From assembly GCF_000711695.1 (NCBI RefSeq), contig NW_013547008.1, forward strand, positions 124,001 through 188,000: DNA of 64,000 bases, read 5' to 3'. The position numbers were made by a program, and so were the translations under genes. Source of the DNA: Tilletiaria anomala UBC 951 (Eukaryota; Basidiomycota; Exobasidiomycetes; Georgefischeriales; Tilletiariaceae). This document shows, piece after piece, positions 1-64,000 of the stretch. The notes below the pieces were generated by a model. The model made no database searches. It had not been told where the DNA came from and saw only the letters and a list, made by a program, of their open reading frames with translations. The stretch's first letter is position 1; the number at the start of each line of letters is the position of its first letter.

Positions 1-824
1 TGGACTGCTCGGAGCTCAGCGAGCAGCACAGCATATCGAAGCTTGTCGGAGCGCCGCCCGGATACATTGGCTATGATCAGGCCGGCGGCTTGACGGAGCG
101 AGTGCGCCGCAAGCCGTACTCCATCATCTTGTTCGATGAGATTGAAAAGGCGGCGCGGAGCGTTCAGATGGTCCTCTTGCAGATTCTCGACGAGGGTAAG
201 CTCACTGATGCTCAAGGACGACAGGTAGACTTCCGCCAGACAATCGTTGTCTGCACGTCCAACCTCGGTGCAGAGGTGCTTAGCGAAAGCGGGGCCACGA
301 CGCCCGACGGTAAGCTGACGTGCAGAGCAAAAGAAAGCGTCTCGAGCGCTGTGCAGCACGCGTTGCCGCCTGAGCTCTTGAACCGTTTCGACGAGATCCT
401 GCACTATAATCGTCTATCGCGCGACTCGCTGCGCGGGATCGTCGACATTCGGCTAAAGGAGATCCAGGCGCGCTTGACGGACCGACGCATCGAGCTCGCC
501 GTCGACGATGGCGCCAAACAGTGGCTCGCAACGAACGGTTACAGCGACATCTACGGCGCGCGCCCGCTCAATCGGCTCATACAGAAGGCGCTGCTGACAC
601 CGCTGGCAAAGGTGCTGATTGAGGGCAGCGTCCGCGATGGCGACACGGTCTTCATGGGCCTCAAGAAGGACGCCAAGCCGGACGAGGAAGCAATCGTCAT
701 CAGCGGTATCCGGCACGAGCAAACAACCGCGGCGGCGAACGCAGACACGACGTGTGCGTCGGCCGTTGCTGAAGACATCGGGCCAGATGTCATCGAGGGC
801 GAGATCTTGCCACTCAGGAAGTGA
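1..824 (+). CDS. HSP78: Hsp78/ClpB-type mitochondrial disaggregase, C-terminal part
   Basis: This is the 3' end of a class-I Hsp100 AAA+ ATPase; the gene begins left of the window. The frame is open from base 3 to the TGA at 822-824 with no intron. It covers the second AAA+ module: pore-loop motif GAPPGYIGYD, Walker B IILFDEIEKA, sensor-1 CTSNLGAEVL, arginine finger region PELLNRFDEI, and the D2-small sensor-2 motif YGARPLNRLIQ near the end. Family members thread aggregated proteins with Hsp70 help. The lack of a long ClpB tail and the fungal context favour the mitochondrial Hsp78 over cytosolic Hsp104, but the N-terminus that would show a targeting peptide is missing. The last 45 residues are acidic and poorly conserved. 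The gene converges on BCP1, with 343 bases between stops. Confidence 0.9.
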   Translation, partial: DCSELSEQHSISKLVGAPPGYIGYDQAGGLTERVRRKPYSIILFDEIEKAARSVQMVLLQILDEGKLTDAQGRQVDFRQTIVVCTSNLGAEVLSESGATTPDGKLTCRAKESVSSAVQHALPPELLNRFDEILHYNRLSRDSLRGIVDIRLKEIQARLTDRRIELAVDDGAKQWLATNGYSDIYGARPLNRLIQKALLTPLAKVLIEGSVRDGDTVFMGLKKDAKPDEEAIVISGIRHEQTTAAANADTTCASAVAEDIGPDVIEGEILPLRK

Positions 825-1167
825 GTCCGAGTATATCAGCCTGTGAGCGTCGAGAGAAGGAGCAGTTCTTCTGCAGCGCCATTTCACCTTCATGGACCGA
901 TCATATATCGCTACCATAATTACACCACTCATTCCCCAAGCACGGAACCGTATTCAGTACCACACCATCGCGCAGTGAGAATGTATCATAGCTAAGTGTC
1001 ATAACAAGCTTCATCCGCTTCATCTACTGAACTCGGTAAATGATGATGGCTCAGGCATTGGTGTGCTCCCTTTCGATCGTCTGCGCGGCCAGCATTACTG
1101 GTATAGGCCTTGAACGGGTCAAAACAGACCAGGTTGCATACGAGCTACACATGATTCAAACATCTTG
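825..1167. other. 3' intergenic region between convergent HSP78 and BCP1
   Basis: The region lies between two stop codons on opposite strands and should hold both 3' UTRs. I see no further gene or repeat. Confidence 0.6.
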
Positions 1168-2353
1168 CTACGCTCCACCAGCAAAGGCTTCCTCCATCTC
1201 CTTTACTGCCGCTGGCCATTTCTCACGCGGCACCGCAACGAGTCTGCCGAACAATGGCGTTTCGAAAGAGTCGGCTGCGTCTCGCGGTGGTGGGAAGCGG
1301 AACGTGCATGTGTGAGAGGCGTGCTGCAGAGCGAACAACGGAGAAGACACATCAATCATTCGGCCGTCACGCTGGTTCACTTTCTCTCTGTTCACCTTGG
1401 ATATAATGGCGTCTTCCGGGTGGAACATGCCCATATCGTCGCCATCTGGCAAAGAGGAAGCTTTGGCCATGGAGGCTGTGCCTGTTGCTTTCGCACCTGC
1501 CTTTCGTCTCCGCTTGCCGGCCTTGCCCGCCGTTGCAGCCTCATCTTCCATTTCCTCGTCCGAGGAAAGGGCAGCAGCTGCAAACACTCGGGAGAAGAGC
1601 AGATAATGTGATGGTTTCGGCTGTCCAGAGGGCAGAGAGAACGTGTTTAGTTTTCAAATCACTACCTTTACCGCTAATACATGTGCGCACATACGCACCT
1701 CGCCCTTGGCGTAAAGCTGATCAAGCTCTTCGTTCAGTAATCGATATAGAGGAGAAGCAACGGCTGCCGGCATGTTGATCATTCGTTCATGAAGAATGAG
1801 AGTGGCGCCTTCAGCTGTACATGAGCACGCCTTCGAAAGCAAGTCGTGAAGAGGCGCTGTCTTGGGCACGCATTCCAAGAAGAGCTTGGTGATTTGTGAG
1901 ATTGACTCTGGAGAGTCTGCCTGTGTTTTGCTCGCTCGTTAGGTCTTGCACCCGGATGTGCTCTTACTTGGATATAACTCACTGCTATCCGCCCGGCACT
2001 GACTACCGCAAAAGGGTCGTTGTCTTCGTCATCCTGAACCTTGATAACAGTCCCGACACCGCGATCTTTCGAGGTATTGATGATGTAGTCTGCGATCAGC
2101 CCGGCGTCGAGCTTCGGTGCGTGCGTATAGAAGAGCTGCACAAAGAGCCGCTTCAGTGCTTGGTAGTCGATCTCAGCCGGGGCGTTGAAGACAAAGTCGA
2201 CAGAGATCATGTCCTGTAAATGGCGGCACGCCGAGCGTTTCAGTACAAACGTGAGCCCACAGCACGAAATATGAGCAAACGCACAACATCGCTGCCAGAG
2301 TCTGAGGCATCGCCTTCGCCAGCTCCTGCCTTGCGCTTGTTCGAACCGCTCAT
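1168..2353 (-). CDS. BCP1: BCP1/BCCIP-family nuclear chaperone and export factor
   Basis: Four exons join in phase: 2285-2353, 1968-2213, 1699-1920 and 1168-1620, giving 329 residues. The start is the ATG at 2353 (MSGSNKRKAG). An acidic Ser/Asp leader runs into the family signature DMISVDFVFNAP, followed by the Bcp1 fold with HYLLFSRVF near residue 185. The last exon has a Lys/Arg-rich stretch (KRRRK), a likely nuclear signal, then a conserved FHPED motif. In yeast, Bcp1 is a nuclear protein that chaperones ribosomal protein Rpl23 and helps export Mss4; human BCCIP binds BRCA2 and p21. All three introns have GT-AG ends and are short (47, 71 and 78 nt). Identity rests on the N-terminal and central motifs. 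Confidence 0.9.
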
Positions 2354-2744
2354 TTTGGTTGTTGCGAAGTAATCAAGTGTCTGAAGCTCGTCAGCGTCAA
2401 TGCCAAGCTGAGAGTGATGTTTGTCACAAAGCGTTGAAATTGCCGATGTTCGAGTAATCGGTCAGTCAGCGTAGGTCACGGAAAATCAGCGCTTTCCCTG
2501 CTCTTCCGAACAATAGGGTATTCAGCGTATATCAAAGGGTTGCAGACGTCACTGGCATGTGTATGCTGTGGCCTGTAAGTAGCAATAAGACTGGAGATAT
2601 GACAGGACATCTTAAGTCGCCTGTTTGCCATCTCCCAGCTTCCCATTGTGGACAGCTTAAAGATGGAAAAAAAAGATTCTTCGAGTTTTGAAGAGCTTGT
2701 CAAACTACTAATCCATTATGTTGGTTCTTCGCAAGAAGAACATG
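2354..2744. other. Intergenic region upstream of BCP1 and of tRNA-Cys
   Basis: This should hold the BCP1 promoter, read leftwards, and the 5' flank of the tRNA gene. I recognise no further gene. Confidence 0.5.
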
Positions 2745-2836
2745 GGACCATTAGCACAGTGGTAGTTGCGCGGGATTGCAACGTGTTAAGTACACTAAAT
2801 ATCCTGAGGTCGCCGGTTCGATCCTGGCATGGTCCT
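2745..2836 (+). tRNA. tRNA-Cys (anticodon GCA) with a 19-nt intron
   Basis: The acceptor arms GGACCAT and ATGGTCC pair fully. The T arm is GCCGG-TTCGATC-CTGGC, with one G-U pair. The anticodon stem CGGGA pairs with TCCTG around the loop TTGCAA, giving anticodon GCA. A 19-base intron sits after position 37, the canonical place. A run of six T at 2838-2843 directly after the gene fits a Pol III terminator. Mature length without intron is 73 nt. Confidence 0.88.
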
Positions 2837-5714
2837 ATTTTTTCCATCCATTTTGCTGGATGCCCAGCAATGCTTTTTTCCAGGCGCGCTACGTCCATGA
2901 AGGGATGTTTTTTGTTCAAGTTTTTGACTTCGCGACAAATAACAAGATACCAAATGCGACGCCAATACCTGCGGGGCAGACCTGGTCGTCATCAGGCTTT
3001 TCAGTGAAGTAATTGTTGAAATTGATTGCGATTCATCGTACTGGCCTGTTCCTGCGCCTGGGGGCACGCTTTCAAGTCAATCAGTTAATGCTCACATCGA
3101 TCAAGAAAGTACGCGGAGTGCAACAGCTATCCAGCGCCTCTCGGCTAGATAGTCACTTCGACATGTCCTCGAAACACATATTACAGCACTGTGTTGAAGG
3201 CTCGGGATGTGTTGTCCAGTGGACGCTGCTGCTGGCTTAGCACCGATCGCTTAGTTCTGCCTCTGTCGTGGGTACATCTTCCAAAACTATTCTTCAGATT
3301 GTGGTCGATGTGTGGGAGGGCTTTCACTTGGGGGCCCTCTGATCTTATGGTTACATGACTGGAATTTGCAACCTACCTGGCTGTCAGCAGCGTTGGCACA
3401 ACCTGTCCCTCTGCTGTCCTCGACCGTGTGTGTTCACTGCGGATAATTGGGCACGGTATTTCTGGTTAACACGTACGGTGTTTCGATATCACCCCCACGG
3501 GTCATCGCCATCCCATCATCCAAGCCATCCGGAAGGAACAGATAGACGAGTCCGGCAGGCAACAAACCTTGCCATCTTTTTACACCTTCCAAATATTAAT
3601 TTGAAGGGTACGATCGCGATTGATGTCCACCAGAAAGGCGAACGAGCTGGCCACTGGTGTTGCATCATCTCAAACGACCTTTGTAAAAGTGGATCCGACG
3701 GTCTTTGCCGGGTGCAAAAGAAGCTCTCCCTGTGTCCCGGTATGTAACATCTCTAGGCTTTGCGAAAGCGATGGCGCTCGGCATATCCGCGATGACAGAG
3801 GAATCAACGCCGTCGCCCAGGGGAGGTATCGCAAGTTGCTCTAGTGCCCACAGATTGGTTCCAGCGCGTTTCGATAAAGACGCAGTCCTCTACATATAGT
3901 AAGCCTTTTCGCGCGCGGGCACGGTGGGCCGTTCGTTGCGCATGTGGGGTATGGTCGTCCTCAAACACTTGTGATCTGATCGTCTGCGGCTTATCCGGCA
4001 ACGAAGGAGGCGACGGGCGGGGCCATCTCTTTGCACTCGCAGCCTGCGGCGTCGGAGTCGCTGCAGTGCCCGTTGGAATAGGAGCAGGGTGGCAGCCGCG
4101 GTGTGGCTGGTATGTATGAACAGTCCGGCGTCGGGTCTGGTGCCCACGCAGAGGCGTGGTGGACGCGCGTCGCGTCATACATGACCAGCATAGTAGCGCA
4201 GTATGTTCTTTTGAGTCGGTCGAGAGAGGTGCGCTGGTCCTCGTCACGACGCGCGACTTCATTTGCACGTAATTGAGTGGTAGCTATACACTGACATAGT
4301 ACATTTCTACACAGAGTGACTTCTTTGGAACACGCCCCAGCTTCTCCGAGAGAGTGACGGCACAGCACTGGCGAGCGATGAACAACTGATGAGTGCATTC
4401 GGAGTTTCGGACCGACTTGCCGAACCATTCTCACTATTCGCCCGTCACCATTTGGTCAAGTTTCTTCAACACTCCCTTCCCCATAGGGACCAATCATGTC
4501 GACGGGGCAAGTATTCCCAGGCTGCACAATGCTGGAAAGCACATATGCCCTGGGGACGTTTTGTGGCGCAGGGTTGACGCACGTGCAAGCACAAGCCCAA
4601 GCCGAACCGACCAATTCCAGTCAACTCTTTCTTTGCGAGACTGGACACAGGTATTTCAGCATTTGCGCCTCGCGGCTCTCTGCAGGACTGTGATGAAGCG
4701 ATGGACTTGCTGCTTCGGCTCCTTGCAAATACATAGGGGGCGGTACGCGTTCGCTGCGCTGCTCGATCTCGCCCGGAGGGCGAAAGTAGCGTACAAATGT
4801 ATTTAATACACTGTACATATTTGTCTATCCCCATAGTGACCTGCTCAATGGATGCCTTCACCGCCGTAGATATGGAGTGTAGAAATCTGCGACTTGGCAA
4901 CAACAAACGTCGCCTCCCACTGCCGACTGGGCGAGCACCGGAGCGTGGGAAAAGGCCACCAGGCTTCTTTGCTTTGCCAAGGAGACATATGTACACTTAT
5001 GTTTTGTGTACCCTGCGGCGCTCAAACTCATAACATGTGGATGTGTGCTTACCGGTTGCCACGCTCTGCTTCGCGTTCCTGTAGCTGGTGGAGACAGATG
5101 GCAGGCCTGTGACGTGGCAGGGGATCTGACGCTTTCCTTCGGATGACTCTTGCCACCTATATGCAGGCCAGAGCCCACACCCCCCTTTCTCCTCATAAGC
5201 AGATGCAAGGTCATCGGGTCGAGTGGTCACATGGGTGCGATGCGGCAGTCGCTGGCTGTGCATGAAACCAAAGAAGGTAGAACATGGCAGAACTCGTACC
5301 TTTCCCCCGGGAGCCGGAATGGGAACTGGAGCCGGGGGACCGGGTTTCGGGTAACCGGACCGGACTTGCGAGGCACCCAGTCGCTGTGTCGCTGTTTCTT
5401 TGGGATACGGCTGTGACATTGCCGCTCGCGTGCGTGCCTGAGAAGCCAGCCATTCCCCACCATTTCCGTGTTGGAGGCTCGGGTGTTTCTCTATCCATAA
5501 CCAATCGGCTGGCGGGGCGGGGATCTTGAAGTACTGCTGCTGAGCCACACAGACGATGAGACCTTTTCCTCCGCGCAGAAGCATCGCCAGCAACACCAAC
5601 ATGCCGACACATGCGTGTATATAACCGCAGCTTGCATCCTTTGAGACCAGAACCACCCCAGGCATCAATGTAAACGTGGCCAGAGAGAGCAGCATCCCCT
5701 CGTCCGCCTCCATC
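2837..5714. other. 2.9-kb region with no supported gene
   Basis: After the tRNA terminator I find no frame that reads as a known protein. Open stretches at 3620-3899 (plus) and 3804-4434 (minus) overlap, lack domain motifs and do not splice into anything recognisable. The right end holds the promoter of the symporter gene, with a TATA-like box at 5618-5624. A G/C-rich block rich in CCGG lies at about 5305-5370. Confidence 0.5.
5618..5624 (+). promoter_or_regulatory. TATA-like element (TATATAA)
   Basis: The sequence TATATAA lies 91 bases upstream of the symporter start codon at 5715, a plausible core-promoter position. No other start signal was recognised there. Confidence 0.4.
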
Positions 5715-7722
5715 ATGAGCAAGCAGGACGTCAAGCCACTCGACCCACTCGTCGCCTCCACCAAGGATGTCGAAGGCGACGCCACTTCGGCCGACGCCGA
5801 CGCCGGTCAACCCCTCGAGCTCGTCTCGGCCGAGGATGACAAGCGTGTCCTGCGCCGGATCGACTGGCACATGCAGCCGGTCATCATGGTAATCTACTTT
5901 CTCGTCACGCTCGACAAGGCCAGCCTGTCGTACACGTCCGTCTTTGGAATCCAGCACGACGCCAAGCTGGTCGGAAACCAGTACTCGCTGCTTTCCTCGG
6001 TCGTATACATCGCCCAGCTCGTCTTCCAACCGATCAGCGCCTTGGCCATCATCAAGCTCCGCCTCTCTCTCTGGGTCGGCGCCCTGATTACCCTCTGGGG
6101 CATCACACTCGCTTCTGGAGCGGCCGCGTACAACTTTAGCGGGCTCTTCGCCATGCGCTTCTTCCTCGGAGGGTGCGGGAGAGCAATGCCTCCGCTTCCA
6201 GACACAGAGTATGACTGACGTCTGCTCCCTTCTGACCCTTTCTCCACAGGCTCGAGTCGTCCATCGCGCCATGCAACGTCGCGCTGACCCAAGCATTCTA
6301 CCGTCGCTCAGAGCAGGGCTTCCGCACGAGCACGTGGTACGCCATGAATGGCGTCAGCACCATCATCGGCAGTGCCATCGCCTATGGCCTCGGGCACGTA
6401 CATTCGGACAAGCTCTACTCGTACCAAGTCATTTTCCTCACACTCGGCCTACTCACTGTCGCCTACGGCATGACGACGTTCTTCACTGTGCCGGACAGCA
6501 TTGACCATGCGTACTTTCTTAAAAACGGCGACGACAGACGCATCGCGCGTGAGCGCGTCCGCTTCAACCAGGCGGGCACTGACGAGCGCAAGTTCAGCTG
6601 GCCCCAGTGCCTGGAGACGTTCCTCGACCTCAAGTCGTGGGTCTGGATGTCTCTCGCCTTCCTCATCTCCATCCCCTCGGGCGGCTTCTCCAACTTCCAA
6701 GCTCTCATCCTCCAAGGTTTCGGCTTCGACAAGTACCAGGTCATGCTGCTCTCCATGCCCGTCGGCGCCATGCAGATCATCTCTATCTTTGCAGCCTTTT
6801 GGGCCTCATCGTACTTCAAGAATAAAACCGGTGTCCTCCTCGGCGTCATGGTGCCCACCCTTATCGGCGGCGGCATGCTCTATGGCCTGGGCCGTGAGCC
6901 AAAGGACCGTCCAGCGCTCCTCGTCGCGTACTGTGAGTTCTTCCGATATGATTCTCATCAGGCACTGGCCATCCTGAGGCCGGAAGGTATCCTGGACCCT
7001 GCTGACCAATTCAGGACGCGTGACTACTATGCTACCAGACCTGACTGTCTGCTACGTCGCGGTCACACCGCTCCTGTTTAACTGGCATTCAAGCAACGTC
7101 GCCGGGCGCACGAAGAAGGCGCTGACGACCGCCTTCTTTGTCGCGGGCCAAGCGGGGGGGAACCTCGTCGGGCCCTTCCTATTCAAGAGCTCCGATGCGC
7201 CGTACTACAAGCCCGGCCTGCGCGCTGTCCTAATCATCCTCTGCGCCCTGGTGCTCGAGATCAGCTTCATGGCCGGTTGGCTCTTCTACCTCAACAAGCG
7301 CAACGAGCGCCGACGCGCCGCGCGCGGCATGAGCGCCAAGCTGACCGATTATTCGATGCTCAATCCTAAAGAGGTGCAGAAGCACAAAGAGAAGGAGGAA
7401 GAGAAACAGCGGCAGCAGCGGCAGCAGCAGCCGCAAGGTGCTTCCCTCGATGCCATCCCACCCATCGATAGCGACAAGCAGGCTCCTTCGTCCACAGCAG
7501 CAGCGCATCTTCAGATCATCGCCTTGCAAGATGGCAAAAAGGCCAACGAGGGGACCGCAGAGCTCGGCTTCGCACCGAGCTCGGCGCCGCTGCACGGCGC
7601 GCACGCCTTTGATGACCTTACAGATCTGGAGAATGACGAATTCATCTACGTGGTGAGTCCGCCTCAACAGCGCTCTTATGAAACCACTTGATGCTGACTG
7701 AACGCTTCAATTGCAGTACTGA
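5715..7722 (+). CDS. MFS anion:cation symporter (Dal5/Tna1-like)
   Basis: Four exons, 5715-6172, 6250-6932, 7039-7652 and 7717-7722, give 586 residues. The ATG at 5715 opens MSKQDVKPLD; upstream in-frame codons are not ATG. The protein has the ACS family layout: an acidic cytosolic N-terminus, the first helix with VIYFLVTLDKASLSYTSVFG, the LESSIAPCN motif in the first half, a central loop with KFSWPQCLE, and a charged Gln-rich C-tail. Family members import carboxylates such as allantoate, nicotinate or biotin precursors together with protons; the substrate cannot be read from the sequence. The tail ends DLTDLENDEFIYVY, close to the usual DLTDxxNxxFRYxL ending of the family. That ending supports the tiny last exon (TAC TGA). 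Confidence 0.9.
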
Positions 7723-7830
7723 ACGTGCCATTGCTAAGCATTCTGACCGTAAATCATTTCTACTTGTTGTATTTCTGAACCTACGCAATAATTCCATGCA
7801 GGCACCACTCATACCCATCCATCTGGGCAT

Positions 7831-9875
<2,045 letters not shown>

Positions 9876-10238
9876 TTCTTCGGTTGAGCGATAAGAGAGA
9901 ATGTGCTTAATACCGTAAGTAGCAATCCAGAGCGAGGAGACTTTCAAGCTAATAACAGTCCACGATGAAATGCTCAAGTGGAATCCGCAATGAGCTGAAG
10001 TGAGGAGGTTTGACGCCCAGGTTGATAAAGAGTTTCCTTGGTATTAATATCTCGTGTCGAAATGATAACCGCTAGCCTCGTCGTCCCAACAACACCGCAC
10101 CAGTAGGCTCCATTACACCTTGAAATTACCCCACAATACGATATTTCAGATCGAGTCATTCACTCGCGAAATGTCGAGAGTTGAAGGGGAGCAAACCTTG
10201 CAGAGCGGCCAAAGTACGGAACGGCAAAAAGAAATGCT
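9876..10238. other. Intergenic region upstream of the PLP enzyme
   Basis: It should contain the PLP-enzyme promoter and the 3' flank of the tRNA-Lys gene, with a T5 run for Pol III termination (minus strand, 10226-10230). No coding signal was recognised. Confidence 0.5.
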
Positions 10239-10337
10239 CGCTCCACGTGGGACTCGAACCCACAACCGCGGGATCGCGACTTCCCTCTTCAAGAGGTGAA
10301 TAAAAGTCCCGAATTCTGGCCATTGAAATAGCAGAGC
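10239..10337 (-). tRNA. tRNA-Lys (anticodon TTT) with a 26-nt intron
   Basis: On the minus strand the acceptor arms GCTCTGC and GTGGAGC pair with two wobbles. The T arm is GTGGG-TTCGAGT-CCCAC. The anticodon stem CGGGA pairs with TCCCG around CTTTTA, giving anticodon TTT. The intron follows position 37 and contains a short hairpin (CTCTT/AAGAG). Mature length is 73 nt, the same as the other Lys tRNA here. The D stem is TTTC/GAAT instead of the usual GC-rich form (see findings). Confidence 0.85.
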
Positions 10338-12265
10338 TGACATGAGTGCTATTTTTACTTAGTATAACTTAAGTCAATAAGACTGCGGAAGCCTCCCCAC
10401 GAGGCACGCCCCCGCTCATGCGTCCACATCCACAGCTTCTCCCCAAAGTCGACAGTGTTTGTCACACGTGACTTTCTCAAGTCACGATGTCACCCTTTTG
10501 GAAGGTTGCGCTTCATGGGCGCCAAGCGCACAATAGAGTTCAGGGTGCTTTCCCTACTTCTAACGTTGGCAGCACATGTCCTTCCTCCCTGTCCAGGGAG
10601 AACCCCAAGCCATCGGAGGCAACAACGCCATGCATTCGACGGGTAAAAGGACTCCACAACCCGCGCGCCTGCTGTAACTGAGTGGCAATGGCATTGTTGG
10701 GTGCACGGGAGTCTGATATCACGATACAAAGCAGCAGTGGACTGCGACCCACGTGCACAAGCACGAGGGTACGCGCAGGTGTAGTTGTTAAAAGAACAGC
10801 AATTACAGTGTAAGCGAATGCTATGTTTGTTGCTGTGCAGTCTGGGCTCTGGGAATGTTGCTCAGGCGACCGAAGTCTCATTGAATTGACAGCCTGCTGG
10901 AGCCCCTTTCTAGAAAAGCCTGTGGCATTCATTCTCGGTTTGGTGCCATCGGCGCATGTCTGGCCTCCTTTTCCCCATTTCCCTGTTTGCTTAGCAATGC
11001 CTGCGCAATAGCAAGTGGAATGGAAGAGCATTCTGACGCATGCTTGCCAACAGGCCGCCAAGGCCACAAGCCTTCGGCCCGCAGAGCAGGAGCGGCAGCG
11101 AACGAAGATGGACGCAGAGTTTTCACGAACGCTTTTTGCCTTCTATACGTTCTACTCGGCGGGAATTGACGCTGTTTCGTTGCATTCAAGCCGCTTTTGA
11201 GGTTTGCGGAGCACGAATGCCACCCAGTGGGTGATGGCCTGAATCCTCGCCTTTCGCCACGGTTGGGACGTGAGTGGTTCGCGTGGCACCACATCCTCTG
11301 GCTTCAAGGGAGTCGTCAAAGTGGTCTCTCACAAAGAATTTATTTTCGTTACAAGCTTGTCGATGGAAGATGCCCGATGACTTCTCTAGGATGAGTAGAT
11401 GGCTCTTCTTAGGTCCATTCGTTGGCTCGAAGGCTCGAAAGTCAAAATATCTGCGAACACGTGGGCAGCTACCCATGAGATGGAATTGTTCCCGCGTGGA
11501 GTGTGTGGCGGGGATGGGGTTATTACTCGCGACTCTGCCAACCACGTGCCTGCCATGCAAATGACCCGAGAAAGAGAGCGAGCGAGAGAGCCGGCAAAAT
11601 GCCAAGTGGCGAGCAACTCAGAGGCAGCCGCAGAACCCACAATTTGGTGTGCGATCTGCTCGAAGAGTTTCAAAATGCACAGCACACATTTCTTCAGAGA
11701 CACTCAGCCCAACACCCGTGCGCAGCATCCATGTGGGCAGTCTCTCTTCTACTGGCTCAACTCACCAGACTCCATGCCGTGCGCAGCATGGCGGTATTTA
11801 CTATGCATGTTCGTGACTGGTACATACGAGCATGTGGTTAAATCCTTACGGCCGCGGGTACTACAGCGCAACAAGCGCATTAATTAATGCAGCGCTCGCT
11901 GAGCCCACGTGAGCAGCTCCGATTAAAGTTCAAGTGGCCGCGCCAGCGCCTGCGGCGATCGCCTCTTCTTTCTTTCTTTTTCCTTCTTTGCTTGGGCTGC
12001 CATCTCAGCTGCCATCGGAGACTGCGCCGCCTACCGCCACGCCGCAGGATCACGCTAGCGAACAACCACCCAGCCCAGGATCACTGTTCCAACTCCAAAA
12101 GAGCAGTCCATCAGTCCGTCTATACATTGCCTTCGACTGGTTCTCCGTAACCATCATTCACTTCGTAGGTCGCATCTTCAGCTGCATCCCATATTCTGTC
12201 CTTGGGAAGCGAAGGAAGTAGCGCTACAGCAGCAGCAGCGGAAGCGACGACAAAGGTTGCTCGCC
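10338..12265. other. 1.9-kb region with no supported gene
   Basis: No frame gives a recognisable domain. The last 300-400 bases, with pyrimidine-rich tracts around 11960-12060, probably form the promoter and 5' leader of the bHLH gene. A purine run (GAGAGAG type) lies near 11570-11590. Confidence 0.5.
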
Positions 12266-13970
12266 ATGGCACGCCAACAACACAGCTCCAGCTCCACCGG
12301 TCCCTTTCTTCACCACTCTGCACCCGGCGGCGGCAGCAGCCACCATCTATCCGTCGTCCATGCGCCAGCCCATGCCCCGTATGCCCATCTGAACTCGTTC
12401 TATGGCGCTGTGAGCGGGCGCAGAGGCTCGACGGACCCGGTGCTGCATGCAAGCATGGCAGCAAGCGCCTCAGCGCACTTCAACGGCTCCGCCAACGCGA
12501 GTTCAGGCGGCAGCGGGCTGCATGGATCGGGGACCGGTGTCTCTGCATCAGGCCTCGGGTCATCATTGGGGCTGGGTGGGAATGGATATGGAGGCTCCAA
12601 TGCGGGCATAGGCCCAACCTGGAATAACTCGGGTGGCGAATCCGCCGCCCTGTTCGGCGCGGGTCGAGGTCGTTCCTCGATCCAGTTCAATGACCTCCCC
12701 AGCAGCAACCTGTCTGCTCCAAGCAATGCTCATCCAGCAGGCGCAGGGCCGCACTCCAGCCCTGCGCTCAGTGGAAGCAACTCGACGGCCAGAAAAGGCT
12801 TGGGCAGACCGATGGGGTCGCATGCGGGCCTGGGAGCCTCAGGGAGGCCGCACGTGAACCTACCCCCTTTGACAAATGGTGCGCAGCTTTCTATCTCCTC
12901 CATCATTAAGCACGCTGAGTTGATCTGATTTTTCCTTCATTTCTTTCGCTTTACCTTCAACTTTCCTCAATTTTTGGTCAGGTATGGAAGAACGTCGTCC
13001 ATCTTTCTCGTCCTTTCCCCCTGGCCCTACTCAGGCCGATGCATTGAACCAAGCACCTTTCTATCCACATTCGCACCCCCACTCACATCCAAGTCCACAT
13101 CCCTCTCATCCTTCCCATCCGGCGGAGCAGCCCCACATGTCAGCGCCAACAGGGCAGCCACATGATTCTAGGCAGCTCTACTCGAATGCAGTCCAGCGGC
13201 CTGCGCGGCTACCCCCGCCAGGCATATCTACCCCAGACGAGGAAAGAGACTCGGCCAGGCGCGAGTCGTTTGCCGGATCCTCCTCCTCTTCGAATAGCAT
13301 CGGAGATGGTACCGGCAACGCTGCAGAGGGTTCTCGGACGGCATCGAGCGGCAAAGCGATCTTACTGCCCGATCGTAGGGACACGCCGTACAGTCGAAGC
13401 CCAGAGCTGAGGAACAGCCACAAGATTGCGGAGAGGAAGCGGAGGAGAGAGATGAAGGATCTGTTTGATGACTTGCGCGAGCAGCTTCCCGTCGACAGGG
13501 GCCCCAAGACAAGCAAATGGGAGATCTTGAGTAAAGGTGAGCACATGCAATGTCCAGTACCCCCGTGCCACACCTGCGCCGCTAACATGCTTTGCACCCA
13601 CATAGCTGTCGAACACATCAACAACTTGCGCACCGAGCGAGACGATTTGCTCAAAGAGATCGAATCACTGCAATCGCAAGTTGCAGACTCGCGCAAACAA
13701 AATACTTCGATTTCAGCTTCGGCCAGCAACAGCGGTAGTGGGCAAGGTGTGGGCGGCGGGGGCGACACGAACGCAGCAACGAACCACCACACGGCATCAT
13801 CGTCCGACCCGCACCACTCCAGCCACGGGTCCGCCGCAAGCTACGCTTCGAGCCTTCAGCATCCCGCCGCAGGCGACTCGGGCCCGCCAGGTGCAACGTC
13901 CAGCGTGCAACACGCGCAATCAGATGGATACCATGCCAACGTAGGCTCCGTGTATCCAATGCAAGGGTGA
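12266..13970 (+). CDS. Class-B basic helix-loop-helix transcription factor
   Basis: Three exons, 12266-12878, 12982-13536 and 13606-13970, give 510 residues; the first ATG after an upstream non-ATG frame is at 12266. The first 330 residues are low-complexity Ser/Gly/His/Ala, with a His-Pro repeat (HPHSHPSPHP) near residue 230. The basic region RNSHKIAERKRRREM starts at about residue 348 and has the H-x3-E-x3-R pattern that in class-B bHLH proteins reads the E-box CACGTG. Helix 1 (LFDDLREQLP), a loop with a conserved KxSKWEIL, and helix 2 (AVEHINNLRTERDDLL) follow and run into a short coiled coil. An intron cuts between loop and helix 2. The tail is Ser/His/Gly-rich. The target genes are unknown. 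It is not a fungal SREBP by its basic region (no Tyr in place of the class-B Arg). Confidence 0.88.
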
Positions 13971-14578
13971 CACCGCTGTGCTTCTGTGTGGCTCGAAGTC
14001 TCTCCTGCTAGCAGTTACTTCGTACCCCCTTCTGCTCACTCATACCCCCATTGGCCGAGCTCGTTGACATTTGCATTGATCAAAATGTGCCGTACCATTT
14101 GCAGATATCTTAGTTGTACTTCCTTTGCCTCAATTACCATTGTTGCTGACGCTGCACAGTATACTTCCTCTCGCGCGAAGGACTCGAGTGATTTCATCGC
14201 CGTCGTTGCCGTCTGCCAGAAGCGTATTACGATCTTCGAGCGGTGCGCCTGACACTTGGTCCGACAGTCACCGCATTGTCCGGCTCTACCTCGCTGAACG
14301 CGTTCGAGTCCGTCTGCGCTGCATCAGTACCACGAGACTTTGCGATCGGCGCCGAGTGCCCTGTGTGCTCCGGCCGCACGCCTCTAGTCACTGTTGGTGA
14401 CCGCACACATCAGCCTGGCCGTACATTGCCGAGCCGAGGCTGCACTCACTTCGCTTCATCAAGGACCTTTGTCCGCCTCGGGACAATGTCATCGACGTCT
14501 GTTGGTCCGAAGAATATCAGTGGGCCTAGGCCTGGAACAAACCCCGCGCATGCTCTTACCGCAACAATGCTGGCAGGT
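13971..14578. other. Region between convergent bHLH and coiled-coil genes
   Basis: It should hold the 3' UTR of the bHLH gene. The right-hand part (about 14455-14578) may contain extra 3' exons of the coiled-coil gene if its last reading frame is spliced further. Confidence 0.45.
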
Positions 14579-17500
14579 TCAGCATCCCGCTCTTGGTCCT
14601 GTAGAACATGCAACGAAGGTGGAACAGCTCAATATATCGTTGGACATGGACCGAGGTCCATTGCTACACACAAGGATGTGCTCAAAGTTGGAGGAAACCG
14701 ATTGCTCGTCAGACGATGGAAGTAAGATTTGGCGTTTGGTTGACGTGGCGTGTCTGATAGGTCCTTCATTCACTCCTTTAGCGTCGATATGCTGCTGGGC
14801 CTTTACAGACATTAGTCAGATGAGCACGTTAAGACCATCTCAAGCACACGAATAAGCTCACATTGATCTTCTTGAGCAGGGTCTTGTTCTGGGCATCAGC
14901 CTGGAGAGAACTCGTGAGCAACGATGTGGAGAAAACAATTCCCGAAGCTGGAGCGCACTTTCCTGAATTCTGCTTGTGCCTTCTTCAATTCGTTGGCCAA
15001 GCGAGTCATCTCGCGGTGATTCGCATCCTGCAATACTCTGTGTCAGAGGCGTCACCATCGAATGGCCCAATAAGACCTTACAGAAATTTCTCGGACGAGC
15101 GCGCCTTCGGACGCGGTCTGCAAACCGATCGGTGTCAGCTTTCAGCTTCAAAGCGAGAAAAAGGTTGGATTGGGCCCTTGATGCAAGGTGCATTCCCTCA
15201 ATTCGACCACGTATAAGCGATACTCACCAGGTTCCCACTTTTGAAGCGCTCCATGACACCTCCGTCAACAGTCGAGCCCAGCTCTGCATCCTGCTCTGCC
15301 TGCACAAGCTGCTCGCGAAGACGATTGATTTCCTGTTCCAGAGTCATCACTCTTTTGTCGTACTCCGCTTGACGGGCCGAAGCCTTCTCTTCGGTTTGTC
15401 GTAAGACGCCTTCCATATGCACAATTTTCGTTTGCAGGATTACCGCTTGGTCTTTGAGTTGACTCATGCCCGTGTTTTGGACGTCGCACCGTTCTTGAAG
15501 CTCTGCCATCTTTTCTTTGGCATCCGCTTTCGCATTTCGCGCGTTTGCAAGTTCTGCTTTGAGACCAGCACAAATATCGGACTCGCCATTGGCAGTACGC
15601 GATATTGTCGCCAATTCGGCGGTGACACGCTCCAAATGCGTTTCGGCTGCAACTCTCCCTGTTTCTGCGGCTCTGAGCAGACTCTGCTTCTCGGTCATGC
15701 TTTGTTGCATGTCTTCGATCCTTTGCTCCAAGCTCTGCACTTCGTGTGCATGCTGAACTCTGTGTATTTCCAGATCTAGCTTCAGGCTCGCGCTCTCCTT
15801 CTGCCACGCTTGCTTTGTATCTTGCAATGCCTTGCTGTGAGACTCTTGCGCTTCAATAGATTGATCTTCTTTCTCGGCCAGGTCCTTGCGCAGCGTGTAA
15901 CTTTGCTCGACCTGAAGCGCCTTCTCAGCTTCGGTTTGGCTGAGCTTCTTTTGTAACGCATAGAATCTCTCTTGCAACAAGCGATGGTCCTCGAGCGCAG
16001 ATTGAAGACGCGAGCCATACAGCTTGATCTCGCACTGTGCTTCAGAGAGAGCTGTAGGTAGATATTCGAGCTCGCTATAGCTCTTGTTTGCGGATTGAAG
16101 CTTCTCTTCCAAGGCTTCATTACTTGCAAGTAAGGTAGCACATTTGTTGCGATGCTCATCCGAGGAACGAGCAAGTGCTTCGAAGCGTTCTTGTATATCG
16201 TCATTGGCCGCGCGAAGAGATTCGCCGGCCCTCAGCGCATCGTCTCGAGCTGTTTCGAGCTCTTGAATGTGTGACTGGGCCTCGCTGAGCTGTGTGAGAT
16301 CTGCTTCGTGCGCACTTGTAAGGGCATCTACCTTGATCTCCAGTTCTGCCAGCTTCTTGAGGGTCTCTTGGACTCTGCGAGGTGCAAGTGGTGAGTCAGG
16401 TACAGCCCCCTGCTCTTTTCCTCAAGAGTATGCAACTGATACTTTTTTTCATGCGCGCAAAGGTTATTCTGAGCTCCATGAAGCTGTGCACCGGTCGAGG
16501 CGAGACGCTTCTGCAAGCTCAACTTCTCTTCGTGCGTCTGTTCGAGCTCCTTCTTAAGTTGTAACACTCTTAAGCAAGAACAAGGGTGCAATGAGCGTGA
16601 CAACGGTGTCAAGACTGCACCAGGCGGGAAGTCGCTCTCACTGTTCCCGCGTCTTCTGGCTATCGCTCTCTTTTTCGACAATAGTGGCCTCCAATGAGTC
16701 ACGAGCCTCTCGGAGATGGGTAATGTCGGAGTCCTTCTGCACCAGCTCGTTAACGAGCAAGTGCTTTTCAGTGGTGAGCTTCTTGACTTCGGCATCCGTC
16801 TCCTTGACCTTGGCTGCATGCTGAGAAGGACTTAAAGACTCATATTAGCCCGGATGGCACCAAAGAGGCATTCTTGCACGTACCTCAGCATGGTCGAATT
16901 TGATCTGTTCCAAATATTCCCTCTGCACTCGGAGTACCTCTTTCGCTGTGGGAGAAAAAGTAATTATTCTTTCTTCTCGACTTCATTTCATCGCTGAGCA
17001 TCGCTCACATTTCTCTTCAGATGTCTGATACAAGCCACGGATGTCTTTCGCTTCACCACGAAGAGAGGCGATCGTCTGCAGCGCCTCGGCGACCTCGTCT
17101 TAATTGCGATAGCACCGGTCACGGGGGACTTGGATGAGTGGGAGCTGTAATTGGTACGGACGATCAATATCTGGGCGACTTACTCCTCGTCAACTTCGCA
17201 AACTGTTCTCGCATCCCTTCGACATCAACGACCTTGACGCTGCAAGTCTTGAGCAGCTCCTGCATACGCGCACGGTGATCCGTCCAAAGTTCCTTGACAT
17301 CAAGAGCTCTGAGCGCGTGCACGAATATTCAGCGCTCCGTTAGCTCAAAGATAATCATTTATGTCCACTGACCCCTGCATTGCTGTCTGCGCACGAGCCA
17401 CGAGCGATTTGGCTTTCTCCTTGAGCGCAGTAGCATATGCATCTCTGGCCTTCAGGGCTTTCTTCAGCTCTCCGACCTCTGACATCTGCTTATGAGGTCT

Positions 17501-18658
17501 TTGTCAGTTGAACTAAAGCGATACAAGCATGCATACAGCCTGCTTGACGCCTACCAATGCCTCGTTCTTGACCTCTAGCGAGATGTACTGCTCTCGATGC
17601 TGGTCAACGATGGACGCAATTACTTCCAGACCATGGGATTTGGCTTTATCAGCAACAGATGCTGGAACACGAGTCAACCTTATGCCGTCTCCATCCGCCC
17701 GACCATTGGACACCTCGTTCGAAGTGACGGGCAAGCGAGGTCGCTTCAAAACAGTCGTTTCGGCATCCGCCTCGTCTGGGACGTTTGGCTTAACCACCTC
17801 CCGCGTTCGCTTCGATGATGCCGCAACCTCAGATTGTTGAAGATGGGGTGCCACACGTCTGCCGGCCGGAGGCACAGCTTCATCTGCCTTCGAGGATCTC
17901 AAGGCGTTGAGAGGTGAAATGGGGCAAAGATTTGTGAGTGGGTCTAGGCTGATTGCGGATGTTTTCGGCACGTTCTGGTTTGTGGAGCGGTCTGCAAATG
18001 GCCTTGGACATTCGCTTCCTGACGCAATGCCTTTCCAAGCCGATTGTATGCTCTCTGTAGAAACTGTGGGTGGTTTAATTTTCATCTTGTCATTTGACTC
18101 TGTGTCTTTGAAGACTATCGAAGCTGTTCCGGGTGTATACACTGGGCCCAGGGACCGAAATGGACAGCGCGCCTCGCCAAAGTCCAAGACGAAGACATCC
18201 GGTTGCGTGGCATCATTTGCGCGCACAGTCGTTTGTTCTGCCTGCGCGGTTGATGATATCTCCGTACGCGTAAGTAGAGCGTTTTGAGAGAGATCATTGC
18301 CTGGCGATTCAAGGCTATGCTTCTCATGGGAGTCAGGTCTCGACGCGTGCCCGAAGCCACGAAACATGTTGGCTCCTATCTTTGGCTCAAATGGGGCGAT
18401 GGACACCGCTTGCGAGTTATGCTTGGGAGAGATATGCGCCAGTGGCAAGCTGGTCGATTTCGCGCTTTTATTGGTTTCCAAGTGATCTTCTGCAAAATGA
18501 TGTGAGCGCGCTGAGAATGGTAGGGGTCCTGGTGGCCCTCGTTTTCTGAATGTGAAAGAACTTATAGCTGCACGCTCGTCGTCGTCAGAAGCCTTGGTAT
18601 TCAGAACATGATTGGCACTTGCACCTAGATTTCCTGCGCCCCCCACGAGCGGATCCAT
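14579..18658 (-). CDS. Large coiled-coil protein of unknown function
   Basis: Twelve exons join in phase: 17537-18658, 17373-17485, 17184-17308, 17009-17098, 16884-16945, 16642-16820, 16404-16568, 15228-16374, 15082-15117, 14959-15027, 14862-14900 and 14579-14800, giving about 1122 residues. Residues 1-340 are non-repetitive, with basic and Ser/Thr patches and FTFRKRGPPGP near residue 35. From about 345 to 1030 the protein is almost unbroken heptad coiled coil (for example EQEINRLREQLVQAEQ). The tail carries KRQILLPSSDEQS. The layout resembles spindle-pole, septation or synaptonemal-complex filament proteins, but I recognise no family. Two short exons use weak AAG acceptors. The 3' end is uncertain: a GT-AG intron inside the last exon would give a different tail. 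Confidence 0.7.
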
Positions 18659-18966
18659 GGTATAGAAAACGCCTCGAAGGTGAGATGGAGTGGCGGCGAG
18701 AAGAAGTTACCACGCCGCCTGGGTCCAGCCTTCAAGTTGATGTATGCTGTCTTTCTATGGGTGGTGCGAAACTGCAACGAGAGGGACAGTTGGTGAGGCG
18801 GTGATATTTTGCAAAGATCGAAAACGGCCGTCGGCTGCGAGTGTCAAGGTGGAGCGTGCTACGGACGGTTGTGGCAAGCCTGAAATCGTTCCGAAGGGTC
18901 GAAACCTGATGCTGACGCTTCTATATCAGATGACATTGCGCTTTCTACACATCCGAGTCAAGAAGG
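18659..18966. other. Intergenic region between MoaE and the coiled-coil gene
   Basis: It lies upstream of the coiled-coil gene start and downstream of the MoaE stop, both on the minus strand. I see only promoter-type sequence. Confidence 0.5.
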
Positions 18967-19600
18967 CTAAGCGGCTGTAGGGAAATTAGCCTTCCATGTC
19001 GACTGGCTGCCACTTGCTAGATCACGCTGCCCTTCTGCATACACCTCGCGTTTCCAAATAGGGACTTCGCGCTTGACCTGTTCCAACAGCCACTCAGCAA
19101 CTTCGAACGATTCTCGCCGATGTGGACTTGATACGGCAATGACAATGCTGCTCTCGCCCACGGGCACTACACCTAGTCTATGACTCATGTATATTCGAGT
19201 CACCGTTTGCCCATGAAGAAGGCGATCAGAAGATGGGAGGTCTCTGCCTTCGACAGTGGGTTGCAACTGGCCGCTGCGCGCCTTTTGCACAATTGATCGC
19301 ATCGTTTTGAGCGCCAGCTTGGAGTATGCCTCGTACTCTAGTCTGTTGACTGTCCTTTCTGTAGTCATCGTGTACAATCAGCGGTGGGCAGGCAGACAAA
19401 GCCCGTGTGGCGCGGCCCTCACCTTGAAATGTGTCCCGCGTCGTGCCGACGAACATGCAAGTCGCACCAGCCGACGGGCTACGAACAAATTTCATGGCTC
19501 TGGCCTCATCGAGAGGCTCCAAAGTCAGGGTGAATGCGTCTCCGTCCTCGTTGTTGAGTGAGCCTGAAGTTGAGCTCCGTACCTCGTCGTGTGCTTCCAT
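18967..19600 (-). CDS. Molybdopterin synthase catalytic (large) subunit MoaE/MOCS2B
   Basis: Two exons, 19423-19600 and 18967-19358, give 189 residues. The enzyme adds two sulfurs to precursor Z to make molybdopterin, working with the small subunit MoaD/MOCS2A, which supplies sulfur as a thiocarboxylate. Family marks are clear: ATCMFVGTTRDTFQ near residue 50, RLEYEAYSKLALK just after the splice junction, the conserved SHRLGVVPVGE, AVSSPHRRESFE and the catalytic-lysine segment VPIWKREVY. The C-terminal dozen residues are not conserved. The MOCS2A partner is not in the window. A functional cofactor would serve nitrate reductase and sulfite oxidase elsewhere in the genome. Confidence 0.94.
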
Positions 19601-20170
19601 CTTGCCCTGTAGCAGACATCAGTGTACGGGGTAACCCTCTGGATATATATGCCCTGTTTCCGCCTGCGACCTCATCAACACTCCTCAGACCACACTTGTG
19701 GTAGCGCACGGTTGATTGCCGCCCAATATCATATCCTTCATCGTAATTCTTACACATGGAATCTCATGATTCGCACCGCGCAATTCATAAGGTGTCCTCC
19801 CACGCCGCAGGCGGCCCACGGGCCACAAGAAAAGTCCCCGAGGCCCACAGTCCACGTCTCTTCAATCCCGGCTCTTCCGATTTCCCCGAGGGCCAAGGGA
19901 AAGAGTCAAGGCAGACGGAGAGACGAGACAGAGAGTCCCTAATTCTGGTCCACTGTTCCCCACAGCTCGTCCATACAGGTATATAGATCAACAACGATAT
20001 TTTCGCTTCGGATCGATCATTAAGCAAGTCTGTTAAGTCGCCCCATCCTCAAGCGTGGGCTACCCCCGACACACCTTCAGCGCACACTTGCTTCGTGTTC
20101 TGTCATCAACTGACCCACGCATATTCTGAACGATCGAACAGGCTGCGCCACTTTCCAACCGTTCAGCAAC
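19601..20170. other. Divergent promoter region, MoaE and SH3 gene
   Basis: The 570 bases separate the start codons of two genes read apart. No further gene was recognised. Confidence 0.55.
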
Positions 20171-20777
20171 ATGTTTTCTAATCTGCCTGATCATGAATGC
20201 GACGCGTTCTTTAACATCATGGATGAGTACGTTCAACACCTGCTCTGACGCTGCTGTTGCTCCATGCTGACATATTTTTCTATTTACTTGAAACATGGTT
20301 TAGATACTTTTCTCAGCGACCGCAATTGGATCCCATCGCGATTGCCGAGGAAATGGCAGAGCTCCGCGCTGGAGCGAGTCCTGATGATCCCACTTCGAAA
20401 TCGACATCTGGAGCTGTAAATGTAAACTCACAAGCGCCACCACCACCTACGGGGCGAAACCCTGTTGTGTCCACCGAAGAGGCAAGGCCAGCAGAAGAGG
20501 GGGATCCGGACGCCGTAATGTATGCAGAGGCGATATATGCGTGCGTGATAAAACACAACGTCCAATGTTTTCCGTGGTACAAAACACTGGCTGAAAGAGC
20601 TTTCCATTGTGTAACTGCAGGTATCCTAAAAACGAAGCGGATGATCTGGAGCTGGCCAAGGGCGAACGTTTGGTGCTTCTCGAGCGGATATCAGATGATT
20701 GGTGGAGGGGAAGAAGCATGGACGGGAAACGGAGAGAGGGGATCGTACCGAGCGCATATGTCCAAGAATTGCGATGA
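20171..20777 (+). CDS. Small SH3-domain protein
   Basis: Three exons, 20171-20226, 20304-20540 and 20621-20777, give 149 residues. A short helical N-terminus (MFSNLPDHECDAFFNIMDEYF) is followed by a Pro/Ser linker and a single SH3 domain at about residues 95-149. The domain shows ALYDY-like AIYAYPKNEADDLELAKGE, the conserved DDWWRGRS tryptophan pair and the terminal GIVPSAYVQEL. Such adaptors bind PxxP ligands in actin-patch, polarity or MAP-kinase complexes. I cannot assign a named orthologue. Both introns fall in phase and only the spliced form restores the SH3 core, which supports the model. Confidence 0.85.
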
Positions 20778-21023
20778 CCGTAGAAAGATGCGACCTCAAA
20801 CATAACGCAGTTTTGAAATACCATTTTTTGATGTTAGGCTGCCGCCGTTGGGTACAACAACTCTTGAGCTGCTTTTGGCCTTCTCATACCATTTATTGAT
20901 GTCACTAGCGGGCTCATTACAAAAAAAGACCTCCCACAGGCTGATGAAATCTTACAAACTGAATCCTATATGAACACGCACCTACAACAGCAAAAAATCA
21001 CCATGACGGGGAAAAAAGGAGGC
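20778..21023. other. Intergenic region before tRNA-Lys(CTT)
   Basis: No gene was recognised. A T6 run on the minus strand (21012-21017) is the likely Pol III terminator of the tRNA. Confidence 0.5.
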
Positions 21024-21129
21024 CGCCCCACGTGGGACTCGAACCCACAACCGTGAGATCAATCTCCTGAAGCACTACCCTTGGGAGGACTTTAAGAGTC
21101 TCAAATTCTGCCGATTGAAATAGCGAGGC
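21024..21129 (-). tRNA. tRNA-Lys (anticodon CTT) with a 33-nt intron
   Basis: On the minus strand the acceptor arms GCCTCGC and GTGGGGC pair, with wobbles. The T arm GTGGG-TTCGAGT-CCCAC is identical to that of the TTT isoacceptor at 10239. The anticodon stem TGAGA pairs with TCTCA around CTCTTA, giving anticodon CTT. The intron follows position 37. Mature length is 73 nt. Six T after the gene suit Pol III termination. It shares the unusual D stem TTTC/GAAT. Confidence 0.87.
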
Positions 21130-21468
21130 CCGATATGTAATTGAGCGAAATGAGATAGAAAATCTGCCCATTAGAGTCTATTGTGTCCCAAATTCTGGGC
21201 TTTGACTCCACTCGTAGTTTCTCGGCCGCAAATTGTGTGGGCCCTATATTTCCGCCGTATTGTGCTGAACTAAAGTCTTGCGTGGTCTGACTAACGTTTC
21301 GTTATTGGTTGGGTTGTGCGATCATGCCCTGTTAAGCACCGAGTGACCTACATTTTCGGCGTAAGCTGTCCTCTCGATTTCCAAAGACACCACAGGCGAA
21401 GTGAATGAACGTAAGGGCTGGCATTAGTTGACAACATTCCTTGATTGCGAAGAGGACGGGTATGAAAT
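21130..21468. other. Intergenic region upstream of the cystathionine gamma-synthase gene
   Basis: It holds the 5' flank of the tRNA-Lys gene and the promoter of the gene that starts at 21469. No coding signal or clear element was recognised. Confidence 0.5.
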
Positions 21469-23714
21469 ATGACCGCAGCAAACGGGCCCACGGTCACCTC
21501 GCAGCACGTTGCGGTGGCGGTCGGCAAAGGCATCCCTGCTGACATTCCACACGCTGTATCAGTGTCGCTACCGACATGGCAGGATAACATCGACTACGAG
21601 GAAGGCCGTCTGACCGACGTCATGGAGACAGGTTATCCCAGATTCTTTATTCATCGCAGCATACAGAAGGTGAGACTCTCCATCACTTGCAGGCTTAAAC
21701 TTCGCTTCCGGAAGAGCGGTATGGGGGTACTCAACATGCGGATGCTCACTTTGCAGCTTGCGGCTCACCTCGAATCCAAATTCGCTAAGCCGGACGAATC
21801 TTCCCTCCTTGTCCCCACCGCGAAGATTGCAGATAGCTGTCGCGACTTTATGCAGTCACATCACGCCAAAATGTTTTCGGGCACCACTCCACCTTCCCTT
21901 CCTGTTCGCATCGTCCGCTTCTGCCTTCTGCCACCGACCGATTCTCCGCCACTAGCAAGCGGAGCGTTCGAAGATCAGGTAGCCGAAGAAAGAGAGAATG
22001 CACAGGCTGACCCCTGCTCAGCGCTGAATACTGTTAAGATCTACATCATCCTGTTCCCGAAGGAATTCTTTCCTCTGGCCAAAGCATACTGGCAACACAC
22101 TGGTGATGGCATTTCGAGTCGAATGGCAGAGCGCTGTCTCTACCTTATCCAAGAATCCCGCAAGCCAGGACAAGCAAATGCTAATACAGGTGCAGGCAAC
22201 GCCCAACCGATATCTCCGACTTACCCCCGACCTCACTTTCGCAACCGCCATTACGCTCGAGGAAAGTCGACCATTCCGTCTGACAATATCGACCCGCCCT
22301 CGCTGGCCAACAGCACGGCATCTCTCAGAGACTTAGACCTCAGTCTCCCAGATGAGAGCATGAGTCCAGATCAGTCTGTCTACGTGGAAGAGCGCTATGG
22401 AAGAAATTTGACGCTTACATCCGCTACGCGTGCAAAGAGGGCGCTTCGGCGACGGATTGCAGGAACCCTGCTTGCGGACCGGGCGTCCTTTATTGGCCAT
22501 ACTGATGGCGGGTGCAGTGCAGACTACGAGGAGACAGCTGATCCCGAAGCTGGAGAAACAACTCGATCAGGGACTGGCGTCACCGGGGATGATGTCTACT
22601 TGTTTCCAACCGGCATGAGCGCGATATTTCATGCACATCAGATTGCGATGCTGGAAAAACGGACCGAGTCTGGTGAAGAAGCGGTTGGGAAGAGTGTTTG
22701 CTTCGGGTGAGTTCCAGGACAAATTATTCTTGATCCATGTTTTCATGTACACAAACTTGGCCCCGCAGATTCCCATACACCGACACGCTCAAGATTCTGC
22801 AAAAGTGGGGACCAGGCTGCCATCATTTCGGCAACGGGACTGATGAAGAGATTGACGAGCTCGAGAAGGTTTTGAACGCACAAGTATCAAGTGGATCGCC
22901 CCCCATCCTTGCCCTCTTCTGCGAGTTCCCTTCCAATCCTCTCCTACGCTGCCCCGATCTACCACGCCTGCGCAGCTTGGCGGACAAGCATTCATTCTTG
23001 ATAGTGGTCGATGAAACAATTGGAAATTTCGTCAACGTCGAAGTCCTCCCATTTGCCGACATGGTCGTTTCCTCTCTCACAAAGGTGTTCAGCGGCGATA
23101 CGAACGTCATGGGTGGCAGTCTGGTGCTCAATCCCCGCGGGCCTCACGCTGCATCGCTTCGCATGGCCTTGCAGCAAGACTTTCAAGACTCGTACTGGGA
23201 TGAAGATGCGCTATTTATGGAGCGCAACTCGCGTGATTTTATCGCGCGTATCGTTCGAATCAACATCAACGCCGAATTGCTCTGCGAGATGTTGCTGCAC
23301 GAGAGCCAGCGACCGGAAGCCGAGCGGGTCATCAAGAAGGTGCAATATCCAAAGTATGAGACGAGGGAGCACTACGATCGATGCAGGCGCAAGACACCTC
23401 TCATTCCAGGTTCAGCGTCAAGCGGGGGCAACGGCGGCGGATACGGCGGCCTCTTTTCTATTTTCTTTACAAGTGATGCGGCAGCGAGCGTCTTCTATGA
23501 CGCGCTCTCATGTGCAAAAGGGCCCTCGCTCGGAACCAACTTCACGCTAGCAAGTCCGTACGCCATTCTAGCACACTATACTGAATTAGACTGGGCAGCG
23601 CAGTTCGGCGTCGAAAAGAGCTTGGTCAGAGTCAGTGTGGGGCTGGAGAATGAACAGGAGCTGCTACAGATGTTCAGTGTTGCCGCAGACGCAGCGCGCA
23701 AAACTTTGCAATGA
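21469..23714 (+). CDS. STR2: Cystathionine gamma-synthase, fungal Str2/Met-7 type
   Basis: Three exons, 21469-21669, 21757-22706 and 22769-23714, give 698 residues. The enzyme joins an activated homoserine ester to cysteine to make cystathionine in trans-sulfuration. Fungal members carry a long N-terminal extension before the PLP fold, as here. Family marks are [10 protein letters not shown] near residue 40, [85 protein letters not shown] and the PLP lysine in [17 protein letters not shown] at about residue 489. An ATG seven bases upstream (21462) is out of frame. The first intron is 87 nt, divisible by three and free of stops, so a longer isoform would stay in frame. The related paralogues YML082W and YLL058W cannot be excluded. 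Confidence 0.9.
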
Positions 23715-23811
23715 GATAGCGCCGTGCAGCCAGGAAGAGGCAGCCCTTTTGACGCTGGCACCTGTACTATAATACAAAGAGGCGGAGCCTGCGTGTCGAC
23801 AATGGCTCAGC

Positions 23812-24875
23812 TTAATCCTCATCCTCCGAGTCCTCGTCACCCTCGACTTCTGCGTTCTCCTTCTCGACCCTAGCCATGAGCTGTGCGAGCTCCTGGTCCT
23901 CAACCTCGGAGACCGCCTTTGGCTGCATCTTGATGTTCATCTGTCCCCCGGATGCCTTAATCGACTCGCCGATCTTTTCAAGCGACTTCTCTAGCAACTC
24001 CAGTCCACCTGTCTTGTCGGTTGTGTTGGTGATGACGACGTACAGCGGCGGTGCGACAAGCTTGACTGTGATTGGGATGCTCTCTGTCTCGACAGCCTCG
24101 CCAGCCTTGAGCGCCTTCTTGATAGCGTCGATGCCCGCGTATCCAAAGCATGTGACTTCCACGTCGGCACGGATCTTGACCGGCTGCGGTGTCAGTTTGC
24201 GTGCAATGTTCGCGTACACTTCGTTGAAAACGTTCTCTGGCAGACCTAAAGTGTCTTCGAAGACCTTCTCCTTCTCACTGCGTTTCGGGAACGAACAAAG
24301 GGAGTCAGGACGAGCGTCCATTTTGCTGCAACAAAAGCGCTACAAGCACCTCGGCGAGTGAGACTCACGAGATGGAGATCTTGAATGCATCGTAGCAATG
24401 CCCGTACTTCTTGTCAAGCGGCCAGCAGATCTGCTCATAGAGCTGCTCGATCGGAAACTGCATTCGCGCTGCGACCTGAGACATGATGTTTGCCACAGTC
24501 TTCGACTTGGTGTACCGCTCCTCGCAAGTGATCACGTCGTCTGGCGATACTCGTCGCTTCGACAAGTCAATGTATCCTGAAAAGAAAAATCGAGAGCGCC
24601 GGGCAGCACGGCAGAAGAGCGCATTTTGGAGACAAGCATTTGCACTTACCCTTCTCCTTGTCCACCCTCATGACAACGACCACCTCGTTCCTCCCGACCC
24701 GAATGAGCTTTTGGATACTCCTGATACGTCTCCGACTCAACTCGGAGAGCAAAATCATCCCCTCTGCGTTGTCATATTCGAGCAGCTTCACGTAGGCTCC
24801 CATTTCGGCAATTTGCCGCACCTGGCACATAACCACCTCATCCGGGTCCGGCAGGACCTTCTCGTAATACCGCAT
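23812..24875 (-). CDS. SUI2: Translation initiation factor eIF2 alpha
   Basis: Three exons, 24650-24875, 24369-24576 and 23812-24277, give 299 residues, the usual family length. The subunit is part of the ternary complex that brings initiator tRNA to the 40S ribosome. The N-terminal S1 domain reads [18 protein letters not shown] and contains [14 protein letters not shown], where Ser47 matches the serine phosphorylated by Gcn2-type kinases (Ser51 in standard numbering). The helical domain follows ([14 protein letters not shown]), then the C-terminal alpha/beta domain ([17 protein letters not shown]) and an acidic tail ([10 protein letters not shown]). It is transcribed away from the twin-CX9C gene. 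Confidence 0.97.
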
Positions 24876-25351
24876 CCTGGGTTCGTTCTTCCTTTTCCGC
24901 CTGCAGACCTCCTTTTAACGTCAACTGCGCGATGGCACACGGCGATGTTGCTCTTTTGGTCCTGTTTGGTTGATCTATTTGGAGGCAAGGACGTTCAAGT
25001 TGTCTGAGAAGAAAAAGGGTTGCTGCATGCGAGCAGTGAGCAGCGAGTCCTGTTAACTCGCAGGGGAGAAAATCGTGAGACACCGTTCCACCTTTCCGCC
25101 CCCAAGTCTCTCAAGCTTCACACCCTTGCTCAAAGGCTAACACAGAGAAGATGCTGCTGCACCGATGAGGTGCGAGGTGGGTCATCTCGCACCTCAACGC
25201 CTCATCGCTCACTTTGGACTATGCCTCATGAGTAGCGCTTCATTCATCTGAACTTGCAAGCTTGCAGTCACCTCTACCTCGCGCATCTGCAGCGCCGAAG
25301 CAAGTGTGTTAGCCAGGACGCACTGGAAAGGGATGGACGAGCAGTAGCGAC
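24876..25351. other. Divergent promoter region, eIF2 alpha and twin-CX9C gene
   Basis: The 476 bases separate two start codons. They contain a perfect 10-bp inverted repeat (listed separately). No gene was recognised. Confidence 0.55.
25167..25195. repeat. Perfect 10-bp inverted repeat with 9-nt loop
   Basis: GAGGTGCGAG at 25167-25176 and CTCGCACCTC at 25186-25195 are exact reverse complements around GTGGGTCAT. An outer pair CGATGAGG/CCTCATCG (25163-25170 and about 25200-25207) overlaps the arm. It could be a dyad operator or a hairpin in a 5' leader. Confidence 0.6.
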
Positions 25352-25726
25352 ATGCGGTCGTCAACCAAGGTCCAGCGTGACCTGCAGCCGGTCATGCGGT
25401 TGGGTAAGGCCGCCGCTCAGTGTGACATACAGGTGAGTCCGAAGGGCCGGCCCGTGGGGTGGTATACATGTATACTTTCCTCTCCTTTTCTGTCTTACTG
25501 GTTCGTATGTGTGACGCTGACTGCTGATGAATCGCTTCACCTCAGGCCAAGGCATACGGCGCCTGCATGTTTCGGTCCTACGAGAACATTGAGAAAGACA
25601 TGTGTGCCAAGGAGTTTGCTGCTTTCAAGCAGTGTGTCCAGACCAAGGTAGGTTCTGCCTCCAGTGATTCCTGCCTCAAGTGCTTGGGCTGACTGGATGC
25701 ACGATCAGTTCGGTCGCAAATGGTAG
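25352..25726 (+). CDS. Twin CX9C mitochondrial protein, NDUFAF8-like
   Basis: Three exons, 25352-25432, 25546-25647 and 25709-25726, give 66 residues. The mature sequence has two exact C-x9-C pairs: CDIQAKAYGAC at residues 24-34 and CAKEFAAFKQC at 47-57. This coiled-coil-helix pattern is imported into the mitochondrial intermembrane space by the Mia40 disulfide relay. The second helix (KDMCAKEFAAFKQC) resembles human NDUFAF8/C17orf89, a complex I assembly factor, more than the Cox17 or Cmc groups. The last exon has only five sense codons. The protein ends KFGRKW. It is too short to stand out in unspliced frames, but both junctions are in phase and complete the cysteine spacing. Confidence 0.82.
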
Positions 25727-25903
25727 CGTTCGCGTTGTGTAGGAGCAGGCATACCGACCGAAGATACATGCCACCAAGCGCGTAGGTAATTTTGCACAGC
25801 TGGAGTACAGTGTTATCCTTGTGTATGAACAGGTATACGGAGTGATTGAAGCCGTCCTTTTCAGGGCATAACGAGCCGGCTCGACGAAATATAGCCGAAC
25901 AGC

Positions 25904-28900
25904 TCAGTTCTGCTGCCATCCGTTCGGATCGCCTTGCAGCAATGAACTTGCTCTGGCTGGCGAGCCAATTGCTGCGAAAGGATTCGCAAATTGCGTGCCT
26001 GGCATCATGTTCTGCTGCTGTTGCTGTAACTGCTGAGGATTCAGGCCACCGAATGGAACCCCCTGCGCCTGCTGAGGCTGTTGCCCAGCAGACTGGAAGG
26101 CGGACGGGTAGCCGCCGCTCAGCATGCCTGGATTCATGGTTCCCTGCGCAAAGTTTCCGGGCATCATGCCCCCAGCACCGAGAGGCTGCTGCGAAGACAT
26201 GACTCGTTGCTGCTGCTGTTGTTGCAGCATAGCAGCTATAGAAGCTGGAGACTGCACATAGCCAGCTTGGCTTTGCCCTTGGGCTTGGCCTTGTTGATTT
26301 GCCGGAACTAGGTGACCTTGCTGAGCGAACATTTGCTGCATCGCACTTGCCGTAGCTGGTATGTTGAAAGGCTGCGAGGTTGACGACATGCCTCCGACAG
26401 GCGCCGCCATCGGGTAAAGTACGGGGCTCTGCGAAATCGGAGCGGGCGAGACTGTCTGTCTCAGGGGTGAGTTCGTTGCCACATGGGCACCACTAAAGTC
26501 GCTATGCACGCTAGCAGAACTAGGGCCGCGTGCGCGTGCACCTGGAACATTCGTAGCGCTCCCCGGGAGAGCGCTCGGCATGTTCGACATCGCTTGTCTC
26601 GGGGTGGAAGGCCGCGAGCCATCAGACGCCAGGGCGGCCATTCCTACCACACTTGCATGCGCAGGGGCCATGCGTGGACTTGGGGTGAACGATCTCTGAG
26701 CAATAGCCTTCGCTGGCATATTGGAAGGGCTGCCACTGACGCCAGGGTATGGCTGTTGCATTGCGCTGCTCGCTGGAGGCGTGCCGTATGGCGACTGAGC
26801 TGGAGGTGGCGACTCTGCTGACGCCCTTTTCTGAGCCTGCATAAGCTGGGCCTGGCGGTGACGCTGTGCTGCACTATTTTGCATAGCCTGAAAGAGTGAG
26901 GAGAAGCAAGTGGAAGTGAGCAAATAACCGCTTGTGACAGTGGCCCCGGGCAACGACATTCACCGCCATTTGACTCAGCTGACTTTGCAGCGGCAAGTTG
27001 CGAAAGTTTGGCACGTTCTGTTCCAAGTACGACACAAGTGCTTGTGGCTGTCCACGCAGATGCGTCTGGAGCATCGCGTAGTTGTTGGCTGCATTCGGGC
27101 TAAAGACTTGTGTGGGGCTTTGAGCCTGAGCGGGCGCGGGGTACAACGGCAATCCTTGTGCCTGCGCTTGCAGTTGCTGTGTCACCTGGCTGCCAGCTGT
27201 GCTAGCGCCGGGTACTACTTCCTGCGACTGACTTAAGGACCTGGTGTGCACTATCGTCCCTGGAGAAGAAGGGGGGTTGCCAAGATATTGATGTTGTCCT
27301 CGCCATATCCTCTGGTCAGACGTACCAGGCTGATGTGGCTGCAGCGCTTGTTGCTGCAGTCTGGCACCGACGTCTGGTGGCATCTGCTGTTGACCTGGCA
27401 TATGTGTGTTTGTTATCGCACCTCCTTGCATAGCATGCTGCATTTGACCTGGGTAGTTTGGAGCAGTTGCACTAGGACCAGAAGCGACACCCATCTGACT
27501 TGCGTACCCATTGGCAAGAGTGGCTTGCCGCTTGTTCGCTTCCAGGGCTTGCGATTCATTCTGTGCTTCGGGAGCGGCCCGCTTCTTGCCCTTTGCCACT
27601 TCAGACTGCTGAAGCGCAAGGAATTCAATTCGGAAGAGCGCTTGAAGCTGCTTGTATAGCAATGGCAACTCGCTCTCGGGCGGCAGCGAGCTATCTTGAA
27701 TGAGGTCGAGCCGAGGCAAGACAGGCTTGGCAAGGGCTGCTGGGTTTTGACCTTGCATGCTCTTCTCGGCGCAAAACGCAAGAAATGATAAATTCGACTG
27801 CAAGCGGTGGGTCAAACTGAAGGGCGAGTGCAAGAGTGTCAGACCTTGGCTCGTCAGCAAGCAAGATATCATACCCCATACTTACTCCATATTAAGTGGA
27901 ATCGATATTCTCCCCGTGTTTTGCATGGCCACGCACGCTCTCAGGATTTCTTTGTTAATCTTGAGCAACACGGCGACCTGAGACTGTAGTTTGGCCTCCT
28001 CGGGGGATGGTTCTAGGGCCCTCCCCTCCTCCACTACTGACGACGCCCCTCTAGCTGTTGTTGCCACAGGGGCTTGATTCACAGTGGCATTCGTGTTGCC
28101 TTCCGCTGCGGCAGATGCACCGGCGGCGGATGGCACAGCAGAAACGCTGGTGCTCAAGTCCGTAGGCGTCGGTGCACCGCGGACGGAGCCAGATGCCGAT
28201 ACAGACGCTGCCGGCGCTGCTGAGGTTGTCAAATCGTGCGTGCTGGTCACAATTGTCGCCGGGTGTGGTACCGCTGCATGTGACGTTGCCGACGATGACG
28301 GCAAGGACGGCGCCTTTGAAGCTAATGTTGGCGGGGCAATGGCAGTAGGTTCGGTGGCTGCAGCTGTTGATGCGGTGGTAGGGGCAGAAACGGAAGCAGA
28401 AGCAGGTGTGGAAGCTGGAGAAGAAGCGGGCCCATGTGCAAATGCAGACACCGTTGTCGATGTCGAGGTGGACGCTGCAACTGACGCAGGTGCTGTTGTC
28501 GTAGGCGGGCCAAGGGTTAATTTCACGGCAGCAGATTCAAACACTGGTGCTGCTGAGACGTCGCTATCGCCAGACTGGGTTGCTGACGGCGCACCTTCAG
28601 AGGTGGAAGCAGCATTCGCTATCGGTGATACCTGCGACGCAACCACAGGCGATGTCTTAATTGGCCCTTCCGCTTCTGGTACCGCGCTGCTCTGCGGGGT
28701 CGGAGTAATCTCCACAGCTTGGTACTCTGGCGAGTACGTGATGGGACCTGCTTCTGACGCTGTTGGAAGTTGGATTGCCGATTGCCCAACCGCGCTCTGC
28801 GGTGCTTCGTCCACGATTTCTTCTGCCTTGGAGGATTCATTGACCGGCAGTTGATTCGCGGACGAATTGTTGGAAGGATCCAGCGAGGTGGGGGTATTGC

Positions 28901-29654
28901 CTACCTCATCCGTAGCCTTATCATCCTGCTCTGTGCCTTGTGACAACTCCCCTTGTGCAATCTCTGCTATCACTCCATCCAATGTGATATCATCGACATC
29001 GGTCCGTGGGAGGGTCCAGGAGGCCGATGCCAATGGATCTGGAAAGTCGGGTATGCGGCCGGAAGGTTCATGCTCATGCGTCGCTACGGCACTGTTGTGC
29101 TTCTTGTCTGCCTCTTCTGCTTTCTTGACACCGTCAGATGAAGAAGGCCGCCCTGTAGCTATTGCCTTGTCTTCTACTAACTCCGTCCGAGAAGGCTCTG
29201 GTGGCTGGGGTGGTACAGGGCTTTGTGCAGCCATCTCGGCAGAAGATGAAGGTGAGAACAGGTCGCTTTGCGACGGACTGGCTTCCCCATCGAGGGGATC
29301 CACAGAAGCTGCCGTCGTGTCCTCCGAGTTGCCTTCGTCAGCCGTTACATGTGCAGGTGGCACAGGTCCATCTTGAACCTGCGAGTCCGCCGCAAGCGGC
29401 GCGAGAGCATCTTGCTCTCTGCCATCATTGGCCCCTCCGTCCGCGATCGATGCCGACAGAGGCGGCACAGTGAGGGTCGAAGCAGCCGTCGCTGGCGAAG
29501 AAGTCGTGATGGCCTGGGCCACGGACCCGGATGTAGATGCAGCTGATGAAGACAATGCATTCGGTGTGGCGCCGCCAGCGATGCTGGGATTGTCGTCGCC
29601 GCTTTCGCCGATGCCGTTGAGGACGACGTGAGACGTGACCAGTGGGGTGCTCAT
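25904..29654 (-). CDS. SS18/SSXT-like low-complexity co-activator
   Basis: Three exons, 27886-29654, 26964-27816 and 25904-26887, give about 1201 residues. The first 560 residues are Ser/Ala/Thr/Pro-rich. A compact helical unit spans the first intron: LQSQVAVLLKINKEILRACV, then, after splicing, LTHRLQSNLSFLAFCAEKS. That pair of helices matches the SNH domain of SS18/SSXT proteins, which tether co-activator function to SWI/SNF remodellers. A helical stretch with YKQLQALFRIEFLALQQ follows, then about 550 Gln/Pro/Met/Ser-rich residues with polyQ (QQQQQQ) runs, like the QPGY-rich tail of SS18. The call rests on one short domain and overall composition, so it is tentative. It converges on the twin-CX9C gene with 177 bases between stops. 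Confidence 0.68.
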
Positions 29655-32265
29655 TGTCCTAGCAAGTCATCCGCGTGCAACATCTATGTGGGAGGATGCG
29701 ATGATGTATCTAGCTGGGACCGGCAGCAGCCACCACGTCGACAGAAGCAGCCGTGCCGACTCTTCTTGCCGCCGCAAGAGTCAGGCGGCCTAACCTACGT
29801 GAGAAGAAGATCCCAGGGACGGGTCCGGCCTTTGATATGATCGGATGCTGATGAGATCCGAGGCGGATGAAACGGGTCCAGCCGGCAAGCCGCACCAGGC
29901 CAGCAATAAGGCTGTACAGAGTCGGATAGAGTCTGGATGCGACGGCAATTAGGCTTGGCTTTTACTGCTGCTAGCTTCGCCCTGCTTCACCGCAGAGAAC
30001 AGTGAGTCGCTTTCGCTCCGCAACCCGCCGGCACAGTGAATCACGATCGACAAGCTGCGTTGCTGCTGGAAAGATGCCCGGGCCGTTGCCTACACAGCCG
30101 TACGTATCATGACTGCCATCTCGCAAAGGAACGGCGTCCCGGTCTCTTCTTTTTGCTTGTGCCTTGAGGTTTCCCCCAGTGCCTCTTTTCGATTCGAAGA
30201 GGTCACACTTGGAAATGCAAATGGGGGCGACAACCAGGCCGAATGAATTGCACCAATTTTGCTCCGACCCCGCGCCGGGAAAGCGCCAATTTTACGAATC
30301 CTATGGAAAATGAGGGGAAAGGGACCGTTTTTAGTTCACCATTTGCGGTTGTGTCCGCGAAGGAGGCGCGGGCAAGAAACAAAAGCCATCACATGGAGTT
30401 GGCGGGCAGGCGAAGGCACAGCGCCATCGGACTCTCTTTTTCTTTCTCCTTCATTTAGGACTGTTGCATCTCGTGGAGGGTGCAACGCAGGCGAGCCGCT
30501 GCAAGCTGGTGCAGTGCTCTTGCCAGCACGGCCGGGCAAATATTGTCCGAATGCTAGAAAACTTGGGACATTTTGCAACGCCATTCCGTATAGGTGGTTG
30601 GCGCCGCCACGCCGAAGCCTGAACGAGCAGCGCCCTGCACTGCGTGCGCAGCTTGATGAGTGGCGCCCCAGTGGGTGCTGCAACGCACTGCAGTGTAGCA
30701 GTAGACACACATGAGCGGGCCCATAGCGCCCACCCGCCCCATTACGTAGCCCTACATGCTCATCAAGGTTTCCAGGTCATTCATTGCGTGGGCAGCTGTG
30801 GTAATGATTGATGCCATTTGTTTGCAGTTTGACCCTTGGCTGCCACGCTGGCCTCACCAAGACGTTGAAGGCGCTGTGCCGCAGACTACATACATAGCCA
30901 CCACTGATCGTTTCGCTGCTGCGCAAGCCCAGTTGTCCGCATCCCGTACCTGCGTGTGACTCACGCACACGACCCTGGTCATTCTCACCCGGACTGGTTG
31001 ATGCACAACGAACTACTTCCTCAGCTTATAGAGACTCAAGAGAGACGAGCTGATCGTCTGCGGCCCCAATGTTCCGTGGTTATATATACATCGCCAGGAG
31101 TTGAATCAATTCGCATTCGACGGCCGATAGGAGATGCCAGAAACTCAAGTACGGCTCAGCCTCTGCGAACTATGAACGCCAGTGATATCAGCCAATCTGT
31201 TCAAATGGATGATGGCTGAAGTACAAGCCTAACCCATAGGGGCCGAGTGGGACATGCGCATCTCCTGACCAGAAGTGTAGCAAAGGCAATCGGCGTTTGG
31301 ACGGCCCAAAAGAATGGACCCACATGGTCCTTGCTCAGGTAAGGTCTCAAAGAATGGCGCTGGACCGTCGAGCGGCATGCAACAGATACGATCAAGGCGC
31401 CGGCGACTCATCAGATAGCACTCGCCAACGGGGCACCGGAAGGAAGACACTCTCAAAATGGAAGATCGTGACCCGCAAGTTTGGAAGCACTCGACACTGA
31501 CATCATCTCTCGAGATGTGTCGTTGTTTCAAGGTTCACGCTATAAGCTTGTAAAACATCTGTTTTCGTCCAAGAAGAGGCTCAGCAGCAATAGACAGAGA
31601 CTTGGCTCATTCGAAGTCTAATCAAACCAACACAACACTCGGTCAACTCGAGTTGATCTAGCCTCTACCTACATATCGAGCTGGGGGGCGTTCAACTTCG
31701 AAACCAAACATATAAGGTTATCCGATATCTAACAAGCCGCATCTGCCTGCATCTCTCTGCTATTGCTGCTGGTCAACCTCAGTTGGTTGCATCAAGAAAG
31801 CCACCAAGGCACTTTCGCTCAGAACAAACTAACTCGGGTCGCGGATGGCCACCGGCCCAGGCTGCACACACACTATCAGCCGCAGCACCATGTTGCGCGA
31901 TCACTCTACGGTTGCAAGGTCTACCTACGCCGTGTCCACAGCCGTTTCATCCCTTCAGAAGTTCAGAGCCATCTGTGTTGCGCATTGTAGAATGCAATAT
32001 CGCAGTGCACAAGCGAATACGTTTAAATACACAATGCTTTTATATCGGTTGTTGAAAGCTGCGTGCGGAGGTATATCAAGACTGAATGCAAAAGAGAAAC
32101 CGGAGACCAAGCAGACCACACTGGCGGCGATCGCTTATATGGGCCTGGACCTGCAACTTCGTGGAAGGCAGGTACGCAGGGGGCATCAAGTGATCGATGT
32201 CGAGCCCGGAAAGCTGTTACGCAATAGTCGCGAAATGAGTATCAATTGTTGCACCATTTTCAGCC

Positions 32266-32709
32266 TCAGTCGTGAGCAGGTGTGTGTCTTTCATCTTCAC
32301 GAACAAGAAAATTCAGTGAGGGCAGCGACGCGACGGAAGTAAACGTCAGATATGATGTCGAAAGGTCGATAAATTCAAAGTGATGCAGGGGGACTACAGT
32401 CATGCCCCAGAAGTTGGATTTACTAACTTGCTTCTTGTTGGTTCCTCCACGCTGAGATTGTTGAGACCTGCGGGAAGTCGAGGGACTGAGGCGGAAGGCA
32501 AGCCCGCTGTTTGGGCTGTTGTGCTGACTGCTTCCTGAACCAAGGTTACTCAAGCCACCTCGGCCTCTCCCTCGTCCTCGATTGTAACTGGTATACCGAT
32601 CACCTGCTTCACGACCTTGCTCGATGCGCTTTTCGCGCGCAATGGCATATAGACAGGACGTTTTTGGTTTATAAGACCACCAATTCATCGGCTTCTCTAT
32701 GTGCTCCAT
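32266..32709 (-). CDS. Possible small hypothetical protein with RG-rich stretch
   Basis: From the ATG at 32709 a frame of 147 codons runs to a stop at 32266. It starts MEHIEKPMNWWSYKPKT and has an RGRGRGRGG tract at about residue 50, then a Ser/Arg-rich part. A GTTAGT donor after NKKQ could end an exon there. No family is recognised and there is no independent support such as flanking exons, so it may be a chance frame. Confidence 0.25.
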   Translation of the reverse strand: MEHIEKPMNWWSYKPKTSCLYAIAREKRIEQGREAGDRYTSYNRGRGRGRGGLSNLGSGSSQHNSPNSGLAFRLSPSTSRRSQQSQRGGTNKKQVSKSNFWGMTVVPLHHFEFIDLSTSYLTFTSVASLPSLNFLVREDERHTPAHD

Positions 32710-33474
32710 GCCAACATATGTGTCGAGAGCACCACCGAGATGTAGCGAGCTAAGCAACGAGGACAATGCCGGCGGGCCATCACATTTGGCATGGACCCGA
32801 AGATATCTGTCCTTCCATTTTCCAACGCAATACTTTCTTCATGATCGGAAGCCGCAAATCCTCGTTCCTGTAAGCTACAGAATCGAGTAAACTCATCATC
32901 GACAATCACGACTTGCGAGGTTATCCGAGTATGTTTTCGACTTCTCGTTGCTTTCTTTTCTTTTATATACATATTTGGATGGGATACGCGGGGGCAGAGG
33001 TATTCGATTTCCCTTTTACTAACGCCACGTGACCGTGGTGGTCATTAGTCAGTCGTTGGCAAGGTTTGAAACGCGTGTAGACGAGCAATCGAGCATGACA
33101 TGAGAGATGAGTACAATTCTTGGTCGGTTCTTGTCAGAATAGAAACTGCCCAGGCACGACTGGCTTGCAGCTGTACGAGGACAGCTGACGAGTAGATAGC
33201 TGATATGCTGATAACAGACAAATCGAGGGCGCATAAAGTCCTCTTGTAGACCCTTCGCTCGCCGTTCTTTCCTCACTACTTCTGGGATGGGTGCAATTTC
33301 CAATGCGAAACCACTTGGAAGTTGTCCTCGAGCGTTGTGGCTCCTCGTTCGCCGCATGCGCAGTAACGTGTCTCTTCTTTCTCACCCGGATTCCCATGTA
33401 CCTAGCGCCTGCATAGGGGAAAGCTGTCATAGGTGATCAAGCCCTGCAGTCATGTTCCCTCCCGAAGCTATTTG

Positions 33475-33489
33475 CCGCGGTTACCGCGG
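33475..33489. promoter_or_regulatory. 15-bp palindrome containing CGG-N3-CCG
   Basis: CCGCGGT-T-ACCGCGG is a perfect dyad with 7-bp arms. Its core, CGGTTACCG, has the CGG-N3-CCG form bound by some Zn2Cys6 fungal regulators. No gene start lies close by, so the function is unknown. Confidence 0.3.
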
Positions 33490-35891
33490 CTTGGTTTTCA
33501 GCGGGCATCAACGATTTCTGCTCCTGAGTTCCGACATCTGACGTCTGATACAGACCTAAGAGCTGATGCGCTGAAAGCCGATAGCGCCGATCGCTGAACC
33601 CTGACATCTGAACGCTGAACCTAAGAACTGAACAATGACGGCTGGACGGTGAGCGCGATGAGTGGCGAGCGATAAGCTAACAAATACTGACGAGATCGAA
33701 CCCTTATGACCATCAACTTCAGCAACCCTTTTCGCGGTCTTCATTCTCGGCACACCTTTGCCAAAACCCCTATATTTAAATGGTCCATCCCGAGGCCCGA
33801 GGAATCCCGTCAACAAGCCTATGAGGATCCGGGATGGGGTGTGCAAACTGATTGCTTTTCTCTGCTCTCTCTATCATCAATCATCATCCATATCCGAATG
33901 AGCAGCCCAGAGGAGAATGCTGCAGGGATCTGTGGCAGTTCCGTGACCTCCAGTGACATGTGGTAGACCGAAAGGATGCAGACTTGTGTATTCGTTGTGC
34001 ATCGTTCATGAAGCAGGAGCCTGCAGGCCCTGCAGCAGTAACTACAAAGCCGGCAGATGATCACTATCACTGAAGCTCTTCCGGTCCATCTGTCGCTCAG
34101 CCTCTTTGCCCCACGAACGCTGCACGGGTCAGGAAGCGCAAAGGCGAGATTCATGTGCGATCTGCGAAGGCCAGTGTTCGAGAATTGATACAAGTGGCGA
34201 GGATGAAGCAGGACTGCTGGAAGCTGGAAGATCAGAAGATGGAGATCCAGGAGGCGGAGGGCGGAGCACCAGTGCAGCAGCAGCCCGCAGCAGTCCTGCA
34301 GTCGCCGACAAGCATGACCCTGTGTCTTGCGACGTTTGTCAACTGCAGTTCAATGACTTCTGCCAGGTGTGGCCCATCGTGTCAAGCTGTTTTATCAAAA
34401 TTGCATACGAATGTAGGCACCTAAACTATTATCCGTGCTCCGTTCAGCTCCATGCGCCAAGGACGACGGATGAACAATGGACCATGGGCTGATGCTACGG
34501 TTATGGGGTTTGCTGTTATGTGATTTTATTCGTGAGGTAGTGTGGTTAGAAGGGGGAAGGGTTGAAGCTGGCCGGCAGTGGCAACAGGCTCAACTGGCAA
34601 CGCTGGCGCCCCGACAGCGAGGACAGTGGGGAGGCGAAGCGAAGCCTGGCGACTGGTGAGAGCGAACTAAATGACCATGCAATGATCTTGGCAGTTCCAT
34701 GAGCGGTCGAATGGGAGGAGGCTTACACTCTGCCAGCTCTGCATGATTCCAGCTCGAGCAGAGAGGGTGCACAATCCAGTTGAATGTCCACACGCCTAGA
34801 CGGCTAGCCGGCGGTTCAGAGAACGCTAGAAGGCATGAGCGGAACGCGAGACTGGCAGATGCAATGCTGTGCCGTAGTTGGGCCGCCGCTCTTTTGTGGA
34901 GCGTCTGTTCGTCGGGCTGTCCCGCGTCGAGTCGTGGGGCAACGGCACTGGCACGGCAGGGCAAGGGGCACGGTTTGGCGCGCTTGTGACATTGACCAGG
35001 CCCACCGGCTCGATGCGTTGCATGGAAGTTGCAGAGAGGAGGACATTGATGCAAAACTTTGCGCAAACCCGGTCGGTGTGCCCCTGTCGTCGGTTGTGGG
35101 AGGAAAACGAATGTGATGAAAGTTTTCGGCAAGGACGTGGCGCACAGCTGGCTGCTGGAGTGTCACACTGCGGCTGGCGCGGAGCGGACCAGACCAGACG
35201 GCGGGTGCTGAGGATGCCGCGAAGTGCGCCGCAGCGCCAGCCCCATTTCGGCGATGTGATGGAAGTTTCTGGTGGACTGTGTCCGTTCGCACACATGTAT
35301 GCGTGCATGCAGTGGCGAGATACTTGCAGTTGGCGCGTGGAGGCTCGTGTGCGACCGGCAGGCTGGCAGTGTGCAGGTTACTACATTCTCATCAACGTAA
35401 TCTCCCACTTCTGCTGCTTTTCGTTGCTCCGCTCTACTGCCACTTCATGTCTGGCCGATGGGGGTTACCGGGGCACTGGAAGAGAGCTGCCCGCCGCGCG
35501 TCCACATGGTCTGAGAATTGAATGAAACGGGAGCCGTCCAGCCGCCTTGCGCGATTGTCACCAGTTGTGAGTTAGGTGCATGCACCTTTCCGCCTAGCAG
35601 CCGCCCGCCGTGCTCGCTTCCTCCTCTACTGACCCCATCCCTACCAATGAACCCCGTCCAACTTCCCTTTGCTCCATTTACTTGCTCCTTCACGACCACC
35701 AATCACCCTCCGACCAACCTCCCCTTTATATTGCCAAGAGACTTTCTGAGTAACGCAGCTCTCACCTTCCGATACATCGTCAACGTCAAGGTTCTGTCGT
35801 TGTTCTTCGCATCTACCCTGTCCTGCATTTTCATCTTGTTTGTTCGCCCCACGCCTGCGTCCAACCCGCCCCCCTTACCCTGCCTGCAATC

Positions 35892-37247
35892 ATGATCGCC
35901 TCCGCCTCCAAGATCGCCGTAGGCCTCATCGCTCTCGCTGGCCTTGTAGAAGCCCAGTCAGTGCCTCGCTTCGTGTACGGGACCCCGAACCCCAACGCAC
36001 CTGGTGTGAAAAGCCGTAACAAGAATGGCGCGACAAATCCAAAGAGCGCGCAGCTCAACACCCCCATCAACCAGACCTCGGTCTCCCGACTGGCCTCTAT
36101 CAACTCGATCGACGACTGGTGCACCTTTGGCCCGGAGCCGGTACCCAACACGCAGCAAATGGGCGACATCGAGCAGACTACCGTCGCGTACTGCACCAAG
36201 GCGCGCAACAACGCCCGTGTCATTGTGAGTTTTATGCAGCGCGCATTACCGAGTCTCTGTAGCTGCCTTCGTTCTCTGACACGGACCCACGTGATCCCCT
36301 GCACAGCCGGACGGCACCCTAACCGCCGTACACTTTGTCAAGACACCGCTGTACGTCCAGGTCATGGCGCTCGGTGACTTCACCAAGATCAACATGGCAC
36401 CTGGGGATCTGGGCGGAGAGCTTGACCCGCACGGCGCCACCAACATGGGCAACCCAGTCGGCGGAAATGTCACTTCGAATGTAGCAGACGGCAAGACAGA
36501 CGTCTTCTACCAGGAGTGGATGAACTACATTTCGTCCAGCCAAGTCTGCTTCCGCGTCTGCATTGCTGGTACCGACATTGCCCCCACGCCGCTCGAATGC
36601 CAACATCAGCTCGACACCATGGGCTGTGAGTGATCTTGCTCGGCACCTCGTGAGCATAACGAACATGGCTGACATCTTTTTCATCCTCTTTAATCTTGCC
36701 AACTCATAGGCAACTGGGTCATGCCAGGTGAGCACAGGTTGGAAGGAAGAAGAGGACACACCTTAGACCGCGTGCTGACTCTTTGCTGCTTTGTCCGTAA
36801 CATGCAGGCAACTACGCCGACAACTCGTTTGACACTTGCGACGGTGATGCGGCGTACCCGCCCGGTCTCTACCCTCAGCCGGACGGCTCGACCTCGACCT
36901 TCCAGCAGTTCTTCACCGGCACATACGTCGGTGCCGGCGGCAGCGTCATTTCATACACCAACGGTTCGCCTACCCAGACGACTCCGCAATCCGCCTACTC
37001 TCTGCCATCCACGTCGAACTGCGTCACCACCTCGTCGATCTCGAACGGCATCAAGGCGATTATGCCCACGACGACCATGTCCACCGCCGTCAGCAGCTCG
37101 ACCAGCAGCAGCTCTGGCAGCAGCAACAACAACAGCAGCGGCGGTTCAAGCAGCAGCAGCTCGTTCAACTCAGGCGCGTCGCGCGCCACAGTTGCCGCTT
37201 CGTTTGTTGCTGCGATTGGCCTCTTCTCGGCCGCGCTCATGTTCTAG
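35892..37247 (+). CDS. Secreted GPI-anchored glycoprotein, basidiomycete 'macrophage activating glycoprotein' type
   Basis: Four exons, 35892-36224, 36307-36625, 36710-36727 and 36808-37247, give 369 residues. A signal peptide (KIAVGLIALAGLVEA) precedes cleavage near residue 21. The conserved body has SIDDWCTFGP, YVQVMALGDFTKINM, GGELDPHGATNMGNP and VCFRVCIAG, then CQHQLDTMGCNWVMPGNYAD, which crosses two introns and an 18-nt exon. A Ser/Thr/Asn-rich stalk and a hydrophobic C-terminus (ATVAASFVAAIGLFSAALMF) after a Gly/Ala site suit a GPI anchor. Homologues with this core are common in basidiomycetes and are annotated as macrophage activating glycoprotein; their biochemical role is not established. 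Cysteines are placed to form disulfides. Confidence 0.87.
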
Positions 37248-38399
37248 GCGAAAATTGTCGCTTTTGCACATGCGCGCACCCGTTTCATGTATGCCCGCGC
37301 TGGCCGTGCACTCTTCTAGCGGTTGCATTACTCGACTCGCACCCCGACGTCTCATCTACGTTTCGACGGTGCACACCCCGCCCTCGCTATCGTAGTCTCA
37401 CATGGCAATTGGCCAGCAATGGTCAGATAAGAGGTTTATCGTCGTCACTGCACCCGCCCCCTAACAACACCCATGAGTACATTCCGGCACGCTTTTTTCT
37501 CTACACCCTAATTCTGCAAGGCCGCCGCCGGCATCCCCCGTCCGCAAATCGTTGTACGGGCTCTTTCGCATCTATCACTCACTGATCTGCATATCCGACA
37601 TACACGCAAACGGACGTCGCACCCCCCACTTCCCTGTCGGACAGTGAGCCACCCGATCACCCTCTCCCACGCAACTCTGCTTTCATTCCCTTCGACTCGC
37701 TCGTCCTCTGACAGCCGTCGCTCACGCGTTGGTTGGCTTTCGCTGCGAGTTTTTGAAGTCACTTTTCGCCACACAATATTACAAGTATACCGACGGACAG
37801 CCATTCCAGGTCCTCTCTGTACCGCAGCTGGGCCACCCTCTACGGCTGTTCTTCACACGCTTGCTTTACTACTGCACCTTTTCTACCGACCCCTTTGTCA
37901 CACAAGTTCCACCCTACACATCACTATTGATCACATCAGATGGCTGTCAGAATATTCCACACTCATTTTTACAGACAGAGAGCTCGTAGCAATGGACTCT
38001 TTTCTCCCTGCTTCACTGTCGTTTCCTTATGGCTGTGTCTTACGTGCCTTGATCATCCTTGCGGGCGGCACATGAAGAGCAGGTGCTATGCTAGGCGGTG
38101 AGCCTCTTAATGATCTGCATATCAATCGGCAGCCGACGTAGCACGATACAACGCATGCAAACAGTCAAAAGGCGCCGTCCTGGGACAACGCATACAAGCA
38201 GTTCACATCGCGCGCATGCCAAATGCCTCTGTCTTGCAGGGAGTGCGTGATCGTTGGGTGTGGGGGGGGGGCTCGCGCGAAGCTGGTGTCTCGCGGCATC
38301 ACGTAGGAGCCGACGCAGAGCAGTAGTAATCATTCGTCCAAGGCCGGGTTGTCGGAGCGCATTTTTGCCGATCGCACCTGCGTTTGATTTTCATGTTTA
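37248..38399. other. 1.15-kb region between convergent glycoprotein and PITH genes
   Basis: It should contain two 3' UTRs. No coding signal was recognised. A run of G lies at about 38260-38270. Confidence 0.5.
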
Positions 38400-39424
38400 T
38401 TATCGTACATTGGTGTTCTGCGCAGCGCCGTACCGCTCCCGCACGCTGTTCACGGGCGCGTCCGCAGCGTTGGCAGCGCCGATGTCCAGCTTCTCGCCCG
38501 GCTCTTGCTTGAGCTGCAGCGCCGTCCCGCGGAAGCCGAGGTAGTAGAGCCGCGAGAGGTCGCCTGCTTGTGAATGGGACTGCCCTCGCCAGATACGAGG
38601 TTTGCCGAATGGAATGGGATGGGAAGGAGCAGTGACGTCAGCGTCGTGCGAGTTGCATCACATCGGCGGGAGGGGGAGACATGCAAGCTCAGACGCACAA
38701 AAACTATGCTAACGCTGTTTGTGTTTGCAAATCGAGCAATAGGCAGCGGATACTCGACGACGCCTGGCGTCCCCTCAAGCAGCGCGAAATCCGCCTGTGG
38801 CTTCCCGCTGCCGACGTTGCCAACTGCAGAAGCGGGCGCGCGTGCCATCGGCGCTACAAATACGCCTGCCATGCCTGTTTCTATTGATGGTGCCGGTAAA
38901 GCCGCTGGCCCTGCCGCTGGTCCTGCGGCTCTAGTCGACAAGGAGGAAGAAGAAAAAGAATAAGAGATTGTTACGTCGTCAAAGTCGACGCCATCTGGTC
39001 GGTTGACATATGCTCGTACCCGCTGCCAGTAAGCGCGCACCGTCAGCTCAAGTTGACCGAGCGGCTGCCGCACCAGCATCTCCCCGCTCACCCGTGGTGC
39101 GAAATCTCCGATGCCAGGATTGAGCAAGACACTCTTGAGCCTGACTGCACAGGTGAACGGCACGGTGAGGATGAACGTGTCATCGACGCCGCTCTCGGCA
39201 TACGCGGATGTGTCGTCGCGCCGATCCCACGGCTTGATGGGCGCCTTCGCTGTCTGCTCTGGCGGGTCGGCCAGGTTGAGCCCATGGACCTGATCGCGGT
39301 CGATGAAAGTGTACAGATTCAAATCGTCTTCGCTCCCGCTACCGCCACCACTGTGGTCACCATTGCTGCCGCCCGGGCGACGTGCGGCCACGTCGACCGT
39401 CGTGACTTCATCGTTGCAATTCAT
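38400..39424 (-). CDS. PITH-domain protein (proteasome-interacting thioredoxin-like C-terminal domain family)
   Basis: Two exons, 38699-39424 and 38400-38579, give 301 residues. After an acidic Gly/Ser leader, the PITH domain starts with LNLYTFIDRDQVHGLN and continues with AIKPWDRRDD-type PIKPWDRR, DDTFILTVPFTCAVRLKSVL, the YVNRPDGVDFDD motif and the closing SRLYYLGFRGTALQL. The family includes TXNL1 and PITHD1, which bind the 26S proteasome; there is no thioredoxin domain here. The acceptor was chosen so that the last beta strand stays in frame. A Ser/Ala/Pro insertion (about residues 165-195) separates two strands. The ATG at 39424 is the first in frame, but an upstream exon is possible. 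Confidence 0.88.
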
Positions 39425-40655
39425 CCCTCGCGTGGCGGCTTTCTTGCCTTTTGATCCTTACGGGAAGGATTGTCTGGCAGATGCATATATGACCAACTCA
39501 ACCGTGTCAAACGTGTTTTCCTTCCAATCCACCCAGACGTTTCTAGTATAGCGTGCGAGACAAGCCTCAATACTCAGTACAGTTGTTGAAATATAGAATG
39601 CGCGGTGATGGAGTAATCGGTTCTCGGTGGTGTACCATTGTACCTCGGAACACTCCCCCCCAAAAACACACAACGCGCGGGCTAGTAAATCAAAGAGTCT
39701 TTCTTGGAGTTCATCGCATTAGGGAGGAAACGAGCCAAAGGCACGATCCCATCCAGTGGTGTGCGGGCTGAGGCAGAAGAGCGGGAGGTTACAGAGGATT
39801 GCTCCATGGATCAGTACCATCTGCGGTCATCATCCATTCCATGAGCGGGTCAGGCGGAAATAGATCAGGCCCTCAGTCTTCGCAACCAGAGCTCGCTCCC
39901 CTCGCCCGACTCCATTAAGTAGGCGCACACAGCGCACATAAAATACATAGCACAGGCAAGACTTGGACTCTGGCACAGGATCGTCTGCAGTCTCCATTCT
40001 CCTCCCTGAAATGGTCGCTGAAACTTTGACCTGCTTTGTCGTCGGTCTCGGGACTCGGCAAGCAGTGTAATATGAACCCGTGCAACAGCAGAGATATGAG
40101 AGCGGGTCAGTGCGGAGCAAACACGCGAAAACCTTTTTGACTCATCCTTGCTTGGATCTCCCTCCCTCCACACCTTTGCATCCGTAGCGCTTTGTGCACA
40201 TCCACCATCTCGCCATCATACTCTCCGTCTGTCGACAAGGGAGTACGGTGTGCACGCTGAGCTGCAATAATATCACGGGACTCGCCCTACTTGTTTTCAA
40301 GCAGACGACCACACCCGGCCGAAATCGTAGACCGGCTCCGGCAAAACAAGCGTTGCGTGCCCACAGCATCCAGCGCACCACTCGATTGTTGACTTCGGCT
40401 CACACGACCTTGCCGCTCATCATCTCTGCTCGGCACATTTGTACCAGGGTAGACTCAGTGTTGTTTACGCGTCAAAACGTGGGACCAGAGCAGGGCTTTC
40501 CACCTCATCATTGGCGGTGGAGTCTGCGCTCAGACGATTCCCCGGCAGTATCCCTCATAACATATGGCCTAGAGGACGCATCGGGCCGGGGAGAGCGAGC
40601 CAGCGTGATTGCATCCAACTGCGACGACTGCATCGCTTCAGACTGAAAGGGCGCC
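39425..40655. other. 1.2-kb divergent promoter region, PITH and SH3 genes
   Basis: The region separates two genes read apart. No gene or repeat was recognised. Confidence 0.5.
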
Positions 40656-42934
40656 ATGACGCAGGCGTTGCCTCTGTCCCAGTCAGAGGCTGAAGTAGAA
40701 GCAGCTATAAAACAACATGGGGCCGACTTATCCACAGATGCACCATCGTCCGCTTCATTTCGCACGGTGGATGCGCCGCCAAGCATCAATGGCTTACATG
40801 ATTCTGCTTGTAAGTGGCTGAATGGATGCTATTGCTTCTCTTAACTGCCACCTTTTTCACACTTTTCTCTCCCCTCTGCTTTCCTCGAACAGCCACCTCT
40901 TCCTCCGTATTCAAGGATGCCACATCCTCAGCCGGTCTATCTGCCGCATTAGACAGCACGGCCTCCATCTCACAACTTCTAAAAGGTTCATTGTCTATTG
41001 ATGAAATCCCAAAGCGAACAGGAGTAACATCAAACCCGTGCACAAAACAAGCTCTTTCGCCGATTGCGCACCGGCAGAGCTACGGCGGTCTGCCCTCGCC
41101 GAGCGCGGTGAACACAAACTCCTCGGCGGAAGCGGCGATGAGCGAAGATGCGTGGCACCCGCTCATGGCCGAACCGCCATCGAGCGCGCCGCCGACGGCC
41201 GGCAGCGCGGAGATCGCGTACCCCAGCCCTTCTGGCGGCTTTGTGCCGCCCCCGACCGATGAGGAGGGGCAGGCGTGGAAGCTGAAGCCCGCGCCGTCAG
41301 GCAGCAGCAGGCGCAAGTCTGGCGAAGGATGGCAAGCGTTGGCAGCAGGCGATGATCTCGCTAGTTGTGTGGACTTGTCTGGCGATGGTAGCAGAGACGA
41401 CAATAGTGATGCGGGCTTGATGGCCGTCTTGCCTCCGAGTGCGCCAGCGGAGAGACAGTCGATGCCGCCCCCGAGTAGAGCGCGGCGACGAGACAGCGAG
41501 TATGATGGACCGTTGTCTTTGTCTGCCCCTATTGCAAGCAGCAGTAGCGATGCAGGAGCGGGAACGGGAGCCGCCACAGCCGCAGCCGCACGGCCGTCGC
41601 CAAGCCGGGACAGCTTCGGGCCGGCCATGACAGGGACAGCAGGGGTGCCCAAACGACCGCAGTCGATTCCGTCGTCACAGGAGACAGCCCAGTTGATCGC
41701 CGGAGCATCCCAATCCACTTCCTCATCGAGCTTCACCGCACCTGGCTCGCATCTTGGATCACGATGCGGCTCGGCAACCAACGCCAATGTCAGCATTATC
41801 TCCGCTGCCGGTGCCGGTGCCGTTGCTTCTTCCTCCTCCGCTCCGTCCTCGACACCCGCTTCGCGCCCCGGCTCGGAGCGTAGTGACTCAAGCTGGCGTA
41901 TGCAGCTGCGGCACTCGCAGCTGCCGGACGTGCCGCAGGAGCAGTACGCGCTGGTCGCGAAAGGTGTGAATGGCATCGATGACGGAGTTGGGGCCCGTGC
42001 CAATGCGTCGCCCAGCCCGACGGGAACGCGCAGCGCATTTGCCGCACTCGACCAGGATACATTGATGCGCGCGGCTGCAAAGGCGAAAGGCAGAGCTAGT
42101 GGTACGGCTACAAGCTTGCCGATAGGCTCTTCGCCTGCCTTTTCCGATGGACTGTCCTCATCCGGGTCTTCGTCGCTTTCGCCGTATCCAACTGGCCCGC
42201 ATGAAGGTGGCGCCCCCGCTGCCACATTGGCAAGCAACGCGCAACAGCCTGCATCATCCTCTACGCGGCCCTTTCCCTCCTCGGCCCATGTCGGTAGCGG
42301 TGGCCTATCAGCGGAGGACTCGCTCGCGCCGTCCAGGTACTCCTCTCGGAGCAGCAACAGCCAGTCGCAGACGGATCAGGAGGCGGAGGCGATGGACCCA
42401 GTCGCGGCGGCCAAGTGGCGCGAAGAGGTGGCGGCGCTATATGCGCAGCTGCGTGTGCGCGACTTTGCGTTCCCCGAGACGGATCCGCGGCATGTTGGTG
42501 CGAGAGACGTCAGCGCGCCGCAGGGCGGCGGTACCAGTGCGTTGACTGGGACGTCGGCCGATGGCGATGGCGAGGACGGCAACAACAAAAACAACAACAA
42601 CAACCACAATGAAGAGGAGGAAGACTGGGGCGTCGATGCGAACGACGCGGAAGTCGACGCTGAGGGGGACAACGGCGATGGGCTGGCGCTCGGCGTGTAC
42701 GAGGTGCTGTACGCGTTCGAGGCAGAGAGCGAGCACGAGTTGACGTGCAAGCCTGGCGATCGCGTGCGCGTCGTCGGGAACCTCGAGGGCGGCTGGGCGG
42801 TCGTCGAGCGTGTCTCCCCGGGTGCGCAAGAGGAGTCGGAAGAAGAGGTCAAGCGCGGGCTCGTTCCTGAGAGCTACATAGGGTGGATCGGCGACGAAGA
42901 CGTAGAGGAGACACAAGGGCAGGTGCAAGAATGA
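40656..42934 (+). CDS. Low-complexity protein with C-terminal SH3 domain (possibly Nbp2/Skb5-like)
   Basis: Two exons, 40656-40809 and 40893-42934, give 731 residues. Residues 1-540 are Ser/Ala/Pro-rich and probably disordered. A short conserved-looking block, WREEVAALYAQLRVRDFAFP, lies at about residue 590. An Asn/Glu/Asp run and then one SH3 domain follow, near residues 645-715: VYEVLYAFEAESEHELTCKPGD, GGWAVVERV, GLVPESYIGWI. The block before the SH3 recalls fungal Nbp2/Skb5 adaptors that link phosphatases or PAK kinases, but those are much shorter, so this is a suggestion only. Homopolymer-like AAC/GAG codon tracts (42575-42625) mark recent repeat expansion. Confidence 0.75.
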
Positions 42935-44968
42935 GAACGGGCGCAAGAGCAAGAGCAAAAGGGATCATCATCATTGGCATCATTATTTTAGCAGAGGCAG
43001 CAGAAAGGGACCGAGAGAAATCGTCTACATCGGCGCCAGCTGCATCTCTGGAGGTTTGCACATTTTAGGGAGGGAAGAAGGGTCGGTCATCATCAGAGAG
43101 CTCCAATTTTTGGTCGCGTCGGATTGTACCCGGGAAAGTTGGAAATGATGGCTTCGCTGCCAGGCAGGCGCAGTGGCCAAGGCCCCAGGCCTAACACCAC
43201 ATATGTATTCAATGTGCAAGGCCCTCCGTATCAATCCGATTGAGCGTTGCTTGTTATGTACCTGGATGTGGATATACGGACCCTCGCCGCGAGGTGGTTG
43301 CTGGGAGGGGGGGTGGCATTGACATGGGTGTGCTTGGTAGAGTGTTGGATCTACAGCGGGGACTCCCCTTATTTCGCGAGTCCCGAGTCCCGAATCGTCT
43401 GCCAACCTTGCGCAACGCCTGGTTCCACCCTAACCTTCTTTGCTCCACTTTCTCTCTTCACTCATTTGTGTCCTAATGCGGAGTGCTGGCCAAGCGGAAA
43501 AGGAAGAGGAGGATCAAACCACAAAGGCCCGCGGAGAAGTGCATCCAGCAAGAGTCGACACGTTGTGGAGAAGGGAGGAGCTCCTCTTTTGCATTATGAG
43601 ACAATCAAAAGCACACACACACGGCTCATCGTCTTGCCGTCGACGCAGCGAGCAGCGTGTGTATCGTATCGCCGTCGCACATGCCATGCGAGAGCACATG
43701 TGTACTAGTACAAAGACCTGTGCCTCTGCAGAGAGCGTGAGGGAAGGGCGAGAGACATTATGAATCAATGACTGAAAAATGACAAGTGTGCGTAGACATG
43801 CGGACATGTCAGAATTCGGGGCATTGCGGCTCCCGCTGAGCCGCTGGCCGCGGGCATATGTACGCGGTACGAATGTCTCGGATCTCAATGTCGGTCCGAC
43901 GGTGCTTGCTGTGGGTTGGTGGATCTGCCGCAGAGACCCTGGTCACTGGATGGCGTTTCGAGGAGGCGGTAGTGGTTGCTCACGAATCAAAGAAGCAGGC
44001 GATGCACGTGAGAGAGCACGCCAGCATTGGAAATACTCCATCTCGTCGTCGACGACTGCTCATTGTTCACATGCGCCTCACGTGGCGCCCATCCATAATA
44101 ACATGGATGTTCGTACATACTCGTTGTGACGTCCTGATGAGCAGCTCCTCCATCACCTCGACTGGTCGCCATTGACTCTCCGCTTCGGCGCTCGTCAGCA
44201 ACTCAGATCGCAGGTACCCCACTTGCATGCGTCGCTTCTCGTCTGCTGAGCAACGGACCGTGGCAAACGAAGGGAATAAAAAAAGCACAAAAGCAAGTCT
44301 TCCTAAAGCTCCAACCCATTCGGCAGGACGTGCTTCATTGCAAAGTGCGGCGGCTCTCCAATCTCCTTCGGTTCTGCACAGCGGCAGCTGTCCATCTATA
44401 CAAGCGTGTATGCATGCACATGCATCATATGTGGTCGCTTGGTGAGTGGCATGCTGCTTTTCGCCTTTCACTCTCGCTGGGAGGTCGATCGTTCTTCGTA
44501 GAAGAAAGACACGCGAAAAAGGATGGTTCCAGAAGCCCCCGGGGACACTGGCGCAAGCGCAGCCTATGTCCATATCGACCCCATGCTCTGTTGAGAGAGA
44601 GGGAGAGCAGATCCTCTCCCCTCTTTTCTAACTGCTGGGTCCTTACTGGAGCGCTGCACTTCATGAATCAGGGGTGCAAGGCACTGACGAGCGGGCTTGC
44701 CTTACCTCCCATTACTGTTTCCAGACGCAGCTTCTCCTCGCCTCTCAATTTGGCTCGTCGCGAATCCTTACACTTTGGAGCCAGCAGATTCAAGCAAACA
44801 ATGAATGTGCGATCGTGCCGGTGATATGCGTTTCAACTTCAAGACGAATGACAGGGGCCACCTCAACGATAACAGCACACACACACAATAGATTGCAAGC
44901 TCACACTCACTCTGCAACGACTCCGTTTCGAGTCGAGCTTGACACACGGAAAAGCAAGAGAGAAAAAT
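42935..44968. other. 2-kb region upstream of RIC8 with no supported gene
   Basis: Downstream of the SH3 gene and upstream of RIC8 I see no gene. Short CA repeats occur at about 43612-43622 and 44876-44888. The right end is the RIC8 leader. Confidence 0.5.
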
Positions 44969-47900
44969 ATGCTGGCCGCTCTCGCTGCAGCCGCTGCGCA
45001 GGCGCAGGTGCAGGCGAAGGCGCAAGCCTCCAGCGATCCTGCCGCGTCCGGTGCAGCGTTGCGCATAGCAAAGGCGTACATTAGCCTGCCTGACGCTTCG
45101 CGACGGCGGTTGCAACGCGACAGCGAGCGCGGGCAGGCCGCGTCTGGAATTGCTTCTGAGGCTCCTTCGTCCTCCGCCGCATCACTCCAAACTGCGGCGT
45201 CGGCATGGTGCAAGCAAGCACCCGTGTACGCCCTGCTTGACGCCTTTGTTAACACCGTCGGCAGTGCAGCGGCGCTCAACACGCGCATGCGCCAGCTCTT
45301 CGCCGAGGCGATCGCCGCCGACCTGCGCGCCACGCGCATGGCCGAGCGCGACCGCCGGCAGGTGCTGGCACGGCGTCGCAGGCGCTGGCGGCGGAGCGAC
45401 AGAGCGGAGCTGGTCAAGGAAGGAGATAAGGAGGCGGAGCAGGAGGAGGGGAAACAGCAGCAGCTAGGACAAGCGAGCGAAAACGCTGATCCAGGCGCCA
45501 AAATTGAAGAGGTGGACGACGCACAGGCGTGGCCCTGGCCGAAACAACGTGAGTGCAACCGAGCGCCGTCGTGAAGGCTTTCTGACTTTACCACCGCATG
45601 TGTGTGCTATCTAAAGTGCGCCTCTTGGCCCTCATGGTGCTCAAAGAACTCAGCCGCCTTCCCGGTGGTTCGGCGCCACTCGCTTCAGCCGAGGGTCTTG
45701 CCATGCTGCTCGAGCAGCTCACGCTTCCCGGCGAGGCGGGCGCGGAGGCGGTCGCCGAGCTGGAGCTGAAAGGGCAAGAGGGAGGTGGCATCGCCCAAAC
45801 ACCATTATCATCATTGCCGTCATCGTCGTCATCATTATCTTCTGCTCCTGTTACTGCTGCCTGCGGTGAGGAGCAGGCACAAGGAGAGGTAGAAGAGGAG
45901 ATGCTGGACGAAACGCAGGTGCGCGGTTCGCCCTCATCTCAGCTATCGTCGGCCTCGAGCGGGGGTGGCGGTGGAAGCAGCAGCGGCTTGGCGCGCCTGC
46001 GCACTGGCTCCCAAGGAAGCGACTACAGGCAGAGCAAAGGCGGCGCTAGCTCGGCATCGCCGCCTGTGAGCTCGCCAGTCAAAGCGGTCGCAGCAGGGAC
46101 GCCCGGCCGAAAACTGGGCAAGATCGCCGGCATGTGGTCGCGCGGTCCGACGTCGCTCTCTGGTGCGAGAGACAAGGAGAGGTCGCATGGAACTGGCAGA
46201 CAGAGGGGCAGCGATCTCTACCAAGTGCGCAGGGCCTGCAGCAGCCACAGCAACTTGAGCAGCATCGCTGGCGGCATCACGCCGGCCGCAGCGGGCAGTG
46301 GCGGCAAGAGCAAAAGCGGTCTCGCGCGCAGACCCGTCAGTGCGCACGGCAGCATCAGCAGCGCCGAAGGACATCGCGCGTTCGAGTCGATACTGCTCCC
46401 GCCGATGCCGGTGCTCGTACCCGCGGCTTTCCATTCCGCCTCCTCGCCGCTGTCAGCGTCAGCATCAGCACGAGCCGTATTGGAGGCGGCGGTGCCAACT
46501 GCAGCACAACAGAGACAGCAGCAGCAGGATCGCGGGTCGCCGTCAGTGAAAGCCCTGGACAGCCTTACGTGGAGCATCAACGATATCGCCCTACGATGCC
46601 TCAACAATACGCTCTTCCTGCATGAGCAGTCCCGCGCGCTCTTCGCCAACAACGACAGCGACAACAAGGATGACACGAACGTCGGCGTCGGTGGTGGCGC
46701 CATCGCGCTGGAGCTGCTGCAGCTCGTAGATGGGTGCGCCGGCGACGTACCCTTTCTCGCGGCGAGACTCATCTTTTACTGCACGCTGTTCGAGGCCCCG
46801 TTCAATAAGGTCGCTGTGGAGGAGCTCGGCGCGATCGATAAACTTACACTGGTGAGTTCCTATTGAGGCCGGCCCCCCTCTGTCTATCACGCTCGCTATC
46901 TGCACACTGTGCTCATATTCGCTTTCCTCGCTCGGTCAAAGTCGATGACTGCGCTTCTGGACGCGCTCGAGGAACACCTTGCTAACTCGTCGCTCGAGGA
47001 AGACTCTCCGCGCAAAAGGGCATCTGCAGAATACCCGAAACAACTCAACGCGGCCCTAGGCGAGGTACTCAAGGCTTTTTTCAACATCTCGCTGTACTAT
47101 CCTCGCTTTGCGGACGAAAGCGCTCGACAGAGAGATGGGTCAGCCATGCTCGGAGAAGCGTTCCACCCTGTTCTCGCCAAGTAAGTTCAAGGCGGCCATC
47201 TGACAAGCGCTGCGCTGCCATTGTCGTTCTGATGTGCTCACTTGGCCTCCCTTAATGACCTCCCGGGGGTCCTCAGAATGTTGGGTCCGACCATCCGTCT
47301 CGTCCTCATCAGCCCCGAGTCCACCCCGCCGCTTGCGACCCCGCTCACGAACGCCATTGCTGTGCTGCTGAACTTCCCCGTCAAGGACTACCGCGACGTT
47401 TGGTTTCAGGTGTCTGAGGAGACTTCTACGGGGTCACTTCCCTCATCGATGACAGGCCTTGCGAGCGCTCGGCGCTTCGCAGTTAATCTTTTCTCTCCCA
47501 AGGGCAACCGACAGAAAAGCAACAGCAACTCAAAGCAATCCAAGTCAACAGGCACGCAGATCCCGCCGCTGCTTACCGCTCTTGTCGGTATACTCGACCG
47601 CACGACCAAGCGCTACTTTAGCGCACCCGACGTCGATTCCGCCTTGGTCAATAAGCAGGCTGCCAAGGATTCAGTAAAGGTGGAAGACCTGCTGCAACCG
47701 CTGCTCTTGCTCGTTCGCAAGCTCGCTGCTGAGGACGCTGGCGCTAGAGCGCACCTTCGCAATATACTCGCTCCACCAGAGATGTGAGTCTGTGCGCACG
47801 GTCACAGTGCACGCAGTTCCAGGAGCGCTTCGCATGGATGCTAAAGACTGTCCTTTGTTCGCTTGACTTGCATTCTTCGCAGCGACCGGAGCATCGGCCT

Positions 47901-48525
47901 GGACAAGCGCACAGACTTGACGGGAAGGCTCGTTCGATTCATGGGCTCTGCGTTGTTCCCGCGTCTGATGCGCGCTGCAGGCGAGCTCTTTCTTTCTCTC
48001 TACAACGGTAACCGTGAGTGCTCAAGAGTGCGTGATTCAGCAGAGCTATCAAAAAGCTCATTCTGTGACTGTTTCCCTTACGCTTCCGCAGCTCAAGAGC
48101 TTAGCTCGCAGATCGGCTACGGTCCGAGCATCGGCTTCTTGTTGAGCGTCAATCTGGCTGGGTCCGTGCCCAAGCCCCCGGAGGCCAGATCAGGATCAGC
48201 GTTCGGGCAATCGCGGCCTGTGAATCCCATCACGGGCTCGTACGAGCCCACTGCGGCCGAAAAGGCACGCGACCCGATCAATCAGATGACGGACGAGGAG
48301 AAAGAGGCTGAGGCGGAGAAGCTCTTCTCGCTCTTTGACCGCATGAACAAGACCGGCGTCGTGAAGGTTGAGAACCCGATGCAGAATCCCAAAGCTCAGA
48401 GTCGCTTCCAGGAGATCCAGAAGGAAGAGGAGCAAAAACAGCAAGAAGAGGAGGAGGCAGAAGAGAAATCGGCGCTCAAAGAGCTTGAGCGGTGGCGGGC
48501 CGAACGCAAGAAGAAACGCTGTTGA
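44969..48525 (+). CDS. RIC8: RIC8/synembryn, chaperone and exchange factor for G-protein alpha subunits
   Basis: Six exons, 44969-45548, 45617-46851, 46942-47180, 47277-47783, 47883-48013 and 48092-48525, give 1041 residues. The armadillo-type fold shows RLLALMVLKELSRLPGG at about residue 195, INDIALRCLNNTLFLHE near 515, VPFLAARLIFYCTLFEAPFNK, AVLLNFPVKDYRDVW, KRTDLTGRLVRFMGSALFP and QELSSQIGYGPSIGFLLS. The acidic/basic C-terminal helix (TDEEKEAEAEKLFSLFDRMNKTG) is typical. RIC8 folds and activates G-alpha subunits in filamentous fungi. The protein is nearly twice the normal length because a Ser/Ala/Gly-rich insert of about 260 residues (about 245-505) interrupts the repeats. The start at 44969 is the first in-frame ATG. 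Confidence 0.92.
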
Positions 48526-48703
48526 TCTTCTTCGGCAGCCGCCTTTTATTAATTATCCATGGTATTGTGCATCTCAAGCACTGTGTTCACGCAGTGCTAA
48601 CATGCCCGCATATTCCAGTACGCTACTACTGTTGCAACCTAATGATTATTGCAACCTTAATTGCAAATTGCGATATGGTACAGTACGGCATGCTTCTCAG
48701 CAT

Positions 48704-51700
48704 TTACCGGTCGAAGAGAAGCTTGCGGGGTGGTGGAATGGAAGGCTGGGCGCTCACAAGCGCAGGAAGACCTGTGCCCAATCCTTTGGCTGGATTGCCC
48801 ATAATGATGCTCTCGCTGACGCCCTCGATGTAGTCGGTCTTACCGAACAGAGCGGCGTCGAAGAGATGATCGGTGGTCTTCTCGAACGAGGCCAACATCA
48901 GCACGCTGTCCTTCATCTTGGCTACACCGAAACGGGTGATGCCGAGCACCTCGCCCTTGTACGTCATGATGTCAGCAAGGAGCATGACGTGACGAGGATC
49001 GATGCTCATGCCGTGGGACTTCATTGTCGTCTGAATTTCGTTAAAGACAGATGTGCGGGCTGCTTCAATACCGAGAATGCTGCGCATATCCATGACGTGA
49101 TTGGTCTGCGTATGTGTGCCGACGACCCCAAGTGTTGTCATGACCTGCTTAAAGCCGTAGCCCTCGACAAGGATCTTGAAAACGCCCTTGTCGTTCGACA
49201 CGACCGCCCTGTTGCACTCCGTGATACCCGAGATGACGATCTTGCCGAGCTCACGTTTGAGTGTTTTGAGGGAGTTGTACGAGTTCTCGTCGTTCCGGTC
49301 CACGTAGATGCGTATGCGATTGCGGCTCTCGATCAACTGCACGCGCTCCTCGGTGAGGCGCAGTCGTGGCGCGCGTCGGATGGCTCGAGCGATTTGCCAC
49401 GGGCTGATCTCCAGTTGCAGCTTGCGGATGGTATCCATATCGATGTGGACACCGATGAAAGCGTAATCTTTGTCCCATACTTCCTCGAAGACGGATGTGA
49501 CGTCCGCTAAGTATGTCTTTTCGATTCGACCTTTGACGATGCGCGCAGCTGCTTCACTGCTCTCGGATACCAGTTTTGTTTCAATGATGGGTGTGTTGAT
49601 AACCTTGGCCGCATTGATGATTTCCTTAATGCGCGGTACACCAAGGGTAACGTTCATCGATGCAACACCAGCAAAATGGAAAGTTTTGAGCGTCATTTGA
49701 GTTCCTGGCTCTCCGATTGACTGGGCGCCAACAGCCCCCACAGCAGTTCCTGTTGACAAGAATTGTGAGTGTTCCTTCTTGTGAGTTCAACCGCAGAGAA
49801 GCATTCACCTGGCTCCACTTTGGCGCGCATATACTTGACCCAGCACAAGTCGAGGAACTCTTTCACGCTGACTTCCTTGATCTTTGTCTTGTTGTCGACC
49901 ACGACGCGAGATTCGTCTGAGTACACGAGCAGGAGAGTCAGTATAAGGCGAGCTGGGAGCTGCGAGCGGGGATGCTTTGAATCTCACAATCTGCGCCCAT
50001 GGTCAAATCTGTGTCCTCGTCCCATTCCTCCTCTCTATCCTCTGCAGGATAAAGCCCATGCGCCTCTCTAATCGCAGCAGCTTTTTTCACAACGTGCTCG
50101 CTGATGAAGCCCCTGATCTGCTGCCTGTACATCTCAGTCGTCTCCTTCGTGAAACGCGAGCTCGCCAGCTCGCGGTCGACAAACTCCTTGATCTCGTATG
50201 GCATGAGCCCACGCCCGGGCATATGCATGGTGATGGCCTTGGCATGCTTCCATGAGCGCTGATACTCGACCGGCAAAGCGTCGCCTTCCAGCTCGGCGGG
50301 ATCTAGGCCGTCGTCTCCGTAGATGAACTGAACAACACCGCCGACGGAGTTGCGCACGCTCGTGTCATAATGGGTGCTGAGGTCCTCGAGCGCCTTCATC
50401 AGTCGACGCGCCATGTACCCCGTCTCAGCCGTCTTGACAGCCGTGTCGACCAGACCTTCGCGACCCGAGATAGCGTGGAAGAGGAATTCGGTGGGAGTGA
50501 GACCGCTAAAGAAGCTGTTGCGCACAAATCCCTTGCTAGGTGGATCCTTGGATTTCTTAGCGAAGTGGGGTAGAGAGCGATCCTGGAACCCGTTTGGTAC
50601 ACGACTGCCTGCGATAATTTGTTGACCAACACATGCGACCATCTGTGCGACATTGATCTGCGAGCCTTTGCTACCGCAGACAGCCATGACCAGTGGCGCA
50701 TTGTGCCTGCTCAACTCGGTCATGCAGATCTTGCCAACATCACCACGAACGTCACTCAGGACACCGGAGATCTCCGACTCGAGCGTCTGCTCTTGGTCGC
50801 ATCCGGGTAAATTGGTTAATTTCCCCACCTTGGCCTTCTCGATGAGATCCAAACACTTTGTGTACGCTGTCTCAACTTTTGCGTCCTTGGTGGTCCGCAG
50901 GCGGTGACCCGGCATAACATCATTGATACCGAGCGAGAAGCCTTGGTTGGCAAGCCAGCGAGCGCACATCTTTGCAAGTCGATTCATCGCTTCAATCGCA
51001 ACATCTGTGCCATAATCGCGAAGCATGACACCGAAAACACTGTTCTTCTTGCCATCGCCAACTGTCGCCTTGTCCATCACGCCGCACATGACTTCGGAGT
51101 TCTGGATGACGAGATACCCGTCGTTTGGGCTCATATCGTCGATGTAGCCCTCGTTCGGCTTCTCGAAAGTCCTACACTTGGCTTCGAGATTAACCAATAC
51201 CTGCTTGCCATTTCTCTCTTTCTTGTTCGGGCGGATGAGGCAGCTGAAAACCTGCTTTCCTGTCCATAGGCGCACAGGCTTCAAGATCGCCGGCTGAGGA
51301 ATGTCGATGTGCATCGTCGCATCGCCGAACGTGCTGCAGACTTGCGCAAATTGTTTGCGATCGAAGAAGCGATCGCGGTTAGAAATGAGGAAAGACGCAG
51401 TGATGAAATCTTGGATGGCGGCAATGAGCGGTTCACCATTACGCGGTGTGACAAGGTTGTGCTTGACGCCCATAAGAATCGTCGCTTCTGTGCGCGCCTC
51501 CTCCGTCTGCGGAACGTGCATGTTCATCTCGTCGCCGTCAAAATCGGCATTATAAGGGTTGCAAGCACACTCGTTGAGGCGAAACGTGCGCCACGGTCTG
51601 ACCTTGACGCGGTGGCTCATGATGGACAGCTTGTGCAGTGAAGGCTGACGGTTGAAGAGAACAATGTCGCCATCTCGGATATGCCGCTCGACAATGTCGC

Positions 51701-53232
51701 CATACTTCAGATTTTTTGCCGCGTCCTCACGATTGGCCATGAACTTAATCATGCGCTTGAATCCAGTGCGGCCGTCCACAATGAAGTTGGCGCCAGGATG
51801 TACATTTGCACCATTCAGTACTGCCTGGCGCATGTGCCCCATATTGTGCTCAAACACCTTTTCCGGATACGTGAGCACTTTGGCCACCCGTTCCGGCACG
51901 GCAACCTCGTCGATCTTGAGATTTGGATCAGGAGAGATAACCGTTCTACCCGAAAAGTCTACTCGCTTGCCACTCAGGTTCCCTCGGAACCTGCCCGTCT
52001 TGCCCTTCAGCCTTTGACAAAAACCGCGAATGGGTTTGCCAGGGTTGGGCCCGAGATTCAGACCCGGTTGCTCAGAATTGATGTAGAGCGCCACCGTCGT
52101 CTGCACAAAGTCCCATTGCTCCATCAGCTGCGAAATTGGTGCGCCTCGCGCAATGCTCGTCTTTACAAGGGCATTGGCAAAGACGATCTCAGCGATCTTG
52201 ATAGTCAGATCGTCCTCATTCGTATTCGCCTCTTGTGCAACGGCGGGGCGGATACAAACGGGAGGAACGCAGACGTATTGCCAGATATACTCCTCTGGCC
52301 GGCCGTGTTCGGGTCGCAAGCCGAGCAGCTCGCAGTCCTCGTCGCTGATACGCTTGAAGAGCTCCATGACTTTGAGAGCATTCAGATCCTCATGCGCCTT
52401 GCTGAGATGTTGTTTGATTTCACCGCCGCTGCCTGGCCCTGAGCCACCGGTGCTGATCATGTGGTCAAAGGACTTGTGGAAATGCCGCTGCTCATCGGCA
52501 GCCTTTTTGTTTCGAAATCTCTCGTGAACGATGCGCAAGTTCGTGACCTTCTTGACGGTCCCATTCAGAGCACCGCAGTACGGACAATATAGCACTTTGC
52601 GCGCTGCTTGGTTGACCTTCTTGAAGGTTTGTGTGCGGGCCAGATTCTCAAGTTGAGGTCTGCGAAAAGCTTTGAGATATTTGCGCCTGTCTTCTTCGTC
52701 CAGGAGAACGGCCGAGCAACTCTATGAGCGGGATGTCATAAAGATTGGCAGATGTTTCATGCGTCAGCTTCTTTGCGCGAAGATACATGATGCCTCTAAG
52801 CTACTCACCTTGCAAATGATCTGTAGGATCTGGACAATGTGCTTGAAGAACCCAACGTGGTAGACGGGGAGGACAAGCTTGATGTAGCCAAAGTGGCCAA
52901 TGCATTCGGACATGTGATGTCCACATGTCTGACAAGTGGCAGATTTGTCCCAGATACCCTAGGAGGCAGCATAACGAGCGATTGCGCCTTGGTGTCAGGC
53001 AAACGGGTTGCTTTGCCCCATCGAGCACACGAAAATGCCCTAGGGAATCACTCACTAGTCTTTGGTCATTTGGCCCTCCCACCATCGGCTTCCTCTCAGT
53101 AGTCCCTTGCTGGTACAAACTGCGATCGATGACCTCCATCTGCGACATCTCGACGATCTCCTGCTGAGACAACACGCCGAACTGAATGCCCTTGATGCGC
53201 TTGGGCGCGTCCGACGCAACGAGCTCCTTCAT
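48704..53232 (-). CDS. RPC160: RNA polymerase III largest subunit (Rpc160/RPC1)
   Basis: Five exons, 53056-53232, 52809-52958, 49988-52721, 49809-49916 and 48704-49749, give 1404 residues, the normal family size. The clamp zinc motif reads [16 protein letters not shown], followed by the second zinc pair CPYCG. The catalytic loop is [10 protein letters not shown], with magnesium bound by its three aspartates, preceded by [17 protein letters not shown]. Bridge-helix and trigger-loop regions are present ([21 protein letters not shown] and [29 protein letters not shown]). Features such as [38 protein letters not shown] and the Pol III-type N-terminus ([12 protein letters not shown]) separate it from Rpb1 and Rpa190. 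The polymerase makes tRNAs such as those in this window, plus 5S and U6. Its start faces the UNC-45/She4 gene. Confidence 0.97.
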
Positions 53233-53646
53233 CTTTGCTCCAACGCAAGCTTCCGCTCAGCTAGGTGGACCTCCCACCGTCTTCGCCGACTTTGGCCCCT
53301 ATGCAAGCTAATTTACGCAGCCTCAGAAGTACCCTGAAACCTCCGAGCTATCGTTCCAGAGGCGCTTGCGGCTTGAACCTCAGGCGAAGGAGAGTCTGTG
53401 TGCCGAATACCACGATGAGTTGTTCGAAAAAAATGTCCCAGCAGGAGAGGCTATTGGCCATGGCCATTACGTAAACAACATAGCTCCAACCACCACCAAC
53501 AGTCTGTTTGCCCATCACTTGAGTTTCATTTTGTTTCTCGAGGGTTGAGTCTCCTCCATGATCCAGACGGCCGTCCACGGTGGAACAGGACTCGCTGCAG
53601 CGGACATGAGAACACTGCGGAGCACATCGTGGCACAGTTCAGCAGT
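53233..53646. other. Divergent promoter region, RPC160 and UNC-45/She4
   Basis: This is a 414-base interval. The frame of the right-hand gene stays open upstream to 53545 without an ATG. No other gene was recognised. Confidence 0.55.
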
Positions 53647-56600
53647 ATGACTGACCGCAGAGCTTGTGCAAGCGCCAGCGCTAAGAAAAATACCGCTGTC
53701 GATTTCGACGTCGCACGTCTCACCTCTCCCACCTCTGGGCTATCCATCGGCCAGTCTTCAGCAATACCTACTTTAGACGAGGACGGCGCTAGAAAATGCG
53801 TGCAAGCCTTTGCGCCGGGCGCAGAAGATGGGGGCTCGAAAGAAACAGGGAAGAACGCTTCCATGACGAAAGCGATGAGCATGATCACCATTGCGCGCCA
53901 CCTGTTCCTGCTTCAGGATTCAAGCGCTGAAGCAGCTAGCAACAGCAGCAGCAAGACACAGTCGAATCAGGATGAATCAATATCAATTACTTCAAGACTA
54001 TTTTATCTAGTGCTTTCGCCCTTGTTGCACCAACAAACTTCAGAGGGTGCCGCCAATTTGACAAATTTACGGACTGTCTACCGCTTTCTCTCAGCACTCT
54101 TCGCCCTCTCGTCGCCACTCGCAATTCAGATCATTGCGCATTTGCAAGATGCAGTCGAGGAGGACCCAGGGGAAAGGATACTGCTCCAACCACCATATAT
54201 CGATACTGATCTTGGCGGCGCAGAAGCAGAAGCAGACTGGGTTGAAATGCTCTCAACTGGCCTTTCGGCAGGGAAAGGTGGATTTCGCTCCTTGCTCTTG
54301 GAAAGTTCCAAATCAGGCGCAGCACGAGGCTTTCTCAGCCAATTGCTTGAAGACCTCATAGATGAAGGAGAGCTCATGATGGGAGAAAAAGCCGGGAAAG
54401 TAGGAAGGCTGGAGGAAAGCAGTGCGTTCCTGCACAAGGCCCGGGCCACGCTGTACGCTCTTCTCATAAGGCTCAAGCTCAGCAGAAATATCGGACTCAA
54501 GAATGGAGCGGTTCAACAGCTCATAGATGTTGCAGCCGTCTCTGACTCTTCTACTGCTGATGTGGCAAGGAATGCGACAGAGGATGATCAAGCTGTGAAG
54601 TTTTGCACGGCACTTTTCCCTTCCATCGGCGATAACGCGGCTTCCAACGAAGATGCACTGAGATCTCCACAGATCCTCCTACTACCCTTGCTTGAATTAC
54701 TCAGCCTTCTGCTGCTCTCACCAAGTGGAAAGCGCAAGAGTGAGCTAGCTAGCGCAAAATCGGCGCCACTACTCTCCTTTCTCGCAAGTCTCACGCCGTT
54801 GATCGCCAAGTCACGAGCTGCCCTTTTCCCCAACCGTGCAGCTTCCTCCTCCAATGCTTCTTCAATGTACGAAATCGATGCGAGACTCTTTTTGGGATTT
54901 ACTGTGCATAGTGCATCAGTCGCCCGATTCGATACGTCGCTGCAATTTCTCATCCTCTCCATCTTGCAGTCCATCACGCGGTACCCGCCGCTCTTGTCCG
55001 CCGAGCAAAAACAGATGCAGCGACTGAAAAAGCTAGCTGAAGCAAAACAGCGTGCTGCTAGTGCTGGCAGCGATGCTACTAATGGCAATGGAACAGCGAA
55101 CGGTGCATCTGCACTCGAAGAAGAGGAAGAGGAACCATCCTCGGAGGTCGACAAGAGGTGCAGATGCGTAGTCGAAGCTGGTGTCACAGCGCTGCTTGTG
55201 GCAATCACATTCGCGGGATCGCCTACTTCATCTATCGGTGTAAGCAAAGGCGCAGGAGGGACTGAAGAGGGAGGAGGCTCGCTCAACCCGTCGCCTGCCG
55301 TGCGTGAACAGCTCGTGGATGTTTTTCACGCACTAGTGACGCCACAGGACAAGTTGCTGCGCGGCAAGCTGGCGCAACAAGGTGGCAATCGGGCTATTCT
55401 CGCTCTTAGCAGCAGCCATGCTCATGCTGATAGTGAGACGGCGAATGGCGCAGATGAAGAGTCCACGGCTCAGGCCGCGAGCAAGCGCGCGACCCAAGCG
55501 CTTGCGAAGCTGTTGATCACGGCAAATCCAGTCCTGCTCTTCACGCCGGCACAGCTGCAATCCGTCTCTGTAGCACTGTGCAGGCAGCTCTGGCTAAGCC
55601 CCAGCTCGACGAACCTTCAGCGCTTCGAGGCCAGCTTGGCGCTTACGAATATCGCGAGTGCTGGGCCAGAGTATGCGAAGGCGATTGCCGGCTCAAAGCT
55701 TCGCGTCTCTATTTTGACGAAGAAGGGCGGGGGCAATCAGAAAGCTGAGGCTGTTGGAGAAGACTTGACGCTTCGAGAGGAGTTGGACGGCCGGATCATG
55801 CTCGAGGACAACAAGATGCTTCAGCGCGCCTATGTCGAAATGCTGTGCAACCTGCTGGTTGACGAGCAAACTTTCGCATACTGGGCTGGTGAGCCGGCGC
55901 CACAGCAAGCAGCGCGATGTGGCGCATCGGGAAGCGCATCCGGCGCAGGCAGCGTTGGAGCGCGCATGGAGAAGGCAAAACGCCGAATACACCTACTCGT
56001 TGCTCTCTGTGCGCCGCTCAGTGCTGGGGCTGGAACTTGCACTCAAGCGGGAGGCACCGACGCGAAGAAAGGCGAAACGAGTTTGGCGACACGTCTAGCT
56101 GCGGCTGGTAGCCTTGCCTCACTTGTGTCGACACCAACTATGTGTGCCTTGCTCCTGTCGCTCAAACCAAGTACGATCAATATTCTCGCCCGCCTCATTC
56201 ACCCTGGTACGCCATTCGAGCGGTGCGCTTCATCTTCCACTGCTGCTACCATCGACGACGCGTCTCGCTTCTTGGATGTCACTGATGGCGAGGATGACGA
56301 CAACACCCTTGCGGAAGCACAAAGCTGGCGCAATTTGCAAGAGGAAGAGGAAGAGAACGGAGAGGGGATCGACGAGGAAGCCGAAGCTGCTGCCGAACTG
56401 GTCGACCTCTCTTCAAGCCCCCAAGGGGCCGAGCACGCGCGCGCATCACTGGCCATACGCGGCATCACGATCCTGCATTGCTTATCGCAATACCTTGCCT
56501 GGATCGTCTCTTCGTCGTCGTCTGCTGCCATCTCGCCTGGCGCCGCACCCAATGGTGAGGGCGATCGGTCAGCAGCGATCGAACAGGCCAAGTCGTCGCT

Positions 56601-56787
56601 TGTGCGTAGCGGCCTTGCCGCAGCTGCCAGACAAGTAGCGCTGTCGAGTGCGCGTGCACGAATGGCCTTGCCTGCGCTGTCGCAAAAACGAGAACTGCAA
56701 GAACTCGCAAGGATGCAGATGGAGATCGCCAACTTCAGCCTTGAATGCTTGAAAGCTCTCAAGAGCTGTGGGGTCAATGTATCATGA
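53647..56787 (+). CDS. UCS-domain myosin chaperone (UNC-45/Cro1/She4 family)
   Basis: One open frame gives 1046 residues from the ATG at 53647; the frame continues upstream without an ATG, so a short 5' exon is possible. The protein is built of helical armadillo-like repeats. The C-terminal half matches the UCS domain that binds myosin heads: SLALTNIASAGPEYAKAI, then MLQRAYVEMLCNLLVDEQTF near residue 730 and LAAAGSLASLVSTPTMCALL. No TPR domain is visible at the N-terminus, as in fungal Cro1, She4 and Rng3 and unlike animal UNC-45. Family members support type II and V myosins in cytokinesis and transport. Several acidic and Ser/Ala insertions (for example around residue 480) lengthen it. Confidence 0.85.
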   Translation: MTDRRACASASAKKNTAVDFDVARLTSPTSGLSIGQSSAIPTLDEDGARKCVQAFAPGAEDGGSKETGKNASMTKAMSMITIARHLFLLQDSSAEAASNSSSKTQSNQDESISITSRLFYLVLSPLLHQQTSEGAANLTNLRTVYRFLSALFALSSPLAIQIIAHLQDAVEEDPGERILLQPPYIDTDLGGAEAEADWVEMLSTGLSAGKGGFRSLLLESSKSGAARGFLSQLLEDLIDEGELMMGEKAGKVGRLEESSAFLHKARATLYALLIRLKLSRNIGLKNGAVQQLIDVAAVSDSSTADVARNATEDDQAVKFCTALFPSIGDNAASNEDALRSPQILLLPLLELLSLLLLSPSGKRKSELASAKSAPLLSFLASLTPLIAKSRAALFPNRAASSSNASSMYEIDARLFLGFTVHSASVARFDTSLQFLILSILQSITRYPPLLSAEQKQMQRLKKLAEAKQRAASAGSDATNGNGTANGASALEEEEEEPSSEVDKRCRCVVEAGVTALLVAITFAGSPTSSIGVSKGAGGTEEGGGSLNPSPAVREQLVDVFHALVTPQDKLLRGKLAQQGGNRAILALSSSHAHADSETANGADEESTAQAASKRATQALAKLLITANPVLLFTPAQLQSVSVALCRQLWLSPSSTNLQRFEASLALTNIASAGPEYAKAIAGSKLRVSILTKKGGGNQKAEAVGEDLTLREELDGRIMLEDNKMLQRAYVEMLCNLLVDEQTFAYWAGEPAPQQAARCGASGSASGAGSVGARMEKAKRRIHLLVALCAPLSAGAGTCTQAGGTDAKKGETSLATRLAAAGSLASLVSTPTMCALLLSLKPSTINILARLIHPGTPFERCASSSTAATIDDASRFLDVTDGEDDDNTLAEAQSWRNLQEEEEENGEGIDEEAEAAAELVDLSSSPQGAEHARASLAIRGITILHCLSQYLAWIVSSSSSAAISPGAAPNGEGDRSAAIEQAKSSLVRSGLAAAARQVALSSARARMALPALSQKRELQELARMQMEIANFSLECLKALKSCGVNVS

Positions 56788-56961
56788 GTGCATCGGTGGA
56801 AATATAAGGCGAAGCGAATGTAGCATATCAAATCGGAAGAGTCTTATGAATGGTACAAATGCAAGCCAGACTATGGTACATAACAGCGCGGATAAGAGAG
56901 CCAAGGAGAAGAGGGAAATGAGAAATGAGAAAGAAAAGGAGCGAGCTGGTGAACCCGCCTC

Positions 56962-58783
56962 TCAGGCCTTGCCTGCCTTCTTTGCCTTCTTTTCGGCTTT
57001 TCGTCGTGCCTTCTCGGCGTCCTTGGCAACCTTGTCCTCCTTGGTCTTCTTCTCCTTGCCGTCGCTATGCTTGCTCTTCTTTTCCTTCTTTTCCTTCTTC
57101 TCTTTCTTTTCCTTCTTTTCCTTCTTGTCCTTCTTACCCTCTTTCTTAGACTTTTTGTCGGCCAGATCCGAGGCGCCGAGTACGTTGGGCATGGGCGCTT
57201 TGCCACCTTCGGCGTCATCTTCGTCAGAATCCTCGTCGTCCTCGCCGCTTTCCTCAGCGTCCACATCCATCTGATCGCCCGCCTGCTCTTCAATCGCCGC
57301 AAGTGCCTTCTTCATCGCATCGATGTTCTTCCCCGGCGGCTTCCCCGTCTCGTAGAACGCAAGGCGCTCCTCGACCTGCACGGCCATGACCTCGCCAAAC
57401 TTGTTATTCGGCTGCCCGCCGGCGGTGACGGTGTTGTCGCTGAAGCAATCTATCCGCGCGGCGATGCTGATCTTGTTGGCCAGAAAGCGTGACATGCGGC
57501 CCTTGTTCTTTGGCGCGGCGCGCTGGATCGCAGACGCGTGGTAAATCAGACCGTACTTTGGCGTATTGCCCTTCGTCTTGAGCGCGCGGAACAGTGCCTT
57601 CTCCGCGCCAAGGATCTGCACCGTCGACGCGGGATACTTTGCCAGGTTGGTCAAAGAGCCGGCGTGCGAGATGAGCCTTGCGCCAATGACCTCTCCGATA
57701 AGAGCGGAAACCTATCAAAAACCAAAGGCAACACAGAAAGTCAGGAAATGCATCGATTGTGTACCAGAACGTCGACGCCTCACATTTGGTGCAACGAGGT
57801 GCATCTTCTCGATGAGATACTTGTGCATGTTCTTACGGTACTCGCCAAGGTTGACAACGCGATCGGCAAAGTTTTCAATGTTGATCATGTCCATCTCTCC
57901 GATCTGCGTACCCATGCTAGCCCTGCTGGCATCGAGGATGTTCCTAGCGATCGTCTCGTCGCCCGCAAGGAGCTCAGTTAGCTCCTCAATGTGCTCCTCG
58001 GAAAGGTTCTCCTTGGCCTTGATGAAGCGCGCGAGCTTGGCGTAGGTGATGTTGTCCGGCGCAAGCTTGACGAGCTCCGGGAAGTGCCAGCCGTACCACT
58101 CGCGCACGCGCATGGCGAATGTGTTGACGTCCTTATCGAGCGTGTCGACGAGGGCGATGGCCTGGATGATCATGTTGTCGGATCGGTTGACGTTGAACTT
58201 GACCTTGCTCCGCGAGTAGGAGTGCCCCAACCCGAGCTGTGCCTTCGCCATGTCGCCCTCTGAAAGGCCCTTGAGTAGCTTTTCAGAGTGTAGCCGGATG
58301 CCGCGAATCAGCTCTAGCGTCCGCTCTCCCGTGTCGCAGGTTATGCCCGTCTCGGACATGATGGAGCCTGCAAGGCCCCTCTCTGACACGCCAAGCAGGA
58401 TACTCTTGGACTTTTGCAGATTGAGTGTGATGAGCTGCTTCAGGTGGTCATTCATCACGCCTAGTGATTCGCAAGAAAGTGATCAAGAGCAGAAGTCAAA
58501 AAGATCTCGGTCAGCTCCACTACTTCGACATGTGGAGCTTGCATCTGCATAAAATCCTCTTCCTCTCACCCTCTGAGATGTCGAGACAGGTCTGCAATGC
58601 GTCTACCGCACTCTTGAATGGGCTGAACGAGACGAGTTGGACCATCTTTCCAAACTTGTTCAGGTCTTTGATCGACTCCTGCACAGCGGGCGTCTTGTTC
58701 CCGATCTCCTCCACCTGTACGCATTTGAAGATGGCGCAGCCGGTGGCCGACTCGAAGAGGATGTGGGAAGGAGTGAGCGCCAT
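56962..58783 (-). CDS. NOP56: Nop56, box C/D snoRNP core protein
   Basis: Three exons, 58570-58783, 57784-58460 and 56962-57711, give 546 residues. Nop56 pairs with Nop58, fibrillarin and Snu13 in nucleolar 2'-O-methylation complexes. The N-terminal domain starts [15 protein letters not shown] and includes [18 protein letters not shown]. The NOSIC/coiled-coil part carries [18 protein letters not shown], and the Nop domain shows [52 protein letters not shown] and [19 protein letters not shown]. The tail is acidic, then a long KKE repeat rich in lysine, normal for this family. Start wording and NOSIC details favour Nop56 over Nop58. Confidence 0.96.
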
Positions 58784-59398
58784 GGTGAAGCGTCCGTTCA
58801 AGCCACGGCGAAACTAATCTCGACTTGGACCTGGAGTTTCTTCTGCGAACGAGCCGGGTCGTTCTCTCCAGAAGCTGCTGACCGTCAAGAATGCGCTGGG
58901 TTGTGTCTGCGCCTGCGGCCAATGCTGCTGTTGTTGATGATGGTGGTAGCAATGTATGCTCTTGGTGACCATAGGGGTCCATGCGAAGAATTGGATGAAT
59001 CCCTGCCTTACCTCTAGCTGAGAAGCTGTCTCTTGCGAGTGGAAAAAATCTTTTTGCCTGGGCCGAGTGGAAGGATGTAACCCTACTTCCACTTCCCTGT
59101 TCCGCTCGAAAGGAATGGTCACGTGATGCACCCACGTCACCCTTGTCCATTTCATTCCGTTCCATTATTGAGTTGCGTGTGCGTGTAGCTACGCCGTGTC
59201 GCATAGCATAGCAGACAGCGCTGCCTACAAGGGTTAGGGGGACGCCTTCGCCTTGCTTTCATTGCTGGACTTCCTCGACAGCGTGCACGCAAGACCGATC
59301 TGCCAGTGGCCTCCTGTGCTAATAATTTGATCGACGTAGACCTGGGCGTATCTTACGACCGACGCCGCCGTCCCAAGTCCAATCGAAGCCCAGCCAGC
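58784..59398. other. Divergent promoter region, NOP56 and proteasome alpha-1
   Basis: This is a 615-base interval between start codons. An A/T tract (AAAAAATCTTTTT, about 59043-59055) lies in the middle. No gene was recognised. Confidence 0.55.
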
Positions 59399-60436
59399 AT
59401 GTCGCGCTCGGCCTTTGACCGTTACCTCACCGTCTTCTCGCCCGATGGCCGCCTTTACCAGGTCGAATATGCATTCAAGGCCATCACCTCCGCCGGACTC
59501 ACCTCCATTGCTGTCAAGGGAAAGGACTGTGCTGTCGTCTGCGGTCAACGAAAAGTTCCGGTGAGTAGCAATTCGCAGCTGCCTACGTGCAGGTCAATAC
59601 AACTCTTCGGCCTGGGGTTCGCAGTGAACAAGGGCTGACTTCAGATATGTGGTACCTACTGTATGCACCGATGATGCATATACTTGCAGGATAAACTCTT
59701 CGACGCATCGACCATCACGCACATCTTCTCCATCACCTCGGAGATCGGCTGCATCATGACGGGGCGAACCGCCGATGCGCGCTCGCAGGTGCAACGCGCG
59801 CGCTCGGAAGCCGCGCAGTTCAAGTACCAATACGGCTACAACATCCCGCCTGCGCAGCTCGCCAAGCGCATGGCCAACATCAACCAGGTGTACACACAGC
59901 GCGCGGCCATGCGCCCGCTCGGCATCTCCATGATCCTTGTCGGCATCGACGAAGACCCGGCACTCGGCCCGCAGATCTTCAAGATCGACCCAGCAGGCTA
60001 CTTTACTGGCTTCCGCGCAACCGCATCGGGGACCAAGCAGACAGAGGCGACCAATTTCTTCGAAAAGCAATTCAAGAGGAGCAACACCAACACAGCCGGT
60101 AGCGCATTAGGCGCCGTCGGTGGGGCTGGAGCCTGCGTAAGCGAAGGCGCCACGAGCGCTGCCGCATCCGCCGCTGCATCCTCCGCACCAGATGCCGCAG
60201 CGATGGAAGCGGAGGAGATCTCGCGCAGCTTGAGCAGACAGGCCGTCCTCGAGCTCGCCGTGCAGACGCTCTCCACGGTGCTTGCGCAGGATCTCAAGGC
60301 AAGCGAGATCGAGATCGGCATCGTCAGCAGCGAGGAGTTTGGAGACCGGTACAAGGGCGAACATGTTGGCAGGTTCAAGACGCTTGAGGAGGAAGAGATC
60401 AACGCCATCCTCGATTCGCTCGCAAATCGGGATTGA
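59399..60436 (+). CDS. SCL1: 20S proteasome alpha-1 subunit (Scl1/PSMA6)
   Basis: Two exons, 59399-59560 and 59690-60436, give 302 residues. The alpha-type N-terminal signature [28 protein letters not shown] gates the core particle channel. [23 protein letters not shown], the [18 protein letters not shown] helix and [21 protein letters not shown] fit Scl1/PSMA6. The end, [18 protein letters not shown], is also typical. Yeast and human forms are about 245-252 residues; the excess here is an Ala/Ser/Gly-rich insert of some 45 residues at about 186-230, between the FEKQFK helix and the next helix. Alpha subunits have no catalytic threonine, as expected. Confidence 0.95.
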
Positions 60437-60608
60437 CGCGGGCATTCATCATCACGAAGCACGTGGAGAGAACAGGGGCGATCATGTAATGACATTTGAA
60501 TCGTAAAGTTCTACAATTGTCTCCGTGTGGCCTATGGCAAGAATGCTGGCGGTGGTTCGGATGGTGCGCGTTGGCAAGCCCCGGGCGAGTTGCCGCGTGC
60601 TGCAACCA

Positions 60609-62526
60609 TCAAATCTTTGCGACCGCATCGGGTGTCTTGACCGGGATAGGAATCAGCACCGGCGTGTCCTCCAGCTCTTCGAAGTCTTCTTTCAGGTCGA
60701 CTTGTGCGCGCTGCGGCATGTCCGCGAGGAAACGCACAATGAGTGGTGTAATGATCAAGCGAAAGGCGGGTGGAAGGAGCATGATGAATTGTCGTCAGTG
60801 AACATGGTGCCAAGCTATCCTCGCGCTGCAACAAACCTCACCAATTGCGACGCGTCGGTCTGAAACTTGGTGCGCGCATACTGCGAGAAAGGTCAACAGG
60901 TGTTGAAATCAGAATGCATTGCTGGCATCCGCAGCGGCCGGTCGTGCACACTTACGGATATGACAGCGGCGAGATTTTCTGAGACGTGGAACAGGGAGCG
61001 TCCCAGCCAACTTCAGTTCCGTTGCAAACCTGCACAGCTACTTTAGACTCTCCTCACCGGTATGTCCAACAGCCATCTTCTTGGCATTCTCGATTCTTTG
61101 CACTCTCGCTTGCAGTGCAGCCGGATCACTGTGATCGCCATAGAGCTTGAGCTGGTCTTGCAATGCCCTGTTCCGCCGCCGCGCCTCCGCGAGCGAGGCG
61201 AGCATCTGCTGGCGCATCGCCGTGGGATCACGGCCTTGCGCCAGCGCCGTCTGCAGACTCTTTTCGGCCATCTGGAGCTTCACGCGCGTCGCGCTAAGTT
61301 CCGTGTCGATGCGTTCAGACAGATTGCGGGCCTGGAAGAAGGCAACAGCGAGGGAAGCAAGCACAGTGTTCGAGAGCCATATCGGACAGATCAGTGTCGA
61401 GAGGCCGAAAGAACGAGATCCACTGCGATCTGAAAGTAATGGATGCTTACCACGACGGCGGCTTGCGAAGCGAAGACCCAGTAATCTGCAAATAAGGGAG
61501 TCAGGTACGATAGCTTCTTTCAAAGGTTGAACCAGGGAGTCTGTTGCAGACTGACAGTTTGCGCTTCCAATCTGACGTGGCGCATAGAGGGAAGAAGATG
61601 TGGATCAGACCATTGTCAAGGGATTGACCTCAATATCGGATATGCGAGGGCTGGGTGCAAAGCGATATGAACCTTCTCGCGGCAGATTCTGTCCTCATCA
61701 ACAAGCGCATCGACCACCTCTTTCACCTGTTGCATGTAGTGTGATCATCCGGTGTGCGATAGCAGAGAATATGACGCCGGAAGGAGCAGAAGGTCAGCCA
61801 GATCTACAGCAGGAATATTACCGTTGAACGCAGCGGTCTTGGACCTCACATTTTGAGCGTCTTAGAAGGGCAGCATGACGGTTGAAAGTGGCGGTGGCAG
61901 CATAGAAACGTCGGAACCAAAGGACCGAGATAACGAGTTAGAACTCATCTATTGAAAGGACAGATGTGAGCGGGAACGCGCACTGATTCCCTTCTTGGGA
62001 CCCAGCTTCTCAAGTTCCTGTCATACCCCAAGGAGAGGTCGATACGGGGGCGACGAGCACGTCAGACAGCCTGGAATAACGCGCATGCAGAGACGGTCAG
62101 ACGGTGAGAGTGACTGCTTGCCTTCAAGGTGAAGAATTCGTTCTGGGGGAAAGGATGCAGACGTCAGCAAGCGATGCATACAGCCAGCGTCCATGGCGTG
62201 TGCGGAGGTCGGCATTGTGAAGCGCACGTACAGACTGGATCATGAGGTCGAACTGCAGAGCGCACGATGAAATGTTAACAGTTCAGAGAGCGGAGAAATG
62301 TGAGTTCTTCAACGCGTCGAAAGCACAAAGGAAGACCGTGAGGGGTAGGGACAGTGTCACGGCGATGCAGTCAATACGGCCGCACTTGTCCGGTAGCTCC
62401 GACTGCACCGCGCAAAGGACTCGCATACACGACGTTTGGAGGGTCAACCTAGTAGTTCCACGGATCGTTGAGCATACACACCATCTCGTCCATCTTCTCC
62501 TCTGCGCTCATGCGCTTGACAACCAT
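60609..62526 (-). CDS. MND1: Mnd1, meiotic recombination accessory protein, twelve exons with micro-exons
   Basis: Exons 62482-62526, 62232-62252, 62122-62142, 61984-62017, 61850-61860, 61673-61726, 61556-61571, 61451-61485, 61058-61331, 60956-60978, 60842-60880 and 60609-60710 join in phase to 224 residues. Mnd1 acts with Hop2 to help Dmc1/Rad51 invade homologous DNA. The spliced product follows the family order: MSAEEKMDEMFDLMIQSNEF, FTLKELEKLGPKKGINAQN, the winged-helix part VKEVVDALVDEDRI and KIGSANYYWVFAS, a coiled coil rich in Gln/Arg, LYGDHSDPAALQARVQRIENAKK, then TENLAAVISYARTKFQTD and VDLKEDFEELED near the end. Exon 3 ends in a GC donor (AAG|GCAAGC); exon 6 uses an unusual GTTCAT donor. 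Usual family length is about 205-230. The start codon and the last acceptor are the least certain points. Confidence 0.85.
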
Positions 62527-63557
62527 CTTGAATGGACTTGGACTCTGTCAACCCGGGCTCTCTCTCCGCGAAAAGGACACGGCACGGATGTCAGGAGAAG
62601 TGCGTAGATGCGCGCACAATGGGCACCTGGATCCTGTTCGATGGAGAAGGTCGGACTACAGAGTTCTGGTTGTGGGATCGCTGCGATCCGTTTCTGTAGC
62701 ACGGAGCGAGTACCACAATCCACATGGAAGGGCATGCAACGGTGTGACATTCGAGATTTGGGGATCCACAATGACCAATGAAACAAACGACGAAGGCCAA
62801 TGGATGATGATGAATGCAACCCTAATGGTCGATTGTACACGTGCTAACCCCATCGAGCCCTCAGCACATCCATTCCGCTTCCGCTTTTTGCCGGGGCTAG
62901 GTGCGTTTATCTTTTTTTTTGAAGCAGCCCGCTGCGGCCTTGCCTGTGGGCAGGTCTTGCAGAACGCCGGCATCTCGCCACTCGACTCTCACCCAGGAGC
63001 ATTCTTTCTTTTCACAAATGATTTTTGGTGGGCTTTTGATGTTGGGGTGGGCCGTCCTGCTTGCGAGTTGCTTGGCTCAGACTTTCTATCGATGGATATG
63101 ATGATACGAGCCATTCGATGGCGTATACCGGTTCCGACTGGTCGCAAAACATACTCAGGACGGTATCACCACGGATAGTGACTAAAAGCAAGCGGCCCCG
63201 ACGGCTGGCTACTTGAAAAATGGAAGGCAGAGTGACGGCCCTCCCCAGCCTTTTTCAGCCATCGCTCGACGTCGCGACCCGTCATCCGAGCAGTCGGTGC
63301 TACTGATCGTCCTTCCCTGACCCTAATTTCCGAGCCCGACTTCCGACTTTGGGTGGTTCGATATCCGATCCACTTGTCGGGTCCTTGCGTGTAGAGATAA
63401 CCTCGTAATTCGACACAGCTCAACACTCACAACTGACGGCTGAACATCCTCCTTCGCTCGCGCTCATCTAAAAGTCGGTTCGATCCCCGGTACATGCTCG
63501 CTGCATATAAGCCGGCAGGGGATCAAAAGTGACTTGAGCAGCACGAGGGAAAAGACT
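62527..63557. other. 1-kb divergent promoter region, MND1 and pantothenate kinase
   Basis: No gene was recognised between the two start codons. A TATA-like CATATAA lies at 63504-63510, 48 bases before the kinase start. Confidence 0.5.
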
Positions 63558-64000
63558 ATGGCTGACAAAATGTTGGCAACACCTGTTGCCAAACCAGTAG
63601 AGATCTTTGTCGACACCAGGTGCGTAATGCAATCGTCCCTTCAGGTAACAAAGGAGGGCGCATGGCAGCCTAGCTCACACGGAACGTACTTCTACTAGGG
63701 GAGCGCTGATCATCGACGAAGAAGGCGGGCCGGACCAGAGGGACAGTAGAGACATCTACCTGCCGAACCATGTCGAAAGTGTTTCGCACATTGCAGTAGA
63801 CGTGGGTGATGCATTTTAACAGCGCGATTGCCTGGTTCGTGCAAGTCGTCGGACTAACGGACCTGCTTTCCCACCTCCTCTCTCCTCCATGTGCTCACGT
63901 AGATCGGCGGGTCGCTGGCCAAGGTCGTCTACTTTACGCGCTCCCTCGCAGCGACAAGTACCAATGCCTCGCCTGTCATCGGTACGCAAACGCTCGAGCC
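63558..64000 (+). CDS. CAB1: Pantothenate kinase (eukaryotic type II), N-terminal part
   Basis: Three exons are visible, 63558-63619, 63699-63801 and 63903 onward; the gene runs off the right edge. The enzyme phosphorylates pantothenate, the first and controlling step of coenzyme A synthesis. The decisive part is HIAVDIGGSLAKVVYFTRSL, the glycine-rich phosphate-binding start of the acetate/sugar kinase-like fold in eukaryotic PanK (DIGGxLxK). It is preceded by the fungal leader YLPNHVESVS. The start ATG at 63558 is the first in frame and its exon joins in phase. The name follows the yeast gene; the substrate residues lie beyond the window. Confidence 0.88.

What the first reader, a model, noticed from the sequence alone, without database searches (positions are those of the whole stretch)
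60609..62526. MND1 hidden in twelve exons, five of them 11-23 nt long
No unspliced frame here looks like a protein except exon 9. Joining exons of 45, 21, 21, 34, 11, 54, 16, 35, 274, 23, 39 and 102 nt by GT-AG or GC-AG signals restores a complete Mnd1 with its winged-helix (KIGSANYYWVFAS) and C-terminal motifs. The 11-nt exon supplies just the residues that link GPKKGI to VKEVVDAL. Five exons under 25 nt in one gene is extreme and could make its splicing depend on meiosis or a special factor. From memory, Ustilago maydis is reported to lack MND1, HOP2 and DMC1, so the gene would also be informative about lineage.
Basis: partly seen in the sequence, partly recalled or inferred. Interest (0 to 1): 0.78.

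Follow-up and report, generated by a model that had tools for sequence, protein, structure and literature searches.

The report
Fungal MND1 gene with micro-exons
This is the ordinary meiosis gene MND1 of the smut relative Tilletiaria anomala, already in public databases, cut into twelve exons of which five are tiny; what is unusual is how fragmented it is, and that its partner gene DMC1 looks fragmented in a similar way.

Summary
The window is from Tilletiaria anomala UBC 951 (Exobasidiomycetes). The twelve listed exon lengths fit the minus strand at 62526-60609 and give a 224-residue Mnd1 (Pfam Mnd1, 85.8 bits). An identical protein is already deposited as T. anomala "meiotic nuclear division protein 1", so the gene and its joining are not new. 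A spliced alignment with a distant fungal Mnd1, given no exon list, returned all 11 introns; 0 of 100 shuffled loci reached its score. The 11-nt exon is the least secure (2 of 150 local shuffles matched it).

HOP2 is present and deposited. DMC1 is present: modelled with 14 exons, including 22, 7 and 13 nt, and absent from the 120 database hits shown. The RAD51 core and 14 proteasome domains show no such fragmentation. A paper states that Ustilago maydis lacks Dmc1, Hop1, Hop2 and Mnd1; this relative keeps the first, third and fourth.

Nothing found supports a special or meiosis-dependent splicing factor; no RNA data were available. Micro-exons are known in fungi. Verdict: real, a strong case of a known phenomenon, modest interest. 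Practical warning: a six-frame domain search misses this gene.

The parts
62482..62526 (-). MND1 exon 1, 45 nt (start codon at 62526)
62232..62252 (-). MND1 exon 2, 21 nt micro-exon, residues 16-22
   Evidence: reached by 1 of 150 local shuffles; missed with template P0004
62122..62142 (-). MND1 exon 3, 21 nt micro-exon, residues 23-29; followed by the GC-AG intron
   Evidence: 0 of 150 shuffles
61984..62017 (-). MND1 exon 4, 34 nt
61850..61860 (-). MND1 exon 5, 11 nt micro-exon between GPKKGI and VKEVV
   Evidence: same with 3 of 3 foreign templates; 2 of 150 shuffles reach the score
61673..61726 (-). MND1 exon 6, 54 nt
61556..61571 (-). MND1 exon 7, 16 nt micro-exon (KIGSANY region)
   Evidence: 0 of 150 shuffles
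61451..61485 (-). MND1 exon 8, 35 nt, end of the winged helix
   Evidence: 3' end differs with P0003
61058..61331 (-). MND1 exon 9, 274 nt, coiled-coil region
60956..60978 (-). MND1 exon 10, 23 nt micro-exon
   Evidence: 0 of 150 shuffles
60842..60880 (-). MND1 exon 11, 39 nt
   Evidence: 3' end differs with P0004
60609..60710 (-). MND1 exon 12, 102 nt including the stop codon
   Evidence: not recovered with P0003 or P0004

Best explanation
The locus is the MND1 gene of Tilletiaria anomala, an intact and ordinary Mnd1. Its pre-mRNA has 11 introns of 70-229 nt that are most likely removed constitutively by the normal spliceosome: fungal splice sites are thought to be paired across short introns (intron definition), so an exon as short as 11 nt is no obstacle, though its two flanking introns probably cannot hold two spliceosomes at once and so would be removed one after the other. 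The protein should pair with Hop2 and help Dmc1 in strand exchange between homologous chromosomes, as in other eukaryotes. The tiny exons probably arose because a gene that kept ancestral introns also carries further introns close to them. Shown: gene identity, exon joining by homology, presence of HOP2 and DMC1 genes. Inferred: constitutive splicing, order of splicing, protein function, origin of the extra introns.
For: Pfam Mnd1 domain over residues 15-73 at 85.8 bits against a cut-off of 23.5; only PDB match at E<=10 is Giardia Mnd1 4y66, E 9e-17 over residues 3-205; identical deposited protein; foreign-template spliced alignment returns 11 of 11 introns, chance controls; partner HOP2 and recombinase DMC1 (TIGR02238 497 bits, cut-off 447.7) in the same genome; 9 of 11 introns hold an in-frame stop and the other two (89 and 70 nt) shift the frame, so all 11 must be removed for this product. 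The genome paper says 93% of the 6,810 models are supported by transcripts over >75% of their length (PMC4056295, whole text), which does not name MND1. Two introns (2 and 4) appear to sit at the same place and phase as introns in unnamed relatives P0005-P0007 that read through them (blocks; phase read by me); two or more of three by chance about 0.003 under a simple independence assumption.
Against: No transcript was seen. The PF18517 C-terminal domain scores 23.8, below its cut-off of 26.1. The deposited protein may itself be a homology-based prediction, so its agreement is not independent proof of splicing. Exons 2 and 5 are not beyond all shuffles (1 and 2 of 150), and P0004 did not return exons 1 and 2. 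A branch-point-like CTNAY was seen in only 7 of 11 introns. The aligner can thread false tiny exons at poorly conserved ends, as it did at the RAD51 N-terminus. The intron-origin step rests on ORFs of unknown organisms.
Confidence: 0.82

Rival explanations
1. The micro-exons are a regulatory device: their inclusion is poor in vegetative cells and improved in meiosis by a dedicated factor, as Mer1 does for some introns of budding yeast, so that Mnd1 (and Dmc1) are made only in meiosis.
For: A precedent for meiosis-specific splicing exists (PMC10550323, passage). MND1 and DMC1 in this genome both have several tiny exons. Unspliced or mis-spliced MND1 would mostly be frame-broken (6 of 10 internal exons shift the frame if skipped).
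Against: HOP2, which must act with MND1, has no exon under 29 nt. A likely HOP1 has a very long exon (HORMA match in an 860-residue frame). Donor sites after the five micro-exons average 6.1 against 6.5 for all 32 introns (my mean of the values, in-sample). No SRRM_C above cut-off. No RNA data; Mer1-like factors were not searched.
Confidence: 0.07
2. Some of the smallest exons are wrong: the true transcript uses other nearby exons or junctions, and the listed ones were chosen because they complete the expected protein.
Against: The foreign-template alignment returned 11 of 11 introns without the list; the 11-nt exon was returned with 3 of 3 foreign templates; the deposited protein agrees at 224 of 224 residues.
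Confidence: 0.08
3. The locus is a decaying MND1 that is no longer spliced into a working protein.
For: A small gene with 65% of its span in introns and one GC-AG donor; no transcript was seen.
Against: Complete reading frame with conserved winged-helix and C-terminal regions; HOP2 and DMC1 are also complete; the species is described as homothallic with teliospores (PMC4056295, whole text).
Confidence: 0.03

Closest known systems
Mnd1 (meiotic nuclear division protein 1; Pfam PF03962; Giardia structure 4y66)
   Same: Winged-helix domain over 60 of 60 profile positions, coiled coil and C-terminal region, 224 aa; deposited under this name.
   Different: In protein nothing notable. In gene structure 11 introns in 675 nt of CDS.
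Micro-exons in Basidiomycota and other fungi (Phanerochaete P450 genes, Cryptococcus neoformans, Fusarium CYP621A)
   Same: Exons of a few to a few tens of nt that restore conserved motifs: 41 P450 genes of P. chrysosporium with exons of 29 bp or less, shortest 6 bp (PMC1184071, passages); exons down to 1 bp in C. neoformans (PMC3990503, passages); a 1-nt exon in Fusarium (PMC12940212, passages).
   Different: Here five in one short gene of a subphylum described elsewhere as intron-poor: 0.51 introns per gene in U. maydis, 1.7 in Urocystis (PMC10262431, passages), about 2.6-2.9 in Tilletia (PMC9172201, passage), 0.92 in Malassezia globosa (PMC4634964, passage).
Meiosis-specific splicing by Mer1 in Saccharomyces cerevisiae
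   Same: Introns in meiosis genes (PMC10550323, passage).
   Different: No evidence of regulation here; Mer1-type factors were not searched.

Membership tests
Mnd1 family | Mnd1 winged-helix domain (PF03962) above its curated cut-off | tested here: met
   85.8 bits, cut-off 23.5, residues 15-73, profile 1-60 of 60
Mnd1 family | C-terminal leucine zipper with capping helix (PF18517) above its curated cut-off | tested here: inconclusive
   23.8 bits, E 4.5e-5, below the cut-off of 26.1; the Giardia Mnd1 alignment extends to residue 205
Mnd1 family | Full-length similarity to a solved Mnd1 | tested here: met
   4y66 chain A, E 9e-17, query 3-205, chain 3-203
Mnd1 family | Obligate partner Hop2 encoded in the same genome | tested here: met
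   TBPIP domain at C13:183221-183379, E 5.8e-16; deposited 215-aa protein P0128
Mnd1 family | Meiotic recombinase Dmc1 encoded in the same genome | tested here: met
   Model on C174: recomb_DMC1 497 bits, cut-off 447.7; recomb_RAD51 417.5, below its cut-off of 478.05
Mnd1 family | Binds Hop2 and stimulates Dmc1 strand exchange | not testable with these tools
   needs biochemistry or a deletion strain
Micro-exon gene | Internal exons under about 30 nt required for the reading frame | tested here: met
   21, 21, 11, 16, 23 nt; the 11, 16 and 23 nt exons shift the frame if skipped, the two 21 nt exons do not
Micro-exon gene | Inclusion of the micro-exons in mRNA | not testable with these tools
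   no RNA reads available; genome paper gives only a genome-wide support figure
Meiosis-regulated splicing (Mer1 type) | Splicing differs between vegetative and meiotic cells | not testable with these tools
   no RNA data
Meiosis-regulated splicing (Mer1 type) | A dedicated splicing activator | not tested
   Mer1-like proteins not searched; the animal SRRM_C domain gave only a sub-threshold match

The most novel reading that the evidence does not exclude
In this lineage the micro-exons of MND1 and DMC1 act together as a splicing gate: a splicing factor active in the sexual phase allows their inclusion, so that the Dmc1 interhomolog module is switched on post-transcriptionally; and in related smut fungi some reported absences of this module reflect micro-exon genes that six-frame searches and gene predictors miss.
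Probability: 0.06. Interest if true: 0.65.

Novelty: new member of a known kind. Interest (0 to 1): 0.3.

Why it matters
MND1, HOP2 and DMC1 work as a set and are stated to be missing from the model smut U. maydis (PMC3744442, passage). Their presence together in T. anomala would place the loss after its lineage split off, or make it one of several losses, and gives a homothallic relative in which to compare Dmc1-dependent and Dmc1-independent meiosis. The gene is also a clean warning: its 60-residue diagnostic domain is spread over seven exons, and a six-frame genome search with that domain finds nothing, so absence calls for such genes need spliced or profile-to-genome searches. As a gene, it is ordinary and already annotated.

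Tried and rejected
A plain six-frame search for the Mnd1 domain led nowhere. The idea that meiosis genes as a class are shattered into micro-exons was weakened: HOP2 has six exons with none under 29 nt, and a HORMA gene that I read as HOP1 by its domain has a very long exon. MutS genes were looked at as meiotic/mitotic pairs but only by domain pieces; the naming of C190 as MSH2 and C10 as MSH5 was by eye and I built nothing on it. The aligner threaded false tiny exons at the RAD51 N-terminus that differed between templates, so tiny exons at sequence ends were not trusted. Rfam on the window gave two tRNAs only. One paper search (intron loss with meiosis-specific genes) returned 0 papers.

Full report
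What it is. The window is G000:C14:124001-188000 of an 18.4-Mb assembly. NCBI taxonomy places the species in Ustilaginomycotina, Exobasidiomycetes, Georgefischeriales. The genome paper, which I read whole, reports 18.7 Mb, 6,810 gene models, 93% of them supported by transcripts over more than 75% of their length, a median gene of 1,718 bp and a median protein of 407 aa, and calls the species homothallic (PMC4056295).

Checking the exons. The lengths therefore need homology to be placed. The placement that resembles Mnd1 gives 675 nt and 224 residues with ten GT-AG introns and one GC-AG intron of 70-229 nt. An alternative exon 2 loses 14 profile positions and 19 bits. I then wrote a spliced protein-to-DNA aligner and gave it the region and the Kickxella Mnd1 P0002, without the exon list: it returned the same 11 introns. 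With P0003 it returned 9 of 11 and with P0004 8 of 11, failing at the ends. Whole-locus dinucleotide shuffles never reached the real score (0 of 100; best 102 against 290.8). With only one micro-exon's surroundings shuffled, the real score was reached in 1, 0, 2, 0 and 0 of 150 runs for the 21, 21, 11, 16 and 23 nt exons. The 11-nt exon is thus the least secure statistically, although all three foreign templates return it.

Is it Mnd1? The Mnd1 domain scores 85.8 bits (cut-off 23.5); the second expected domain, PF18517, scores 23.8, below its cut-off of 26.1. The only PDB match with E up to 10 is Giardia Mnd1, E 9e-17, over nearly the whole length. NCBIfam gave no match (0 families). I conclude that it is Mnd1.

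Partners. HOP2 is at C13:183209-184391, six exons (169, 29, 183, 108, 32, 127 nt with stop), deposited as a 215-aa TBPIP protein; my draft differed from it at the N-terminus. DMC1 is on C174: 14 exons of 62, 22, 132, 68, 89, 7, 46, 52, 142, 13, 135, 74, 88 and 75 nt with stop; the 13 introns were the same with 4 of 4 foreign templates, and with the genome's own RAD51 as template the exons from the third on were the same but the 22-nt exon was not found. Local shuffles reached the real score in 0 of 60 for each of its 22, 7 and 13 nt exons. It passes the DMC1 equivalog cut-off and fails that of RAD51. Of 1,760 database proteins at E <= 1e-90 the 120 best were shown, none above 64% identity, so none of those shown is this protein; it may be missing, very short or long, or mis-joined in the deposited set. 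A HORMA-domain gene on C18 (E 2.2e-22) looks like HOP1, and a SPO11-type domain is on C46 (E 8.1e-8); neither was modelled.

How unusual. Introns per kb of CDS are 16.3 in MND1, 12.9 in DMC1, 7.7 in HOP2 and 3.1 in the RAD51 core, whose last three exons of 145, 266 and 510 nt were the same with 4 of 4 templates, while its N-terminus stayed unresolved. The 14 proteasome loci, counted by me from the 28 pieces, have one to three pieces each over a 189-position domain; two loci have an unmatched interior stretch (24 and 31 positions) and none has one of 2-10 positions that would suggest a micro-exon. The neighbouring gene is one of them, an alpha-type-6 proteasome subunit with a long last exon. 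This is a small background, not a genome-wide distribution. In print, introns per gene are 0.51 in U. maydis and 1.7 in Urocystis (PMC10262431), about 2.6-2.9 in Tilletia (PMC9172201) and 0.92 in Malassezia globosa (PMC4634964) (passages). Micro-exons themselves are known in fungi: PMC1184071, PMC3990503, PMC11121469 and PMC12940212 (passages).

How it probably works. All 11 introns must be removed for this product: nine contain an in-frame stop and two change the frame. Of ten internal exons, four can be skipped in frame (2, 3, 6, 11). I think ordinary intron definition suffices; a study on intron definition in S. pombe is cited by PMC11121469 as an experimental test of fungal micro-exons, and I saw only that citation and its title. 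Donor scores after the micro-exons average 6.1 against 6.5 for all 32 introns of the four genes (my means, in-sample). A search for the SRRM_C domain gave only 14.9 bits against a cut-off of 27.

Where the tiny exons come from. Three unnamed database proteins, P0005-P0007, read as Mnd1 pieces interrupted by unrelated residues, as if translated through introns. Their breaks fall before the residue aligned with N23 and around N41 of the T. anomala protein; from the residues at the breaks I infer phases 0 and 1, the same as introns 2 and 4. A third break, after the winged helix, does not clearly coincide with intron 8. The same ORFs run without a break over the sites of introns 3, 5, 6 and 7, and P0005 and P0006 also over intron 1. 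So at least two introns look old, and others may be later gains here or losses there. The organisms are unknown and the phase reading is mine, so this is a lead.

Lineage. A paper states that U. maydis lacks Dmc1, Hop1, Hop2 and Mnd1, citing Holloman 2008 (PMC3744442, passage). T. anomala has three of these by my tests and probably the fourth. Searches for Ustilaginomycotina with DMC1 (2 papers) and Exobasidiomycetes with 'meiotic genes' (1 paper) in the held library showed nothing on this in the passages I saw; subscription journals are mostly not held.

Verdict. The density of micro-exons is a strong example of a known phenomenon. The regulatory idea is open and unlikely.

Noticed in passing
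L010 (G000:C174), genome positions about 18870-20802: DMC1 with 14 modelled exons, including 22, 7 and 13 nt, and no match above 64% identity among the 120 database hits shown; possibly missing or mis-joined in the deposited gene set.
   Followed up: partly
L011 (G000:C13:183209-184391): HOP2, six exons, deposited as a TBPIP-domain protein of 215 aa; my own draft used a different first exon, so its N-terminus may be uncertain.
   Followed up: partly
L058 (G000:C18:130242-131057 and beyond): HORMA domain (E 2.2e-22) whose last piece lies in an open frame of 860 residues, with a cysteine-rich stretch that I read by eye as a PHD finger; likely HOP1, reported absent in U. maydis.
   Followed up: no
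window 59306-60436, + strand: Proteasome alpha-type-6 subunit next to MND1, tail to tail, with a long last exon.
   Followed up: partly
window 2745-2836 (+) and 10239-10337 (-): Two tRNA genes by Rfam, each longer than the 71-position model, so possibly with an intron.
   Followed up: no
proteins P0005, P0006, P0007: Unnamed database ORFs that look like Mnd1 read through introns; two of their breaks appear to match T. anomala introns 2 and 4.
   Followed up: partly
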